Shown: piece by piece, positions 1 through 60,758 of the stretch | Layout of the letters: each line of letters begins with the position of its first letter | How positions within the stretch are numbered: position 1 is the stretch's first letter | NCBI GenBank assembly: GCA_017469355.1 | Contig: JAFUGM010000042.1 | Location: 1-60,758 of the forward strand | Origin: Solobacterium sp. | GTDB taxonomy: Bacteria > Bacillota_I > Bacilli_A > Erysipelotrichales > Erysipelotrichaceae | Reading direction: 5' to 3' | DNA: 60,758 bases | The notes under the pieces: model-generated | What the model saw: only the letters and a program-made list of their open reading frames with translations | Database searches by the model: none | Told to the model about the DNA's origin: nothing | Translations under genes and position numbers: made by a program

Positions 1-1120
1 CATCTTCATAAATCGTGTAATACGTATTTCTGGAAAGCCCTAAAATTACAGCGTTCTGTCCATGCTGGAGCCAGATGGTAATGGTTGCCTTTCCGTCAGC
101 GTCGGTTGTAACTGTCGTCGGGTTAGTTAAAGCAGAAGTGTTTACCGCAGTTACCTTTGTGGTTACATCATAGTTTCCTGCAATGTCATACTTTGTGCTC
201 TTCCCGGCATTTTCCAGTTCGATTGTGAACTTGAAATACTGGTCATGAGATGCCTGATTTCCGGTCACCTTCTTTTCAATCGCAAGATCGTGAGTTACAT
301 AGTAATTCACAAACCCATCTGCTTTGGTGTCCGGGGTATTAGTCGCATATTCATAAGGAACGACTGCAGCGTTGTCGTTTTCGTGCAGTACGTATCCCAC
401 AACCTCAAGATCAGTGTCAGTGCCATCCTTGTGATTTACATAGACATCCAGAACACGACGGGTATCAAGGTCATAGTCAATTCCATGATTCTTATTGAAG
501 GATGCGTTATCAATCTGATCCTGTGTGATTACCTTCGGTGCTGAATTCACCGCGACGGAAGACGGATTAATTTCCGTAACGATATAACGGTAAATACCCG
601 GTTCCTTGAAGGTAACACCGGTAAAATCAATCTCGATATCATGGCGTGCGTACTTCTTTGTGGTTGCCCATTCTTCGCCATTTACCGCATTACTTTCAAC
701 GTAATGATCCTTCGCTACCGGATCATCATTTACATCTGTTCCATTTGTTTTAGCCTGAATGGAGTTCTTTACCGCATCCGGCAGTTTCTGAACATCCGTA
801 TATGTGGTGTCACCCACCGCGAATGTAACTCCCTTAATCTTTAATGCAGAGTAACCGGCAGTCGCGTTAGCATCATTACCGGCATATACCATCGTATGAA
901 CCGGCGCTGAAGGAGAAGCATTCTGATATGCGCCTGCTTCAATCGCATAATCAAATGTCACATTCGGAACATTCGCCTCCTTGTCCATTACCAGATACTT
1001 TTCAAGGTAAATCTTGCCTCCGCTTACAGGCGTGTATACAACACCTTCCGCGTGGACTGGTACTGTGGCAAGAGCTGTCATCGTTGCCAGCGCAGCCAGT
1101 CCTAAATTGATCTTTCTCAT
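1..1120 (-). CDS. FctA/Spy0128-like pilin, 3' end outside window
   Basis: An open frame runs from an ATG at 1118-1120 off the left edge (about 373 codons visible). The ribosome site AAAGGAG overlaps the stop codon of the upstream pilin gene, so the two are translationally coupled. The product begins with a signal peptide (MRKINLGLAALATMTALATV, cut after VHA), then a segment with LVMDKEA and later FTGVTFKEPGIYRYIVTE and LDVYV, hallmarks of the Spy0128/FctA backbone-pilin fold stabilised by Lys-Asn isopeptide bonds. It is clearly a paralogue of the neighbouring pilin (same VMDKEA, EPGIYRY, LDVYV, VLH blocks). The anchor region is not visible. Inference: second major or minor subunit of a sortase-assembled pilus. 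Confidence 0.85.
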   Translation of the reverse strand, partial: MRKINLGLAALATMTALATVPVHAEGVVYTPVSGGKIYLEKYLVMDKEANVPNVTFDYAIEAGAYQNASPSAPVHTMVYAGNDANATAGYSALKIKGVTFAVGDTTYTDVQKLPDAVKNSIQAKTNGTDVNDDPVAKDHYVESNAVNGEEWATTKKYARHDIEIDFTGVTFKEPGIYRYIVTEINPSSVAVNSAPKVITQDQIDNASFNKNHGIDYDLDTRRVLDVYVNHKDGTDTDLEVVGYVLHENDNAAVVPYEYATNTPDTKADGFVNYYVTHDLAIEKKVTGNQASHDQYFKFTIELENAGKSTKYDIAGNYDVTTKVTAVNTSALTNPTTVTTDADGKATITIWLQHGQNAVILGLSRNTYYTIYED

Positions 1121-1131
1121 AAATTAATCCC

Positions 1132-2385
1132 TCACTCCTTTCCTGTTCTTCTGATTAAGGCAAATCCAGCTCCCGCAATTACAACCAGCAGTGCACCCGG
1201 AAGAATTGTTTCAATAATTCCTGTCGGAACTACCTGTGTCTTACTGTTGGTATATGCGACTGTTGTATCTGCCTGAACACCGGTATCAGTACCGCTTGCC
1301 GGTTTTGATGTTGCGGTTCTGTTACTTGCGATGAAACTTCCGGTTCCGGTTACAGTAGCGGTTGTTGAATAGCCTTCATTTGTCAGTACCGTATTGTCTT
1401 CGTTAATGGAGTATTTTGTATCCTTCGCAAGACCCTGAATCTTAATGTTCTGTCCATTCTGCAGATAGAAATGCTGTGTGATTGTTCCACCTGTTCCAAC
1501 GGTGATTTCAGTCGGGTTTGTGTGAGCTGCAGTTCCGATCTGAGCATTTGCCGGAACACTTGTATCAAAATTGCCTGATACTGTGTATTTTGTGCCTGCC
1601 TGTGCGCCGGAAATTGTGACTGTGAAATCGAAATACTCGTCTCTTGAACCGGCATTTCCGGTAACTGTCTTACTAAGTGTCAGATCATATGTGGTATACA
1701 GATTTGTGAATCCAATCGCCTTCCCAGAGGGGTTAGTGCCACTTGTAGCCTGTGTGGATGCGGAATCATGAAGAACATATCCGGCAACCTGTAATGTAGG
1801 AGTAGCAGCTTCTGTATCCTTTACATAGACATCAAGATACTTTGCGGTGGTATCCAGTGTAATTCCCTGTGTCGGGGTAACAGATGTTTCCGTGATCTTA
1901 TATCTGTAAATGCCCGGTTCTGTGAATGATACGCCAGAAAAATTGACAGTAACTGCGCTGTGAGCGAACACCTGTGTAGAAGCGTTATAATCCGCTGATC
2001 CTCCACCCGGAACCTTGGTAGGAATGACTGTAATCTTAGTTGTTCCGTTTGTTGTGTTCTGCCCGGTTGTAAGTGTTGCCTGCGCCGTATTATATGTCGT
2101 CTGCTTTACTGTAAATGTTGCAGTGCCAATGGTCGGTGATCCGATTCCTGCGTAGATCTTTGCGTTTCCGCTTGTCGCATTCACTGCTGTTCCCGGTTCA
2201 ATCTTGAAACTGAATGTTTCTGCCGGTGTCAGCGCTTCCTTGTCCATTACAAGCATTACATCAATGTCTACGGTTGATCCGTTCACAGCTGTATACGTCG
2301 CTGCATTCACAGGTACTGCGGTTGATAATGCCGTAGCAGTGAACACCGCCGCGGCCGCAAGTGCTTTTCTAAGCCGTCTAATCAT
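1132..2385 (-). CDS. FctA/Spy0128-like backbone pilin with VPTG sorting signal
   Basis: The 417-residue product has a signal peptide (residues 1-28, ending VNAA) and two immunoglobulin-like pilin modules: an N-terminal FctA domain (VMDKEA near residue 46; EPGIYRYKITE near 159) and a C-terminal module (LSKTVTGNAGSRDEYFDFTV). It ends in a wall-sorting signal, VVPTGI, followed by a hydrophobic stretch and the basic tail RRTGKE. Spy0128 of Streptococcus pyogenes uses an EVPTG signal processed by a class B-like pilus sortase, which matches the SrtB-type sortase at 12293-13036. It lies directly after the SipA-like gene (21-bp gap) and before the second pilin. Likely role: main pilus shaft subunit. 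The polymerising lysine is not identified. Confidence 0.88.
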   Translation of the reverse strand: MIRRLRKALAAAAVFTATALSTAVPVNAATYTAVNGSTVDIDVMLVMDKEALTPAETFSFKIEPGTAVNATSGNAKIYAGIGSPTIGTATFTVKQTTYNTAQATLTTGQNTTNGTTKITVIPTKVPGGGSADYNASTQVFAHSAVTVNFSGVSFTEPGIYRYKITETSVTPTQGITLDTTAKYLDVYVKDTEAATPTLQVAGYVLHDSASTQATSGTNPSGKAIGFTNLYTTYDLTLSKTVTGNAGSRDEYFDFTVTISGAQAGTKYTVSGNFDTSVPANAQIGTAAHTNPTEITVGTGGTITQHFYLQNGQNIKIQGLAKDTKYSINEDNTVLTNEGYSTTATVTGTGSFIASNRTATSKPASGTDTGVQADTTVAYTNSKTQVVPTGIIETILPGALLVVIAGAGFALIRRTGKE

Positions 2386-2406
2386 GATTTTCTTTCCTTT
2401 CTCGTT

Positions 2407-2958
2407 TTAAAATCCTCGTCTTCGCAATAAAAATGCCATCTTTCCATCCAAGTCCTTACTGCTTATTTCTCCAAATACTCTGGAATCTGGACTATCCAAC
2501 ATTCGATAATCGTTCAAAATAAAAACGCATCCCTGCGTTACTGTGTATGGGTACGCTATTGAAGAATCCTGAACTGATATCGTTGGATAAAAGATTTCTT
2601 CTGCTGGTCTGCTTCCGTTCACGAGCAGTTCTCCGCTGTCGCCTATTTCAACGACGTCTCCGCCTCTGGCAATGATTCTGCCAATATAGTTATGGCCATC
2701 TACGTTGTAGGCCACAACTTCTGTTGTCAGCGGTTCTTCGAGTTTATACGTTATCAGCAGATCGCCATCCCGTATCGCCGGAAACATGTAGTTGCCATGC
2801 ATCACATGAATTCCATATACGAATTTAAATACGATAGATGCAGTAAAGGTTACAAACAGGAACTTAAAAAGGAAACGCCTGATATATGGTTTCATTCGTT
2901 TCCTTTTTCTAGTTATTTCCTTTTCTTCTGATTCAACAGGTATATTATGTGTCGTCAT
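2407..2958 (-). CDS. sipA: SipA-like pseudo-signal peptidase (pilus assembly)
   Basis: A 183-residue member of the type I signal peptidase (S26) family with a basic N-terminus, one membrane segment (about residues 28-50) and the usual boxes. The catalytic box reads HGNYMFPAIRDGD, with Tyr57 where the nucleophilic Ser of GxSMxP belongs. The second box reads YIGRIIARGGD, with Gly93 in place of the general-base Lys. Both catalytic residues are therefore missing. In S. pyogenes FCT loci, SipA likewise lacks the Ser-Lys dyad (Asp and Gly instead) yet is needed for pilus polymerisation. The position, directly upstream of the FctA-like pilin, is the same as in those loci. Inferred role: membrane chaperone or scaffold for pilin polymerisation rather than a protease. 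RBS GGAG lies 12 nt before the ATG. Confidence 0.85.
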   Translation of the reverse strand: MTTHNIPVESEEKEITRKRKRMKPYIRRFLFKFLFVTFTASIVFKFVYGIHVMHGNYMFPAIRDGDLLITYKLEEPLTTEVVAYNVDGHNYIGRIIARGGDVVEIGDSGELLVNGSRPAEEIFYPTISVQDSSIAYPYTVTQGCVFILNDYRMLDSPDSRVFGEISSKDLDGKMAFLLRRRGF

Positions 2959-2984
2959 ACATAATTTTTTCTCCTATCTCATCC

Positions 2985-5900
2985 TCAATTTTTCAATGTC
3001 AGCAATCCGGGTGAAGCGGATCCGCCATCCACTCTGAAATAAACAGTGTCACTGAGTCTTGTGCTGTCGTTATAGTTCTTTATTACTTCAGAGCTTTTTG
3101 TTCCGGCACCACCGATCAACTTAGAAGTACCACTAAACATTGTGTCCCCGTTTATGACATTCGGGAGTCCTTTAAACTCCTCATTCACATAGATTGTTTG
3201 TAATTGGCTCGCATAATGAAACATATTCTCAACATTACATCCATCAGGGATATTAAATCTCCCAAGATCAATTGATTCTTTTTGCGAGTAACTAATCATG
3301 TCCGAAACATCACTTATATTTGACCAATCCCATGTATTCAACCCAATAATCTCAACATTATCTTTTGATGTATAAAACATGTGATTTAATGTTATTTCAT
3401 TATCTAAAAATTGCCAATTACTTAAATCAACAACTGCATTCTGTAATGCATAAAACATGCCACACGCTATATTTTTTTGATGAATCTTAGCATTCCTCAA
3501 ATTGAGATAGACAGGAACATCTGCAGATGAGCCTCGTGCACAATAGAAAATTGACGGACTACTATATTCTCCGTACCATTCAGTATTATTCATATCAACA
3601 GTCAGTGGTCCTTTATTTTCATAATGCAACATATTCGATAAACCATAACTATATGAAATATCGGTGTGGAAGGTCACCCCATTCATATTGATGTATTCAA
3701 ATCTCACATCACTCAGCATACCATCGGCTTTTGTTGAACTCGGCAATTTCCATCCCTGAATATTCAAAGCGTTTCCTTTAGCTGTGCTAAAGAGATAGGA
3801 TAATTTTGCTGACTCAACAGTATCTTTCCATGCGGTCAAATCTAAAGTTCCTTCCCATTCCGCATTTCGAAACATCCCCTCCATGGTCTCGATGGATGAC
3901 CAATCCATATTTTGTAGTGCATCCTGAAATAAATTGACATTTGTAGTGTTTGAAAACACATATCGCGCAGATGTCACATTTGATACGTCTAATGTGGGCA
4001 TTGATACCGACTCAATCGACTTACAATTGTAAAACATATAATCAACCGACGTAATCATGTCCCACTTGACTAACGGTAAATGTATTTCTTTCAAATTATA
4101 GCAGTTATAGAAAGCATGATAGATTTCTGACCTCGATGTGTTCGTTTCTGCAGCCCCTTCATTTGTTAGATACAGCGTGAAATCCTCATCCTCAAGGCTA
4201 TTACAATTACTAAAAAGCCCATACAAAGTGTCAGTTCTCACCTTATTAGATTCCGTATACCAATAGAGTGTAAACGTATTTATATCGATCCAATAATACA
4301 ATGGCGCACCTGCAGTGACTAATGCATATTGCGTATACGAAATGTCCGAAGGCAAACTTTCCGCTCGAACTATGTGTTTTATGCCACCTGCAATATCACT
4401 ACGCCCGTTATATCGCACCGACATGAAGTTGTTCGCGTATGGCATATAAGTCGTTTCTATCCAATCTGCATACAATGTGACCATGTTTTCCTCAGGAATT
4501 TCACCGGGCGTATACGGCTTGGTGAGTTCTCTGTCGTAATACCACCGATCCACGTGATCGTATTCAACCGACTTTGGAACAGCATTCATTTCCTGACCAC
4601 CAATTACCCTTGGTGTTTCATCAGAAAAGTCATATATCACTGTATTGACACTGCTCGTCGTATTTTCAAAGTATCCCTTATTGTTCAGATCATAAATAAT
4701 CATGTAATTAGTTTCTGGCATGTCAGAAGATATAGTGACAACAGGATATTCTCTGCCGTTCGCTTCCGAACCAGTCTTTCGATCATTCCACTTTTTTACA
4801 ATTACTATTTCGTCATCTTCCAACCTCTCGTTTTCAACCAAGTGATAAACTCCTGTATCAACTAGTCCAGAGATTGATACATCGCCATTTTTCTTAATCT
4901 TCACTACTCTTTGAGTGCTATCAAGTAAATAATGCTCAGGAGCCTGAACTTCCTGCATCAAATATGTACCAGGTTCAAAACCCTCGAAGTCCACAACGCC
5001 ATTACTGTTTGACTCTGCAGTTTCATAATATTCCGTTCCATAATCAGACATTCCCCAGACGCGGAACTGTGCACCTTCTACTGGGCCATTATCGTAGGAA
5101 CTTGTTTTAAGAAGTGTGAATCCATGATAAGGCTCATTGTAAATAGCCGTGTAACGTCCCTCTTTTTTAGGGCCTTTTAAATCCGCTAATGTGAAATACC
5201 CAGGATTACTACTACCTTCATCTAAATGTGCATATACTGCTGTATTCTTGCCTGACTCAAATCCCGTTCCTTCCCCCCCAACTAGTTTGGTGTTATATGC
5301 AAACATGGGATAATGACTCACTGATTGTCTCATTTCACCCCAAGAATTATCCACATATATCGTCTCTAAATTTTCGCATGTATAAAACATTTGGGCTGGT
5401 TGCGTTATATTACTCCCAACCATTCCAGATAAGTCGATCACTCGCAATTTATTACAGCGATTAAAAGCATCTACTGTGATGTTTATAGAAGGCATTATAG
5501 CTTCAGAGAAATCAAGTTCCTCTAATGCCGAATAGCAGTTTTGAAACATACCATATATGTTTTCTAACGATGAAAAATCAACCGCACCAAACTCTACGCA
5601 TTTTAAATTAGAGCATCCGTAGAACATCTGGGCAGCTGTAATGATACTAGATGTATTCACCCATGTATCTATACCGTGAATCTCGGTAATATAGTACATA
5701 TCCTGAAACATAGAAGCGAGGCTTGTTACACCACTTAAATCCCAGTCATATACATTAAGGACATAATATCCATTTATTCCAATGTTTCTTATAAAGTTCG
5801 AAAGACTACCAGGCACTTTAAAGTTGTTCATATTTAGTACCTGAACTCCTGAAGATCCAGAGAACATGTATCTTAATGTGTTCGCTATGTCTTTCCCCGT

Positions 5901-6389
5901 AAAATTCCAATTTGAAATGTCTGCATTTTTTATACCGGGACAATTCGCAAATGCATACTGAGCATTTGATATATTAGATTTATTCCAAGATGATATATCA
6001 ATACTTTCCAGGCTATAACAGCCTTGAAACATACTGCCTATGCTAGATGTATATGAAGTATTAATATTTTCTATTCCTACTATACTTGTTAATTTTTGGA
6101 ATTCATAGAACATGGAATTACTCCATACAGGTGCGAACACATTTGGATTTATCACTATGTTTTCAACTGAAGATTTATCGAGCGTACTTGAATATCCTAA
6201 TGTACCCTGATTCATAGTGCATGGATTTCCGTCTCCAACAATAAGCGTATTTCCTTTTAATGTCACTGTGCAATAATTTGTCGGAAGCCCTTCCGCAGAA
6301 ACATCAACGACCTCAGCCTTAAAGAAAAGTGATGCCGCAACACAGATTATCATTACCAGTTTTATCAGTTTATTAAACATCTTTAACAT
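2985..6389 (-). CDS. BspA/DUF285-type leucine-rich surface protein with internal Cna-B domain
   Basis: About 1134 residues from the ATG at 6387-6389 (AAAGGTG upstream; an in-frame GTG four codons earlier is the alternative). After a signal peptide there are two solenoids of ~25-residue repeats of the MFxxCxxLxxIDLSxxxxSN type, typical of BspA/DUF285 proteins. Each solenoid ends with the family's closing block, an LxGGxGT motif followed by SxPGxxTL. Between them (about residues 405-650) sit a Cna-B/SpaA domain (TLLKTSSYDNGPVEGAQF ... GTYLMQEVQAPEHYLL) and an InlB-like beta segment (WYYDRELTKPYTPGEI). No LPXTG-like signal or C-terminal membrane segment exists, so it is either released or held by partners. 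Its place between adhesin and sipA suggests a pilus-associated adhesin. Function is inferred. Confidence 0.82.
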   Translation of the reverse strand: MLKMFNKLIKLVMIICVAASLFFKAEVVDVSAEGLPTNYCTVTLKGNTLIVGDGNPCTMNQGTLGYSSTLDKSSVENIVINPNVFAPVWSNSMFYEFQKLTSIVGIENINTSYTSSIGSMFQGCYSLESIDISSWNKSNISNAQYAFANCPGIKNADISNWNFTGKDIANTLRYMFSGSSGVQVLNMNNFKVPGSLSNFIRNIGINGYYVLNVYDWDLSGVTSLASMFQDMYYITEIHGIDTWVNTSSIITAAQMFYGCSNLKCVEFGAVDFSSLENIYGMFQNCYSALEELDFSEAIMPSINITVDAFNRCNKLRVIDLSGMVGSNITQPAQMFYTCENLETIYVDNSWGEMRQSVSHYPMFAYNTKLVGGEGTGFESGKNTAVYAHLDEGSSNPGYFTLADLKGPKKEGRYTAIYNEPYHGFTLLKTSSYDNGPVEGAQFRVWGMSDYGTEYYETAESNSNGVVDFEGFEPGTYLMQEVQAPEHYLLDSTQRVVKIKKNGDVSISGLVDTGVYHLVENERLEDDEIVIVKKWNDRKTGSEANGREYPVVTISSDMPETNYMIIYDLNNKGYFENTTSSVNTVIYDFSDETPRVIGGQEMNAVPKSVEYDHVDRWYYDRELTKPYTPGEIPEENMVTLYADWIETTYMPYANNFMSVRYNGRSDIAGGIKHIVRAESLPSDISYTQYALVTAGAPLYYWIDINTFTLYWYTESNKVRTDTLYGLFSNCNSLEDEDFTLYLTNEGAAETNTSRSEIYHAFYNCYNLKEIHLPLVKWDMITSVDYMFYNCKSIESVSMPTLDVSNVTSARYVFSNTTNVNLFQDALQNMDWSSIETMEGMFRNAEWEGTLDLTAWKDTVESAKLSYLFSTAKGNALNIQGWKLPSSTKADGMLSDVRFEYINMNGVTFHTDISYSYGLSNMLHYENKGPLTVDMNNTEWYGEYSSPSIFYCARGSSADVPVYLNLRNAKIHQKNIACGMFYALQNAVVDLSNWQFLDNEITLNHMFYTSKDNVEIIGLNTWDWSNISDVSDMISYSQKESIDLGRFNIPDGCNVENMFHYASQLQTIYVNEEFKGLPNVINGDTMFSGTSKLIGGAGTKSSEVIKNYNDSTRLSDTVYFRVDGGSASPGLLTLKN

Positions 6390-6446
6390 CGCTTCTATCA
6401 CCTTTCATCGTATGCTATAAAGGTTACGGATTTTATCCCGTAATCC

Positions 6447-9400
6447 TTATGTTCTCATTCGTTTTTCTCGTTTCTGTGCCATCGTCAACGCAAACAGTCC
6501 AGCAATACCAATCACCAACAACATCGCGCCTCCTGTTGCAGGAAGAATTCCTGTTGGAATGGTTGTGCCATTCTTATTCGTTGCAGCGATCTTATTCTGG
6601 GATTCTGTTTTGCTAACGGTGATTCCATTATTCCTGTACGTCACAGAATAGCCTTCAGATGAATAATCATCCTCAGTAATTGTCACTTCTGCCCCGACAT
6701 ACACATCAAACGTAATTGAATCACCATGGCGCAATTCAATCGTTCCATCTCCATTGCCATCCACATGAAGTTCTCCATCCGTCACAGATATTCCGCCCTG
6801 TGTTCCGTGATAGAGGTATAAACCATTCACACTTCTCTCATATGGATCTTCAATATGAACAGTAAATGTGAAGTCCTTTTCGCGGTTCCCAAGGTTTCCT
6901 GTTACGGTTTTGCTGACGGTTACGCTGGCTTTCCTTAGTACGGAGTTGATAATCTCAGCCTTTGACGTACCATCACGCAGAACATATCCCTCTGCCGACG
7001 TACCATGAAAGTCGTCGCTTTCATTTGGCTCATCTACAACATAAAAGCTTCCAACCGGAAGCTGATCAATCGTAACAACATCACCATGCTTTACTTCAAC
7101 CGTCGAAAGACCAACACGATCAAATATGAGAGTTCCGCAGGATGACGTTCCGTCAGAATGCGCAATCTCATAGGGGAATTCCCCGGAAATTGGCTGTCCG
7201 TGGCTTTCCTCACTTTTGCCATCATTTCTCAATCGTATATTCAATTCAAACAGCGTATTGAGATCATCGGACTCGCCATATACAACCGTCTTTGTAATCG
7301 TGAGCTTTGAACGTTCAACATCATTGGTGAACGCCACCGTAGTAGAGTCACCCTGTTTCAGTTCCTTCATCCCTGTTCCAAGTGCAACTCCTGCACTTGA
7401 GGCGACGCCATCATCCGTGTCACCATCAGTAATTGAATAGGATGCCTTGTAGGCATTTGCTGACTCGGTTACTTCATATGAGACTCCAACCGGAAGATCC
7501 TGTATCACAATCGCTTTCCCGTCGTTCATATAGAAGACTTTCTCAGCGTTTCCATCTTCATCAGCAGTAATTCTTCCGATATCGGAATTGACGCTCATTC
7601 CCGGTGTCATCCCCGATAAATTCAGCGTGAATTCAAATTGAGTATCATCCCCCGATGCCGGAGGATTTAGCACCTGTTTTGTGATAAGCAAATCAGTAGT
7701 TACATTGAATTCGTTAGTAAATTCTACTGTGATATCTTCACCCTGATCCACAATCTCAACTGCAGTGGCCAGATCCTTATTTTCGGTTGCGTTGGTTCCC
7801 TTCTGCTGAATGAAGCTATTCAGACCATTCGCATCTGTAATTTCATATGTCGCACTGAAATCCCCTCCCTTTTCGAGGAATTGATATTTGGAGCCGACAG
7901 GTAGTTTCTCAAATTTAACGGATTCTCCATTCTTCAGAGTGATCGTAGTCGTTGCTGATCCACTCTTGTCTGCCGTAAATATCGTTCCATCAGATGCAGC
8001 ATATGTTGTTAACGCCTTCAAGCCCTCAAACGATACGTAGAATTCGTATTCATCATCAGGATTGATAACGTTGCCAGTTACCTTCTTTTTGAGTGTCACG
8101 GATTCTGTTTCCAGTTCATCCGCCTGATTAAGGAATGTAACTGTCTTGTCTTCTGTCTGGTCTATCACCCCAGAGTCATTCCCGGATGAAACCGACGAGG
8201 TATACCCAGCCGATTCATCTTCAGTGATTGAATAATGATATCCATCAGGAAGGATAAATTCTTTTGACTCCCCGTTTCGAAGAGTAAATGTTGCTTTGCC
8301 ATTCTGAAACAGTGTATCTGAATAGGTTTTAACACCCATAACGCTGTTTCCGTCTTCATCTGTTATCGTAATGTGAAATACAAATGGTATTGTCGATTCA
8401 TCAGATACTGTTTTACTGACGATTACCCGGCCATAAGATACAGGCGCAACCTTCTGCGATTCGTTATATACGGTTCCGCTTTTATTGATGATCGCACCCG
8501 GATTAGCCTTCGTATGGTCAGTCTGATAACCAGCGTAATTATTCTCCCAGAAATACCGGTAGTTACTCGCGTCAATTACCTTGAAGCGATAAATCCAGGT
8601 ATCATCAGATATCTTTTCCCATCTCGATTCATCGTCGGAGGATCGCTTCACATTACTTGTTGGATCATACTTTCTATCTAAGGTGAAACAAGCACCGATA
8701 CCATATGGGTAATTTGCACTACCAACAAAGTCCCCAGTACTTCCGTCTATTGCTGCAAGATATTCGTAGGTATACAAATAAATACTTCGCGTATGTATAT
8801 CCGTTGTTTTTCCATCACTGGAGACAACTGTATATGTGTTTTCTGATGCGTTGTTACTATAGCCTGCTAACAGTTTCCCGTTAAATTTCTCATATACAGT
8901 TCCTTCAAGTGGGTGGTTATATCTATCATTGTTTACAGTGGTGGATACCTCATTTGGACTTACCAGCCACAGCTTGTCATACGTGCTTTTATTATTCGAC
9001 GCTGAAAAGTTGTTGATTATCGGATCATACTTTACCTGACGTGCTCCAATCGCGCCCCTCAATTCTTCCGGGAATGTCATAAACAAGTTATTTTGACTTG
9101 TGTACATGGACGCTGAGAACTCTGGATAATATGAACTGTTTCTAGCTTCCACTCCTGTAACAGAATGCCAATATGTGGACGTGTTTGTGAGACTATCCGC
9201 ACCATTCAGCATCGCCCGGACATGTGAAGCTCCCCATCCTCCATACGTATAACCTCCTGATCCATTAGGTGCATATACCGGAGCGTATTCAAGATTCATC
9301 TTATATGGACCGACATTGTTGGCATCATATGTCATCAACTCCGTATAAAGAACGTTAGGGCCATCTCCAGTACATTCCTGAGTGTATCGGTCATTCAGTA

Positions 9401-9803
9401 TTGAAGTTGTGCCGTTCTGCTTGAGTTCCACGGAGTGAGTGCACCCTTCCGCAATACACTGTTCATAAACATATGGATCATTATGATTCCATTCAATAAT
9501 TGTCAGCCAGTCATCGTTGTGCACGCATCGATGTGTATTTCCTGATATCGTCGTTCCACTTGGTGTGTGACTGTGAAAGGAATTTCGGTAATCACCACCT
9601 AATGCCGGGCCAAATGTCAATCCGGCGATACCGTCTTTGAGGATATCGACGCTAATGCCATAAATTGACACAGCGTATTTAACAGTAGGGCTTTCTGCAT
9701 TCGCTACAGTAAATAGACCTGTCTGGCCAACCGTAAACAAACCGACTATCAGCCCAAGTGCAATTGCTACATTCGCTAATCTTCTAAGCAGTTTATTTGC
9801 CAT
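6447..9803 (-). CDS. Large LPXTG-anchored adhesin (Cpa-like position) with pilin-type repeat domains
   Basis: The 1118-residue secreted protein starts at an ATG with a near-ideal ribosome site (AGGGAGGAAACAGT). It has a signal peptide (to about residue 36), then a ~400-residue N-terminal region rich in aromatic and Gly residues with Cys-containing segments (HRCVHND, EQCIAEGCTH). This resembles the DUF6273-type domain, which I recognise only by its general look. Five or so repeats follow, each opening with a (V/L)xI(S/T)K(T/Q)V strand plus a xGxFxFT(V/L)xI pattern, typical of DUF5979/DUF7601 isopeptide pilin-like modules. The C-terminus carries two overlapping sorting motifs, IPTGILPATGG, a hydrophobic helix and the tail KREKRMRT. 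As the first large gene of the pilus block it occupies the place of the Cpa tip adhesin. The binding target is unknown. Confidence 0.82.
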   Translation of the reverse strand: MANKLLRRLANVAIALGLIVGLFTVGQTGLFTVANAESPTVKYAVSIYGISVDILKDGIAGLTFGPALGGDYRNSFHSHTPSGTTISGNTHRCVHNDDWLTIIEWNHNDPYVYEQCIAEGCTHSVELKQNGTTSILNDRYTQECTGDGPNVLYTELMTYDANNVGPYKMNLEYAPVYAPNGSGGYTYGGWGASHVRAMLNGADSLTNTSTYWHSVTGVEARNSSYYPEFSASMYTSQNNLFMTFPEELRGAIGARQVKYDPIINNFSASNNKSTYDKLWLVSPNEVSTTVNNDRYNHPLEGTVYEKFNGKLLAGYSNNASENTYTVVSSDGKTTDIHTRSIYLYTYEYLAAIDGSTGDFVGSANYPYGIGACFTLDRKYDPTSNVKRSSDDESRWEKISDDTWIYRFKVIDASNYRYFWENNYAGYQTDHTKANPGAIINKSGTVYNESQKVAPVSYGRVIVSKTVSDESTIPFVFHITITDEDGNSVMGVKTYSDTLFQNGKATFTLRNGESKEFILPDGYHYSITEDESAGYTSSVSSGNDSGVIDQTEDKTVTFLNQADELETESVTLKKKVTGNVINPDDEYEFYVSFEGLKALTTYAASDGTIFTADKSGSATTTITLKNGESVKFEKLPVGSKYQFLEKGGDFSATYEITDANGLNSFIQQKGTNATENKDLATAVEIVDQGEDITVEFTNEFNVTTDLLITKQVLNPPASGDDTQFEFTLNLSGMTPGMSVNSDIGRITADEDGNAEKVFYMNDGKAIVIQDLPVGVSYEVTESANAYKASYSITDGDTDDGVASSAGVALGTGMKELKQGDSTTVAFTNDVERSKLTITKTVVYGESDDLNTLFELNIRLRNDGKSEESHGQPISGEFPYEIAHSDGTSSCGTLIFDRVGLSTVEVKHGDVVTIDQLPVGSFYVVDEPNESDDFHGTSAEGYVLRDGTSKAEIINSVLRKASVTVSKTVTGNLGNREKDFTFTVHIEDPYERSVNGLYLYHGTQGGISVTDGELHVDGNGDGTIELRHGDSITFDVYVGAEVTITEDDYSSEGYSVTYRNNGITVSKTESQNKIAATNKNGTTIPTGILPATGGAMLLVIGIAGLFALTMAQKREKRMRT

Positions 9804-9845
9804 ACTGTTTCCTCCCTTTCACTTCACCTTTTTCATCCAAGCTTC

Positions 9846-10313
9846 CTACTCACACATCTTCAAAACTGTTGTCGCTTCTTCACGTGTGGTATAAGGCCCT
9901 GCGACTACTCGATACTCCATAAAAAAGCCATGCTCATACGCAAGGCTTCCGACTTCTTCCCAATCCAATTTTGTACATTGGATAGATGCATTCTTTTTTG
10001 ACGTTGCTTTCAATATTCTCGACTTGCCATAGACAGTGCCCTTCTCATGTGTAGTTGTCTTCTGTACAATCCAGTAACTGAAGGTTCTTCTGCTGTCCTT
10101 TTCTGTTTCTTCAGGTTTTGTTTCTGCTAACTTATCTGTTAAGTAGGACGCAACCTTATCACTTTCCAAATCAGGAACTTTTTTCCTGTAATAATTCGTG
10201 GATATCTCGACCGCCTTTTGAAAACTCAGATTGTCATTTTCGATCAGGCTCTTCGCAAACATCACCGGTTTGAAGTAGCCCTGCGGAATCCACTCTTCCT
10301 TTTTTCGTGCCAT
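9846..10313 (-). CDS. Small cytosolic protein of unknown function, SPOR-like C-terminus
   Basis: 155 residues, no signal peptide or membrane helix, charged and Lys-rich. The last ~60 residues (SIQCTKLDWEE ... EYRVVAGPYTTREEATTVL) resemble the beta-alpha pattern of SPOR-type repeats (VxxGPYxxxxxA), but this is a weak visual match and the protein lacks the secretion signal SPOR proteins usually have. The start is 5 bp after the stop of the upstream lipoprotein gene with no good ribosome site, implying translational coupling. It is part of the minus-strand operon leading into the adhesin gene. No function can be assigned. Confidence 0.7.
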   Translation of the reverse strand: MARKKEEWIPQGYFKPVMFAKSLIENDNLSFQKAVEISTNYYRKKVPDLESDKVASYLTDKLAETKPEETEKDSRRTFSYWIVQKTTTHEKGTVYGKSRILKATSKKNASIQCTKLDWEEVGSLAYEHGFFMEYRVVAGPYTTREEATTVLKMCE

Positions 10314-10318
10314 ATGAC

Positions 10319-11530
10319 TTATTCCGTCGGTTCTTCAGAGGCTTCTTCGCCAGCTTCTGCCTCAACGCCATCCTCTTCTTCACCGGCTTCTACTTCCTGT
10401 GCAGCAAGTTCCTCTTCTGTGTAGTAATACTGCGCCAGAATCTCATAGTTGCTGTTCATCGGTTCCTTAATGGCATTACCACCAAACGCATACGTGAATC
10501 CAGAGAATTCATTCAGATTTAACTCACCGGCAATTTCCCATAAATACATCGTAGCGTAAAACTGTTCTTCATACGCTCCATCTTCCGATACTCCATGGAA
10601 GGTTACAGCGTACTGGAACTGATCCATATCGGAAGCTCCGATAATCTGCTGGACGTTACCGATCCGATCAATAATGTATTCTCTTGACCATGTCGCAGCT
10701 TTTTCTCCGACAAATCTCGCAGTCAGGTAATCACCAAGTGCGTTCGCTGTTGCTTGTGTGAATTCCAGTGGCGAAATCACCTGATCCAGAACTGTCTGAC
10801 CTTTCGATACATAGTCATATCCGTGTTTCTTCAGGTAAATATCAATGTTGTAATAATGTTCTGCCGGATTATTCAGAAACTCCTCATCCATCGTAGCTTC
10901 AATATTCACAATTGTTACCAGAGGAACAAGTTCCGTGTCCGAGGTGGAAACATTATATTCAATGTGCTCTTCAATTTCCTTAGGTAGTGTAGCAGTCTTA
11001 GGTGTTTTGTGCGCAAACACCATATTCGTTCCTTCAAGACCATAAATAATTACTGATTCATCGTTAAACAGATCTATTGTCTGTCCATCGGTCAGATCCT
11101 CTACTACAAACTCGTAGGTTTCCGTGTTGATATCAATTCCAAGTTCCCCTTTAAACCGCTTGGTATCAATTCCTACTTCAACGATATCTCCGTTTGATAG
11201 ATCCTCAAACTTGGATAGTGTCAAATTACTCTTCCGGTTGTCTTCACCCTGAATGTAGAACAGACTCAAACTGTCCATCACCGACTTAACCTGGATGTAT
11301 TCCTGTTCGTTATAGAAATCCGCAGCGGTATAGCTTTTCGGCGTGACTTCAATAATTCCTTTTCCATCCGGGCCATACGCCTTTATGTCGATATAATCCA
11401 CAAAGTCGTATTCATGATTTGTAGATCGATTCTCATTTGGTGCAGATGATTCCGATGTTTTCTTACATCCCGCTGCACCAAACAGCATCGTTAACGCTGT
11501 CATTGTGACCAATGCTTTTCTGAGCTTCAT
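10319..11530 (-). CDS. Lipoprotein of unknown function
   Basis: 403 residues with a classic lipoprotein signal: basic N-terminus MKLRKALVTMT and lipobox FGAAGC with Cys at residue 22, then a Ser/Asn-rich tether. The body (residues ~40-370) is a mixed alpha/beta secreted domain. Blocks such as GDIVEVGID, DGQTIDLFNDE and FNDESVIIYGLEG hint at duplicated beta modules, but I recognise no family. The C-terminus is a low-complexity acidic tail (EVEAGEEEDGVEAEAGEEAS). RBS AAGGAG precedes the ATG. It lies in an operon with the downstream small protein and the upstream lipoprotein at 11545-12225. Likely an extracytoplasmic lipid-anchored factor linked to pilus expression or assembly. Confidence 0.75.
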   Translation of the reverse strand: MKLRKALVTMTALTMLFGAAGCKKTSESSAPNENRSTNHEYDFVDYIDIKAYGPDGKGIIEVTPKSYTAADFYNEQEYIQVKSVMDSLSLFYIQGEDNRKSNLTLSKFEDLSNGDIVEVGIDTKRFKGELGIDINTETYEFVVEDLTDGQTIDLFNDESVIIYGLEGTNMVFAHKTPKTATLPKEIEEHIEYNVSTSDTELVPLVTIVNIEATMDEEFLNNPAEHYYNIDIYLKKHGYDYVSKGQTVLDQVISPLEFTQATANALGDYLTARFVGEKAATWSREYIIDRIGNVQQIIGASDMDQFQYAVTFHGVSEDGAYEEQFYATMYLWEIAGELNLNEFSGFTYAFGGNAIKEPMNSNYEILAQYYYTEEELAAQEVEAGEEEDGVEAEAGEEASEEPTE

Positions 11531-11544
11531 AAATCAAAATCTCC

Positions 11545-12225
11545 TTAATCGTATTCTTCCCACTCGCCTACCCATTCGCAGACGGTCATGTTTCCTTCCT
11601 GCCAACAGGAGGTACTACCTCCGGTTAAACCGTATGGATTAGTTGCCTGCTCCGAAACTGACGGCTGTGGTGCTGCGGGCTGTGGCCATTCACACGCTGT
11701 TCCATTCCATACACCATAGGATGCAGCACAATCGGCTTTTGCCTGTGCATATGGATCCGCTGGAGCGGTATTTACATTTGCCTGAGGTTTAGGCATGTGT
11801 GAAGGCGAAGGTTTTTGTGTAGGAGAAGGTTCAGGTGATGGTTCCGGTGTTTCCTCTTCCACCTCTTCAACCGGCTCTTCTGCCACTTCTTCTACCTCTT
11901 CAATTTCCGGTTCGGGTTCTTCAATGCGTTCTGTAATTTCGATATCTACATTACGGATTGTGATATTCCCGTTATCGTCATAGGCTGTCAGCAACACGGA
12001 ATAATCACCCGGGGTAGTATTGTCGAGATCCCCACGTATTGTGACATGGCTTTTCGATCCCTGTGACTGAACACTGATCCATTCCAGAAGGTTAAACCCG
12101 GTTTCTGCTTCCGCACTGTATTGGCTCTCGCAGACCACGGATGGCGCTGATGGATTAATAATCACCTGTCTTGAACATCCGGCTAACAGAGCGATCAAAC
12201 CTATCGTTACTATGTTCTTCTTCAC
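11545..12225 (-). CDS. Short Pro/Glu-rich lipoprotein; first gene of pilus operon
   Basis: 226 residues, GTG start (12223-12225) with AAAGGAGAGG six bases upstream. Lipobox LLAGC puts the lipidated Cys at residue 16. A small beta domain (about 20-105, containing LDNTTPGDYSVLLTAYDDNG, the bacterial-Ig/cadherin-like strand pattern) is followed by an EEVEE/PSPEPSP stalk (105-150). The C-terminal part contains two Cys pairs in WNGTACEWPQP and SCWQEGNMTVCEW, a small disulphide-type module. The stalk suggests a wall-spanning display protein. The gene is divergent from the sortase across a 67-bp promoter region, so it is probably the first gene of the pilus transcription unit. Confidence 0.75.
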   Translation of the reverse strand: MKKNIVTIGLIALLAGCSRQVIINPSAPSVVCESQYSAEAETGFNLLEWISVQSQGSKSHVTIRGDLDNTTPGDYSVLLTAYDDNGNITIRNVDIEITERIEEPEPEIEEVEEVAEEPVEEVEEETPEPSPEPSPTQKPSPSHMPKPQANVNTAPADPYAQAKADCAASYGVWNGTACEWPQPAAPQPSVSEQATNPYGLTGGSTSCWQEGNMTVCEWVGEWEEYD

Positions 12226-12243
12226 GGTTGCCTCTCCTTTCTT

Positions 12244-12285
12244 TTGTTTATGATTAATATGTTACTATATGTATTAATGGAGGTG
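12244..12285. promoter_or_regulatory. Divergent promoter/operator region of sortase and pilus operon
   Basis: An inverted repeat with 7-bp arms ATTAATA/TATTAAT (12253-12278) surrounds TTACTATATG. For the plus strand TTGTTT (12244) and TATATG (12265-12270) form a plausible -35/-10 pair. The sortase ribosome site GGAGG follows immediately. The core TACTATAT plus TATTA recurs in the perfect palindrome before the CAP-domain gene (17363-17386), suggesting a shared regulator. Inferred from sequence only. Confidence 0.4.
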
Positions 12286-12292
12286 TTTCTTG

Positions 12293-13036
12293 ATGAAACG
12301 ATTGCTGTATGGATTACTGGTTACAGTCCTTTGCGCAGTGATTGCGCTATGTTTATATAAGACAGTTCCCGATGTCTCTGATGCGGTTCTGGCTCATAAG
12401 GAGCGACGGCATATCACAGAGGTTGTGGAAACTAATTCTGAGCCGGATGAAGTATTCTCCAAGGAGGCGTTTAATCAGCTCTTTGCGATCAATCCCGATC
12501 TTGTCGGATATCTCGTCTTTGACTCCGGTATTGTTTCCTCTCCGGTGGTTCAGGGATACAGCAACGAGTCCTACCTGAAGACCTCATTCGAAAGAGAATA
12601 TTCTTCGCAGGGAACCTTGTTCATGGATTACAATTCCACGCTGAATTCCCAGCACTATACGATCTTCGGTCACAATGTTTACTATGATGATTCCGCAATG
12701 TTCTCTCCGGTATCTCGCATCGTTACTCAAGAGGAGTACGAGAAGAACCGCTACTTCTCTCTGTATACTTATGAGGGAAGAATCATGTACGAAATCACCA
12801 ATGTAATCTACTTTACGGATGATGACTTCTTAGACTATGACTACACCCGTACCGAATTCATGTCAGAGAACGATTTCGAGATCTGGATGGATCTGAACCG
12901 AAACAGGAATCTGATCCACGCTGAAAATTCAATTACTTACCAGGATCACTTTGTGACGCTTCAGACCTGTAAGAAATGGGATGATCATACAATCATTCTT
13001 GTTCTGGCGAAGGAGCTTGGTCGAAGTTCATACTGA
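12293..13036 (+). CDS. srtB: Class B sortase (pilus sortase candidate)
   Basis: 247 residues from ATG 12293 (GGAGG 7 nt upstream; the TTG just before it is not needed). An N-terminal membrane anchor (about 4-24) is followed by the sortase B barrel: FNQLFAINPDLVGYLVFDSG, TIFGHNVYYDD with the catalytic His at residue 127, and FVTLQTC with the catalytic Cys at 226. The third catalytic residue, an Arg about 6-10 positions after Cys in class B enzymes, is not seen: the strand reads KKWDDHTIILVLAKEL, with His232 at the expected place. It is the only sortase in the window and sits beside FctA-like pilins, which in streptococci are polymerised by a class B-type sortase. The 3' end overlaps a convergent small gene by 44 bp. 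Confidence 0.9.
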   Translation: MKRLLYGLLVTVLCAVIALCLYKTVPDVSDAVLAHKERRHITEVVETNSEPDEVFSKEAFNQLFAINPDLVGYLVFDSGIVSSPVVQGYSNESYLKTSFEREYSSQGTLFMDYNSTLNSQHYTIFGHNVYYDDSAMFSPVSRIVTQEEYEKNRYFSLYTYEGRIMYEITNVIYFTDDDFLDYDYTRTEFMSENDFEIWMDLNRNRNLIHAENSITYQDHFVTLQTCKKWDDHTIILVLAKELGRSSY

Positions 13037-13286
13037 CATCGTTTTTCGGGATATAGAACATGTAGCATTCCCGCATATTGTTCTTTAGAGCAAATATCCC
13101 ATCCTCGATCAGACTGTTTGAGATTCTCTCAAGATTCTGCTCCGATAACTGTTCCGCAGCTGCTTCTTCCGTACAGTCCGTCAGAAGTTGCAGATGGGCA
13201 ACACACGCTGAATTAAAGTTGTTCCAGATCTGTGCGTTCACATTGTCCGCAGCATCTCTGCAGACCACAATAAATAACTGTTTCAT
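12993..13286 (-). CDS. Small hypothetical protein
   Basis: 97 residues from the ATG at 13284-13286, preceded by GGAGG with a 4-5 nt spacer. A longer frame from an upstream TTG would swallow this ribosome site and is less likely. The protein (MKQLFIVVCRDAADNVNAQI ... MFYIPKND) is cytosolic, with no recognised domain. Its 3' end overlaps the 3' end of the sortase gene on the opposite strand. It lies downstream of the recombinase-like gene, from which it is separated by a terminator. Confidence 0.65.
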   Translation of the reverse strand: MKQLFIVVCRDAADNVNAQIWNNFNSACVAHLQLLTDCTEEAAAEQLSEQNLERISNSLIEDGIFALKNNMRECYMFYIPKNDVSMNFDQAPSPEQE

Positions 13287-13296
13287 ATTAACCTCC

Positions 13297-13329
13297 AAAA
13301 AAGATCCCCGTTATTCTGAGGATCTTTTT
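13297..13329 (-). terminator. Rho-independent terminator after recombinase-like gene
   Basis: An AAAGATCC/GGATCTTT inverted repeat (13300-13307 and 13320-13327) with a 12-nt loop, followed on the minus strand by a T run. The stem overlaps the last codons of the recombinase-like gene and ends just before the ribosome site of the small gene at 12993-13286. Confidence 0.75.
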
Positions 13330-13952
13330 GTTCGTAACTGATTCTTTAATCGGTAGAATGAGTCTCTTGCGATGCCGATCTCTCCGATCAGTTCATCATC
13401 TGTTTTCTTCCCGCCGAATTCAATCGCTTCACTCAGGATCAGACTCATTGTTGTATTTTTCAATTCCTCGTCCAGTTTTCCCGGTGTTCCAAGCTGTGCT
13501 CCCTTTCTGACAGCCTCTTCCAACCGTTCCTTCCGAGCCATCCGATCTTTTTCGTAGGCTTCAAAGTAATCATTGATCTGGTGAGTAATAAACCGTCTTG
13601 CAAAACGTGTTTTATCCATCTCAGGATCACCATAGCCCGCAGCCATAAGGCCGGATGTATTGAAGTAAGGTTCCTTCAGGAAGACCACATTCACTCCCAG
13701 TCCAAGTAGATCCAAGTAGATCCTTGTGGCTTCCTCGGCATTTTCAGATATTCTGCTTAATGCCGATGTCACAAGCGTATCTCCCTTCTCCAGCTTGACC
13801 AGCAATTCATATAAATGCGGTCTCCCCTTGGAAGATTCAATAATGGAATCACAATAGATTTCTACATCTCCATAGGTTGTTTCAATATCTGTTCTTTGTT
13901 TCGCCTCACTTCTGGCGGTGTTCGCCACACTGATGTATCCGTATGTAGTCAT
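13311..13952 (-). CDS. Serine recombinase (resolvase/invertase) relative lacking catalytic residues
   Basis: 213 residues with the resolvase N-terminal fold and a C-terminal helix-turn-helix (DELIGEIGIARDSFYRLKNQL, about 184-206). Aligned to gamma-delta resolvase numbering, the start YGYISVANT has Ser8 and Ala10 where Arg8 and the nucleophile Ser10 belong. The second active-site block reads ALSRISENAEEA, so the usual Asp67 and Arg71 are Ser and Glu; Arg68 is kept. It should not cleave DNA. Inferred role: DNA-binding accessory or regulatory protein derived from a resolvase, or a decaying plasmid resolvase. There is no clear ribosome site before the ATG. Confidence 0.8.
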   Translation of the reverse strand: MTTYGYISVANTARSEAKQRTDIETTYGDVEIYCDSIIESSKGRPHLYELLVKLEKGDTLVTSALSRISENAEEATRIYLDLLGLGVNVVFLKEPYFNTSGLMAAGYGDPEMDKTRFARRFITHQINDYFEAYEKDRMARKERLEEAVRKGAQLGTPGKLDEELKNTTMSLILSEAIEFGGKKTDDELIGEIGIARDSFYRLKNQLRTKRSSE

Positions 13953-13965
13953 ATCGTTCTAAAGT

Positions 13966-13991
13966 TTCGGGTGACTTTTCAGCCACCCGAA
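13966..13991 (-). terminator. Hairpin, probable terminator after CAP-domain gene
   Basis: Perfect 8-bp arms TTCGGGTG/CACCCGAA around a 10-nt loop, 17 bp after the stop codon of the CAP lipoprotein gene. The following T tract (ACTTTAG) is weak, so termination may be partial, allowing read-through into the recombinase-like gene. Confidence 0.5.
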
Positions 13992-14007
13992 TTCCCTTCT
14001 TCAAAGA

Positions 14008-17000
14008 TTACATGATTCCTTTGTCAAACTTCACAACAGACTGTACTCTGGTTGCGACACGCTTGAAGAACGCTACTGCATTATTGGATTCAGAGGACTC
14101 CGGTGTTTCGGTTTCCACATACTTGTCAGGATTTACGAACTTGTCCTTGTCCGTTTCCTTCTCCGCAAGATTCGCTTCCGCAGCTTCAACTTCTGCCTTA
14201 GCAGATTCTGCAGCTTCGTATGCATCAGTAACAGTTTCTTCAACAGCTACCGCCTGATTGTATTCCTCGGTTGCCTGACTGTAGGATTCCTGAGCATTGT
14301 TGAGATCTTCGGCCGCTGCTTCATTGATGGATTCCTGTACAGCCTTAGCTTCCGCTACAGTTGTATCGTAAGTGTTCTGTGCCGACGCATCAGCATTCGT
14401 CTTAACTTCCAGAGCTGTGCTTTCTGCAGTCTCACGTACTTCCTTCGCTGCATTTTCAGCCGCAGTGTAGGTCTCCTTTGCCTCCTTTTCGGATGCGTCG
14501 TATTCTGCCTTGTTCTCATTGAGTTCAGCATCACGAGTATCTTCAGCATCCTTAATTGCGGAGTCACGCTCTTCACGTGCTGCGGTTGTGTCTTCATCGA
14601 ACTTAGCCTGCTGTTCTGCAGCAGTACGCTCTACGATATCATCTGCCTCTGCTTCAGCAATTGCTTCTTTCTCATCGGCTGTTTCATCAATGACTCTCTG
14701 CTTTTCATCAGCCATTGTCTCAGTAGCATCATCCAGATTCTGATTTGCTTCATCGAGTGCTTCCTGCTTATCCTCAACATCTGCCTCTGCATCTTTTACA
14801 GCATCTTCTTTTGCGAGGACCACTTCGCCTGCAGCATCCGCCAGTTTTTCAGCGTCGGTTAATTCGGAATACTTGATTTCGACGACATCGATCTTATCTT
14901 CTACGATGGCTGTCTTTTCATCTGTATCAACCTGCGCTGAAATCAGAGCGTTGGCTTTCTCTTCAGCGTCGAGATTCGCATCTGCCAGAATTTCATTTGC
15001 GGACTTCAGAACCTCTTTTGCGGTTTCGAGTTCAGCTGTAGCATCGGCAATCGCCTGTGCTTCCTCTTCGGTAAGACCATTTCTGGAATTAAGATCATTC
15101 AGGAATTCTGTTTTCTCATCGAGTACTGCTTTCGCCTGATTTACAGCCTCCATAACGGAGTTGTAGTATTCAAGGAACATCGCCTCGTATTCATCAACTG
15201 TATAGACTGTTTCATCTGCCTTCGGCCATGTGAACACCTGTGAATGTGTGATCGAACGCTTGTAATTCAGCCCATTCAATCCATCTTCATCGTTGATCGC
15301 ATAACCAGTTGCGCTGTCATTGTGTGTATTAGACATTAGATTTCGATAATGTCCACCGTTATAGGATTCTTCCGAATCAAACCATCCTCTGTACGGACTA
15401 CCACTTGTGTACGCATCTCCCTTAAATCCCCAGGCGAGGTTTTCGGCAGTCGAGAATTTGGAAGAATACCAGTCTTCTTTTACAGGATGGTTATGTGTGT
15501 AAGATGCGATATTAGCATTGAGTTCCGCAATTCCCATTAACCGGTAGGTAACTCCATATGCATGACTGACTTCATTATGATCGACCTTACCATCTACAAG
15601 TTCGTTTCCTTCTCGAATGTACTGGAAGACCCGTTTTACATTCTCAAGGCTGGTAGAATCGCCTTCTTTACCGATTTCGGTTTTAATCTCATCATCAAGA
15701 CTTTCACCATAGGTCAATGCATCGATTGCATACTGCGCATCCGCATCACCCTGCTCCAGACGGTACTGGTAGAATCCAAGGACACCCTGCGCTACTGCGA
15801 CATTCGCATCTTCAACTGCCTGTTCTGCTCTTTCAACTTCAGCCTTCGCATCGATAATTCTCTGCTCCGCAAGATCCAGTGCCTTTTCAGCAGTTTCGAG
15901 ATCGTTTTCTGCCTGCTTCTTAGAATCTTCAGCGTTCTGTACTGCCTTCTGGGCATCGATGACTGCCTGCTTCGCTGCGGCGTCATTGCTCTTTGCGGTT
16001 TCCAGAGCCTTCTTAGATTCTTCGAGAATCTGCTGTGCTTCCTTCAGATCATCTTCTGCAAGATTCTTTGCGTCCTGAGCCTTCAGTACATCGGCATCCA
16101 GTGATTCTTTCTCTTCGTTCGCTGCGGTCAGTTCGTCCTTTGCGTATGCAAGTGCACTATCTGCAGCGATCTTGTCATTCACCGCATCAATCTGAGCCTG
16201 TGTTGCATCAGAGAGTGCTTTGACTGCATCTGTATAAGCGGGGTCTGCTTCTGCTTCTTCTACTGCTTTTCTATATGCTTCTTCGGCAGCCGCCAGATTC
16301 TCGTCATATGTTTTCTTAGCTTCTGCATTTGCGACATTCTGTGCTTCAAGTGCATCTGCTACTGCTGTGTTATATGTATCACCCGCAAGTTTAACTGCTT
16401 CGTCATACTTCTTTACGGAAGCTGTATCCTTCGTCTCCTTCAGAGCACTTGCACTGGCTACTGCGCCATTGTATTCATCCTGAGCAATCAGGATCGCTTC
16501 GTTGAATGCTTCTTTTGCTTCATCCAGTGCCTGGTTATAGGTTTCCAGTGCCTCTTCGTTGGCTTCAAGTAATACAGAGGATGCGATCGCTTCAGCCAGG
16601 TCATAATCTGTCTTAGCGTTGAGAATGATCTCGTTGTACTCTTCCTGAGCTGCTTCGAGATTTTCCTTAGCGAGTGTCAGCGCAGCTTTCTTTGCGCCGA
16701 CATATGCTTTCGCAAACTCTACAGCGTCATCATCCTGTTCCAGTCCAGTGAGATCTCTCAGTTCCTGTTTTGCTGCTTCATATTCCTCATTCGCCTTTTC
16801 GTAAGCGACTTTCGCTGCAGTTAAGGAAGCGGTAGCCTTTGCGATTTCTCCATCCAGACGATTCAGTTCCTTCTGATAAGGGCTGAGTTCCGGCGTCTTT
16901 GTGGAGGTGTTACTCGTTTTAGAACCGGAATTGGTTGTTGCGCCAGTAGATACCGGAGTTGTTACATCAGCGAGTGCATCCTGTGTGCCATCATATGCGT

Positions 17001-17337
17001 AAGGATCGTTGTACTGAACCTGTGCAGTTTGTGTATTTCCTGCAATAGGTCTCGCTGTATTTCCAGTGCTTACTGTGTTGTTCTGTACTTTTTCTTCTGT
17101 TTTTTCGTTCGAGGTCGATGTCTTTGTTTCCGACGCTTCAGAAGTGTTGTTCTCACCCTTGACTGTTTCCTTGCCCTGCTCCTTAGAAGGCTTCTGGGCT
17201 TCCCCTACCGAAACAATCTGTTCGGGTTCATCTGCAGGTTCCGGGATATCACTCTTCCGGGAGAATAACCCGCATCCAGCGATAGAAGTGGCGAGAACGG
17301 CTGTGGTTGTGACTTTTGCTAACTGTTTTACTTTCAT
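14008..17337 (-). CDS. Coiled-coil lipoprotein with central CAP/SCP domain
   Basis: 1109 residues from ATG 17335-17337, with GGAGG just upstream (an ATG four codons earlier overlaps that site). The lipobox SIAGC marks the lipidated Cys at about residue 22. A Ser/Thr/Glu-rich tether (to ~150) leads into a very long Ala/Glu/Lys heptad coiled coil (~155-550). A CAP (cysteine-rich secretory protein/SCP) domain follows at ~560-730 with blocks VFQYIREGNELV, HNHPVKEDW, ENLAWGF, GGHYRNLM and SQVFTW. A second long coiled coil (~735-1080) completes the protein; no LPXTG. Comparable coiled-coil/CAP proteins occur on surfaces of oral and gut Firmicutes. It probably forms a long lipid-anchored fibre displaying the CAP domain. 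Target unknown. Expressed from its own palindrome-bearing promoter. Confidence 0.85.
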   Translation of the reverse strand: MKVKQLAKVTTTAVLATSIAGCGLFSRKSDIPEPADEPEQIVSVGEAQKPSKEQGKETVKGENNTSEASETKTSTSNEKTEEKVQNNTVSTGNTARPIAGNTQTAQVQYNDPYAYDGTQDALADVTTPVSTGATTNSGSKTSNTSTKTPELSPYQKELNRLDGEIAKATASLTAAKVAYEKANEEYEAAKQELRDLTGLEQDDDAVEFAKAYVGAKKAALTLAKENLEAAQEEYNEIILNAKTDYDLAEAIASSVLLEANEEALETYNQALDEAKEAFNEAILIAQDEYNGAVASASALKETKDTASVKKYDEAVKLAGDTYNTAVADALEAQNVANAEAKKTYDENLAAAEEAYRKAVEEAEADPAYTDAVKALSDATQAQIDAVNDKIAADSALAYAKDELTAANEEKESLDADVLKAQDAKNLAEDDLKEAQQILEESKKALETAKSNDAAAKQAVIDAQKAVQNAEDSKKQAENDLETAEKALDLAEQRIIDAKAEVERAEQAVEDANVAVAQGVLGFYQYRLEQGDADAQYAIDALTYGESLDDEIKTEIGKEGDSTSLENVKRVFQYIREGNELVDGKVDHNEVSHAYGVTYRLMGIAELNANIASYTHNHPVKEDWYSSKFSTAENLAWGFKGDAYTSGSPYRGWFDSEESYNGGHYRNLMSNTHNDSATGYAINDEDGLNGLNYKRSITHSQVFTWPKADETVYTVDEYEAMFLEYYNSVMEAVNQAKAVLDEKTEFLNDLNSRNGLTEEEAQAIADATAELETAKEVLKSANEILADANLDAEEKANALISAQVDTDEKTAIVEDKIDVVEIKYSELTDAEKLADAAGEVVLAKEDAVKDAEADVEDKQEALDEANQNLDDATETMADEKQRVIDETADEKEAIAEAEADDIVERTAAEQQAKFDEDTTAAREERDSAIKDAEDTRDAELNENKAEYDASEKEAKETYTAAENAAKEVRETAESTALEVKTNADASAQNTYDTTVAEAKAVQESINEAAAEDLNNAQESYSQATEEYNQAVAVEETVTDAYEAAESAKAEVEAAEANLAEKETDKDKFVNPDKYVETETPESSESNNAVAFFKRVATRVQSVVKFDKGIM

Positions 17338-17362
17338 AATTTCCTCCATGTCTGCCTCTCGT

Positions 17363-17386
17363 TAATAATATAGTACTATATTATTA
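17363..17386. promoter_or_regulatory. 24-bp perfect palindrome in promoter of CAP-lipoprotein gene
   Basis: The palindrome TAATAATATAG-TA-CTATATTATTA overlaps a likely minus-strand promoter (TTGCAT, 17-bp spacer, TATATT). It ends about 26 bp before the start codon. Its half-site TACTATAT..TATTA also appears at the sortase promoter (12253-12278). A dimeric repressor site is the simplest reading. Confidence 0.5.
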
Positions 17387-17506
17387 TCAATGCAACTGCA
17401 TTGGATAACTTTTTTTATTAACGGGGCTGAAAGTTTTACCTTTCACTCTTTAGACGAAGCGAAAATATGATTTTGAACGTTTTAATTTAAATTTTTTTAT
17501 TTTTTT

Positions 17507-17547
17507 CGAGATTCCGAGAATCGAACTCGGTTTAACCATTAATCTCG
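17507..17547 (-). other. tRNA-like minihelix (acceptor stem plus T arm, no D or anticodon arm)
   Basis: On the minus strand, a 7-bp stem CGAGATT/AATCTCG encloses AATGGTTAAA and then a 5-bp stem CCGAG/CTCGG closed by the 7-nt loop TTCGATT. The loop has the T54-T55-C56-R57-A58 pattern of a tRNA T loop, the stem is the canonical T-stem length, and the T arm is followed directly by the 3' half of a canonical-length acceptor stem. GGTTAA resembles a D loop. The D and anticodon arms are absent. It is followed by A-rich sequence, so it is not a terminator. It may be a tRNA relic, an attachment-site remnant or a tRNA mimic. Confidence 0.45.
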
Positions 17548-17550
17548 GTA

Positions 17551-17580
17551 AGAAAAGAGAGCCAGCAGATCTGACTCTCT
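17551..17580 (-). terminator. Rho-independent terminator after VaFE-repeat gene
   Basis: Minus-strand hairpin AGAGAGTCAG/CTGGCTCTCT (one G-U pair) with a 5-nt loop, followed by TTTTCTT, 10 bp after the stop codon at 17590. It ends the long unit that includes the subtilase and the VaFE protein. Confidence 0.85.
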
Positions 17581-17589
17581 ATTTAATGA

Positions 17590-20500
17590 TTACTCGGCTT
17601 TCGTTGTCTTCCGCTTAATCAGCACTGCTGCCAGTGCGATCACGGCAGCTACTCCGATACCGCCAAATACCATTGTGTTTTTGCCGGTGCCGGTACGTAT
17701 CCACATAACACGTTTCCGACGGCGTTTCGGATTCCGGTCAATCCACATTGTCTGGTCATCATCAGTGATGTCCTCATGACTTGTAAGGAATACATGACCT
17801 TCTCCAAGGTATAACTGTTCAAATGCGACACATACCGTTCCGTTCATATCCGATGCGTCGAATGTGAATGAAAGTTCGGTTGCACCACTTGCAACAGTCG
17901 GCGTAAATCTCTTGGATGCCACTACCGGTGTTCCGTTGCTATACAGAATACCTCCGTCTGTTCCATCAGGATTCTTTACATGTAAAGCACCTTCAAGAAC
18001 ATACTCTACACCCGGAGTTAATCCATCAAAGTAAACGATATCGTTAATCGTTACACTCTTGTTTGGATAAACCGTGTCATATCCATCCGCCAGATTATAG
18101 GCCATTGTCCGAATATGGAGTTCTGGTACAGATGGTGTTTCTACTGTTACAGTCTGACCTTTATCCGTAATATCCGCATGATCCGCAACCTTGGCTGTTC
18201 CAAGTAACAGATCTTCAAATACTACGAGGCTTCTGCCTTCCAGACCTCTTGTGTTTACAGTGAATGTCATCTTCACAGTTCCATCTTTCGATGTAGGCGT
18301 GAATTTCACACTCTCACTTTCAAGTGTCTTTTCATCTTTTCCGTCAGTTCCAACCAAATGGAGTGTTCCATTCAGGGTATATTCTTTGCCAACTTCAAGA
18401 TTCTTGTAAGTAACAGTATCAATCACCTTTACAGATTCTCCGACAGCAAGTGTCTTGCCATCGTTTTCATTTGTAGCGGTTGTTGAAATGCTAGGAGTTT
18501 CATTTTTGGATGGTGTGGGAGGAGTTTCAGGTGTCTTTGTTACAGTAACCGTCTGTCCTTTATCTGTAATATCAGCGTGGAACGCAACGATATTATCACC
18601 GCGATAAAGATCCTCAAATACTACGAGGCTTCTGCCTTCCAGCTCACTCGCATCAACAGTAAACGTAACTTTTACTGTTCCACTTGTGGTTGAAGGTGTG
18701 AACGGCTGTTTCACTACAGCAATAACTCCATCATCAGATCCATCAGATGCAACTAAGTGCAGCGTTCCATCCAATACATAGTCAACTCCAACAATCAGAT
18801 TGTTGTAGCTTACTGTATCGGTGATAGTTACTGATTTCTCCGGTTTTACAGTCTTACCGTTGTTATCCCCGGTAGCTGTGGTTCCAATAGTAGGAACTTT
18901 ACCCTTTACGGTAACAGTCTGTCCCGCATCAGTCAGATCAGCATGTTCTGCCACCTTTGTGTCACCGTAATACAGTTCCTCAAAGACAACCAGAGTGCGA
19001 TCTTCAAGATCCGATACATCTACATTTGTGAATTTGATTGTGGTTGTTCCATTCTTCATCTCAGCAGTAAACTTACCAGATCCTTTAGCTATCACACCGC
19101 CATCAGTTCCATCGTTATTTACGAGATGTAGTTCACCCTTCATCTCATAAGTTTCTCCAATTTCTACGCCTCTATATGTAACTGTATCGGTGATGGTAGC
19201 AGTCTTGGAAACTTCAACCTCATGAGTTCCTGTTTCACCAGTAGCAGTGGTTTGGATTTCGATAACATTCTGATATGTGTGAATGATGATCGTCTGATCC
19301 TCATCTGTAATATCAGCGTGAGTCAGAATTGTTGTTCCACCCTGCTGCAGATCCTCAAAGACAACGAGTTTATCGCCATCCTTCAGGTCACTTCCATCGA
19401 ATTCAAAGACTACATCCACTGTTCCATTCGGTTCAGACGGTGCAAATGTAGCAGTTGCTGTTACAGGAGAGCCATTCACAATCAGTTCTCCAGCATCTTC
19501 ACCATCCACATTTACATGAATCGTACCTGTAAGAACATAATTCTTATTTGGCTTCAGGTTCGTGTATGTAACAGTATCTGTCAGGTAGACTGTCTTCACA
19601 TCTGCATCTTCATCAATCAAGATTTCTTTGCCACCTGTATTGGTGTCAACAGCAGTTGTTTTCATTGTTCCGTCATCGAATGTGACAGTCTGTGCCTCAT
19701 CATCGATGTCCGCATGAATCGCAATTTCTTCTTCACCGAAGTAGCAGGTTTCGAATACAACCACTGTCTTGCCCTTCAGCGTCTCACGCTTAACCTTGAA
19801 TGTCATGGACATCGTTCCGTCTGCAGTCTGCGGAGTAAATGTCTTACTGACGGGTTCTACTCCTTCGATTGCGTTTCCGGTTGCCTTATCCATTAATGTT
19901 CCAGTCATTGTGTAACGCTTATTCGGCTGGAGACCGATGTATTCTACCTTATCGGTAATGTAGTAATACTCTTCCTTATCGGTATCAGTCGCATCATCTG
20001 TAGTATCAGATGCTGTTGTCTGGATGCCCGGGAAGGTAATTGTCTGTTCTGCATCATCAATATTGGTGTGCCATCCGACATAACCCTCTTCCTTAGGCTC
20101 CGGTGCCGGAATTTCCGGTGTAGGAGTAGGCTCCGGTTCCGCTTCAACATCACCAGTAATTGTGAATATTCCATAAACATAAGTCACAGAATAGTTACCC
20201 TGTGTCTTAGCGCCGGATGCGAAGATCTTATATGTACCTCTGGATTCACCCTTTGCACGGTACAGCGTATAGGATACTGTGTCAGATCCAAGTGTTCCGC
20301 TTACAGTCGCTGTGAATTCAGGATCTGCTTCTTTGAACACCTTAGTAGCATCTGCCACTGTAACAATTACCGCTTTCGGCTCGATTACAAGACCGCCGTC
20401 AACAACCACAAAGGATACATCGTACTCGCTGTTGTCATTCACAAAGTCATCCGACTTCAGTCCGAGTGCGAAGTTTCCAGCGTCGGTTGAAACAATGCTT

Positions 20501-23049
20501 CTATCTACGGAACTATGGAAGTCCGCATCTGTGTAAGAACTGTCACTGGACTCAAAGGTATAACCGGTCACTGTGTGCTCTGTTCCGTCATAAGTAAATG
20601 TTTCCTTATTTCCGGTGATAGTCACCGTTACAGGTGTAACCTCTGCGTTCTTAATATAGACAATCTCTACTGTTTCAGATTTGAAATCTGCAGGATCCGT
20701 ATTCGTGGAATCTACAGCTTCCAGAGTTCCTACTGTAGGCGTGTATCCAGCAATTTCAGGAGCCGTATATGTTCCCCATCCGAGCTTGATAGTGGTAACT
20801 GCCGGAGTCTTTACGCTCTTTCCAGTCACACTGTCTTTTGCGGATGTCGCAGCTGTCTTCTGGAGCTGGCCAACCTGAGTTACTGCTGTCTTCAGCTCTG
20901 CGCCATCTTCATCAACGAACTTGATCGTACGGATAACTTCCTTTGTTTCCGCCGGAGCATCCTGATCTAATGTCGTTCCGTGCACAACCTTTACTACCAC
21001 GTCTTCCGGGGCGATATAAGCACCGGTTTCATCCATGGTATATTCCGCTGTTGCCGGATACTTCTCATTGACATCTGCCTTTTCGTATCCAAGCGCATAC
21101 AGGCTTTCAAGGATCTGAGACAGTGTTTTTCCGTCAGAATCCGCAAGAATTGCAGTCAATCCCTGCATGACATTAACGGTGAAATCATTATCGGAAAGAT
21201 CCTGCTTATCCTGATCGTTTACATCAACGAAGCTAACCTTAACATCTTTGGTCGGAATCTTAGTGTAGTGAGCTACTAATGTAATATCCGAAGTGGATGT
21301 AATTGCTTTGTCGAAGTCATACGGTTCAGAAGCATTTCCTAAGTACCAGCCAGTAAAGTCATGTCCATACTTCGCCGGATTTGACGGTTTTGTGACATAT
21401 CCACCAACAGAGGTCTGCTGATCTTTATATCCGCCAAGAGGTACGACGGTTGCGCCGTTGTCATCGAAATGAACGGTAATTACCTTCTGCTTTGCATGAT
21501 TGAATGTGAGCGTCAGATTTGTGTCATTTCCCGTAGTGAATGCTACCGTGTCGGACTTCAGATTAGCACCATAGGTGTATCCAGTCTCATCACAGGTCGG
21601 CATATTCTGTTCGGAAACCGTGTAGTTTCCTCTGGAAAGATTGGTGACTGTGACTTTACCATTCGCATCTGTTGTGCCACCACCAATAGTTGTTCCAGCA
21701 GAATCCACAACCGTTACCGGTACGCCTGCTAAAGGTACAGGATTTGCGGAATCCGTATTGTCCTGAACAGTAACTGTTAAAGTAGCCTTCTTGCCATCAT
21801 CTGTAACAATCTGGCCATAAAGGTTTAACGGCTCGTCTGTTGCAGACTTTGTTACGACACCATCAAACAATGTTGTGTACGCATCATCGGTGTACCATCC
21901 ATCAAATACCTGAGTAGAAGTGACTGACGGCTTGTAGGTAACCTTCGCATTCACATCATAATTCTCAGTCTTTGACGGAGTAGTCTCGCTATCAACATAG
22001 AAATTCACCTCACGCTGATAATCAGAAGAATTATCATCGCCTGCTACGGTGTAGTACTTAATGGAAATGTCTGTTACACGAATGTTTTCATTCACGTAGT
22101 TTGCACTTCCACACTGCTCCTTTACCGCATCCGGTAAGGTTGTAAGCAGATAAGCAATTTCGCCAGCCAGTGTATCCGCAAATGCTGATTCAGACCGCTT
22201 TCCGTGATACACCTTTGAGGTGACCTGGATCGGTGCGCGGAATTTCATCTCCGACGGTTCGGTTGTTGTGATGTAGTTCACTGTATCCGAATTGTAGTAA
22301 GCCGTCTGTGCGAGAATTGAGATTTCTGCATAGGAACCAGCAGGCAGTTCCGCCTCATTGAAGTTAGCGTCAGTGTATTCGGTTCCCGGGAGACCCTTCT
22401 TGATTGAATCTACCGTCGCACTTACCTTACCGCCATCCGCATGATTGGTGACGACAATGTAATTGTTTGTAGGAGAAGTAAGTTCCAGATTGTCTGTTGC
22501 GCCGGTTTCGGAATACGTAACCGGAACATTCACAGAATTCGTGACAGAGTACCGGCGAACTTCCGCTCTTGCGATAGTGCCGGAGTACGAGCTGTCAGTA
22601 TAAGCAGTTGTTCCACCAGTGTTGGCATTCAGGAACTGCTTTTCTGTCGGCGCTGGATCTGCTCCGACGAACGTGATCGTATGCGCAGGATTTTCTGCAC
22701 TTGCGGAAGAATAAAACGCCAGAACATCACCAACTTTAAGATTTAAAGTTGATCCGTCAGCCAGTTTCACCGCACTGTTTCCTGATGCGTAATTGCTCGT
22801 GGCCATTGGGAAGGATTCATAATCATCCGCGAAGTACAGAAGACCACCGGCCTCCAGTACCCGCGCTGATCCAACCCAGCAGTCAATCTTTGTATTTCCA
22901 ATGAGCGTATCGGCTTTGGCCTTCATCGCATCATCGGTACTCGCCGCATTAACAGGAATTGTTGATATCGGGTTAATAAGAGTACTTGCCCCTACGACAA
23001 TAGAGGCAAGTACCTTTCCGAATCGATTAATAAGTTTATTCTTTACCAT
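17590..23049 (-). CDS. Giant VaFE-repeat surface protein with MBG, MucBP-like and InlB-like domains
   Basis: 1819 residues from ATG 23047-23049 (GGGAGAG upstream). Order: signal peptide (to ~38); a unique N-terminal region containing DCWVGSAR (~40-330); an InlB-like strand block (FDGWYTDDAYTTLF); a Cna-B-like domain (PLAGVPVTVVDSAG); a second InlB-like block (FTGWYLGNASEPYDF); a MucBP-like region (RTIKFVDEDG ... IAGYTPTVGTLEAV); an MBG domain (FTYDGTEHTVTGYTF); a Pro-rich stalk; and six VaFE (T-Q ester bond) repeats with signature VVFEDL(Y/L)xG ... HADITDxxQTV. The C-terminus has WIRTGTGKN, a hydrophobic helix and RKTTKAE. This is a sorting-signal architecture without a standard LPXTG. It is a wall-spanning rod, presumably adhesive, and starts 20 bp after the subtilase gene ends. 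Confidence 0.85.
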   Translation of the reverse strand: MVKNKLINRFGKVLASIVVGASTLINPISTIPVNAASTDDAMKAKADTLIGNTKIDCWVGSARVLEAGGLLYFADDYESFPMATSNYASGNSAVKLADGSTLNLKVGDVLAFYSSASAENPAHTITFVGADPAPTEKQFLNANTGGTTAYTDSSYSGTIARAEVRRYSVTNSVNVPVTYSETGATDNLELTSPTNNYIVVTNHADGGKVSATVDSIKKGLPGTEYTDANFNEAELPAGSYAEISILAQTAYYNSDTVNYITTTEPSEMKFRAPIQVTSKVYHGKRSESAFADTLAGEIAYLLTTLPDAVKEQCGSANYVNENIRVTDISIKYYTVAGDDNSSDYQREVNFYVDSETTPSKTENYDVNAKVTYKPSVTSTQVFDGWYTDDAYTTLFDGVVTKSATDEPLNLYGQIVTDDGKKATLTVTVQDNTDSANPVPLAGVPVTVVDSAGTTIGGGTTDANGKVTVTNLSRGNYTVSEQNMPTCDETGYTYGANLKSDTVAFTTGNDTNLTLTFNHAKQKVITVHFDDNGATVVPLGGYKDQQTSVGGYVTKPSNPAKYGHDFTGWYLGNASEPYDFDKAITSTSDITLVAHYTKIPTKDVKVSFVDVNDQDKQDLSDNDFTVNVMQGLTAILADSDGKTLSQILESLYALGYEKADVNEKYPATAEYTMDETGAYIAPEDVVVKVVHGTTLDQDAPAETKEVIRTIKFVDEDGAELKTAVTQVGQLQKTAATSAKDSVTGKSVKTPAVTTIKLGWGTYTAPEIAGYTPTVGTLEAVDSTNTDPADFKSETVEIVYIKNAEVTPVTVTITGNKETFTYDGTEHTVTGYTFESSDSSYTDADFHSSVDRSIVSTDAGNFALGLKSDDFVNDNSEYDVSFVVVDGGLVIEPKAVIVTVADATKVFKEADPEFTATVSGTLGSDTVSYTLYRAKGESRGTYKIFASGAKTQGNYSVTYVYGIFTITGDVEAEPEPTPTPEIPAPEPKEEGYVGWHTNIDDAEQTITFPGIQTTASDTTDDATDTDKEEYYYITDKVEYIGLQPNKRYTMTGTLMDKATGNAIEGVEPVSKTFTPQTADGTMSMTFKVKRETLKGKTVVVFETCYFGEEEIAIHADIDDEAQTVTFDDGTMKTTAVDTNTGGKEILIDEDADVKTVYLTDTVTYTNLKPNKNYVLTGTIHVNVDGEDAGELIVNGSPVTATATFAPSEPNGTVDVVFEFDGSDLKDGDKLVVFEDLQQGGTTILTHADITDEDQTIIIHTYQNVIEIQTTATGETGTHEVEVSKTATITDTVTYRGVEIGETYEMKGELHLVNNDGTDGGVIAKGSGKFTAEMKNGTTTIKFTNVDVSDLEDRTLVVFEELYYGDTKVAEHADLTDAGQTVTVKGKVPTIGTTATGDNNGKTVKPEKSVTITDTVSYNNLIVGVDYVLDGTLHLVASDGSDDGVIAVVKQPFTPSTTSGTVKVTFTVDASELEGRSLVVFEDLYRGDNIVAFHADITDKGQTVTVTKTPETPPTPSKNETPSISTTATNENDGKTLAVGESVKVIDTVTYKNLEVGKEYTLNGTLHLVGTDGKDEKTLESESVKFTPTSKDGTVKMTFTVNTRGLEGRSLVVFEDLLLGTAKVADHADITDKGQTVTVETPSVPELHIRTMAYNLADGYDTVYPNKSVTINDIVYFDGLTPGVEYVLEGALHVKNPDGTDGGILYSNGTPVVASKRFTPTVASGATELSFTFDASDMNGTVCVAFEQLYLGEGHVFLTSHEDITDDDQTMWIDRNPKRRRKRVMWIRTGTGKNTMVFGGIGVAAVIALAAVLIKRKTTKAE

Positions 23050-23069
23050 AATAAACTCTCCCATTCCTC

Positions 23070-26000
23070 TCAGTGTTTAGCGTCGTAAACATCTGCTAAC
23101 CACAGATATTCATACGCAACCAGACGCTTACCACCGAGGTTTTCCGTGTTCACTGTGAACGTCTGACCGGTAATTGTGCCAGAGTTCGTGGTGATTGTCA
23201 GTCTTGTGATCGATGTAATTTCGTTTCCGTCCGCATCAAGAATCGGTTCATTGGTGTCCTTATCCATCAGTACACCCTCAAGAACGTATTCCTTGTTTGT
23301 CTCACGAACACCGTTATAGTTCACGGTATCAACGAATGTCACAACACCGGAATCAGACTTGGCTGTATGGCTTTCACTTTCAGTTTCAAGCAGTTCAGAA
23401 GTCATTGTGATTCCGTAGTTCAGGATCGTTCCGAGATCTGTTCCGTCTGGATCAATAGAATTATCCTGATAAACATTGAATGTCACGTGCTGGAGTTCCA
23501 TTCCCTCATTTGTAGAACAGGAAACTTCATCCAGCACATAAGATCCATAAGGCAGAGAAGCCAGTGTGTCATCAACCGGTGCAATCGTTCCGTCTTCACC
23601 GACGCCGAACCATACACCATAGTCAACAACAACTTCTCCGAATCCCTTGTTATCTGCACCATGTTCCATATCGATCATCCATCCCGCATCAATCAGAGGA
23701 AGCAGGAAGTCGTTGGCGTTGGTGTTGTAACTGTGGTCATACAGAGAAGAGTCAAATTCACCGTTTACTCCGGCATAAAGAACATGTCTCTCACCACTTG
23801 TTGTATTCTTGAGAATCCACAGTGTTTCAAGCGGAGTGTTGTCATAGCCGTTCTTCTTATTGAACTTAACTTCGTTTCTCTTTACCTGATTCTTGAAGAT
23901 CATTGTCTTATCCAGTTCTGCATTTCCGGTAGGCTTGTAAACCGTTCCGTTTGCTTCCTGAAGATCAGACATCGGGTTGCTTACAGCAGTTGTGGAATCG
24001 CCGTTGTTGCTCCAGAAGGATGCTACATTATTCACCGCAGCGCCGGAAGCGTTGTAGGTGGTATAACTGATCAGAGCTTTTACATCACTGCTGATGTTGG
24101 TCTTGAAGTTAGGAGTTCCAGATGATCCGTAATCCACAACAAGTCCATCAACTTCTTCAATGTTTGTATCGAGCGTGACCGGACCATAGGAATGTTCACC
24201 GATCTGGAAGTATCTCTTTTCCCCGTCAGTAAACAGATACTGATCGTTGGAAGAGGTATTCTCTTCAGCGGAGGACATCTTCTTCTGGTTCGTTCCACTT
24301 TCGGAACATGGCAGTTCCTGAATGGTATATGTGCCATAAGACAGTGCCTTTTCGACTGTATCAGCCACATATGCCTCTACCGCATCGTCATAGTAGGTGT
24401 AGATACGTGTAACCTTCTCACCCGGCTGTACTTCCTCAAACTGACCATCGTCATTCAGGAAGAGAATCGGATGGGTAGATACGTTGTAAATATCAAATCC
24501 AATGTCACTCAGATTTGCGAGCTTTGCCTTATGTAAGGATCCATCCATTGCCTCAGAGTTATCCAGTTCAATGTCGTATTTGTAGATTCTTACATCACCA
24601 CGAATGACCTGATCCTGAATTTCAGATTCAGTTCCTTCAATGATTTCCTTATCTTCACCAATCGTAAATTCATACTTCCAATTGGTATTAACCAGGTATC
24701 CAACCGGAGCCTGTGTTTCTATCGCATAGTAATCACCATACGGAAGAAGATCATCCGCCGTCTTAACATATCCGTCAGCGTCGGTTACGAGTGTAGCAAC
24801 AACTTCACCCGGCTTATACCATGCACCCTGAACAAATACGCTGTTCTTGCTGGCGGAGTAGATCGAAATTACTGCACCTTCAAGTGTCGCATCACCCTGT
24901 GGCTTGTTTGTTTCTGCCTCATGAGCGAATACACGTTCCCGATCAACCTTCTGGAACTCGACACCACCACGAATGACATCATCCGTCATGAAATTGGATG
25001 TAACCACACCGCTTGCCGGATTATCCCATACATAGTCATGGTTGGATGCAGAACCGTTTTCGGTCTTGCTCTTTACATATGCTGCGCCACCGATATCTGT
25101 GGAATCGTAAATGGTTCCTTCTTCAGTGACATTAATTACAACTTCCCAGCCGGAATTCAGCATGTAGCCTTCCGGTGCTTTGGTTTCCTTAATCTTGTAG
25201 GAACCATAAGGGAGTAAATGATTGGAGGTTGACGCAAATCCGTCATTGTCGGTTGTAAGAGTCACAACCACTTCGCCTGTTGCGTACCACTGGCCATCGA
25301 CATATACCTCATCATTGGAAACGTTTGTAATTTCATACTCTGTTCCCTTTAATGTGGCATTTCCCTGTGCCGTGTTATTCTTCTCGGAATTAGGATTTAC
25401 ATAATGTTCTGTATCGAACTTAGTGACTTTGATTCCACCACGGATTACCTTCTGGTCAATCTTTCCGCCGTTTGTATCTGTCTTTCCATCTGATTCAGCA
25501 TTGTAGATCTTCCCATCCTCACGGACTTCAAAGTAATAACTCCAGTCTGTATTCAGATGGTATCCAACCGGAGCTACTGTTTCCTTTACGAGATAATCAC
25601 CATACTTCAGCATGGTTCCATCCAGTACAGCAAGTGCGCCATCGATATTGTTCTTAACCGAAGCAGGCTTTCCGTCTGCGCCAGTTACGATTACCGCTAC
25701 GACTTTGCCGTTTCTGGTATTTGTGATGGAGTACTCTGTTCCGGTAAGAACCGCATTACCCTGACCGTTTCCATCATGAGACGTGGAAATCCGATCCAGG
25801 TCATCCTTATCGAAGGTTACACCACCGCGGATAACCTGCATGGAGATATTCGCTTCAAGATAAAGGTGTGTCGGTGTGGAAGAACTTCCGGTTTCTTCTT
25901 CGGAATAACTTCCTCCCGCAAGTGAATCCGGGAGAGAGAAATCCTGACTGCTAGCACCTGCGGACAGATGCGTATAGTTTTCTTCATGTATATGATAAGA

Positions 26001-28010
26001 AACTACAGTCTCGCCGATTTCGACCTTATCTGTATCAATTTCCACACGGATGCCATCCGGCATATCCGCTTCATTTGGATCAACCAGAATCTTCAGAGAG
26101 TTCCCTTCGATCCATGCCTTGATCGCTGCACGATTTCCGGTTGTGACAGAAATGGACTTAACATAATATCCATCTGCACTAAGGTTTGTGGAAGATGATG
26201 TGTTGTTATACGTATATACTTCGCCCGGTGTGTAAGGATCTACACTTGCCGGAGTAAGAGATACGGTATGTCGCGTTACTGATCCACGGTATCCGCTTTC
26301 TGGATAGGTATATGTTCTAGTCAGACTGTAATCTGATACTGTTCCGACTGGCACATAGTTTGCGTCATAATCTGCATAATGCGCAGGATCGATACAGTAA
26401 ACCCGCTCTCCGGTCGGCTTATAAATGAAGATTGTTCCTTCATAGTGATCGCCAGCCCAGTAAGCTCCGTCACGGTTCGCGTCAATATTTCCGCTTCCCG
26501 GAGGATTGATTCCCTGAATCATGAAATTATTCGCGCTTCCGATATCATAAAGATCCTGAACCGCTGTCGCTCCGCCGTCAGAATATGCGACTGTAGGGAA
26601 TCGGAACCATTTATTTGTATTGATGTATCCCTCTTCTTCCCATCCAGCAGCAATTACACCAGTTTCCTGCGCTGCAGCGTTGGATGTAGATTTTGCGATA
26701 TACCAATAATCAACTTCTTCGCCATAGTTGGAGAACGGTGTCGCTGCAAACGCTGAAGAATAATCCAGCGGGAAGCAGGCGCCGATCGTATCAACACCAG
26801 CGATGTTACCCGGAACATACTCTGATGCAGGACGGCCATTGTTACCGGCCGCTGCGACGATGGTAATTCCCTTAGCAAGTGCTACATCAATCAGAACCTT
26901 AAAGGCTTCTGTATCTTCAGAATCACGAATTGCAGCGGAGATATTGATGATATCTACATCTGCTTCAATAGCGTACTTAAATGCAGCGGTTACATTGGCA
27001 AGAGATCCGCTTCCATTATCGTTGAACGCTTTAATAGAGATGATCGATGCTTTCTCGCGTCCGCGTTCCTTAATGATCGTAGCCATTTCCGTTCCGTGTC
27101 CGTTTGCATCGTCATCCGGGTCTTCTGTGAGGTTCACTTTTACATCTGCAATATCGCCGTTGACCCCAGTATCGATAAGGGCAATGACTTTTACTGCATT
27201 TCCTGAACTTTCCGCAATCGTAAGACCCTCTTCTGCGACAGATATCGCTTCAGGATTAACTTCGATTGTGTATTCACCGTCGGACGCATCAGGCTCATCA
27301 CTTCCGGCATTCTCGATTTCAACGGTGTCATCTTCTTCGCAAAGACCCATTTCTGCGTCTTTTACGACAACAGCGTTGTCACCGAGTTGGTCAACTGCAA
27401 TCTCATATGCAAGATCACGTTTCTCTGTCGAATCAAATTCAACAATGTAAGTTCCTGCGTAGTAAACTGCTCTTCCTTCATTCAGTACTGCAGTAAGATC
27501 AGCTCCCGTAGTAACCAACAGTCTGTGATCCGCATTGTCGCCAAGTTCAGCGACTGCAGCAGTATATTCCGCTACGGAGTCTGCATAGTAAATCACCATA
27601 TGAGGCTCTTCTTCAACCTCTTCGATAACTTCCTCTGCTTCCGGCTCGGTTTCTACTGCTTCATTCAGATCAGCTTCTTCGATTGGCTCATCATCACTCT
27701 GAACTGTTGTTTCTTCAGGCCGTTCAGATTCGCCCGCATCGACCGGTGCTACCGTTTCTTCAGGAGGTGCAATTTCTTCTTCCTCTCCCTTCTCCTGCTC
27801 TACTTCATTGTAGGTTTCAGGTTCAGTTTCGTAGGTTTCGATTGCTTCCTCTTCCGAAGGGGTCTCGGTCAGCACTGGCTCATTGATTTCAGCATCAGAC
27901 TCTTCGGCATAGGTTGTGATGGGATACGTTGCGTTGTTCGCAAAGGCCATCATCAGCGCTAATGCCGACGCTAAAATCTTCTTTTTGTAATGCAGATTTC
28001 TTTTAGCCAT
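23070..28010 (-). CDS. Secreted subtilisin-family (S8) protein with thioester-like region and Cna-B repeats
   Basis: 1646 residues from ATG 28008-28010 (AAGGAAAAG upstream; the longer frame upstream lacks a ribosome site). Signal peptide to ~35; acidic linker (~40-145); propeptide-like region; S8 domain with Asp280 (ALIDTGV), His305 (NGHGTEMA) and Ser443 (KSTSNAAA, where GTSMAxP is usual). A region with VYCIDP (thioester/VaFE-leader type) is followed by four to five SpaA/Cna-B repeats (PYGDYxxxETxAPxGYxxN). A terminal VaFE repeat stops at VAYEYLWLADVYDAKH, before the Gln-bearing last strand that would complete the domain. There is no wall anchor. Possible role: processing of, or covalent linkage to, neighbouring surface proteins. 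The protease is plausible but the Gly-to-Ser change at the Ser loop is unusual. Confidence 0.82.
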   Translation of the reverse strand: MAKRNLHYKKKILASALALMMAFANNATYPITTYAEESDAEINEPVLTETPSEEEAIETYETEPETYNEVEQEKGEEEEIAPPEETVAPVDAGESERPEETTVQSDDEPIEEADLNEAVETEPEAEEVIEEVEEEPHMVIYYADSVAEYTAAVAELGDNADHRLLVTTGADLTAVLNEGRAVYYAGTYIVEFDSTEKRDLAYEIAVDQLGDNAVVVKDAEMGLCEEDDTVEIENAGSDEPDASDGEYTIEVNPEAISVAEEGLTIAESSGNAVKVIALIDTGVNGDIADVKVNLTEDPDDDANGHGTEMATIIKERGREKASIISIKAFNDNGSGSLANVTAAFKYAIEADVDIINISAAIRDSEDTEAFKVLIDVALAKGITIVAAAGNNGRPASEYVPGNIAGVDTIGACFPLDYSSAFAATPFSNYGEEVDYWYIAKSTSNAAAQETGVIAAGWEEEGYINTNKWFRFPTVAYSDGGATAVQDLYDIGSANNFMIQGINPPGSGNIDANRDGAYWAGDHYEGTIFIYKPTGERVYCIDPAHYADYDANYVPVGTVSDYSLTRTYTYPESGYRGSVTRHTVSLTPASVDPYTPGEVYTYNNTSSSTNLSADGYYVKSISVTTGNRAAIKAWIEGNSLKILVDPNEADMPDGIRVEIDTDKVEIGETVVSYHIHEENYTHLSAGASSQDFSLPDSLAGGSYSEEETGSSSTPTHLYLEANISMQVIRGGVTFDKDDLDRISTSHDGNGQGNAVLTGTEYSITNTRNGKVVAVIVTGADGKPASVKNNIDGALAVLDGTMLKYGDYLVKETVAPVGYHLNTDWSYYFEVREDGKIYNAESDGKTDTNGGKIDQKVIRGGIKVTKFDTEHYVNPNSEKNNTAQGNATLKGTEYEITNVSNDEVYVDGQWYATGEVVVTLTTDNDGFASTSNHLLPYGSYKIKETKAPEGYMLNSGWEVVINVTEEGTIYDSTDIGGAAYVKSKTENGSASNHDYVWDNPASGVVTSNFMTDDVIRGGVEFQKVDRERVFAHEAETNKPQGDATLEGAVISIYSASKNSVFVQGAWYKPGEVVATLVTDADGYVKTADDLLPYGDYYAIETQAPVGYLVNTNWKYEFTIGEDKEIIEGTESEIQDQVIRGDVRIYKYDIELDNSEAMDGSLHKAKLANLSDIGFDIYNVSTHPILFLNDDGQFEEVQPGEKVTRIYTYYDDAVEAYVADTVEKALSYGTYTIQELPCSESGTNQKKMSSAEENTSSNDQYLFTDGEKRYFQIGEHSYGPVTLDTNIEEVDGLVVDYGSSGTPNFKTNISSDVKALISYTTYNASGAAVNNVASFWSNNGDSTTAVSNPMSDLQEANGTVYKPTGNAELDKTMIFKNQVKRNEVKFNKKNGYDNTPLETLWILKNTTSGERHVLYAGVNGEFDSSLYDHSYNTNANDFLLPLIDAGWMIDMEHGADNKGFGEVVVDYGVWFGVGEDGTIAPVDDTLASLPYGSYVLDEVSCSTNEGMELQHVTFNVYQDNSIDPDGTDLGTILNYGITMTSELLETESESHTAKSDSGVVTFVDTVNYNGVRETNKEYVLEGVLMDKDTNEPILDADGNEITSITRLTITTNSGTITGQTFTVNTENLGGKRLVAYEYLWLADVYDAKH

Positions 28011-28091
28011 ACTTTTCCTTATCTTCCTTCTCGACTTTGCTGTATATAAAAAGTCAGCACATTCTTGCCATTGCGCTGACTTTGAATCCAA

Positions 28092-28964
28092 TTACCATGT
28101 TTGATTTTCTGTATATTCTTCCGGTACCCACTCGGTGTACTCCGAATATTCTGAATATTCGCTGTATGGTTTCTCGACTTCCTGTGCATCCTGGTATGCA
28201 TCCTCGTTTTCAGCGTGGGTTGACTCTGGATTAATATCGAGATCCTGATCAACATTTTCATCCGACGCTGAAATTTGAGGTTCTATATCAACCGACTCTT
28301 CCGTCGGTTCGATCGTTTCTTCTGAGAATGATTCACTGATTTTGTGAATCGTATCTGTTTGGCCAAGGATGTACTCAAATGCACTTCGAAGAGTGAGATA
28401 CAGTTCATCACATTCTTCTTCCGTCATGTTTCGTTCAAATCCATCGTAACCGGGAACCGTACCTCGGTGGATATATACTGTTTCGCCATCCTTTACGAAT
28501 ATGACGGATGGAATTGTGAGGTGTGCTTCCTCATCCTTCATTCCGTTGCTGTTAGATACCGCAATGAATCCAATTTCATAAATCGCATCGGAATCTGTCC
28601 GATCAATGTATTCGATCGTTTCAAACTCATAGGAGTGGGCGATATCATTCAGTATCGGAACCAGTTCTTCACAGTAAACATCGTTTTCATCCGCAACCAA
28701 TATGACGAATGTCTCCTTCTCTTCATATTTCTTACGAATGACTTCACTTGTAGTTGAACTAAACAGAGATTCATCATTCTCATTCCATGTGGCGTAGTTC
28801 TCTACCGGCACATCCGCAGTTGTGCTTGAAACACCCGGGGGAGTGCTGAATTTCATCATCTGATTCACCACAATCACAGCACCCGTCACCGCCAGCCCGG
28901 TGCTTAACGCTGCTATTGCGATCTTGGCAGACTTCTTCAGTCTCAGATTCTTTTTCTTACTCAT
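28092..28964 (-). CDS. Membrane-anchored thioredoxin-fold protein with acidic, Tyr-rich tail
   Basis: 290 residues from ATG 28962-28964 (GGAGATCGAA before it). Basic start KKKNLRLKKSAK and one membrane helix (~15-36), then a thioredoxin-like domain (~80-200): TFVILVADENDVYCEELVP and IPSVIFVKDGETV fit the beta-alpha pattern and cis-Pro loop of thioredoxin. The active-site pair is degenerate, DVYC instead of CxxC, so a disulphide exchange role is doubtful. The tail (~205-290) is acidic and ends in a repeated YSE/YTE segment. The tail contains ISASDE and ESTHAE, peptides it shares with the otherwise unrelated SAF protein upstream; both are encoded by the TTTCAGCGT DNA motif. It lies 81 bp before the subtilase gene, likely co-transcribed. 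Confidence 0.75.
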   Translation of the reverse strand: MSKKKNLRLKKSAKIAIAALSTGLAVTGAVIVVNQMMKFSTPPGVSSTTADVPVENYATWNENDESLFSSTTSEVIRKKYEEKETFVILVADENDVYCEELVPILNDIAHSYEFETIEYIDRTDSDAIYEIGFIAVSNSNGMKDEEAHLTIPSVIFVKDGETVYIHRGTVPGYDGFERNMTEEECDELYLTLRSAFEYILGQTDTIHKISESFSEETIEPTEESVDIEPQISASDENVDQDLDINPESTHAENEDAYQDAQEVEKPYSEYSEYSEYTEWVPEEYTENQTW

Positions 28965-28996
28965 TTCGATCTCCAATCTTCTTGAATCAAACTATT

Positions 28997-29199
28997 GATT
29001 CGTCCGGTGTCATTGCTCGTATATGTTCAATGACCTTGCCATTCCTGTTACGGACTATGGCAGGCGATTTGATGGATTAAGTTGAGGTGAGGCGTGGGAA
29101 GCTACGTGTAGGGGAAAACCTCACCTCAACAGGTTGTTTCGGCTCCTAACTACAGGAATAGCCATGGAGGACCACTTCTCCGAAACAACATGACGAATC
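28997..29199 (+). ncRNA. Highly structured ~203-nt element with five stems and a kissing loop
   Basis: Nested perfect inverted repeats fill this intergenic gap. P1: GATTCGTC (28997-29004)/GACGAATC (29192-29199) encloses everything. P2: GTCATTG (29009-29015)/CAATGAC (29028-29034). P3: CTTGCCAT (29035-29042)/ATGGCAGG (29057-29064). P4: 12 bp, GTTGAGGTGAGG (29081-29092)/CCTCACCTCAAC (29119-29130). P5: 10 bp, GTTGTTTCGG (29133-29142)/CCGAAACAAC (29180-29189), with inner CTCC/GGAG. The P3 loop TCCTGT (29043-29048) complements ACAGGA (29152-29157) in the P5 loop. P3 contains one pair that is U-G on the plus strand but A-C on the minus, favouring plus-strand RNA. P1 abuts the stop codon of the SAF gene. 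No family is recognised. A single-strand origin or oriT-type DNA structure is the main alternative. Confidence 0.6.
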
Positions 29200-30621
29200 C
29201 TATTCAAGATCAATTCCTTCTAGAATTGATTCGCCCTCTGAATTGATGACATCTTTCAGGGATTTTCCTTCAAATGCCAGCTCGCCAAGATTCAATGCGA
29301 AGGACTTTGTTACTCCCTCCGCATTTCGTGTAGTAATAATTGCGTAAACTCGAACATCCGAGGATCCAGCCTTTGTTGCAGATACAGGAACTTTAACCTT
29401 CGTTCCATCTACATCAATTTCGATCATGTTCATGCCGTTCTTCAGTACTGCGTAATCTGAGGCAAGCAGGTAATCACCCGCTTCCAGATTTCCGGTAGCG
29501 TACTGGCCAGCTATCGCATTTCGATTTGACCAGAGCTGAACATAATCTTTCACGGTGTTTCCTTTACTGTCGATTGCTGTTCCTCCAGAAAGGTCATTGA
29601 ACTGCTCCCTCATGATGATGCTTTCCGTTAGAGCATCCTTTGGAATTACCTCACCTGCCTTTACATCCTTGGCCAGTGATATTACGTGAATCTCATCCGT
29701 AGGAGTTGCCTGCCTCTGCCCGAAGCCAATAACACCAACCGCATACAGCAGATATGGCAACAGCGCAAAGACCAGCAGGAACATCGCTGCAGTCCTTAAC
29801 CGCTTAATCTCTTTCGTCAGCTTTGTGATTCGATTCGACTGTGCGTCGTTTGTTCCAAAGTCAGAATAGGCACTCGGTGGAACATATGCGTTCTCATCTT
29901 CTACCAGATCATCCAGATTAAGTTCGATACCTGTATCCGGCTGCGCTGGTTCCTTGCTCTTCTTAACTTTGGACTTTTTACGCTTCTTGAACAGCTTGAG
30001 CTTTCTTGTTTTTTTACTTTTCTCCGCAGCTATTTCAGCGTGGGTTGATTCTTCTGGAGTTCCTGGGATAGGCACTTCTGCTTCAGTAGTTTCGAAATCT
30101 TCTTCCTCGATCAGATCCTCAGTTTCATCCGACGCTGAAATTTCGGGATCTGCAGTCTGCACTAATACTTCCGCCGGTTCCGTTTCCATCTCCCCTTCAT
30201 CTGATGACTCTTCAGTGACTGCTTCGCTTTCTGAAACGGGGGTTGTTTCTTCTGCTGGAGCGTCTTCATCCGTTTCGGGATTCTGAATGTCATCAGATTC
30301 GAGGGCGACAGGATTTGGTTTTGCAACCGGAGGAAGAGAAGGTGGAGTTATACAAATGGCTATTGCTTCCTCGATCTCCTCTGGAGTTGGGCGTTCATAT
30401 CGCTTTCCCTCAGAAGATTCCAGAAAGTTTTCCAGAATAGCCATGTATTTTTCTTTTGATGCGTGATACTTCTTTTCCGTACTTGGGTCAACAACGACAT
30501 TGCCGTAGAACAGCAGGAATTGACCCGGTTCTGAACTGACTTTTCCAAAGTCCACAAGCACACCGTGCTGGAGTATACCAATCAACGATTCGCCGGGAAC
30601 AAGTTTCTTTAATTCGGCCAT
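29200..30621 (-). CDS. Membrane protein with CpaB/SAF-like extracellular domain and acidic-basic cytosolic region
   Basis: 473 residues, ATG 30619-30621 after AGGTGACAGAAC. A small N-terminal domain (~1-75) is followed by a long acidic linker (~100-200), a strongly basic stretch (KLKLFKKRKKSKVKKSK, ~210-227), one membrane helix (~278-298) and an outer SAF-type domain (~310-400; AKDVKAGEVIPKDALTESII), as in CpaB/RcpC and flagellar P-ring chaperones, plus a C-terminal beta domain. SAF proteins usually help assemble pili or wall-linked structures by sugar binding. No Flp pilus genes are nearby, so the role here is inferred only. The acidic linker carries two copies of the TTTCAGCGT motif at DNA level. 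Confidence 0.72.
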   Translation of the reverse strand: MAELKKLVPGESLIGILQHGVLVDFGKVSSEPGQFLLFYGNVVVDPSTEKKYHASKEKYMAILENFLESSEGKRYERPTPEEIEEAIAICITPPSLPPVAKPNPVALESDDIQNPETDEDAPAEETTPVSESEAVTEESSDEGEMETEPAEVLVQTADPEISASDETEDLIEEEDFETTEAEVPIPGTPEESTHAEIAAEKSKKTRKLKLFKKRKKSKVKKSKEPAQPDTGIELNLDDLVEDENAYVPPSAYSDFGTNDAQSNRITKLTKEIKRLRTAAMFLLVFALLPYLLYAVGVIGFGQRQATPTDEIHVISLAKDVKAGEVIPKDALTESIIMREQFNDLSGGTAIDSKGNTVKDYVQLWSNRNAIAGQYATGNLEAGDYLLASDYAVLKNGMNMIEIDVDGTKVKVPVSATKAGSSDVRVYAIITTRNAEGVTKSFALNLGELAFEGKSLKDVINSEGESILEGIDLE

Positions 30622-30638
30622 GTTCTGTCACCTCGCTA

Positions 30639-31034
30639 TCAGAAAATAAAATCAGCCTTGAGCTGATTCGTGTATCGTTCATAGTTATGATCGTTCACAT
30701 AACGTTTACGTTCTATTGCTGCGTCCGTAATTGATGTGCGCAGGATATCTTCATCGCCATTCAGGAAAATCGTGATAATGGAATTCCTGCCCTCCCCTAC
30801 AATCACCTTTTCAACGGAGGTATCCTTCAGGATCGGATACAGGAAGCCTTCGTGTTTTACATTGCTCGCGCCACACATAATTAACCGTGACGCGTCATAT
30901 ATTTCATCAAGCTCCTTCAACGACTGCCCTTCCTTCAGTGACTTTGACCACTTCTGGTAGGAATAGATCTGTACGACATGCTTATCCGAGAAGTTAAATG
31001 TATCGATCATGTCCGCATAGTTGATAGCTGTCAT
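30639..31034 (-). CDS. Hypothetical cytosolic protein
   Basis: 131 residues, ATG after TGGAGGTTTCACT. No signal peptide, membrane helix or recognised motif. The sequence has an alternating alpha/beta look (HVVQIYSYQKW, RLIMCGASNV, VEKVIVGEGRNSIITIFLNG). It lies 17 bp before the SAF-domain gene and 18 bp after the next small gene, so the three are likely one transcription unit. Function unknown. Confidence 0.7.
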   Translation of the reverse strand: MTAINYADMIDTFNFSDKHVVQIYSYQKWSKSLKEGQSLKELDEIYDASRLIMCGASNVKHEGFLYPILKDTSVEKVIVGEGRNSIITIFLNGDEDILRTSITDAAIERKRYVNDHNYERYTNQLKADFIF

Positions 31035-31052
31035 AGTGAAACCTCCAATAAA

Positions 31053-31247
31053 TCAAATCAACATGAATTCTTCGCAAACTGTACTGGAATCATCGAGATA
31101 GATGGTGAATATATATAATCCATTATCCGATGACTTGCGGTCATTGAATCGGTACGCCGTCTCCTCTGCTTCCTGCAAACTACTCTGCATTTGGCATAGA
31201 AGTTGATTTCCGCAGTCATCATGACAGGTGAGAATATAATCAGCCAT
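31053..31247 (-). CDS. Small hypothetical protein
   Basis: 64 residues starting MADYILTCHDDCGNQ at ATG 31245-31247, which has AGGAG six bases upstream. The longer in-frame start lacks a ribosome site. The protein has four Cys residues (two in CHDDC) and a compact alpha/beta pattern; no family is recognised. It begins the small operon that continues into the 30639-31034 gene and the SAF gene. Confidence 0.6.
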   Translation of the reverse strand: MADYILTCHDDCGNQLLCQMQSSLQEAEETAYRFNDRKSSDNGLYIFTIYLDDSSTVCEEFMLI

Positions 31248-31422
31248 AACTCTCCTCCATCCAGCAAAAAAGCAGACATCTCTGCCTGCTTTTCGTTTCA
31301 TCCAAATTTACTTAATAACATAATAGCACCCCTTTCCCAGAAATCAATACACTCAAAACGAACACTTTTCGAGAATTGGGGTACCACTGCACAATTTGAC
31401 CTCGTTGCACGTGCCTGAAAAT

Positions 31423-32394
31423 TCACTTCAACTGGCTTTCCGTCAGTGCGTTTATTTCCTTCACCTTGCTGGCAAAGCGTTCCAGATACGGAATCAGCTT
31501 TTCTTTCGAATATGCAGACAGCCCTTGATCGTCAATCCTTGCATCATCCAGAAGATCTTCATAGATGGACTCCTCGGTATATTCCTTGAAGTACTTCTCG
31601 ACTGCCTTCACACAATTATCCAGTTTCTTCACCAGATCCGTGCCTTCTTTGATACGAACCTCATCAAAGGTCAGTTCTTTGGGAGCAGCCTCTTCACTGT
31701 CGTCGTCCTTCATAATTCGTTTCAGCGTGGAATCAGAGAACGACACACCTGTGAGTGCCCGTACATAGTACTTTACTGGACGGAACGAGTTATGGATATA
31801 CTTGGCCGGATCTCTTTCGTAAGTGACATTTCCCCGATGCTCTTCCTTGAACCGTTCCAGATACACCTCCTTCAGGTGGTTATATTTGTCCGGCTCCTCC
31901 GTGCGCATATCATTCCAGCCGTCTCGCGCCTCATCAATCTCACGTTTCTTATCCTTGGCAGAAGTGCGGTGGATGTTTGCCTGAGATAAGAGTTCCCGCT
32001 CCTCGCTTCTGGAAAGTGGCTTATCTACAACCACACAATTTACTGTGTTGGATGGCCAACCGCCTTCAGGATCGGCAATCAATCGCTTGATCGCCGCAAG
32101 TCTTCTATGGCCAGAGGCAAGCACATAGGTCTCACTACTCTCCTCATACCAGACCGTCAACGGGGTAAGAAGCCCCTTCTGGTGAATGCTTTCCATCAGC
32201 ACGTCAATGTCTTCGGAATCCATCGAGCGGTGATTATTCTTGTTGGCAACGATCTTGTCGATATCGATTTTCTTGATATCGGTGTAATCCCTCAAATCGG
32301 AGTACAGTGTTCCGAAACCAACATGTTCTTCATCTCTTCGGTTTACCTCTTCTCTGTTCTGCTGAATTATACCTGTAAAATCCATTCCTGCCAT
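31423..32394 (-). CDS. parB: ParB-family partition protein
   Basis: 323 residues, ATG after GAGGAGTAAAGAGTT. ParB/sulfiredoxin-type N-terminal domain at ~45-140: IDIDKIVANKNNHRSMD, LMESIHQKGLLTPLTVW and the CTPase/box-II signature ASGHRRLAAIKRL. A helical middle and a C-terminal dimerisation region follow. In ParB proteins the GxRRxxA box binds CTP, and loading occurs at parS DNA. It directly follows parA (6-bp gap). The gene itself contains one copy of the TTTCAGCGTGG motif, a candidate cognate site. Its presence with a replication initiator marks this region as a plasmid or integrated plasmid-like replicon. Confidence 0.9.
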   Translation of the reverse strand: MAGMDFTGIIQQNREEVNRRDEEHVGFGTLYSDLRDYTDIKKIDIDKIVANKNNHRSMDSEDIDVLMESIHQKGLLTPLTVWYEESSETYVLASGHRRLAAIKRLIADPEGGWPSNTVNCVVVDKPLSRSEERELLSQANIHRTSAKDKKREIDEARDGWNDMRTEEPDKYNHLKEVYLERFKEEHRGNVTYERDPAKYIHNSFRPVKYYVRALTGVSFSDSTLKRIMKDDDSEEAAPKELTFDEVRIKEGTDLVKKLDNCVKAVEKYFKEYTEESIYEDLLDDARIDDQGLSAYSKEKLIPYLERFASKVKEINALTESQLK

Positions 32395-32400
32395 AACTCT

Positions 32401-33204
32401 TTACTCCTCTGTTGCTGTCTCAAGATATTCTTTTACGAATGCTGTGTAATCCTGCGCTGCGTTTGACTTTGGATATTTCAGGATGAGTGATTCACCCTTG
32501 TTGTGTGATGCTCTTACGAACTCTGTGGTGCGGATCATGGTTCCAAATAATTTCAGCGTGGGATCGATTTGGCGGAGGAACACTTCCGCAGCAGTCCTGA
32601 ATTCATCTGTATTCTTAACCCGAAGATTCGGATTAATCCGTGTCAGCAGGCAACCCTTTACCTTCAATCCGGGATTTACTTCTGCCCTCACCTTCTTGAT
32701 GTCTTCGTTCATATTCGCAAATCCCTGGATCGCTTTAACATCCACATCCAGTGGCACGATGATTTCATCTGTCGCAGCCATTACCGCAAAGAGAATCTCA
32801 TCCACAACATAGGAGGTATCAATGACGCAGTAATCATATTCGTCACTGATCGTACTTAATGCGTTCTTTAAGACCTTCATACCACTGAACGGTATCTTCT
32901 TGTTCAGCAGTGCAAGCTGTGAATTCAGAGTATCCAGCATCGTATCCCCTGCAATCACATCACAGGTGTCGCAGTGTTGGATTGCCTCTCTTATGTTTCC
33001 GAGCGGACGATGCTGATCCATCACGTCATAAAGTGTCAATGCATTAGGTTCATTGCAATTCATATACCCGGTAGAATTTCTCTGCTTATCTGCATCAATG
33101 AACAGTGTTCTGAATCCCATCTGTTTCAGGATCGTGGCCATGGCTGTTGATGAAGTGGATTTACCAGCTCCTCCGGTGTAATTCGCAAACGTTATTACTT
33201 TCAT
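32401..33204 (-). CDS. parA: ParA-family partition ATPase with atypical Walker A
   Basis: 267 residues, ATG after AGAAAGGACAGAT, overlapping the upstream gene by ATGA. The ParA/MinD fold is clear: P-loop YTGGAGKSTSS, FIDADKQRN (A' motif, usually DxDPQ), YCVIDTSYVVDE (Walker B region) and a switch around IIVPLDVDVKAIQG. The canonical deviant P-loop is KGGxGK(S/T)T; here the signature Lys is Thr10, while the second Lys (Lys15) is kept. The signature Lys normally reaches across the ATP-sandwich dimer, so dimerisation or hydrolysis may differ. Pairs with parB downstream for segregation of the element. Confidence 0.9.
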   Translation of the reverse strand: MKVITFANYTGGAGKSTSSTAMATILKQMGFRTLFIDADKQRNSTGYMNCNEPNALTLYDVMDQHRPLGNIREAIQHCDTCDVIAGDTMLDTLNSQLALLNKKIPFSGMKVLKNALSTISDEYDYCVIDTSYVVDEILFAVMAATDEIIVPLDVDVKAIQGFANMNEDIKKVRAEVNPGLKVKGCLLTRINPNLRVKNTDEFRTAAEVFLRQIDPTLKLFGTMIRTTEFVRASHNKGESLILKYPKSNAAQDYTAFVKEYLETATEE

Positions 33205-33794
33205 ATCTGTCCTTTCTGTGATCGTCTCGCCTGTTTCTGGTTTTCGATTTTCTTTCGATATAACGCTGTGGCACGTCTATGCTTGAGTTTGTTAATTTCC
33301 TGTTCCGAGAGAATATCGTTCAGGTTCGCTTTTTCAACGATGGTGTTGTAAGCCTCTATCACATCATCCTGTGACATTACATCCGCAATGCTGGTCAATA
33401 TCTTGCGCTGGACTACTCGTGGCTGTAACTCAGCTTCCTTTGCTATGACCTCCATATCCTCTTTCAGCATGTAGTATTTGATCGCGTAGATGCGGATTGT
33501 ACTTGGCATTCGGTACAGCATTCGTTCAATCCAGGCTATCAACTGCATGAGACACTGTCCTTTGATTACCAATGTGTCCTTTTCGGCCATAAGCAGTTGA
33601 ATGTACCGTTGCTCAAGTGTCATCTGACCATGTGATATTCCGTCACTACCAAGTTTTGGTGATGATGGTTCGAAGGATGCATATATACCGGTGATTTCAT
33701 CGTTAATATCTCGTAGCAATCCTTTGTAGGTTGTATACAGGTACATCTCCTTCCTGCATATATCTGTTGCGTTATCCTTTGTCATCCATTCCAT
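33201..33794 (-). CDS. HTH protein resembling ArpU/DUF1492-type phage regulators
   Basis: 197 residues from ATG 33792-33794 (AGAGG seven bases upstream; the in-frame TTG two codons earlier is less likely). Helical N-terminal half; the segment ERMLYRMPSTIRIYAIKYYM followed by DMEVIAKEAELQPRVVQRKI (~100-140) looks like a sigma-region-4/HTH pair of the ArpU or DUF1492 type seen in phages and plasmids. The C-terminus is basic. It overlaps parA by 4 bp and the upstream gene by ~23 bp, so rep, both HTH genes, parA and parB look like one operon. Likely a regulator of replication or partition genes. Confidence 0.65.
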   Translation of the reverse strand: MEWMTKDNATDICRKEMYLYTTYKGLLRDINDEITGIYASFEPSSPKLGSDGISHGQMTLEQRYIQLLMAEKDTLVIKGQCLMQLIAWIERMLYRMPSTIRIYAIKYYMLKEDMEVIAKEAELQPRVVQRKILTSIADVMSQDDVIEAYNTIVEKANLNDILSEQEINKLKHRRATALYRKKIENQKQARRSQKGQI

Positions 33795-34119
33795 ACTCAA
33801 ACCTCTGAATGTGTTTCAAACCGCGTGTGATCTTCTTCTGAATTCCACGACCGGTAACGAAATGCTTTCTGGCCACCTCTTCCAGTGGCAGTTTCTGTAC
33901 ATACTGTTCATCCATGATCGCTGCTACCTCAATTCCGCAGGTATCTTCAATAGTTCGCATGGAGTCGTTGATATAATTCAGCGCGAGACTGCAGGTATCC
34001 TCAATCAGTGCGTGTGCCTCTTTATCCTGCCCCTTGTCGAGATGGGATACTCTCTTGCACTTCTCGTAATAGTTCTTATTTCCAAGCAGTTCCTTGAATT
34101 CCTGTTTCGACGTCGTCAT
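33772..34119 (-). CDS. Small sigma-region-4-like HTH protein
   Basis: 115 residues starting MTTSKQEFKELL at 34117-34119, with AGGAGG upstream and a 4-bp ATGA overlap with the rep stop codon. The C-terminal half (YVQKLPLEEVARKHFVTGRG ... LKHIQRFEYG) has the sigma-70 region-4 helix-turn-helix pattern. There is no region 2, so it is not a full sigma factor. Related in arrangement to the next gene. Probably a DNA-binding accessory protein of the replicon. Confidence 0.65.
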   Translation of the reverse strand: MTTSKQEFKELLGNKNYYEKCKRVSHLDKGQDKEAHALIEDTCSLALNYINDSMRTIEDTCGIEVAAIMDEQYVQKLPLEEVARKHFVTGRGIQKKITRGLKHIQRFEYGMDDKG

Positions 34120-35630
34120 ACCTCTGCCTCCTTCCAATACCGTTCCTGATATCCATACGCGATGCAGATGTTCTTCCGAGTGAAACATGTTTCCATCACG
34201 TCGTTAATGTCGATCCGATGAGATATGATCCGTTGGTACATATCCAACTCACGGATTGCAGTGACTATTTCGATTGGAGAAAACAGTGGTGACAGTGATA
34301 CCAGTTCCTCAAAGTTCAGCTCGTATTCGGCCAGTATCGCCTTAAACGGCTCCCACAGAAGGATTTCCTTCGGCGTCCATTCCGTCTGCTGGGTTACTTC
34401 CAGATCCGGGAATGAATCGTTTGTCTCCCATTGCTTCAGAATCTCCTTTGTGTAGGTGATCGAAGTCGCGCTGAATATTCGAGTCAGCTTCGCAGCTAGA
34501 ACAAGCCATGAGAGAGAATACGAACTCTGCAATTTTTGAATTAGTTCTAAGTCTGAAGGAGGAGGGGTTATTTCGGTTCCGAATGATATCTCTAATAATG
34601 CGCGCGCGCACGCGCGTTTATCATCATCACTTATATCTATATTTCTATATTTCTTATATAAGGATGGTAAACGGTTTTGTCCCAACGTTGTCACACCGTT
34701 AACCAAACCGTTAACCAAACCGTTAACCGAACCGTTAACTTCTTTTGTCACACCGTTAACCGCTTCAATACCCGCATTGTTATGCGGTTTTTGCGACTTG
34801 CCTGTTTCTTTTGTCACACCGTTAACCGAACCGTTAACCAAACCGTTAACTTCTTTTGTCACACCGTTAACTAAACCGTTAACCAAACCGTTAACTAAGC
34901 CGTCATTTTCGGCCTGTATTAATGCAAGAAACTCTTCCCTTGTTTTAGGCTTTTCTTCACCTCTTAATAGTGCGAGTAATATCGGTTTAAGGTGCAAGGG
35001 GATTAAATACTTCTGCCTGCCCACTTTAATGAATTCGTTTTGTAATTTATATTTATGGACGATCTTTGTGATATATGGTTTAGATACTCCAGCTTCTTCT
35101 GCGAGTTCCGCATATGAAATACCTTCCTCTTCGGCAATCACAGGGATTAGTCCTGTTTCCGTCAATTTATCTTTAGTTCGCTGGTCAATCTTTCGTTTAT
35201 TTACATCAGAAAGGGGAAGGCCAACCTGTACTGGCCTAATTTCTTCATCTGTATTATTTACGTGAAGAACAGGCTCCAAAGGATCACCCGTATAATACAA
35301 ACCGGTTATCGCATATAAGCCAAATGAATTTCTATAGATTAATTTGCACTGTTCAAGACGAGATAGGGCGAGCTGAACATAATTTTCTGAAATTTCACGG
35401 TTATTCAAGATCTCTACGATGTCGGCGAGATCGAGAGGTATCTTCTTATTATCCTCAAGGGCAGATACTTTATACAGCATCCCCTCTGTATTTGTTGTTG
35501 CTATGGCAAGCTGAAGCCATATCCATGCGTAAGACGTTCCAAATCCGGGCGTGCGCAGAAGTTCTGTCATTTCTACACAGTCCACAATTCCTAATTCAAC
35601 CTTGATAAAGTGATATCTGCTTTTTGCCAT
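34116..35630 (-). CDS. Replication initiator-like protein carrying internal iterons
   Basis: 504 residues. The N-terminal ~130 residues resemble plasmid RepA/phage replisome-organiser winged-helix domains (SRYHFIKVELGIVDCVEM, ALSRLEQCKLIYRN). A second HTH lies at ~175-200 (SYAELAEEAGVSKPYITKIV). The middle (~245-315) is a low-complexity run of VNGL/VNGS/VNGVTKE units encoded by the CCGTTAAC repeats. The C-terminal ~170 residues are helical and DnaD-like in feel. In RepA_N plasmids the origin lies inside the rep gene, the same arrangement as here. No ribosome site is strong at the ATG. It heads the operon with the two HTH genes and parAB. Confidence 0.72.
   Translation of the reverse strand: MAKSRYHFIKVELGIVDCVEMTELLRTPGFGTSYAWIWLQLAIATTNTEGMLYKVSALEDNKKIPLDLADIVEILNNREISENYVQLALSRLEQCKLIYRNSFGLYAITGLYYTGDPLEPVLHVNNTDEEIRPVQVGLPLSDVNKRKIDQRTKDKLTETGLIPVIAEEEGISYAELAEEAGVSKPYITKIVHKYKLQNEFIKVGRQKYLIPLHLKPILLALLRGEEKPKTREEFLALIQAENDGLVNGLVNGLVNGVTKEVNGLVNGSVNGVTKETGKSQKPHNNAGIEAVNGVTKEVNGSVNGLVNGLVNGVTTLGQNRLPSLYKKYRNIDISDDDKRACARALLEISFGTEITPPPSDLELIQKLQSSYSLSWLVLAAKLTRIFSATSITYTKEILKQWETNDSFPDLEVTQQTEWTPKEILLWEPFKAILAEYELNFEELVSLSPLFSPIEIVTAIRELDMYQRIISHRIDINDVMETCFTRKNICIAYGYQERYWKEAEV
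34600..34665. other. Alternating CG tract plus AT-rich tract next to iterons (possible unwinding element)
   Basis: A 17-nt alternating purine-pyrimidine run (GCGCGCGCGCACGCGCG, 34600-34616), Z-DNA-prone, is followed by ~48 bp of nearly pure A+T (34617-34664), 30 bp from the first iteron. Both lie within the rep coding sequence. The AT tract is where origin melting would be expected. Confidence 0.5.
34696..34895. repeat. Iteron array: eleven CCGTTAAC copies inside the rep gene
   Basis: CCGTTAAC starts at 34696, 34708, 34720, 34732, 34753, 34819, 34831, 34843, 34864, 34876 and 34888. Spacings are 12 bp within groups and 21 bp between groups. The two clusters are separated by a hairpin CCGCAT-TGTT-ATGCGG (34772-34787). 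Each repeat contains the palindrome GTTAAC. Together with the flanking AT-rich tract this has the layout of a theta-type replication origin. Confidence 0.7.
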
Positions 35631-35800
35631 CGTTTTGCCTCTTTGACTATGTTTTCTAATCGTTTTCCGATCATTAACTTGGTTTTCGTGTCATATTGGC
35701 AAAACTTCGATATATTTTTAGTGGTGGAAACACCACCAAAAGCCAGCCAAATGACTGAATATTCCGAAATCAAACACAGGATGTAAGGCTGCCTGGCAAA

Positions 35801-35838
35801 TGTAATTGATACATATAGGGCTATGCTGAACAATTACA
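35801..35838. promoter_or_regulatory. Inverted repeat in rep leader/promoter region
   Basis: TGTAATTG (35801-35808) and CAATTACA (35831-35838) are perfect 8-bp arms 22 bp apart, upstream of rep and downstream of the small regulator gene. A TATA-rich block (ATACATATAG) lies between them. This looks like an operator for autoregulation of rep, possibly bound by the product of 35868-36155. A separate small hairpin GTGGTG-GAAA-CACCAC lies at 35720-35735. Confidence 0.4.
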
Positions 35839-35851
35839 CTAGTCAGAACTA

Positions 35852-35880
35852 AGGGTGAATTGGTCGTTCACTCTTTTTTT
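35852..35880 (+). terminator. Plus-strand terminator with no plus-strand gene before it
   Basis: Stem AGGGTGAA (35852-35859)/TTCACTCT (35867-35874) with a G-U pair valid only on the plus strand, followed by seven T. No plus-strand coding gene lies in 35634-35850, so it may end a small antisense RNA against the rep leader. Confidence 0.45.
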
Positions 35881-36155
35881 GTCCCTGCATTTTTCTGTGT
35901 TTCATATCTGCGCATTATTTCGCTGAACAGTTCTTCACTCGAAGCGCCTACTGCGTCCGCATAATCAATCAGGAACTGAATGGTAGGGCGGTATGACTTC
36001 TGCACCCAAACATAGCGCAGAGCCGGGACAGATAGTCTCATCGCTTCTGCTAACTGGATCTTGTTTCGGATAGGGGTACTGTGCTCCTTTTTCCGCTTCA
36101 CAAAATCAGTTCGGATCACCTCCATGATTACGTCATTCAGATTCGCGTCCTTCAT
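35868..36155 (-). CDS. Small HTH/XRE-like regulator
   Basis: 95 residues. The segment IQLAEAMRLSVPALRYVWVQ followed by PTIQFLIDYADAVGASSEEL fits a Cro/XRE-type helix-turn-helix with the usual closing helix; no further domain. No ribosome site is seen before the ATG (ACCT), so translation may be weak or leaderless. It is the last gene of the element before the tRNA terminator and lies upstream of rep, suggesting control of replication. Confidence 0.6.
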   Translation of the reverse strand: MKDANLNDVIMEVIRTDFVKRKKEHSTPIRNKIQLAEAMRLSVPALRYVWVQKSYRPTIQFLIDYADAVGASSEELFSEIMRRYETQKNAGTKKE

Positions 36156-36192
36156 AGGTCAAAATAGTTTCGAGTAAAGAACAGTAGGGCAA

Positions 36193-36223
36193 GAAAAAAT
36201 GCGCCCATTGAACATAGGCGCAT
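36193..36223 (-). terminator. Terminator downstream of tRNA-Pro
   Basis: ATGCGCC (36199-36205)/GGCGCAT (36217-36223) with an 11-nt loop and a T tract on the minus strand (complement of 36193-36199), 19 bp after the tRNA 3' end. Confidence 0.85.
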
Positions 36224-36241
36224 AACATCTTGAATCAAAAG

Positions 36242-36315
<74 letters not shown>

Positions 36316-36447
36316 ATTGCTTATCAGCGGAACTAATAGTAGCACATAACAATTTAGATTTCCATAGTTTTTCAAGAGAAAAACATGGGCTGCTTCACCT
36401 CTTTCCTATGCGGTTATGCGATAATACAGAGCGGAGGAAACCAACAG

Positions 36448-38142
36448 ATGAAATTTGCAGAAATGAAGTATGAACGACCGGATTATCATGCCGTCTCGGA
36501 AGAATATGAGCGTCTTTTAACCGAACTGGAACAGGCACAGCAGCCGGAACGGTTCGTACAGGTATTCAGGGAAATAGATGTGCTTCGCAGTAAGCTTTCT
36601 ACCATGTATAACATTGCCTATATCCGTCATTCCATCAATACAAAAGATGAATTCTATGACAAGGAAAATGAATTCTGGGATGAAACCAATCCACTGTTTG
36701 CCGTATATGACAACCGTCTCAGCAAGATCGCTGTAGAGTGCCCGTTTAAAGAACAGCTGTACAACGATATTCCTGAGCCCTACTTTCTGGCAGCGGAATG
36801 CAATCTGAAAAGCTTCCGGGAAGACATCGTTCCCTTAGTACAACGGGAAAATCGACTTGCGAGTGAATATGGAAAACTGAAGGCTTCGGCACAGATTGAA
36901 TATGATGGGGTTATCTATAACCTCTCTACGATTTCTTCAAAAGCGGAAGACCCTGATCGGTCTGTACGAAAAGGAGCTATGGACGCTCGGCTTCGTTTCT
37001 ATGAAGACCATGAAGATGAGTTTGACCGAATCTATGATGAGTTAGTTAAAGTCAGAACACAGATCGCAAACGATCTCGGTTATAACACCTATACAGAGCT
37101 TGGATACCTGCGCATGATGCGCCTGGATTACAACCGTGAGATGGTAGATAACTATCGCAGACAGATTCTCAAGGATGTCGTTCCGGTTGCCACAAAGCTG
37201 TATGAGCGCCAGGCGAAACGTCTTGGGACCGATACAGTTACCTATTATGACAAAGCGATGGAATATAAGAACGGAAATCCCCTTCCTAATGGTACCAGCG
37301 CTGATCTGATTCAGGCCGCTTCATCCATGTATCATGAGATGAGTCCGGAAACCGCAGAGTTTATTGATCTGATGGTAACCAATGAACTTTGGGATCTGGA
37401 ATCCCGTGATGGAAAGGAAATGGGTGGTTACTGTACCGGAATCCCGGATGAGGAATCTCCCTTCATCTTCGCCAACTTCAATGGCACAAACGGTGATGTT
37501 AACGTTCTGACCCATGAGGCAGGCCATGCATTCCAGTATTACCTTTCAAGAAATATCCCGGTTCTGGATCTGCAGTGGCCGACAAACGAATCTGCAGAAA
37601 TCACTTCCATGTCCATGGAGTTCAACGCATGGCCATGGATGGAACAGTTCTTTGGTGAAGATGCGGATAAGTATCGCTTCCTTCATCTTTCCGGAGCGAT
37701 CAAGTTCCTTCCCTATGGTGTACTGGTAGATCATTTCCAACATGAGGTTTATGACCATCCCGAATGGACTCCTGCCGATCGTAAGGCCTGCTGGAGAACA
37801 CTGGAACGGATGTATGAACCGGGAAAGGGCTGCAGTGAATCCGCATTCCTGGAGCGGGGTGGCTGGTGGTTCCAGCAGGGACATATCTTTGAGCTCCCCT
37901 TCTACTACATTGATTACACCCTGGCACAGGTGTGCGCCCTTCAGTTCTGGGCCAGAAATCAACACCACGATCCTGATGCCTGGAACGACTACCTGACACT
38001 ATGCAGACTCGGCGGCACAAAGACATTTACCGGTCTTGTGAAGAGTGCGAATCTGAATGTGCCATTTGAAGATGGATGCCTCAGAGACACCATAAAAACT
38101 GCGGAGGAATGGCTCTCCGCAGTAGATGATCAATCACTGTAA
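36448..38142 (+). CDS. pepF: Oligoendopeptidase F-type M3 metallopeptidase
   Basis: 564 residues from ATG 36448 (GGAGG ~10 nt upstream; the ORF opens 21 codons earlier without a ribosome site). The zinc site HEAGH lies at residues 356-360, in the context LTHEAGHAFQYY, with the family's downstream Glu in ESAEITSMSMEF. The length and C-terminal block YIDYTLAQVCALQFW are typical of the M3B oligoendopeptidase family. It cleaves short peptides in the cytosol. Stands alone: its own terminator follows, and the next gene is convergent. Ordinary chromosomal gene. Confidence 0.93.
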   Translation: MKFAEMKYERPDYHAVSEEYERLLTELEQAQQPERFVQVFREIDVLRSKLSTMYNIAYIRHSINTKDEFYDKENEFWDETNPLFAVYDNRLSKIAVECPFKEQLYNDIPEPYFLAAECNLKSFREDIVPLVQRENRLASEYGKLKASAQIEYDGVIYNLSTISSKAEDPDRSVRKGAMDARLRFYEDHEDEFDRIYDELVKVRTQIANDLGYNTYTELGYLRMMRLDYNREMVDNYRRQILKDVVPVATKLYERQAKRLGTDTVTYYDKAMEYKNGNPLPNGTSADLIQAASSMYHEMSPETAEFIDLMVTNELWDLESRDGKEMGGYCTGIPDEESPFIFANFNGTNGDVNVLTHEAGHAFQYYLSRNIPVLDLQWPTNESAEITSMSMEFNAWPWMEQFFGEDADKYRFLHLSGAIKFLPYGVLVDHFQHEVYDHPEWTPADRKACWRTLERMYEPGKGCSESAFLERGGWWFQQGHIFELPFYYIDYTLAQVCALQFWARNQHHDPDAWNDYLTLCRLGGTKTFTGLVKSANLNVPFEDGCLRDTIKTAEEWLSAVDDQSL

Positions 38143-38149
38143 TATTCAC

Positions 38150-38176
38150 GCGATGTCCCAGTGGCATCGCTTTTTT
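38150..38176 (+). terminator. Terminator of pepF
   Basis: Stem GCGATG/CATCGC (38150-38155 and 38165-38170) followed by six T, 8 bp after the pepF stop codon. It touches the stop codon of the convergent dehydrogenase gene. Confidence 0.85.
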
Positions 38177-39119
38177 ACAGCACGGTATTTTTTGGTGTTC
38201 CATCGAGCCAGGCCCGCAGGTTGTCAAACACAATCTCTGCTCTCAGCTTCATGGACTCTTCTGTCGCAAAAGCCACATGTGGAGTTACCAGTACATGGTT
38301 CACCTCCAGCAGTGGATCCCCGTGAAGCGGTGGTTCCTGATCAAATACATCGATACAAGCACCAGCGATGATTCCACGGTTTAATGCATCCGCAAGATCT
38401 GCAGTATTTACCACAGGGCCTCTTGCGACGTTCACAAGAAGTGCACTTGGTTTCATCAACGATAATTTTTCCGCATTGATCAATCCTCGTGTTTCTTCAT
38501 TCAATGGACAATGAAGAACGACAATATCAGATCGCTTTAATACCTCATCCAGGCTCACAATTGGAATCGCTGAATCGACATGCTTCTCCGGATGACGTAC
38601 GGCCGCAATCACTTCCGCCCCAAACGCCTGAAACAGTTCTGCACTGCGGGAACCAATTGCCCCTAGACCGACAATTCCCACCGTCTTGCCTTTGATCTCC
38701 TGACCGATAAGGCCTGCTTTCGTTCCGCCATTCCGGCAGCGGTCTTCTACCTGCCGAAGATTTCGCAGCGAAGAAAGAACCATACCAAGGACAAGTTCCG
38801 ATACCGCTTCGTTGGAATAGCCTGACGCATTGGATACCGTGATATGTTTCTTTTCTGCCGCAGACAGTCCGATATGATCCACACCGGTAAAAGCCACATC
38901 AATGAATTTCAGATGATCCAAAGCTTCAATCACTTCTCCCTTTACCGGCATATTCGCCACAATCAGAATATCCGCATCCTGCAATTCCTGTGTTAATACT
39001 TCTGTGTCATCCGTTCGCTCATAGGAAACAAACTCCACACCTTCCTTCACAAATGGTTCTTCAAGTTCAGACAGAAGTTCTTCTGAGATTCCAAGTGATT
39101 CCGCAATGACAGCTTTCAT
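38175..39119 (-). CDS. D-isomer-specific 2-hydroxyacid dehydrogenase
   Basis: 314 residues from ATG 39117-39119 (GGAGG upstream; a longer frame lacks one). NAD-binding Rossmann motif GIVGLGAIGSRSAELF, catalytic Arg in NVARGPVVN, Glu in DVFDQEPP, His in TPHVAFATEES: the complete family triad. Reduces a 2-keto acid to the D-2-hydroxy acid with NAD(P)H; the substrate cannot be told from sequence (phosphoglycerate, glyoxylate and hydroxypyruvate types all share these motifs). Next to SDR, aldo-keto reductase and flavodoxin genes in the same orientation, a small redox cluster. Confidence 0.9.
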   Translation of the reverse strand: MKAVIAESLGISEELLSELEEPFVKEGVEFVSYERTDDTEVLTQELQDADILIVANMPVKGEVIEALDHLKFIDVAFTGVDHIGLSAAEKKHITVSNASGYSNEAVSELVLGMVLSSLRNLRQVEDRCRNGGTKAGLIGQEIKGKTVGIVGLGAIGSRSAELFQAFGAEVIAAVRHPEKHVDSAIPIVSLDEVLKRSDIVVLHCPLNEETRGLINAEKLSLMKPSALLVNVARGPVVNTADLADALNRGIIAGACIDVFDQEPPLHGDPLLEVNHVLVTPHVAFATEESMKLRAEIVFDNLRAWLDGTPKNTVL

Positions 39120-39186
39120 AATCGATTCCTCCGGTTCGCTCCTGTTCATCATAATACGTATGAAAGGATAATACTGTTCCAATACT

Positions 39187-39213
39187 CAAAAGAAGGATCG
39201 TGAAGACCCTTCT
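39187..39213 (-). terminator. Probable terminator after SDR gene
   Basis: AGAAGG/CCTTCT arms with an 11-nt loop, followed on the minus strand by TTTTGAGT, just after the SDR stop codon. Short stem, so moderate strength. Confidence 0.5.
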
Positions 39214-39221
39214 CAATTCAC

Positions 39222-40055
39222 TTAATTCTCTGGCTGAAGCGGACCGTAGTAATAAGAGGCAGTGGCGCCGCCATCCGCAAGGAAGGTGGAACCGGTGATA
39301 AATGCCCCAGCATCACTCAGCAGAAGTTCCGCAATTGACGCAATTTCATCAGCAGTCCCGGGACGACCTGCAGGGCATTTCGCAAACATGTTCTTATAAA
39401 ACTCTCCGCGTGGTCCATTGAATTCATCCACTGCTAATGGTGTAACGATAATCCCAGGCGCAATGTCATTGAGACGTGCACCTTTTTCACCCCATCGAAC
39501 ACTCTCATACATGACCCGCTTTTCATTACAGCGCTTCGCCAGCTGATACGCATGAAGCGTATCTCTGATATGGTCAGGTTGTAACAGATCCAGGGACAGC
39601 AGTTCCTCAGTCGGTGTCATCGCAAGCATCCGATCTTCTTCCGCTGTCAGCTGCGGCATACGCCATCCAGACTGAGACGAAATGGTGACACCTGCACCGC
39701 CCTCTTCAATGACATTTCCGACTTCTTCAAGAAGCACTGCAGTTCCATACAGGTCTACCTTAAGTATGGTTTCAATTGGTGCCTGAGAAGGCGATACCCC
39801 GGCCCCGTTTACCAGATACTTAATGGGCCCATAGTTCTGTGCTTCGTGGATAAGTTCCTGAATGGATTCCCTGGATGAAAGATCCATTTCAAAGGGAATT
39901 ACATGGAATCCTGCCTGATTCATGATTTCTGCGATAGTTTCCGCATGCGAGAGATCCCGATCTCCCAGAACAATGGTCTTTCCAAATCCAGTACGTCTGG
40001 CAATCGCCATACTGATCTGACCAGCACCGGTCACAATCATTACTTCCTGTTTCAT
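39222..40055 (-). CDS. Short-chain dehydrogenase/reductase
   Basis: 277 residues of the classical SDR fold. The nucleotide loop is TGAGQISMAIA (variant TGxxxGxG with one Gly replaced); VNGAG near residue 88; Ser in TISSQSG; YQLAKRC supplies the YxxxK pair. The insertion between the Ser and Tyr blocks (MTPTEELLSLDLLQ) is longer than usual, as in some hydroxysteroid-type SDRs. A gut-bacterial steroid or keto-acid substrate is possible but unproven. 18 bp downstream of the aldo-keto reductase gene; likely same operon. Confidence 0.85.
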   Translation of the reverse strand: MKQEVMIVTGAGQISMAIARRTGFGKTIVLGDRDLSHAETIAEIMNQAGFHVIPFEMDLSSRESIQELIHEAQNYGPIKYLVNGAGVSPSQAPIETILKVDLYGTAVLLEEVGNVIEEGGAGVTISSQSGWRMPQLTAEEDRMLAMTPTEELLSLDLLQPDHIRDTLHAYQLAKRCNEKRVMYESVRWGEKGARLNDIAPGIIVTPLAVDEFNGPRGEFYKNMFAKCPAGRPGTADEIASIAELLLSDAGAFITGSTFLADGGATASYYYGPLQPEN

Positions 40056-40073
40056 CTATTTCCCCCCCTACTG

Positions 40074-41204
40074 TCATTCAAACGTCTTCGCTGTGACTTC
40101 AAGGTAGTTTCGAATCGGAAGATGCTGGGGACAGACCCGCTCACACATTCCGCACTTTACACAATCCGATGCCTTTCCATACCCGTTCCCTGTAATGACA
40201 TGGTTGTAATAATATCCCGTGTTCCAGTTATGGAATGCCTCGTGGGCATTTAACGCCGCAAACAGATCAGGAATCCGAATCTGTTTCGGACAGTGATTCT
40301 CTTCGACGCAATAGCGACAGGACGTACAGGGAATCAGTCCAAGATTTTTGAATATGGCACACACCTGGCCTACTGCTTCCTGTTCAGAATCCGAAAGCGG
40401 CTGATAGTCTTTCATGGTTTGAATGTTATCGTCCATCTGGCTCATATCACTCATTCCGGAGAGCACGACCGCGATATTCGGGAACCCTGCCGCAAAACGA
40501 AGCGCATAACTCGCATTAGATGCGGTACCGAGGTTTCGGAAAATCTGATCCGCTTCTTCCGGAAGATTCACTAGACTTCCGCCCTTTACCGGCTCCATCA
40601 CAAGAACCGGTTTCCCATGTTTCTCACAAACTTCATATACCTTCCGTGCTTCTACGGAGGCGTCTTCATAATCCACGTAATTCAGCTGAATCTGAACTAC
40701 TTCGACTTCCGGATGATCTGTAAGAATCTGTTCGAGAACTTCTGCCTTATCGTGAAAAGAGATTCCCACATGACGGATCTTACCTTCCTGTTTCAGTTTC
40801 ACTGCGGTTTCATACGCATGGCATTTCTGAAACTTCTGATAGTTCTTATGATCCTGCGCATGCATGAGATAGAAATCGAAATAGGTTGTGCCACACCACT
40901 CCAGCTGCTGTTCAAAAAACGGAATGATATCCTCTTCACGGGAGAAGTATGGCTCTGTCAGCTTGTTTGTCAAAAGAAACTGACTGCGGTCATATCGAGC
41001 AGATACACAATGGGCGATGGCCGTTTCCGACTTTCCGCCAATATATCCATGTGCAGTGTCAAAATAATTGAACCCAGCTTCAATAAACGCATCGGCCATG
41101 CGCGAAAATTCTTCAAAATCCACCTGGTCATTCTTCATTGGAAGACGCATACAGCCAAATCCAAAATTTCCATGAATCTCCGGAAAGAAACGGTTCTCCT
41201 TCAT
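40074..41204 (-). CDS. Aldo-keto reductase with C-terminal ferredoxin-like [4Fe-4S] domain
   Basis: 376 residues from ATG 41202-41204 (AAGGAGGAG upstream). The N-terminal TIM barrel has the AKR blocks GFGCMRLP, YFDTAHGYIGGKSE and GISFHDKAEV. The C-terminus carries a Cys-rich segment CTSCRYCVEENHCP and a second CVKCGMCERVCP, the two-cluster ferredoxin pattern found in YdhE-like AKRs of anaerobes. Probably a redox-linked aldehyde/ketone reductase using Fe-S electrons. Downstream of the flavodoxin gene (13-bp gap), which may supply electrons. Confidence 0.9.
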   Translation of the reverse strand: MKENRFFPEIHGNFGFGCMRLPMKNDQVDFEEFSRMADAFIEAGFNYFDTAHGYIGGKSETAIAHCVSARYDRSQFLLTNKLTEPYFSREEDIIPFFEQQLEWCGTTYFDFYLMHAQDHKNYQKFQKCHAYETAVKLKQEGKIRHVGISFHDKAEVLEQILTDHPEVEVVQIQLNYVDYEDASVEARKVYEVCEKHGKPVLVMEPVKGGSLVNLPEEADQIFRNLGTASNASYALRFAAGFPNIAVVLSGMSDMSQMDDNIQTMKDYQPLSDSEQEAVGQVCAIFKNLGLIPCTSCRYCVEENHCPKQIRIPDLFAALNAHEAFHNWNTGYYYNHVITGNGYGKASDCVKCGMCERVCPQHLPIRNYLEVTAKTFE

Positions 41205-41217
41205 AATAGTCTCCTCC

Positions 41218-41736
41218 TTACTTAAGGTTGTCTTTGGCCCATGTTTCGACTGCATGGCGGGAGTTCTTCGCATCCGCCCCGTGAACCGCAAGACCGGTTC
41301 CAACTTCTGCGCCTGGGCAATACTTCTTCAGCGCTCTGGCAGATCCTGCCATCCCGCTTCCTTCATGTGTCATCACCGGAAAGACATGTTTCCCTACAAA
41401 ATCCAATTGTTCCAGCTGGGTAAAGACAGCACATGGATATGTTCCCCACCAACATGGACCTGCGACAACAATGTTGTCATATCCTTCAATCGAGCTCAGC
41501 ATCTGTTTCAGTTCTGGCCTTGCATTTACGCGCAGTTCTTCCTGCGCCTCTTCTGTACATCTGGTGTAATCTTCCGCATAAGGCTTCACTGTTTCTATCT
41601 GAAACAGATCAGCATCGACCGCTTCAGCAATATATTCCGCGACAATCTCTGTATTTCCTTTTGAAAGTGACTGAATCCTTCCGTTCACGTAATTCTCTCC
41701 CGTACGGGAGTAGTAAATAACAAGGGTTTTTGACAT
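41218..41736 (-). CDS. Flavodoxin-family protein
   Basis: 172 residues. FMN phosphate loop YYSRTGENYVNG near the N-terminus (longer than in classical flavodoxins), VVAGPCWWGTYPCAVFTQLE for the isoalloxazine loop, and THEGSGMAGS for the third loop, matching the flavodoxin_4 type that often pairs with AKR and SDR genes in Firmicutes. Low-potential electron carrier in the cytosol. It is first in the redox cluster and divergent from the LysR gene at 41876, which is its probable regulator. Confidence 0.92.
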   Translation of the reverse strand: MSKTLVIYYSRTGENYVNGRIQSLSKGNTEIVAEYIAEAVDADLFQIETVKPYAEDYTRCTEEAQEELRVNARPELKQMLSSIEGYDNIVVAGPCWWGTYPCAVFTQLEQLDFVGKHVFPVMTHEGSGMAGSARALKKYCPGAEVGTGLAVHGADAKNSRHAVETWAKDNLK

Positions 41737-41875
41737 AATTCCTGCACTCCTTCTTCTGTTTTCATCTTAGGGCGATACATATGCACTATCAATTCCGGTT
41801 TCCCGCCCTATCTATAAGCAGAACTTATGAATTGTGTCCGTTATGTTAGAATTCGGTTATAGCGGAGTACAGCAG

Positions 41876-42760
41876 ATGTTATTGAAACAGATCGAGTATT
41901 TTCAGGCAGTTGTAGAGACAGGAAGTTTTTCTCTGGCAGGAGAACGTTGTCATATTTCACAATCCGCCGTATCCCAGCAGATCAAAGCATTGGAGGAAGA
42001 AATCGGAACACCTCTCTTACATCGGCATAACCGAACCTTTTCCTTAACTCCTGCAGGAGAACTCTTTTATCGTAAAGGCACGGCGTTACGCAATGAGGCA
42101 CTACGTCTCATTCATGACGTACATGCGGCAGGAACGGGAGAATCGACGGTTCTGCGCATCGGGTATCTGAAGTGTTATGGCGGCTCTGAATTTATTGATG
42201 CGACAGCAGAATTTTCCGCTGCCCACCCTGAAGTGAAATTAGAAATAATCAATGGGAATCATGAGGATCTGTATCAGGCTCTGCGTGATGAACATGTCGA
42301 TATCATTCTCAATGATCAGCGGCGCGCCTTCTCCGATGACTATGTCAATTACGAACTGATCCAAAGCCATTGTTATATCGAACTGGCTTCGCATCACCCA
42401 TTAGCCAAAAAATCCCGTATCACCACAAAAGATCTGGAAAACGAAACCTGTATTCTAGTAGCGGGAGATCATCAACAGGAAACAGAGCAGACTTATTACC
42501 ATGACATTGTCGGATTCCATGGCGCATTCCGCTTCGCTGAGACACTTTCCGAAGCCAGAATTCTTGTGGCATCGGGGAATGGGTTCCTTCCGGTGGAAGG
42601 AATACGAAATGATGTATATTTCGGCACCGCCATTACCAGAATTCCGCTATACCGTAACCGAACCCCGGTCATGCGTAACTATTGTGCATTCTGGAAAGCA
42701 GATAATTCCGGCTGGTATGTGGAGGAGTTTGCGGAAATTCTTCATCGACAGTTTCAGTAA
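41876..42760 (+). CDS. LysR-family regulator
   Basis: 294 residues. Winged helix at the N-terminus: QIEYFQAVVETGSFSLAGER followed by SQSAVSQQIKALEEEIGTPLLHR, the LysR consensus; the effector domain follows. I place the start at ATG 41876, which has GGAG eight bases upstream; an ATG at 41843 is in frame but has no site. It is divergent from the flavodoxin-AKR-SDR-dehydrogenase genes and most likely controls them in response to a redox or metabolite signal. Confidence 0.88.
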   Translation: MLLKQIEYFQAVVETGSFSLAGERCHISQSAVSQQIKALEEEIGTPLLHRHNRTFSLTPAGELFYRKGTALRNEALRLIHDVHAAGTGESTVLRIGYLKCYGGSEFIDATAEFSAAHPEVKLEIINGNHEDLYQALRDEHVDIILNDQRRAFSDDYVNYELIQSHCYIELASHHPLAKKSRITTKDLENETCILVAGDHQQETEQTYYHDIVGFHGAFRFAETLSEARILVASGNGFLPVEGIRNDVYFGTAITRIPLYRNRTPVMRNYCAFWKADNSGWYVEEFAEILHRQFQ

Positions 42761-42866
42761 ACAAAACAGTGAGGAAAACCAGCATGCCTGGCTGCATTCT
42801 GTTACCATTGGCTAACATGCATGCGAGCCAATATAATGAAGAAAAGAATCACGGAAAGGATCATTT

Positions 42867-43487
42867 ATGAACGAGAAAGCGATTTATGATTTGACCTATG
42901 GCCTCTTTCTGATTGGAAGTAAGGCAGAGGAAAAAGAAAACATCTGTGTTGTCAATACGGTTATGCAGGTGGCAGGCAGTCCAACCAGGGTTACACTTTC
43001 CTGTATTAACGGAAACCTGACACCAGAGCTCATTAAGGCAAGCGGATACTTCACTGCCGCAATCCTGGATGAAACTGTAGAGTTTGATACCTTCAAACAA
43101 TTTGGTCTTCAGCACGGAAGCGATGTAAATAAGCTGGAGGGATATGATGTTGAACATGATGTGAATGGAATTCCTTTCCTAAAAACAAATGCATGTTCTG
43201 TTCTTTCCTGCAAAGTAATAAGCTGTCAGGATCTTGGCTCACATACGCTGTTTATTGCGGAAGTTGTAGATGCGGAAAAGTTCTCCGATTCCCGTCCTGT
43301 TACGTATGCGGAATATCACAGTCGGATTAAACCAAAGCGCAGCACGAAAGAAACCCCAAAGGAAATCATCGGATGGAAGTGCACCATCTGCGGATACGTA
43401 TACGAAGGGGCTGAGCTTCCGGAAGACTTCACCTGTCCATGGTGTGGACATCCGGCATCTGATTTTGAACCAGTTTACAAGGAATAA
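42867..43487 (+). CDS. Flavin reductase-rubredoxin fusion
   Basis: 206 residues: an N-terminal FMN-binding split-barrel flavin reductase domain (~1-150; GLFLIGSKAEEKENICVVNT, MQVAGSPTRVTLSC) and a C-terminal rubredoxin (~165-206) with CTICGYVYEGAELPEDFTCPWCG supplying the four iron-binding Cys. This is the high-molecular-weight rubredoxin arrangement of anaerobes, linked to NADH-dependent O2 or peroxide reduction with flavodiiron proteins (none in the window). RBS AAAGGA and its own terminator. Monocistronic. Confidence 0.93.
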   Translation: MNEKAIYDLTYGLFLIGSKAEEKENICVVNTVMQVAGSPTRVTLSCINGNLTPELIKASGYFTAAILDETVEFDTFKQFGLQHGSDVNKLEGYDVEHDVNGIPFLKTNACSVLSCKVISCQDLGSHTLFIAEVVDAEKFSDSRPVTYAEYHSRIKPKRSTKETPKEIIGWKCTICGYVYEGAELPEDFTCPWCGHPASDFEPVYKE

Positions 43488-43495
43488 AATACAAT

Positions 43496-43529
43496 GGGCT
43501 GTATCGCTATGGTACAGCCCGTTTTTCTT
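43496..43529 (+). terminator. Terminator of flavin reductase-rubredoxin gene
   Basis: GGGCTGTA (43496-43503)/TACAGCCC (43513-43520) with a 9-nt loop followed by GTTTTTCTT. May act for the convergent ABC gene as well, though the opposite side is less T-rich. Confidence 0.85.
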
Positions 43530-43551
43530 AGATTCGATTTCAGCGCAGGGT

Positions 43552-45210
43552 TTAAGACAATCGTCCTGCTTCCATATTCAGAATTTCATCCGCAATACGA
43601 ACCGTCGATTCCCGATGAGATACCAACACGACAGTACGTTCCTGAGAAGCCTCACTGAGCGCTTTCAGAATGATTGCCTCATTCAGGCTGTCAAGACTGC
43701 TGGTCGGTTCATCCAACAACATGAATTTCGCATCATGAAGGAATGCCCGGGCAAGCCCGATTCGCTGTTTTTCTCCCCCGGAAAGTGTACTGCCAAGCTC
43801 TCCCACCTGTGTGTCATAGCCATTTGGGAGTGCCTGAATAAACTCATGAATAGATGCCTTGCGGCATGCGGGCTCAATTTCTTCCTGTGTCGCGTCAAGT
43901 TTTGCGATTCTGAGATTCCCAGCAATGGTGTCCTTAAACAGCTGGGTGTCCTGCGTCATATAACTTTCCATGGTTCTTAGATCATTTGTATTGATGTGAC
44001 CGACGTCCTGGCCTGAGATGGAAACCGTTCCCTTTTCTGTTTTCCAGAAGCGCATCAACAGTTTCAACAGGGTGGATTTCCCGCATCCGCTCTTTCCAAC
44101 AATACCGATAATTCTGTTTTCAGGGAACGTGACATTGACATGATTCAGTACCATCTCTCCGCCATAGGAGAATGAGACATCCTTACATTCCGCTCCCGCA
44201 AACTGCAGCTCTGGCTGCCCCGTGATGTCTTCTACGACAGGCTCCTCATCAATGATGGAAAGAATCCGTGCTCCGGACGCAACCGTATTCTCCAGTGTTG
44301 TGCCAAGCGCCGCCAGGGCACTTACCGGCCCAAAGGAAGACATCAGTGCAACAAGAGAAATCAGAAACCCATCGAATCCAATCGCACCATTTTGATATAA
44401 CATCGCGCCAATCACCAACATCAATCCATCAAAGAAGAGAATCAATGTATTGGCTACCGCAAGGTTGGTTCCGGTGAGTGCGCTGAGCACACCCTGACGT
44501 TCTGATAACTCATTGGTTCGATTGACAATTTCCTTCTGACGGGCATCACCATAATTGTATTGAAGTGTTTCATCAATACCGCGAATACTTTCCAGCATAT
44601 GCGCTGCCAGTGCCCCGGATTGTTTACGGAGATCCTCTCCGAGTGTTCCGCTGCGATGCGAAATAATCATCGGCACAAGAACGCCTATCGTAAGATATGC
44701 GCACAAAGCCAACAATCCAAGACCGATATGATAACGCGCAATAAATACCGTCATAATCCCTTCCGAAATAATGGAGATACATATCGGAGAAATCGTATGC
44801 GCATAGAAGACTTCCATCAGTTCCACATCAGAAGTGATCAGAGAAATCAGATCACCTTTATCTCTTCCCTCAAGTTTTGCGGGGCATAGTCTCCGCAATG
44901 CCTGGAAGACACGATCACGAATAATCGCCAGTAATGTGAAAGCGATGTAATGATTTGTCCGTTGTTCCGCAAAGCGGAATATGGACCGAAACAGCGCACA
45001 GACGATCAACAGCGTCCATATGGTTTTCAAAGATAAAGAAACCGGAATATGGAGTCCATGAAGTACCGCGTAGCTGCCAAGGATGGGAATCAGTTCCGCC
45101 GCAAGGAAACCAAGCGTTCCCATGCATACAGCAAACACCATGAATCCGCTCAATGGTTTTACCAGTCCCAGCATCCGCAGTAAGGTATGTAATTTATTCT
45201 GCCGTTTCAT
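43552..45210 (-). CDS. ABC transporter half (CydC-like membrane-ATPase fusion)
   Basis: 552 residues from ATG 45208-45210, overlapping the upstream gene's TGA (ATGA). Six-helix exporter domain (~1-310), then the nucleotide-binding domain with Walker A GKSGCGKSTLL, signature LSGGEKQR and Walker B FMLLDEPTSSLDS. Paired with the adjacent half-transporter it forms a heterodimer like CydDC, which exports cysteine/glutathione; the overall pattern fits best, but peptide or drug export cannot be excluded. Cytoplasmic membrane. Confidence 0.88.
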   Translation of the reverse strand: MKRQNKLHTLLRMLGLVKPLSGFMVFAVCMGTLGFLAAELIPILGSYAVLHGLHIPVSLSLKTIWTLLIVCALFRSIFRFAEQRTNHYIAFTLLAIIRDRVFQALRRLCPAKLEGRDKGDLISLITSDVELMEVFYAHTISPICISIISEGIMTVFIARYHIGLGLLALCAYLTIGVLVPMIISHRSGTLGEDLRKQSGALAAHMLESIRGIDETLQYNYGDARQKEIVNRTNELSERQGVLSALTGTNLAVANTLILFFDGLMLVIGAMLYQNGAIGFDGFLISLVALMSSFGPVSALAALGTTLENTVASGARILSIIDEEPVVEDITGQPELQFAGAECKDVSFSYGGEMVLNHVNVTFPENRIIGIVGKSGCGKSTLLKLLMRFWKTEKGTVSISGQDVGHINTNDLRTMESYMTQDTQLFKDTIAGNLRIAKLDATQEEIEPACRKASIHEFIQALPNGYDTQVGELGSTLSGGEKQRIGLARAFLHDAKFMLLDEPTSSLDSLNEAIILKALSEASQERTVVLVSHRESTVRIADEILNMEAGRLS

Positions 45211-46949
45211 CTGGAACCACCTTCCTTTCCAAACTGTTCCAGCTCCTGCTGGGTATTCCATAAGGTCTCATAGGTCTTACAGGTTCTAAGCAGCTCCTCA
45301 TGGGTGCCATGACCTGCTATGGTTCCGTTTTCGATACAATAGATCGTCTTAGCGTCTTTTACGTTTGCCAGACGATGTGTAATCATCACTACGGTTTTCG
45401 TGGAAGAAAGTTCCTGAATCTTCTTCAGAATCAGTTCCTCACTTTCAATATCAATATTGGAAGTCGCCTCATCGAAGATATAAATCGGTGAGTCATGGAG
45501 TAATGCACGGGCCAGCGCAAGACGCTGACGCTGTCCACCTGAAAGATTCTCCGCGTTTTCCATGAGCTTTGTCTCCAACCCATTCTCACTGTTCAAAAAC
45601 CCAGCGAGACCACACTCTTCCAGCACCTCCCATAAGCGCTTATCCGAAGCGTTTGGATCTCCAATCAGAAGGTTGGATCGAACGGTGCCTTTAAAAAACA
45701 CACTTCCAAGTCCAACATAGGTTACCGTATCAAGAAGACTGCGTTCCGATACGGTGCTTAACGGAATTCCGCCAATCGATACCTCCCCTGTATTCGGTGA
45801 CAATCGGCCAATAATCAGGGAAGCGATGGTGGATTTACCACTTCCGCTTTCTCCGACAATCCCACTGAATCCGGCTTGCGGGAGTTCGAGAGTCACATCA
45901 TGAAGGACCTCCCTCTCTTCGTTGTAAGAGAAATTCACATGTGCAAGGCAGATCGTTCCCCCTTCATGATTCAATACTGCTGTACGAGGCTCTGGAGAAG
46001 GTTCATTCAGAAAACGGAAGATCTTATCACTTGCGGCCATACCGTTCATCGCCACATGGAAATAACTTCCCAGTTTCCGCATTGGGAGGAAGAACTCTGC
46101 CGATAACAGAATCATGAAGATGACAGAAAAGAGGCTGATGGTGCCCTTATTGAAAGCACGTGTCGCAAGCAGAATGCCAAGAGCCGCACCGCCATATGCC
46201 ACAAAATCCATAATGATAATAGAGTTTAGCTGCATCGTCAGAACTTTCATGGTGATTCTGCGAAAATGTTCGGACTCCCGATTCATTTCCTCATTCTTAT
46301 ACGCATCCGCCTGATAGATTTTCAGGGTTGTCATTCCCTGCAGATTCTCCAGAAAGGTACTGCCAAGCTGTGCATACTGGTCCCAATATTTTGAAAGCAG
46401 CTTCTTCGCGATTTTCTGCACCATCATGATGGCTCCGGGAATTAACGGAACACATATCAGTAATACTGTTCCAACACTCCAGCTCCCCGCAATGCCAAAC
46501 AGGAAGAACAGTGTAATCGGCGCAATAAATGCATAGAAAAACTGCGGCACATACTGCCCGAAATAGGATTCCAGCTGCTCAACGCCTTCCACGGATTCCT
46601 GTACAAGCTCCGCACTTGTCACATGATCACGATACGTCACTCCAAGATTCAGCAGTTTGCGATAAATCTCTTCGCGCATTACCCGCTTGATCGTTCTGGA
46701 GGCCATATAGCTCATATGGGTTGCGGTTTTCACTGCCACATAGCGCACAACTACCGTCACCGCCATACCAAGCAGCGCCTTAATTACATCCGCCATTCCC
46801 CAGTTTCTATCCCAAAGATGCAGGAGTGTCAAAGCCACAAGCGCTGTCATACATGCGTTCATTGCCAGTTCCAGCCACTGCATCAGAATGTTGCCAATGA
46901 TATAGCGGCGGCTTTCCGGACACATCTGCATTAATCGCTTATCAAACAT
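45207..46949 (-). CDS. ABC transporter half (CydD-like membrane-ATPase fusion)
   Basis: 580 residues. Exporter membrane domain, then Walker A GESGSGKSTIAS, signature LSGGQRQRLALA, Walker B IYIFDEATSNID and H-loop MITHRLANV: a fully conserved ATPase. Four-bp overlap with the partner gene shows co-translation of a heterodimer. CydD-type assignment is from overall similarity; no cytochrome bd genes are present here. Cytoplasmic membrane exporter. Confidence 0.88.
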   Translation of the reverse strand: MFDKRLMQMCPESRRYIIGNILMQWLELAMNACMTALVALTLLHLWDRNWGMADVIKALLGMAVTVVVRYVAVKTATHMSYMASRTIKRVMREEIYRKLLNLGVTYRDHVTSAELVQESVEGVEQLESYFGQYVPQFFYAFIAPITLFFLFGIAGSWSVGTVLLICVPLIPGAIMMVQKIAKKLLSKYWDQYAQLGSTFLENLQGMTTLKIYQADAYKNEEMNRESEHFRRITMKVLTMQLNSIIIMDFVAYGGAALGILLATRAFNKGTISLFSVIFMILLSAEFFLPMRKLGSYFHVAMNGMAASDKIFRFLNEPSPEPRTAVLNHEGGTICLAHVNFSYNEEREVLHDVTLELPQAGFSGIVGESGSGKSTIASLIIGRLSPNTGEVSIGGIPLSTVSERSLLDTVTYVGLGSVFFKGTVRSNLLIGDPNASDKRLWEVLEECGLAGFLNSENGLETKLMENAENLSGGQRQRLALARALLHDSPIYIFDEATSNIDIESEELILKKIQELSSTKTVVMITHRLANVKDAKTIYCIENGTIAGHGTHEELLRTCKTYETLWNTQQELEQFGKEGGSR

Positions 46950-46987
46950 TGTTTCACCTTCTTTATGTCTTCATGCATTCTACCATC

Positions 46988-47008
46988 GAAAAAGCAGTCT
47001 GCGACTGC
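46988..47008 (-). terminator. Terminator of membrane protein gene
   Basis: GCAGTC/GACTGC arms (46994-46999 and 47003-47008) with a 3-nt loop and a minus-strand T5 run, 32 bp after the stop codon at 47040. It separates this unit from the ABC operon. Confidence 0.75.
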
Positions 47009-47039
47009 CGTTTCCAATATATAAGGTGCAGGTTCTGTG

Positions 47040-47534
47040 CTAAAGCAGTGTACAGATCCATGCGCAGATTATACAGAAAATCGGAATCATAATGCATTGA
47101 CGAATCTGTTCCTTCCGATTGAATCCAAAAACCTGCCATCCTTTACAGCCTTTCGTCTCAGGCAGGTAATGTTGGAAGAACTGTGTCTTAGTGAGAAGAA
47201 AATAATCAAGGCCGATGATGTCAAACAGCTTGATGGAAACTCCCAGAATGAGATAGCGGGCAAGAAACTGTCCAAATGTAAACCCATTTAAGATTCCATC
47301 TCTTCCCGCAAACACATAGATTCCGATAAACCCAATACACCAGATCACAAGAAAGATCATTCCGGCAATACGCTTTGGGCTGAGAGGAAGATGGTCAAGG
47401 CGAGGCGAAAGTGCTTCTCTTACATCGTTCGGAAAGTTATCTGCCAGGCCCTTGTATGGAAGCGTTACCGTCACGACCCAGATACCAATAAACATCCATA
47501 TGCATTGCACTACAGATAACAAGGCTGTTGTCAT
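47040..47534 (-). CDS. Integral membrane protein, unknown
   Basis: 164 residues with four hydrophobic segments (about 5-25, 55-77, 85-105, 140-162). The sequence TLPYKGLADNFPNDVREAL lies outside the helices. No family recognised. It overlaps the upstream hydrolase-like gene by 4 bp, so the two are made together and probably work together, for example membrane uptake or sensing of the hydrolase substrate. Confidence 0.8.
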   Translation of the reverse strand: MTTALLSVVQCIWMFIGIWVVTVTLPYKGLADNFPNDVREALSPRLDHLPLSPKRIAGMIFLVIWCIGFIGIYVFAGRDGILNGFTFGQFLARYLILGVSIKLFDIIGLDYFLLTKTQFFQHYLPETKGCKGWQVFGFNRKEQIRQCIMIPIFCIICAWICTLL

Positions 47535-48244
47535 ACCAAATCCCCTTTCATACGGCGTTTCGCTTCTTCTGACAGTTCTTCCCGATCACCGAAGTACCAC
47601 CAGTCACAGTAATCATCTCCTCTGGCTACGGTATGGGTGCGGATCAGAACTCCATGCATGGCTTTAGCGATGCGGTAATCCTGTGCGCAGATAACCGGAA
47701 GAAACGCTTCATATCCATGAGCGTTGCAGAAATCCACATTGGGACACATGTGGGTATGAATTGCGAAGCCCTGGGGATGCTGTTCAGGATTCAGCTCTAC
47801 CCGCCAGGTATTCCCCCACTCTCCTCGTTCTACGTGGAAATCAATGGTTTTCTTATATCTGGCATACATGCGCTCTGCCATCGGTTTCATCAATGGATGA
47901 TTCCACCCAAGAATCTTCCCTGTCTTCTCTGCCGGCTTAACCATCACCTCATATGCATAACTTTCAAATTCTTCAACTCCAACCCGGTGATCACAGGCCT
48001 CATATACCGCAAAAAACGCCATCATGAAATCCAGGTCCTTATACTGCATGTTTTTCTTCCCGCCGATATCCGGAGTCTCCTTGCGGAAACCCTCATATTG
48101 AAACTGTGCCTTCCGCATGATGGACTCCGTTTCGTCTGGAAACCTCTGCTCCACCATCTTTCGCAGCGCTTTTTCATACGATTTGGGAATTGTAAGAGAG
48201 GTATCCTTCTGAAAGAAGCGTTTCAATTGTTGGCTGATCTTCAT
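47531..48244 (-). CDS. L-2-amino-thiazoline-4-carboxylate hydrolase-like protein
   Basis: 237 residues from ATG 48242-48244 (GAGGAG upstream). The C-terminal part has CPNVDFCNAHGYEAFLPVIC and RTHTVARGDDYCDWWYFGD, the conserved Cys/Asp-rich core of the ATC hydrolase family, which opens the thiazoline ring in cysteine formation in Pseudomonas. Firmicute members are usually of unknown substrate. Cytosolic. Co-translated with a small membrane protein. The assignment is to the family, not the reaction. Confidence 0.75.
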   Translation of the reverse strand: MKISQQLKRFFQKDTSLTIPKSYEKALRKMVEQRFPDETESIMRKAQFQYEGFRKETPDIGGKKNMQYKDLDFMMAFFAVYEACDHRVGVEEFESYAYEVMVKPAEKTGKILGWNHPLMKPMAERMYARYKKTIDFHVERGEWGNTWRVELNPEQHPQGFAIHTHMCPNVDFCNAHGYEAFLPVICAQDYRIAKAMHGVLIRTHTVARGDDYCDWWYFGDREELSEEAKRRMKGDLV

Positions 48245-48408
48245 GTTTACTCCTCGTTTTATAAAGAGTGAAGATACTGAACATAACAACTGAATTCGCG
48301 GGATGGCTTCTGTGGATGATCGTACTGCTGCGGTTGTTTCAGTTAATCTTCACTAACTGTATGTGTTAAGTATAGCCTTCCATCATTTCAGTTTCAAAGA
48401 TGGAAGTA

Positions 48409-51225
48409 CTATCTAATCAGACCTTCCAATGTGGCGAACAGGGAGTCCGGTTCGACCGGTTTACTGAGGTGCGCATTGAGCCCTGCCTGCATACTTCTTT
48501 GAACATCTTCATCAAACGCATTCGCGGTCAGTGCGATAATCGGAATATCTTTGGCATCGCTGCGATCCATTGCCCGAATCGTTCGTGTAGCCTCAAGGCC
48601 ATCCATTTCCGGCATTCGCATATCCATCAAAATCGCGTCATAGTATCCAGGGTCATGTGACGCAAACAGTTCCACCGCAATCCGTCCATTCTCTGCCCGC
48701 TCTGCCGACATCTCCCGCATGGATAACAACATGATGATGATCTCCGCATTGATATCCACATCTTCCGCAAGCAGAATCCTCCGTCCATTCAGGTCAGCGG
48801 TATGCCTGATATTGCGCATGTTTTTCTGATTAAAGGCTTCCCGGAATTCGTCCATGACCGTTCCCGCAAACAGCGGTTTTGCGACGAACGAGTCAACGCC
48901 AGCTTCTCTGGCTTCGATTTCGATCTCTTCCCAGCTGTAAGAAGTAAGAATAATCACTGGTGTTTCTTCACCGACCGCCTCTCGAATTCTGCGGGTCGTT
49001 TCCACCCCATCCATCTCCGGCATCTTCCAGTCCACAAGAATCAGATTATATGGCTCTCTTCGCGCATGACGAACCTTGACCATATCCAGTCCTTCTTCTC
49101 CAGAGAGTGCCTTTTCACAACTGATACCAACCTGCCCAAGTACCATCTGGGCATGTTCACAGGCAATCGGATCATCATCAATCACAAGAACACACATCTC
49201 ATCCGAGTGTAGCACTTCCTCTGTTTCATCACTCTTCCGATCGGAGTCCAGTAAGGTTAGTGTTACGGTAAATACCGAACCAACTCCCTTCTCACTTTCC
49301 ACTTCAATATTGCCATTCATGAGTTCGACAATACTCTTTGTGATCGGCATACCTAAGCCTGTACTTCCATACTTGCTTGTGGAAGAAGAATCTTCCTGAG
49401 AGAAGGCATCAAACAGGTTGGGCAGGTATTCCTTACTCATACCGATTCCGGTATCACGGAATGTCATGCACAGTGTAGCTTTCCCGTTAAATCTGGCAAG
49501 AGACTCTACCGTAAGCACAACCGAGCCTCCTTCTGGAGTGAACTTCACCGCATTGCCCAGAATGTTAATCATTACCTGACGGAGCTTCATGTCATCGCCA
49601 ATGTAATAATCTCTCACATCGCCAATGATCCGGCACTCATAGTTCAAACCCTTATCATTACACTGGCCATTAATGATGGTATTTACCTGTGCCAGCATTC
49701 TGGCAAAGGAAAACTCCTCACTCTTGATCACCATACGCCCGGATTCAATCCGACTCATATCCAGAATGTCATTGATAATACTGAGGAGATGATGCGCAGA
49801 GCTGTCAATCTTTTCCAGATGTTCACGCGTGCTCTCAGAGATATCGGGATCGGATAATGCGATATTATCCAGTCCGATAATCGCATTCATCGGTGTACGT
49901 ATTTCATGGCTCATATTGGACAGGAAGGAAGTTTTGGCACGGTTGGCTTCTTCTGCCGCCGCAAGCGCATTACGCAGCGCTTCCGCCTGGGCAACCGATT
50001 TTCTGGTCTCCGCATCCACTTCTTCAAATCCAAGTCCCACCGCATGAACGATATGATCATCACGATCTTCCGGATGACGAACTCCGGCAACTCTTACCCG
50101 TTCATACAGTTCAATTCCGTTTCTCTCTACGGTATAAAGGAATGAAATAACCCGATCATTTTTCAATCCTTCCTTGATTGCGTCCGGGCTCATAAACTCC
50201 AGGAATGCTTCCCGATATTGACTGGTAACTGCTTCTTCTGCATATCTGGTCAGTTCTGACCAGTAAGAAAACTCCTGCCCAGGCTGAAGTCCATTATCAA
50301 TTCCGGCAATTGCCTGGTAACAGATTCCCTCATTCTTATCGAGATCAATATAGTACAGGCTTCGATAATCCGAGCCCAGTGCGGTAATCATACTGTTTGC
50401 GCGGGTTTGAAGACTTCCCACATACGATTGCACATCCGTCTTCATCCGATGAATTGTTTCGCCAAGATCTTCGATGGTCTCTCTCGAGCCAGCCTCTTCC
50501 AGTGCAGCAGAAGAACCGGAAAACTCACTGGTCAATGCCTTCAGGTCGGACGTCAGCGCATCCAGCTCATCGTTCATTTCCCGGAATTCTTTTCGTACCT
50601 GTCCCGTTATCGTTGCGGCAATCAATGCGCCAATGATCACAGAGATTAAACTGCTGAGAAGAATGGTATTACTGCGTTTGGAAATCTCATTTTCATACCA
50701 TTCAGCACTGAAGTCCGTTCCAATCACTCCCGCAACTTCCCCATTGGAGTCAAATACCGGTGAATATGCACTGTAAAAGGAACCATAATCATCTGTATAT
50801 GGCGTTGCGTCTACGCCAGGAATTCCCTGTCCCGCACGCTGAAGGGCTTCTGTATTAAACAGGACTTCACCATATTCTGAAGCATATGCGTCTGCCGGAT
50901 CGAGAACCATATAGAACGTACCGTCCTCTGCCTGACGTGCCGCATAAATAAAACGAACATTGGTATTCAGCTGAAAGGTATGAAGTGTATTGTACATTTC
51001 CTGATATTCCGCTGTATCTTTATCTTCTTCATTCAGCCGCTTCAGTACATCACCGTCAATCATATCTGCCGCTATGGTAGAGATATCCTGAATATGTTCA
51101 TCGATCAGCAGTTTTAAAGAAGTCTTGGACTGCCCAAGAAGAATTCCGCCAAGAAGAATATTGGCCAACAGCAGAACTGCCGAAATAATTACGGTCAGTT
51201 TGATTGTGTAGTTCATTCGTTTCAT
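48409..51225 (-). CDS. Hybrid sensor histidine kinase with two receiver domains
   Basis: 938 residues from ATG 51223-51225 (GGAGGG ~11 nt upstream; the ORF extends further without a site). Membrane helix 1 (~7-30), extracellular sensor of Cache type (~30-190; IRFIYAARQAEDGTFYMVLD, GVIGTDFSAEWYENE), helix 2, linker, HisKA (FLSNMSHEIRTPMNAIIGL, phospho-acceptor His), HATPase (NAVKFTPEGGSVVL, DTGIGMSKEYLP), REC1 (VLVIDDDP, VDWKMPEMDG) and REC2 (ILLAEDVDIN, LMDMRMPEMDG). All phosphotransfer residues are present. No HPt domain or separate regulator lies in the window. Signal unknown. Confidence 0.92.
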   Translation of the reverse strand: MKRMNYTIKLTVIISAVLLLANILLGGILLGQSKTSLKLLIDEHIQDISTIAADMIDGDVLKRLNEEDKDTAEYQEMYNTLHTFQLNTNVRFIYAARQAEDGTFYMVLDPADAYASEYGEVLFNTEALQRAGQGIPGVDATPYTDDYGSFYSAYSPVFDSNGEVAGVIGTDFSAEWYENEISKRSNTILLSSLISVIIGALIAATITGQVRKEFREMNDELDALTSDLKALTSEFSGSSAALEEAGSRETIEDLGETIHRMKTDVQSYVGSLQTRANSMITALGSDYRSLYYIDLDKNEGICYQAIAGIDNGLQPGQEFSYWSELTRYAEEAVTSQYREAFLEFMSPDAIKEGLKNDRVISFLYTVERNGIELYERVRVAGVRHPEDRDDHIVHAVGLGFEEVDAETRKSVAQAEALRNALAAAEEANRAKTSFLSNMSHEIRTPMNAIIGLDNIALSDPDISESTREHLEKIDSSAHHLLSIINDILDMSRIESGRMVIKSEEFSFARMLAQVNTIINGQCNDKGLNYECRIIGDVRDYYIGDDMKLRQVMINILGNAVKFTPEGGSVVLTVESLARFNGKATLCMTFRDTGIGMSKEYLPNLFDAFSQEDSSSTSKYGSTGLGMPITKSIVELMNGNIEVESEKGVGSVFTVTLTLLDSDRKSDETEEVLHSDEMCVLVIDDDPIACEHAQMVLGQVGISCEKALSGEEGLDMVKVRHARREPYNLILVDWKMPEMDGVETTRRIREAVGEETPVIILTSYSWEEIEIEAREAGVDSFVAKPLFAGTVMDEFREAFNQKNMRNIRHTADLNGRRILLAEDVDINAEIIIMLLSMREMSAERAENGRIAVELFASHDPGYYDAILMDMRMPEMDGLEATRTIRAMDRSDAKDIPIIALTANAFDEDVQRSMQAGLNAHLSKPVEPDSLFATLEGLIR

Positions 51226-51478
51226 CGCTCTGATTCCCTCCACTAAATGAGGTAATTCATACCCGGTTTTGTTGTATGTATGAATTATAGCGGAAATAGG
51301 ATCTATTTTACGATGTGACTGTGCCGAACAGATTCTGTCATCCCATCGATAAGCGATGAGGACCAATTCTTTAACTCTCATAACAAAATCGCTATATATG
51401 CACAATCATGCATGTCATAGAAAGTCTTAATTCCTGATTCCCATAATTTGATTAACAAAATGATTTAAGGAGAGTGAA

Positions 51479-52252
51479 ATGAGAATCAGAGAAGTTGAAT
51501 TCGGTAACGTTGACGTTACCAAACTGACACCCGAAGATGTACAGCGCTTTATTCAGCAGGCAGCAGCACAGCTGATGGCATTACCAGGAAATCAGGCGGA
51601 ATATGACATTCCATCCCTGACCCTGAACCCGGAAAGCCCGCTCAACGGCAAAAAGATTATTTATCTGGGCAGTTCTGTCACATTAGGACAAGCAGCGTTA
51701 AACACTTCATTTGTAGAAGTACTGAATGCGCAGGATGGCGTCGAGTATCTCAAAGAAGCAGTCAATGGTACATCCATGGTTGACCGTGACGGCATGGGAC
51801 TTTCTTACATCAAGAGAATCAAGACAATTGATCCTTCTTATCCTGCGGATGCATTTGTTTGCCAGCTTTCGACAAATGACGCTACTCAGAACTTCCCGTT
51901 AGGTGAGCTCAGTGCTTCCAAGGATCCTGAAACATTCGATACACTGACAATCATCGGCGCAATGGAATACTTAATTGACTATGCGCAGAAGACATGGAAC
52001 TGCCCGATCATCTTCTATACCGGCACAAAGTTCCTGCATCCGTTATATGGACAGATGGTTGATGCACTGTATGAAATTCAGAAGAAGTGGGGCATCGAGA
52101 TTATCGACCTGTGGAACGATGAAGAGATGAATGCGGAAACAGATGAAAACTATGATCTGTATATGAATGATCCGATCCATCCGACCAAGGCAGGTTATGT
52201 AAAATGGTGGACACCAAAAATCAGAGCAGGTCTCATTGAAATCCTGAAGTAA
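51479..52252 (+). CDS. SGNH/GDSL-type hydrolase
   Basis: 257 residues; AAGGAGAG six bases before the ATG. Block I reads YLGSSVTLGQAA (Ser nucleophile, GSS for GDS), block III LSTNDAT (Asn), block V NDPIHPTKAGY (Asp and His): the SGNH set is complete. No signal peptide, so probably a cytosolic esterase or acyl hydrolase; an ~50-residue N-terminal extension precedes the catalytic domain. Terminator follows. It is upstream of, but separated from, the malonate-type operon by the convergent LysR gene; a functional link is possible but unproven. Confidence 0.85.
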   Translation: MRIREVEFGNVDVTKLTPEDVQRFIQQAAAQLMALPGNQAEYDIPSLTLNPESPLNGKKIIYLGSSVTLGQAALNTSFVEVLNAQDGVEYLKEAVNGTSMVDRDGMGLSYIKRIKTIDPSYPADAFVCQLSTNDATQNFPLGELSASKDPETFDTLTIIGAMEYLIDYAQKTWNCPIIFYTGTKFLHPLYGQMVDALYEIQKKWGIEIIDLWNDEEMNAETDENYDLYMNDPIHPTKAGYVKWWTPKIRAGLIEILK

Positions 52253-52264
52253 TCCGTCAGTAAG

Positions 52265-52296
52265 AATTGGAATTCTATACGAGTTCCAATTTTTTT
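52265..52296. terminator. Bidirectional terminator between SGNH hydrolase and LysR genes
   Basis: AATTGGAA (52265-52272)/TTCCAATT (52284-52291) with an 11-nt loop, followed by T7 on the plus strand. Lies between two convergent genes. Confidence 0.8.
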
Positions 52297-53199
52297 CTAT
52301 TCTCTGTTTTTTCCCGATGCGTAATCAAGAAAATGATCCACAATAAAATTTCTCAGATCTAATGCGGCTTGATTCATATATGACTCATCCTTCCATGCCA
52401 GACAGATATGTCTGATACATTCAGGCTTTTTAATTGGCACAAGCTTAACGTGTGATCCCTTTACTTCTGACCAGGTGATCTCAGGAACAAAGGCAATGCC
52501 TAATCCTCCCTTGATAAAAGATCTGACAGACTGAGGGCTGTCACTTTCCAGAACGATATTCGGGGTGAAACCGGCAATCTGGCAATACGCGTCCGTTATC
52601 GTGCGCAGACTGGTACGAGGCCCTAACGAAATGAATCCATCTTCGTTAAAATCTGACAGATTGACGGATTTCTGGCTGGCATATGGATGCGTCTCCGGAA
52701 GTGCCAGGCACAGGTTCTCGCTTAATAATGTACAGGTACGATCATTCTCAATCGGTATGATCGTTGAGAAAATTGAAATATCCGTGTTCTGCGGCAATGC
52801 TTTTTCTTCGTCCGGATGATTCTGATGAATCTCAATGCGCACATCGGGATAACGATCTTTAAAATCCGCCAATAACTCAGGCAGGAAAGAGGATGCGGCA
52901 TACAACGACACTGATACGGTCTTAATCTGTCGGCCCGTTTCAACTTTCAGTTCATTTTCCATGGTCTCAAGTTCGTGAAGAATACGATCCGCATGGTACT
53001 TCACAATCCTTCCATATCTATTCAACGTGATATTGCGGCCCACACGATCAAACAGTTTTACACCAAGATAAGTCTCCAGATTACTGATGGAACGGCTTAA
53101 CGCCGGCTGGACAAGATGGAGTTCTTCAGATGCTTTGGTAATGTTTTCATACTCTGCTGTTTTCTGAAAATACATCAATTCTTTCGTGGATAATAACAT
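52297..53199 (-). CDS. LysR-family regulator of the malonate operon
   Basis: 300 residues. LysR winged helix MLLSTKELMYFQKTAEYENI followed by LVQPALSRSISNLETYLGVKLFDR, then the periplasmic-binding-protein-like effector domain. It is divergent from the malonate transferase gene across 110 bp that contain a perfect 16-bp palindrome; this is the classical arrangement in which a LysR protein activates the divergent operon, probably on binding malonate or an acyl-CoA-related ligand. Ligand is inferred. Confidence 0.9.
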   Translation of the reverse strand: MLLSTKELMYFQKTAEYENITKASEELHLVQPALSRSISNLETYLGVKLFDRVGRNITLNRYGRIVKYHADRILHELETMENELKVETGRQIKTVSVSLYAASSFLPELLADFKDRYPDVRIEIHQNHPDEEKALPQNTDISIFSTIIPIENDRTCTLLSENLCLALPETHPYASQKSVNLSDFNEDGFISLGPRTSLRTITDAYCQIAGFTPNIVLESDSPQSVRSFIKGGLGIAFVPEITWSEVKGSHVKLVPIKKPECIRHICLAWKDESYMNQAALDLRNFIVDHFLDYASGKNRE

Positions 53200-53211
53200 T
53201 CCATTCTCCTA

Positions 53212-53227
53212 ATAACAAATTTGTTAT
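53212..53227. promoter_or_regulatory. 16-bp palindrome, likely LysR binding site
   Basis: ATAACAAATTTGTTAT is a perfect palindrome, 13 bp upstream of the LysR start and 83 bp upstream of the transferase gene. It fits the T-N11-A dyad of LysR recognition sites. Confidence 0.6.
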
Positions 53228-53309
53228 GTTTCTATATTTAAATATGCATTTCATGCTATTAAAAGTCAATGCTAAATTGTAGACAGAAACGATAGATCAG
53301 GAGATTTAT

Positions 53310-54950
53310 ATGGCATGGAATAATGAAAGACTTTCTAAGCTGGAGCGCTTGGAAAGCGTAAAGAATCTCACTAATGGAAAGATTGTTGCTACAGAAGATA
53401 TTGTCCCGTTTCTGGAAACAATCATCCATCCTTACGACAAGGTTGTCTTGGAAGGCTGTAATCAGAAACAGGCTGCGTTTTTAGCCAAAGCACTGAGCAG
53501 TGTTTCAAACGAAAAAGTCAACCACCTCAACATGATCATCCCTTCGATCTCCAGAGATGAGCACCTCAAACTATTCGAAGATGGCATTGCGGAAGAATTG
53601 AATTTCGCTTTCGCTGGTGTGCAGAGCTTACAGCTGGCTTCCATGCTGAAGGAAAACAAGCTGCGCATCGGTGCGATTCATACCTACCTGGAATTGTATG
53701 GACGCTTGTATGTCGATCTTACTCCAAATGTATGTCTGATTGCCGCAGACAGAGCCGATTCACAGGGAAACCTGTATACGGGATATAACACGGAAGAATC
53801 ACCGATGATCTCTGAGGCAGCCGCATTTAAAAACGGGATTGTCATCGCTCAGGTAAATGAGATTGTCGATCGTGAAGATCTGCCTAGAGTCGATATTCCA
53901 GGTGATTGGATTGATTTCATTGTAAAGGCAGATGAACCTTATCCGATGGTTCCTCTGTTTACCAGAGACCCTCAGAAAATACAGGATGAACATATTCTGA
54001 TGGCCATGATGGTCATCAAGGGTATTTACGCAAAACATGAAGTTCTTTCTCTGAACCATGGCATCGGATACAACGGTGCAGCGATTGAATTACTGCTGCC
54101 AACGTACGGAAATGAACTTGGCCTGAAAGGAAAGATCGCAACCCATTGGATCCTCAATCCGCACCCCACGTTAATTCCTGCCATTGAAGATGGATGGGTC
54201 AAACAGGTCTATGCATTTGGCGGAGAAGTCGGCATGGATAAATACACCGCTGCAAGATCAGATATCTTCTTCACCGGTAAAGATGGCAGCCTTCGTTCTA
54301 ACCGTGCAACCGCACAGGTAGCTGGATTATATGGTATCGATCTGTTCCTTGGCGGAACGCTTCAGATGGACTATCAAGCCAACTCCTCAACCGTCACAAA
54401 AGGAAGACTTTCCGGGTATGGCGGAGCTCCAAATATGGGCAATATGACCGGTGGCAGACGCCATGTCACAAAGGCATGGCAGGACATGGCACCGGGTCAT
54501 GGATCACTAATCTCCGGCAGAAAGCTGGTGGTACAGATGGTGAAATCCGCAAGTCGCTTCGGTCCTGCCTTTGTACCAGAACTGGATGCGGTCCGCATCG
54601 GAAAAGATGCGGGCATGGATTCTGTACCAGTCATGATGTACGGCGAAGATGTCACCCATGTTGTAACAGAACAAGGCATTGCCTACCTCTACACAGCGGA
54701 AACACCTGCGGAAAGATCCAAGCTGATGGCTGCCGTCGCACAGGCAACTCCACTGGGCGAAACAATTACCCAGAGTGAAATCGACAGTCTTCGTGCACAG
54801 GGCAAGGTTGCCTTGCCAGATGATCTGGGTATTGATCCAAAGCGGGCAAACAAGGATTTGTTAGCAGCTCGTTCCCTGGAGGAAATCGCTGAAATTTCAA
54901 ATGGACTGTATGAAGTCCCTGAACAATTCAGAAAGAAGGATAAAGAATGA
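53310..54950 (+). CDS. mdcA: MdcA/MadA-type malonate CoA (ACP) transferase
   Basis: 546 residues, the usual length of malonate decarboxylase alpha subunits. Family blocks include LEGCNQKQAAFLAKAL, IGAIHTYLELYGRLYVDLTP, LPRVDIPGDW, ATHWILNPHPTLIPAIEDGW, RLSGYGGAPNMGNMTGGRRH and LLAARSLEEI. In Klebsiella and Malonomonas this subunit moves malonate onto an ACP thioester; isolated alpha subunits also act as malonate:CoA transferases. No ACP, MdcB or MdcG gene is here, so CoA is the likely carrier. First gene of a five-gene operon, overlapping the next by 4 bp (ATGA). RBS CAGGAG. It does not match the Cat1/propionyl-CoA:succinate transferase pattern. Confidence 0.87.
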   Translation: MAWNNERLSKLERLESVKNLTNGKIVATEDIVPFLETIIHPYDKVVLEGCNQKQAAFLAKALSSVSNEKVNHLNMIIPSISRDEHLKLFEDGIAEELNFAFAGVQSLQLASMLKENKLRIGAIHTYLELYGRLYVDLTPNVCLIAADRADSQGNLYTGYNTEESPMISEAAAFKNGIVIAQVNEIVDREDLPRVDIPGDWIDFIVKADEPYPMVPLFTRDPQKIQDEHILMAMMVIKGIYAKHEVLSLNHGIGYNGAAIELLLPTYGNELGLKGKIATHWILNPHPTLIPAIEDGWVKQVYAFGGEVGMDKYTAARSDIFFTGKDGSLRSNRATAQVAGLYGIDLFLGGTLQMDYQANSSTVTKGRLSGYGGAPNMGNMTGGRRHVTKAWQDMAPGHGSLISGRKLVVQMVKSASRFGPAFVPELDAVRIGKDAGMDSVPVMMYGEDVTHVVTEQGIAYLYTAETPAERSKLMAAVAQATPLGETITQSEIDSLRAQGKVALPDDLGIDPKRANKDLLAARSLEEIAEISNGLYEVPEQFRKKDKE

Positions 54951-56482
54951 CGACACTTGATTTACAGGAAAGAAAAGAAAAACTGAAGCTGGGTGGTGGC
55001 GAAAAGGCAATCGCTTCTCAGCATCAGAAAGGCAAACTGACTGCCCGCGAACGTCTCGAAAAACTATTTGATGAAAACAGCTTTGTCGAAACAGGATTAT
55101 TTGTGAAGCATCGCTGCACAAACTTCGGCATGGAATCCAAAGAAGCACCTGGTGAAGGTGTTATCACCGGATATGGTACAGTCAATGGCCGCCTGGTCTT
55201 TGTCTCAGCACAGGACTTTACAGTAATAGGCGGATCGCTTGGTGAGATGCATGCGGCTAAGATTGTAGCTGCTCAAAATGCGGCAATGAAAGCTGGTGCT
55301 CCCTTTATCTGCATCAACGATTCAGGTGGCGCACGTATCCAGGAAGGTGTTGATGCATTGACTGGTTACTCTCAGATTTTCTTTAATAACACCTTGGCTT
55401 CCGGTGTCATCCCTCAGATTTCCGTTATCATGGGTCCCTGCGCGGGCGGTGCTGTTTACTCCCCTGCCTTAACCGACTTCGTCTTCATGGTTGATACCAC
55501 ATCCCAGATGTTCATCACTGGGCCGGCAGTCATCCAGTCAGTCACAGGCGAACAGGTCAGTGCAGAACAGTTGGGCGGTTCCCTGACTCACACTTCAAAG
55601 AGTGGATGTGCGCACTTCCGCTGTGCAGATGAAGACACCTGCATTCAGGAAATCAAACGTCTGCTGGAATATCTTCCTTCCAACAACATGGACGAAGCTC
55701 CTGTATATGAAAGTGATGATATCAACCGCATCGATGAGCGCTTGAATTCCATCATCCCTGCTTCCGCAAATCAGTCATATGACATGTTGAGTGTCATTCG
55801 CTCCTTGGCAGATCAGGGCGAGATCATGCAGTATCAGGAAAACTTTGCGCCGAATATCATCACATGCTTTATGAGACTTGGCGGAAAGAGCGTTGGTGTG
55901 ATTGCCAATCAGCCAAAGCATCTGGCTGGCTGCCTAGATATCAATGCCTCTGATAAAGCTGCACGCTTTATCCGCACATGTGATTCCTTCAATATTCCTC
56001 TGATCACATTGGTAGATGTCCCAGGATTCCTGCCTGGCACGAATCAGGAATATAACGGCATTATCCGCCATGGTGCAAAGCTGCTGTACGCTTACAGTGA
56101 AGCGACCGTTCCTATGTTAACCGTCATTACCAGAAAAGCCTTTGGTGGAGCTTACATAGGCATGTGCTCTAAACAGCTGGGCGCTGATATGGTACTTGCA
56201 TGGCCAACCGCACAGATTGCTGTTATGGGTGCTGAAGGTGCCGCAAATATCATCTTCAGCAAAGAAATCAAACAGGCTGAGAACCCTGAAGCAAAACGGG
56301 CTGAAAAGATTCAGGAATATGAAGAACAAATGATGAATCCGTATGTTGCGGCGGCGCGCGGTTACGTCGACGACGTCATTGAACCTGCGGAAACAAGAAA
56401 ACGTTTAATCAGTGCTCTGTATGCCTTTGAAGGCAAAAAGGTTCTTCGCCCTCAGCGCAAACATGGCAACATGCCGCTGTAA
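54947..56482 (+). CDS. mmdA: Carboxyltransferase subunit (MmdA/PccB family) of Na+-pumping decarboxylase
   Basis: 511 residues, full length for the biotin-dependent carboxyltransferase family. Acyl-CoA site blocks INDSGGARIQEGVDAL and MGPCAGGAVYSPAL, and biotin site blocks VDVPGFLPGTNQEYNGIIRH and ITRKAFGGAYIGMCSK, are all present. It removes CO2 from malonyl-, methylmalonyl- or glutaconyl-CoA and hands it to biotin. With an MdcA-type transferase upstream, malonyl-CoA is the probable substrate. It overlaps the transferase stop codon by 4 bp. Confidence 0.9.
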   Translation: MTTLDLQERKEKLKLGGGEKAIASQHQKGKLTARERLEKLFDENSFVETGLFVKHRCTNFGMESKEAPGEGVITGYGTVNGRLVFVSAQDFTVIGGSLGEMHAAKIVAAQNAAMKAGAPFICINDSGGARIQEGVDALTGYSQIFFNNTLASGVIPQISVIMGPCAGGAVYSPALTDFVFMVDTTSQMFITGPAVIQSVTGEQVSAEQLGGSLTHTSKSGCAHFRCADEDTCIQEIKRLLEYLPSNNMDEAPVYESDDINRIDERLNSIIPASANQSYDMLSVIRSLADQGEIMQYQENFAPNIITCFMRLGGKSVGVIANQPKHLAGCLDINASDKAARFIRTCDSFNIPLITLVDVPGFLPGTNQEYNGIIRHGAKLLYAYSEATVPMLTVITRKAFGGAYIGMCSKQLGADMVLAWPTAQIAVMGAEGAANIIFSKEIKQAENPEAKRAEKIQEYEEQMMNPYVAAARGYVDDVIEPAETRKRLISALYAFEGKKVLRPQRKHGNMPL

Positions 56483-56494
56483 AGGAGATCAGCT

Positions 56495-56839
56495 ATGGAT
56501 CTGACTAATTTCACAATCGGCAAGGCCCTGATGGTCGCAGTATCCGGATTCCTGGTTGTCTTCTTAATGTTACTCATTCTCTGGATGTTAATTGTTGTCA
56601 CTTCAAAAGTCATCCAGAAAATCACTGGTAAGAAAACACCAGAACCGGCATCAGCACCTGCCGCACAGCCGGCACAGATCAGGACAGAAAACGATGATGA
56701 TCTTGTCCTGATTACAGCCGCAATCGCTTCATATCTGTCCACAAGTACAGATCAGCTTGTTGTCAGAAGTATTCGTAAAGTAAATGATAATCAGTCTGCC
56801 TGGAAAACAGCAGCACGTCTACAGAATCATGTTCTGTAA
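56495..56839 (+). CDS. mmdD: OadG/MmdD-type small membrane subunit
   Basis: 114 residues: one N-terminal membrane helix (~10-36), an Ala/Pro-rich linker (EPASAPAAQPAQ) and a short C-terminal domain. OadG-family proteins hold the carboxyltransferase and OadB together in Na+-translocating decarboxylases. Gap of 12 bp from the carboxyltransferase, RBS AAAGGAG. Confidence 0.82.
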   Translation: MDLTNFTIGKALMVAVSGFLVVFLMLLILWMLIVVTSKVIQKITGKKTPEPASAPAAQPAQIRTENDDDLVLITAAIASYLSTSTDQLVVRSIRKVNDNQSAWKTAARLQNHVL

Positions 56840-56854
56840 ATAAGGGAGGAAAAT

Positions 56855-57238
56855 ATGGCTATTAAAAAGTTTCGCATTACATTAAATGGCGTCGTTCATG
56901 AAGTTGAAGTTGAAGAGATCTCATCTTCTTCTGCACCCGCACCAGTTTCTGCCGCACCAGCACCTGTCGCTGCTCCTGCCGCACCAAAAGCAGCACCTGC
57001 CAGCCCGGCACCTGCCGCTGCCGGGGCTAAAGATGTCTCCGCTCCTATGTCAGGCAAGATTCTGTCGATCAAAGTAAAAGCTGGTGATGTTATCAAATCC
57101 GGCGATACATTAGTAATACTGGAAGCCATGAAAATGGAAAATGAAATCGTTGCGACTGCCGATGGCAAAGTCACTTCTGTCAATGTGACGGAAGGAACCA
57201 ATGTTTCAACCGGAGATCTGTTGATCGCTATAGAATAG
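56855..57238 (+). CDS. mmdC: Biotin carrier protein
   Basis: 127 residues. An N-terminal strand domain, an Ala/Pro hinge (~26-58) and a biotinyl domain with EAMKMENEI, Lys93 being the biotin site. Length and layout match MmdC/GcdC gamma subunits. It shuttles carboxy-biotin from the carboxyltransferase to the membrane subunit. Ribosome site AGGGAGGA, the strongest in the operon, fitting its usual high demand. Confidence 0.92.
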
Positions 57239-57246
57239 GAGACACT

Positions 57247-58371
57247 ATGTCCTTGATTATTGAGATTCTGCTTAAGATATTTCAGGAATCAGGATTCCAG
57301 GCATTATTTGAAGATCCCCGCTATCTGATCATGATTCTGGTCGCCTGCCTTCTGTTATATCTAGGCATCGCAAAGAAGTATGAACCGTTACTGATGATTC
57401 CTATTGCCTTCGGCGTATTGCTTGCCAATCTGCCAAGAACAGGCATTACGGATGGACTCATTCATTACCTTTCACTGGGTGTTGAATATGGTATCTATCC
57501 ATCTCTTGTATTCTTAGGAACTGGGGCAATGACGGACTTTGGGCCGCTCATCGCAAATCCATCCTCCTTATTGATGGGAGCTGGTGCTCAGTTTGGTATC
57601 TTTACAGCCTTCTTAATGGCATTAGCCCTTGGCTTCGATCCAAAAGTCGCAGCTTCAATCGGCGTCATTGGCGGTGCAGATGGGCCTACCGCAATTCTGA
57701 CTGCTTCTAAACTGGCGATGGAATACCTGCCTGCGATCGCAATTGCGGCATATTCCTATATGGCATTGATTCCGATGATTCAGCCCCCGTTAATGCGTTT
57801 GATGACAACCGAAAAGGAACGTAAAGTTGTCATGAAGCAGACCCGTACTGTCTCCAAAACCGAACGTATTATCTTCCCGATCGTCGTTACGATTTTCGTT
57901 GTACTTCTGATTCCGGATACCGCTCCGCTTGTTGGTATGTTGATGTTTGGAAACCTTCTGAAGGAAACTGGACTCACTGATCGCCTTAGCGACACCGCTC
58001 AGAATGCATTAACAAATATCGTTATCATCTTCTTAGGCATCTCAGTTGGCGCAAAAGCAGTAGCTACAACATTTATTACCTTCCGTACAATTGAGATCAT
58101 TGTGCTTGGTTTGATTGCTTTCAGTTTCTCAACTATTGGTGGCTTACTGCTCGGTAAGATCATGTACAGAGTCACTGGTGGAAAAGTTAATCCTCTGATT
58201 GGTTCCGCTGGTGTATCTGCTGTACCTATGGCCGCAAGAGTTTCCCAGATGGAAGGTCAGAAAGCCAATCCATCCAACTATCTGCTGATGCATGCAATGG
58301 GACCTAATGTTGCAGGTGTTATTGGTTCAGCAGTTGCGGCAGGATTCATGTTAAAGATCTTTGGCGCATAA
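57247..58371 (+). CDS. mmdB: Na+-translocating decarboxylase beta subunit (OadB/MmdB)
   Basis: 374 residues with about ten hydrophobic segments and the family signature [10 protein letters not shown] plus [14 protein letters not shown] and [19 protein letters not shown]. These membrane subunits decarboxylate carboxy-biotin and export two Na+ per turnover. Eight bp downstream of the biotin carrier gene; last gene of the operon, followed by a terminator. It turns malonate breakdown into a Na+ gradient without oxidation, a way to save energy in an anaerobe. Confidence 0.93.
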
Positions 58372-58445
58372 AGAGAAAAAGATATTTATTGATGACAAAA
58401 TGAGCCAGGTGATTACCAATCACGGCCCATTCCCCACATCTCCCG

Positions 58446-58468
58446 AAAAACGCCTGCGGGCGTTTTTT
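58446..58468 (+). terminator. Terminator of malonate-type operon
   Basis: AAAAACGCC (58446-58454), TGCG loop, GGCGTTTTTT (58459-58468). Strong GC stem and T run, about 75 bp after mmdB. Confidence 0.85.
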
Positions 58469-58513
58469 CAGGCGGTCCACAACTGGTCTATTCCTCAGGC
58501 AACACTCACATAA

Positions 58514-58544
58514 CAAAAACTGGAGAGGTTTTGTTCTCCCCAGT
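58514..58544 (-). terminator. Terminator of MFS gene
   Basis: Minus-strand hairpin ACTGGGGAG/CTCTCCAGT type with one bulge, followed by TTTTTG, ~45 bp after the MFS stop codon. Confidence 0.7.
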
Positions 58545-58589
58545 CTTAGATCAGATTGCCTTTCAAAGTGATGGCCATTCCTTATATCT

Positions 58590-59876
58590 TCAATCCTGTG
58601 GTTTGTAGTTCCTCAGAATCATTCCAAAGCCCAGACATACGATACAGCCTATGATACCGAGTAAAAAGATGACCATCGCTGCTCCACTCCCTTTTCCATT
58701 CCCAAAGCAGGAAAGGAGAATGCGATGATTTGTCCTTGCCATGTAGGGCTCAAAAATCGTATCTACCATGAATCCGCCAAAGAACAGCCCTACCGGTATG
58801 GTAAAGAACTGCAGCGTATTTCGGCAGGCATAGACTCTGCCCTGCATCCGATCAGGTATAGAAGATCGCACGATCACATCCAGGTTGGTCTCCATGAGCG
58901 GAACCGGCAGATATCCGAAAACCTGAGCGAGACACCAGAGTACAGGATTGGTTGTCAGTGACATCAGGAAATTGTCTGCTGTTAAAGAGAACAGCATTGT
59001 CAGGATGATCACTTTAATCCGATCCTTTGGTGCAGGAAGGATCGTAGCCAACACGCTTCCGACCAGCATCGCAATTCCTGCAAAGGACGTCACAGCACCT
59101 AACACCTGTTCCCCACCACCTGCGTGCGGAAGAATGAAGGCCGGCAATACTGCATCAAAAGCAGATGCCACGAGATTTACGCCCGATAAGAACATGATCA
59201 GATAGAGAACCAACCTGTTCTCTTTCAGGCAGAGTAAACCCGCACGGGCAGATGATAGCAGCGATTCCTGATCATCTCCCTCATCGGTTGTAATTGGCTC
59301 CGGAATGCGAACCAGCAGCCATAGAGACAGAAATGCGATTGCGAATGTGCCAAGGTCAACAGCAATGACAAGATTCATCCCACCGATGCCCCATAGAGCC
59401 GTCGCAATGACCGGATGCAGGATCGTGATCAGAGAACGCGAAAATGAACGCATCCCACTTGTCCGCTGATATTGATCCTTCGGTGTAATCAGCGTGATCG
59501 CCACCTCACTGGCCGGATTCTGTACTGTATTCATCAGGCCGCTGATGGCATTCAGCAGATATAAATGCCATGGGCGAAGCATACCTGTCAGCAGCATGAA
59601 CAACACGATCACGGTACTGCAGGCCGCCAGTGTATCGCAGGCGAGCATTGTTCGTTTCTTATCCCATTTGTCGGAGATCGCTCCGGCAAAAACGCTCATG
59701 ATCACATAAGGCGCATAAGAGCAGATCGACAACAAGGCTGTCTGTAATGCGGATCCGGTCTCCTGGTACAGCCATAATGTGAGTGCATAGCTGGTCATTG
59801 TGCTGCCAAGCTGCGATAAACTCTGTGTGCTCCACAGAATATAAAAGTTCTTTAATTCTTGTATTCTATTTTTCAT
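58590..59876 (-). CDS. MFS exporter of the macrolide-efflux (Mef-like) type
   Basis: 428 residues, twelve predicted membrane helices. Motif A-like GAISDKWDKKRTML between helices 2 and 3 and the N-terminal NFYILWSTQSLSQLGSTMTS are typical of Mef/MFS drug efflux in Firmicutes. The substrate is not certain. The start codon lies 2 nt after a hairpin arm (59879-59886) that covers the ribosome site CAAAGGAG, and a 12-codon leader ORF is upstream, as with inducible antibiotic-resistance genes. Monocistronic. Confidence 0.85.
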   Translation of the reverse strand: MKNRIQELKNFYILWSTQSLSQLGSTMTSYALTLWLYQETGSALQTALLSICSYAPYVIMSVFAGAISDKWDKKRTMLACDTLAACSTVIVLFMLLTGMLRPWHLYLLNAISGLMNTVQNPASEVAITLITPKDQYQRTSGMRSFSRSLITILHPVIATALWGIGGMNLVIAVDLGTFAIAFLSLWLLVRIPEPITTDEGDDQESLLSSARAGLLCLKENRLVLYLIMFLSGVNLVASAFDAVLPAFILPHAGGGEQVLGAVTSFAGIAMLVGSVLATILPAPKDRIKVIILTMLFSLTADNFLMSLTTNPVLWCLAQVFGYLPVPLMETNLDVIVRSSIPDRMQGRVYACRNTLQFFTIPVGLFFGGFMVDTIFEPYMARTNHRILLSCFGNGKGSGAAMVIFLLGIIGCIVCLGFGMILRNYKPQD

Positions 59877-59878
59877 TT

Positions 59879-59930
59879 GACTTTGCTCCTTTGAATTTTT
59901 GCTTTAACTGTTTCTTCAAATCGCAAAGTC
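59879..59930 (-). promoter_or_regulatory. Hairpin masking the MFS ribosome site
   Basis: On the minus strand GACTTTGC (complement of 59923-59930) can pair with GCAAAGTC (complement of 59879-59886), closing the leader just before the start codon and holding the AAGGAG site in or beside the stem. A second repeat, GCTCCATGCA/TGCATGGAGC (59959-59968 and 59984-59993), straddles the leader peptide's stop codon; the two could switch with ribosome position. Inferred. Confidence 0.45.
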
Positions 59931-59975
59931 CGAGGATCGCTGCCTATTCAGGCTGATCGCTCCATGCAGTTATCC

Positions 59976-60014
59976 TCAAACCTTGCATGGAGCTTTCACA
60001 TTGATGAGTATCAT
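59976..60014 (-). CDS. Leader peptide MILINVKAPCKV upstream of MFS gene
   Basis: Twelve codons plus TGA, starting at ATG 60012-60014, with a perfect GGAGG five bases upstream, a better site than the MFS gene's own. The stop codon lies between the arms of a 10-bp inverted repeat. A 64-codon in-frame extension upstream has no site and is unlikely. Stalling of a drug-bound ribosome on this peptide could free the MFS start region. The peptide is not one I recognise. Confidence 0.5.
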   Translation of the reverse strand: MILINVKAPCKV

Positions 60015-60052
60015 ATATTCCTCCGTATATAATCGACACTTCGAACACACAC

Positions 60053-60073
60053 ATAGCATCTTCAAGATGCTAT
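60053..60073. promoter_or_regulatory. Inverted repeat upstream of MFS leader
   Basis: ATAGCATCTT/AAGATGCTAT, 10-bp arms with a 1-nt centre, about 40 bp upstream of the leader peptide start. Operator-like. The rest of this 445-bp gap (60074-60321) holds no gene or repeat that I can support. Confidence 0.45.
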
Positions 60074-60321
60074 CACCTAATATCCTCGATGCCTGATGCC
60101 CTTCTGCAGTTTTGGCACTATCAGTTTTTTCATCTGTTCTTATAGTTCCGGCCCAATCCACACAAAACAATTTGTTGTTTGAGCCCTATCTTCTCCATCT
60201 CTTTTGATAAGAGAATAGCAAAAAAGCCTGCTAGTAGCGAGCGGGATACATGCTATCTTTAGACGAAATATCAGAGATATATTCTTTTTCATACTCCGTT
60301 TTATCAATATATACAGATTAA

Positions 60322-60758
60322 CTAATAAAACTGTTTTTCACTCTTCAAAGCTGTCAATGCCAAATATAATCGAACCCAATATTCCGCATTCGTACCATAC
60401 TTCTGCATGAACTTCAGCATAGCCTGCGATCCCACGGCAGCTTTGTTCTTGGTTCTGTCGGTTATCCGCTTTGTCTGCGCCCTTGAGAAAACATAACTGC
60501 CAATATTGTTGATGATAAAGTCCTTGAGGTCACGGAATCGGAACTTGCAGTTGTTAGGATCGATATAAAAGACACACGCCCTTGCAGGATTGCTCATCCC
60601 AGATATAGTCAGATCCGCTGCCTTTTGAAAAACATGGTCAAACATTGGATCTTTGAGCGTCCGTTTCAACGGGGAAACCTGATCCTGATCTACAAGCGGG
60701 CTGATGAAAAATATATCCTCACCCATTCCGACAAACCCATCCACATAGCCCGTTCCGA
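60322..60758 (-). CDS. Hypothetical protein, 5' end outside window
   Basis: The frame runs from the right edge to a stop at 60322 (about 145 codons visible) and stays open beyond the window, so the start is not seen. The visible part reads GYVDGFVGMGEDIFFISPLV ... FYIDPNNCKFRFRDLKDFII ... MLKFMQKYGTNAEYWVRLYL. I do not recognise a family; it is soluble and lacks membrane segments. The N-terminal part would be needed for any call. Confidence 0.65.
   Translation of the reverse strand, partial: GTGYVDGFVGMGEDIFFISPLVDQDQVSPLKRTLKDPMFDHVFQKAADLTISGMSNPARACVFYIDPNNCKFRFRDLKDFIINNIGSYVFSRAQTKRITDRTKNKAAVGSQAMLKFMQKYGTNAEYWVRLYLALTALKSEKQFY

Follow-up and report, generated by a model that had tools for sequence, protein, structure and literature searches.

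The YPAL / RU-2 sequence of Yersinia is 168 bp long, is not A+T-rich and occupies intergenic sites, where it is accompanied by target duplications of variable size; the sites it targets have, or adjoin, a dyad symmetry (PMC2229807). The ERIC and NEMIS/Correia sequences are also small structured intergenic insertions, and they are reported to be transcribed together with adjacent genes and to influence how stable the mRNA is or how RNase III processes it (PMC2229807). Among Firmicutes, bcr1 of Bacillus cereus is a short repeat of mobile type that is linked with the 5-bp motif TTTAT (PMC6542083). HEARO, the IscB-associated RNA (RF02033), measures about 200 nt and is both structured and mobile. 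ROOL, raiA and ARRPOF are structured RNAs that occur in mobile elements and in Firmicutes, and MITEs are normally present in multiple copies.

The element described here occupies positions 28997-29199 of the window, which is the whole 60,758-nt stretch of Solobacterium DNA that was analysed. It resembles YPAL / RU-2 in size class, in not being A+T-rich, and in intergenic site, duplication and the dyad at its putative target; however, YPAL is abundant and carries its inverted repeats internally, whereas the element occurs once and has inverted repeats at its very ends. ERIC and NEMIS are found in many copies, mostly with TA ends, and the element showed no sequence match to them. Similarly, bcr1 has tens of copies per genome, is restricted to the B. 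cereus group and is linked with TTTAT, in contrast to the CTATT motif observed here. HEARO is likewise located after the upstream gene in the relative G155, but the HEARO model gave no match to the element, which is not associated with an HNH nuclease gene. The lack of an Rfam match sets it apart from ROOL, raiA and ARRPOF as well: at E values up to 10, no family matched the element and no covariance model reached its gathering score, in line with the first-pass annotation in so far as it raised a family not yet described.

The element, which has a length of 203 bp and a G+C content of 49%, can fold on either strand into an 8-bp outer stem around four hairpin domains. The outer stem P1 is formed by the inverted ends GATTCGTC (28997-29004) and GACGAATC (29192-29199), given on the plus strand as are the following features. 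It encloses P2 (29009-29034), with 7 bp and a 12-nt loop; P3 (29035-29064), with eight pairs, one of them U-G on the plus strand, and three inner pairs; P4 (29081-29130), with 12 perfect base pairs; and the P5 domain (29133-29189), whose 10-bp perfect arms (29133-29142 and 29180-29189) surround two small inner hairpins on the plus strand and a different folding on the minus strand. The pair probabilities of P1-P5 range from 0.71 to 0.999 on both strands, and P6 and P7 are strand-dependent. With short flanks, the predicted free energy is -78.9 kcal/mol for the plus strand and -77.0 kcal/mol for the minus strand, with RNA z-scores of -4.81 and -5.82, respectively, and a DNA z-score of -5.48; the extended fold on the minus strand has a z-score of -5.1. 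In each fold, none of 200 shuffled sequences was as stable as the element, which bears out the outer stem and the four hairpins of 7, 8, 12 and 10 bp reported in the first-pass annotation. No open reading frame spans the element in the six-frame translation. A terminator scan found none inside it, so the view that such dense pairing is not that of a terminator also holds.

Two further structural proposals fared less well. A loop-loop pseudoknot had been suggested, but it is not significant and should carry no weight as evidence: about 40% of loop shuffles match or beat the 6-bp run between the two loops. The run extends to 8 bp (29041-29048 with 29152-29159) only by borrowing two bases of the P3 stem, and this pairing competes with P3 and P6. 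The U-G pair in P3, taken as a hint of a plus-strand RNA, is indeed present, and G-U pairs account for 3 of the 65 pairs on the plus strand; nevertheless, the polarity argument is weak, as the two strands fold about equally well.

A further feature lies at the ends of the element. A direct repeat of 5 bp, CTATT, abuts both 8-bp ends without any gap, its left copy at 28992-28996 and its right copy at 29200-29204 (plus strand). The right copy contains the TAG stop codon of the upstream minus-strand gene (29200-29202), which confirms that the outer stem directly adjoins a stop codon. A 5-bp match at the same spacing has a background of 0.00116 (0.116% of the window positions). Among 164 comparable inverted repeats of the window, having arms of at least 8 bp and a span of 150-320 bp, the element alone (1/164) showed an abutting direct repeat of at least 5 bp. 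Outside the ends of the element, TCTTGAAT (28980-28987) and ATTCAAGA (29202-29209) constitute another inverted repeat of 8 bp, whose arms pair when the fold is extended and may be read either as an additional stem, P0, or as the two halves of a target dyad. Both the direct repeat and the flanking stem were overlooked in the first-pass annotation. When the element and one CTATT are removed in silico, what remains is a stop codon, a small 8-bp hairpin made of the TCTTGAAT and ATTCAAGA arms, a GGAG and an ATG. As this removal restores an ordinary operon junction, a filled insertion site with a dyad target is a natural reading of the locus. One larger resident structure can also be read from it, since the outer pairing is identical in both cases. 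The exact repeat at the ends thus points to insertion, a possibility not considered in the first-pass annotation. Features of MITE type are the perfect 8-bp terminal inverted repeats, the abutting CTATT duplication and the short, non-coding sequence.

The element separates two genes of an adhesin operon, in a minus-strand gene row that is tightly packed. The upstream gene (29200-30621, minus strand) encodes a protein of 473 aa that appears SAF/CpaB-like by eye and has no Pfam match. The downstream gene (28092-28965, minus strand), whose ATG is preceded by GGAG, encodes a membrane-anchored protein of 290 aa, also with no Pfam match. The gaps in this row are mostly of 0-55 bp; at 234 bp, the one that contains the element is among the few exceptions. 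The row includes genes for ParA, a ParB-type protein and a protein with a weak replisome-organiser-like match, then the gene of the upstream protein, the element and the gene of the membrane-anchored protein; farther along are found very large surface proteins of SpaA/TQ type and a signal peptidase, with a sortase on the other strand. A tRNA-Pro gene is present at 36241-36315, with ordinary metabolic genes beyond it. Positions 1-36240 join a ParA/ParB-type module to a long row of very large SpaA, TQ and DUF7601 surface proteins next to tRNA-Pro, and this part of the window looks like a putative integrated mobile element of plasmid type that extends past the contig on its other side. No repeat of the tRNA-Pro end was found within the window. 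In the gap at 17350-17589, a terminator-like hairpin is followed by CCGAGTTCGATTCTCGGAATCTCG, which resembles the T-arm and 3' end of a tRNA; this stretch (17514-17530) is present once in the genome and has no Rfam match, and it could be the remnant of an attachment site.

Searches for further copies were negative at all scales. Neither DNA search nor a covariance model revealed a second copy in the genome itself, and none was found in 100 relatives or in 316 genomes of the order, 395 of the class and 339 of the phylum (overlapping sets), where a model built from one sequence and strict filtering of the large searches mean that diverged relatives can be missed. A set of 72,556 plasmids yielded nothing similar, and neither did phages, E. 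coli genomes or the regions examined around relatives of the ParB-type gene; scanning viral and species contigs by pattern was equally negative. The inverted ends at the spacing of the element have one occurrence in 70 genomes of the genus. Since no homologue was found, covariation is beyond reach, and a new structured ncRNA family, as proposed in the first-pass annotation, cannot be established.

Several candidate matches were rejected. BLAST matches in the own and related genomes were short, lay in or overlapped long open frames and were regarded as fortuitous. A match in G729, from the phylum set, was located in a long ORF region. The single match in the phage collection (E 0.7) was inside a permease gene. 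Pattern matches in viral contigs had a fold unlike that of the element, and the four in species contigs were about as many as expected by chance and failed the model. A model match in G321 was partial and reached 14 bits. Strongly folding stretches in relatives were different from the element.

Two further genomes within the genus encode relatives of the upstream protein, and four additional genomes of the family encode weaker ones, but none was found in viral contigs or plasmids. In the two nearest relatives, the junction that follows the upstream-gene relative measures 12 bp (G024) and 4 bp (G007), and neither contains the element. Past the junction the gene order is not that of the window, so these do not serve as clean empty sites, and no exact one was found. 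In G155, a HEARO RNA (134 bits; L042, G155:C82, 1078-1289, minus strand) directly follows the upstream-gene relative and is accompanied by an IscB-like gene, named by eye. Mobile elements do land at this junction, since G155 carries both of them there.

A different structured repeat was observed in G024. In the same type of gene row, a 1.5-kb non-coding stretch ahead of a sortase gene contains ten tandem units (L012, G024:C4:30000-49000, 4508-6013). In each unit, about 7 bp, a 2x2 internal loop and 3 bp form a 32-nt hairpin that is capped by the conserved octaloop YGCANGAR, and many units have a terminator-like hairpin and TTATG just before them. According to pair counts, 85% of the cells are paired, compared with 61% in shuffles (score 0.80 versus 0.32), and 9 of the 10 pairs show double changes. 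This covariation is strong; seen among tandem copies within a single genome, it shows that the structure is kept and does not indicate a function. Related single units are found in two adhesin-gene gaps of the G024 contig (listed as L012 18240-18271 and L075 1501-1526). Another unit, in G033 (L055, G033:C4, 1501-1532, minus strand, 31 bits), lies about 110 nt upstream of an ORF resembling an IS110-like transposase by eye and is either part of the non-coding end of the insertion sequence or its target. The octaloop hairpin has no Rfam match and is absent from the window; the array is possibly a new RNA family or a protein-binding array.

On balance, we give an even chance to the element being a small, non-autonomous structured DNA insertion, MITE-like in character, that is now part of the mRNA of the gene row. 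The abutting CTATT repeat, the normal junction obtained after removal, the short gaps elsewhere in the row, the element-free relatives and the HEARO and IscB-like gene at the G155 junction argue for this reading, as do the precedents for dyad targets (YPAL) and for effects on mRNA (ERIC and NEMIS) (PMC2229807). Under such a scheme, a transposase supplied in trans would have inserted the element between the two genes, which run in the same direction, at a dyad of 8 bp and with duplication of CTATT. The element would then be read through within the minus-strand mRNA, co-transcription being probable, and its stems would form a structured segment between genes that, by analogy with ERIC and NEMIS, probably alters processing or stability. 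The boundary affected would be the one at which the upstream replication/partition genes give way to the adhesin genes. Against the MITE-like reading count the single copy, inverted ends of only 8 bp, the lack of an identified partner transposase, the lack of an exact empty site and the flanking 8-bp pairing, which fits a larger resident structure equally well. As several copies, a usual feature of MITEs, were sought and not found, we do not class the element as a MITE; rather, in this reading it works like a bacterial one. An unlikely variant is a new kind of mobile multi-branched element, so rare that a single copy has been sampled, in which the fold of the RNA or of the single-stranded DNA would have a function of its own, either in insertion into the dyad or in controlling the gene row of the host.

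The main alternative, a tentative one, is that positions 28980-29209 constitute one resident domain (P0-P5) of the minus-strand transcript, acting in cis on processing, stability or translation at the boundary of the upstream module and the adhesin genes, with CTATT present by chance. The strong minus-strand fold (z-scores of -5.8 and, extended, -5.1), the P0 pairing outside the supposed ends, the location between co-directional genes and the single copy everywhere searched are consistent with it. However, both nearest relatives lack the element at the equivalent junction, its ends coincide with a direct repeat for which the background is 0.0012, and with no homologue there is no conservation. 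A non-coding RNA transcribed independently from the plus strand and antisense to the gene row, towards which the first-pass annotation leaned, is decidedly improbable: the three G-U pairs occur on the plus strand only and the inner hairpins P6 and P7 are better formed there, but the minus-strand fold is equally strong, no terminator follows the element, and there is no convincing promoter just upstream, the nearest promoter-like site being at 28620-28648 and such sites being fewer than in shuffles.

The perfect Watson-Crick stems on both strands, the DNA z-score of -5.5 and the nearby ParA, ParB-type and replisome-organiser-like genes would also suit a folded single-stranded DNA site of the plasmid-like element, that is, an oriT, a single-strand origin or a recombination site. 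We consider this improbable. Among the 30 larger ORFs of the window that were scanned, no Pfam match to a relaxase or rolling-circle Rep was found, and neither the plasmids searched nor the regions around the ParB-type gene relatives contained anything similar; the earlier suggestion of an oriT or single-strand origin thus gained no specific support. An intergenic stretch that folds well by accident would agree with the single copy and with conservation not being shown, yet it is very hard to credit in view of z-scores of -4.5 to -5.8 across folds, which no shuffle equalled, and of perfect stems of 12, 10, 8 and 7 bp.

Whichever of these readings applies, the CTATT repeat gives the unusual fold an insertion hypothesis that can be tested. 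As a resident RNA, the element would represent a structured RNA that is both new and very rare. As a mobile insertion, it would have set a compact fold of several hairpins between the maintenance and the adhesin genes of a plasmid-like element, where it would provide a ready-made control point.
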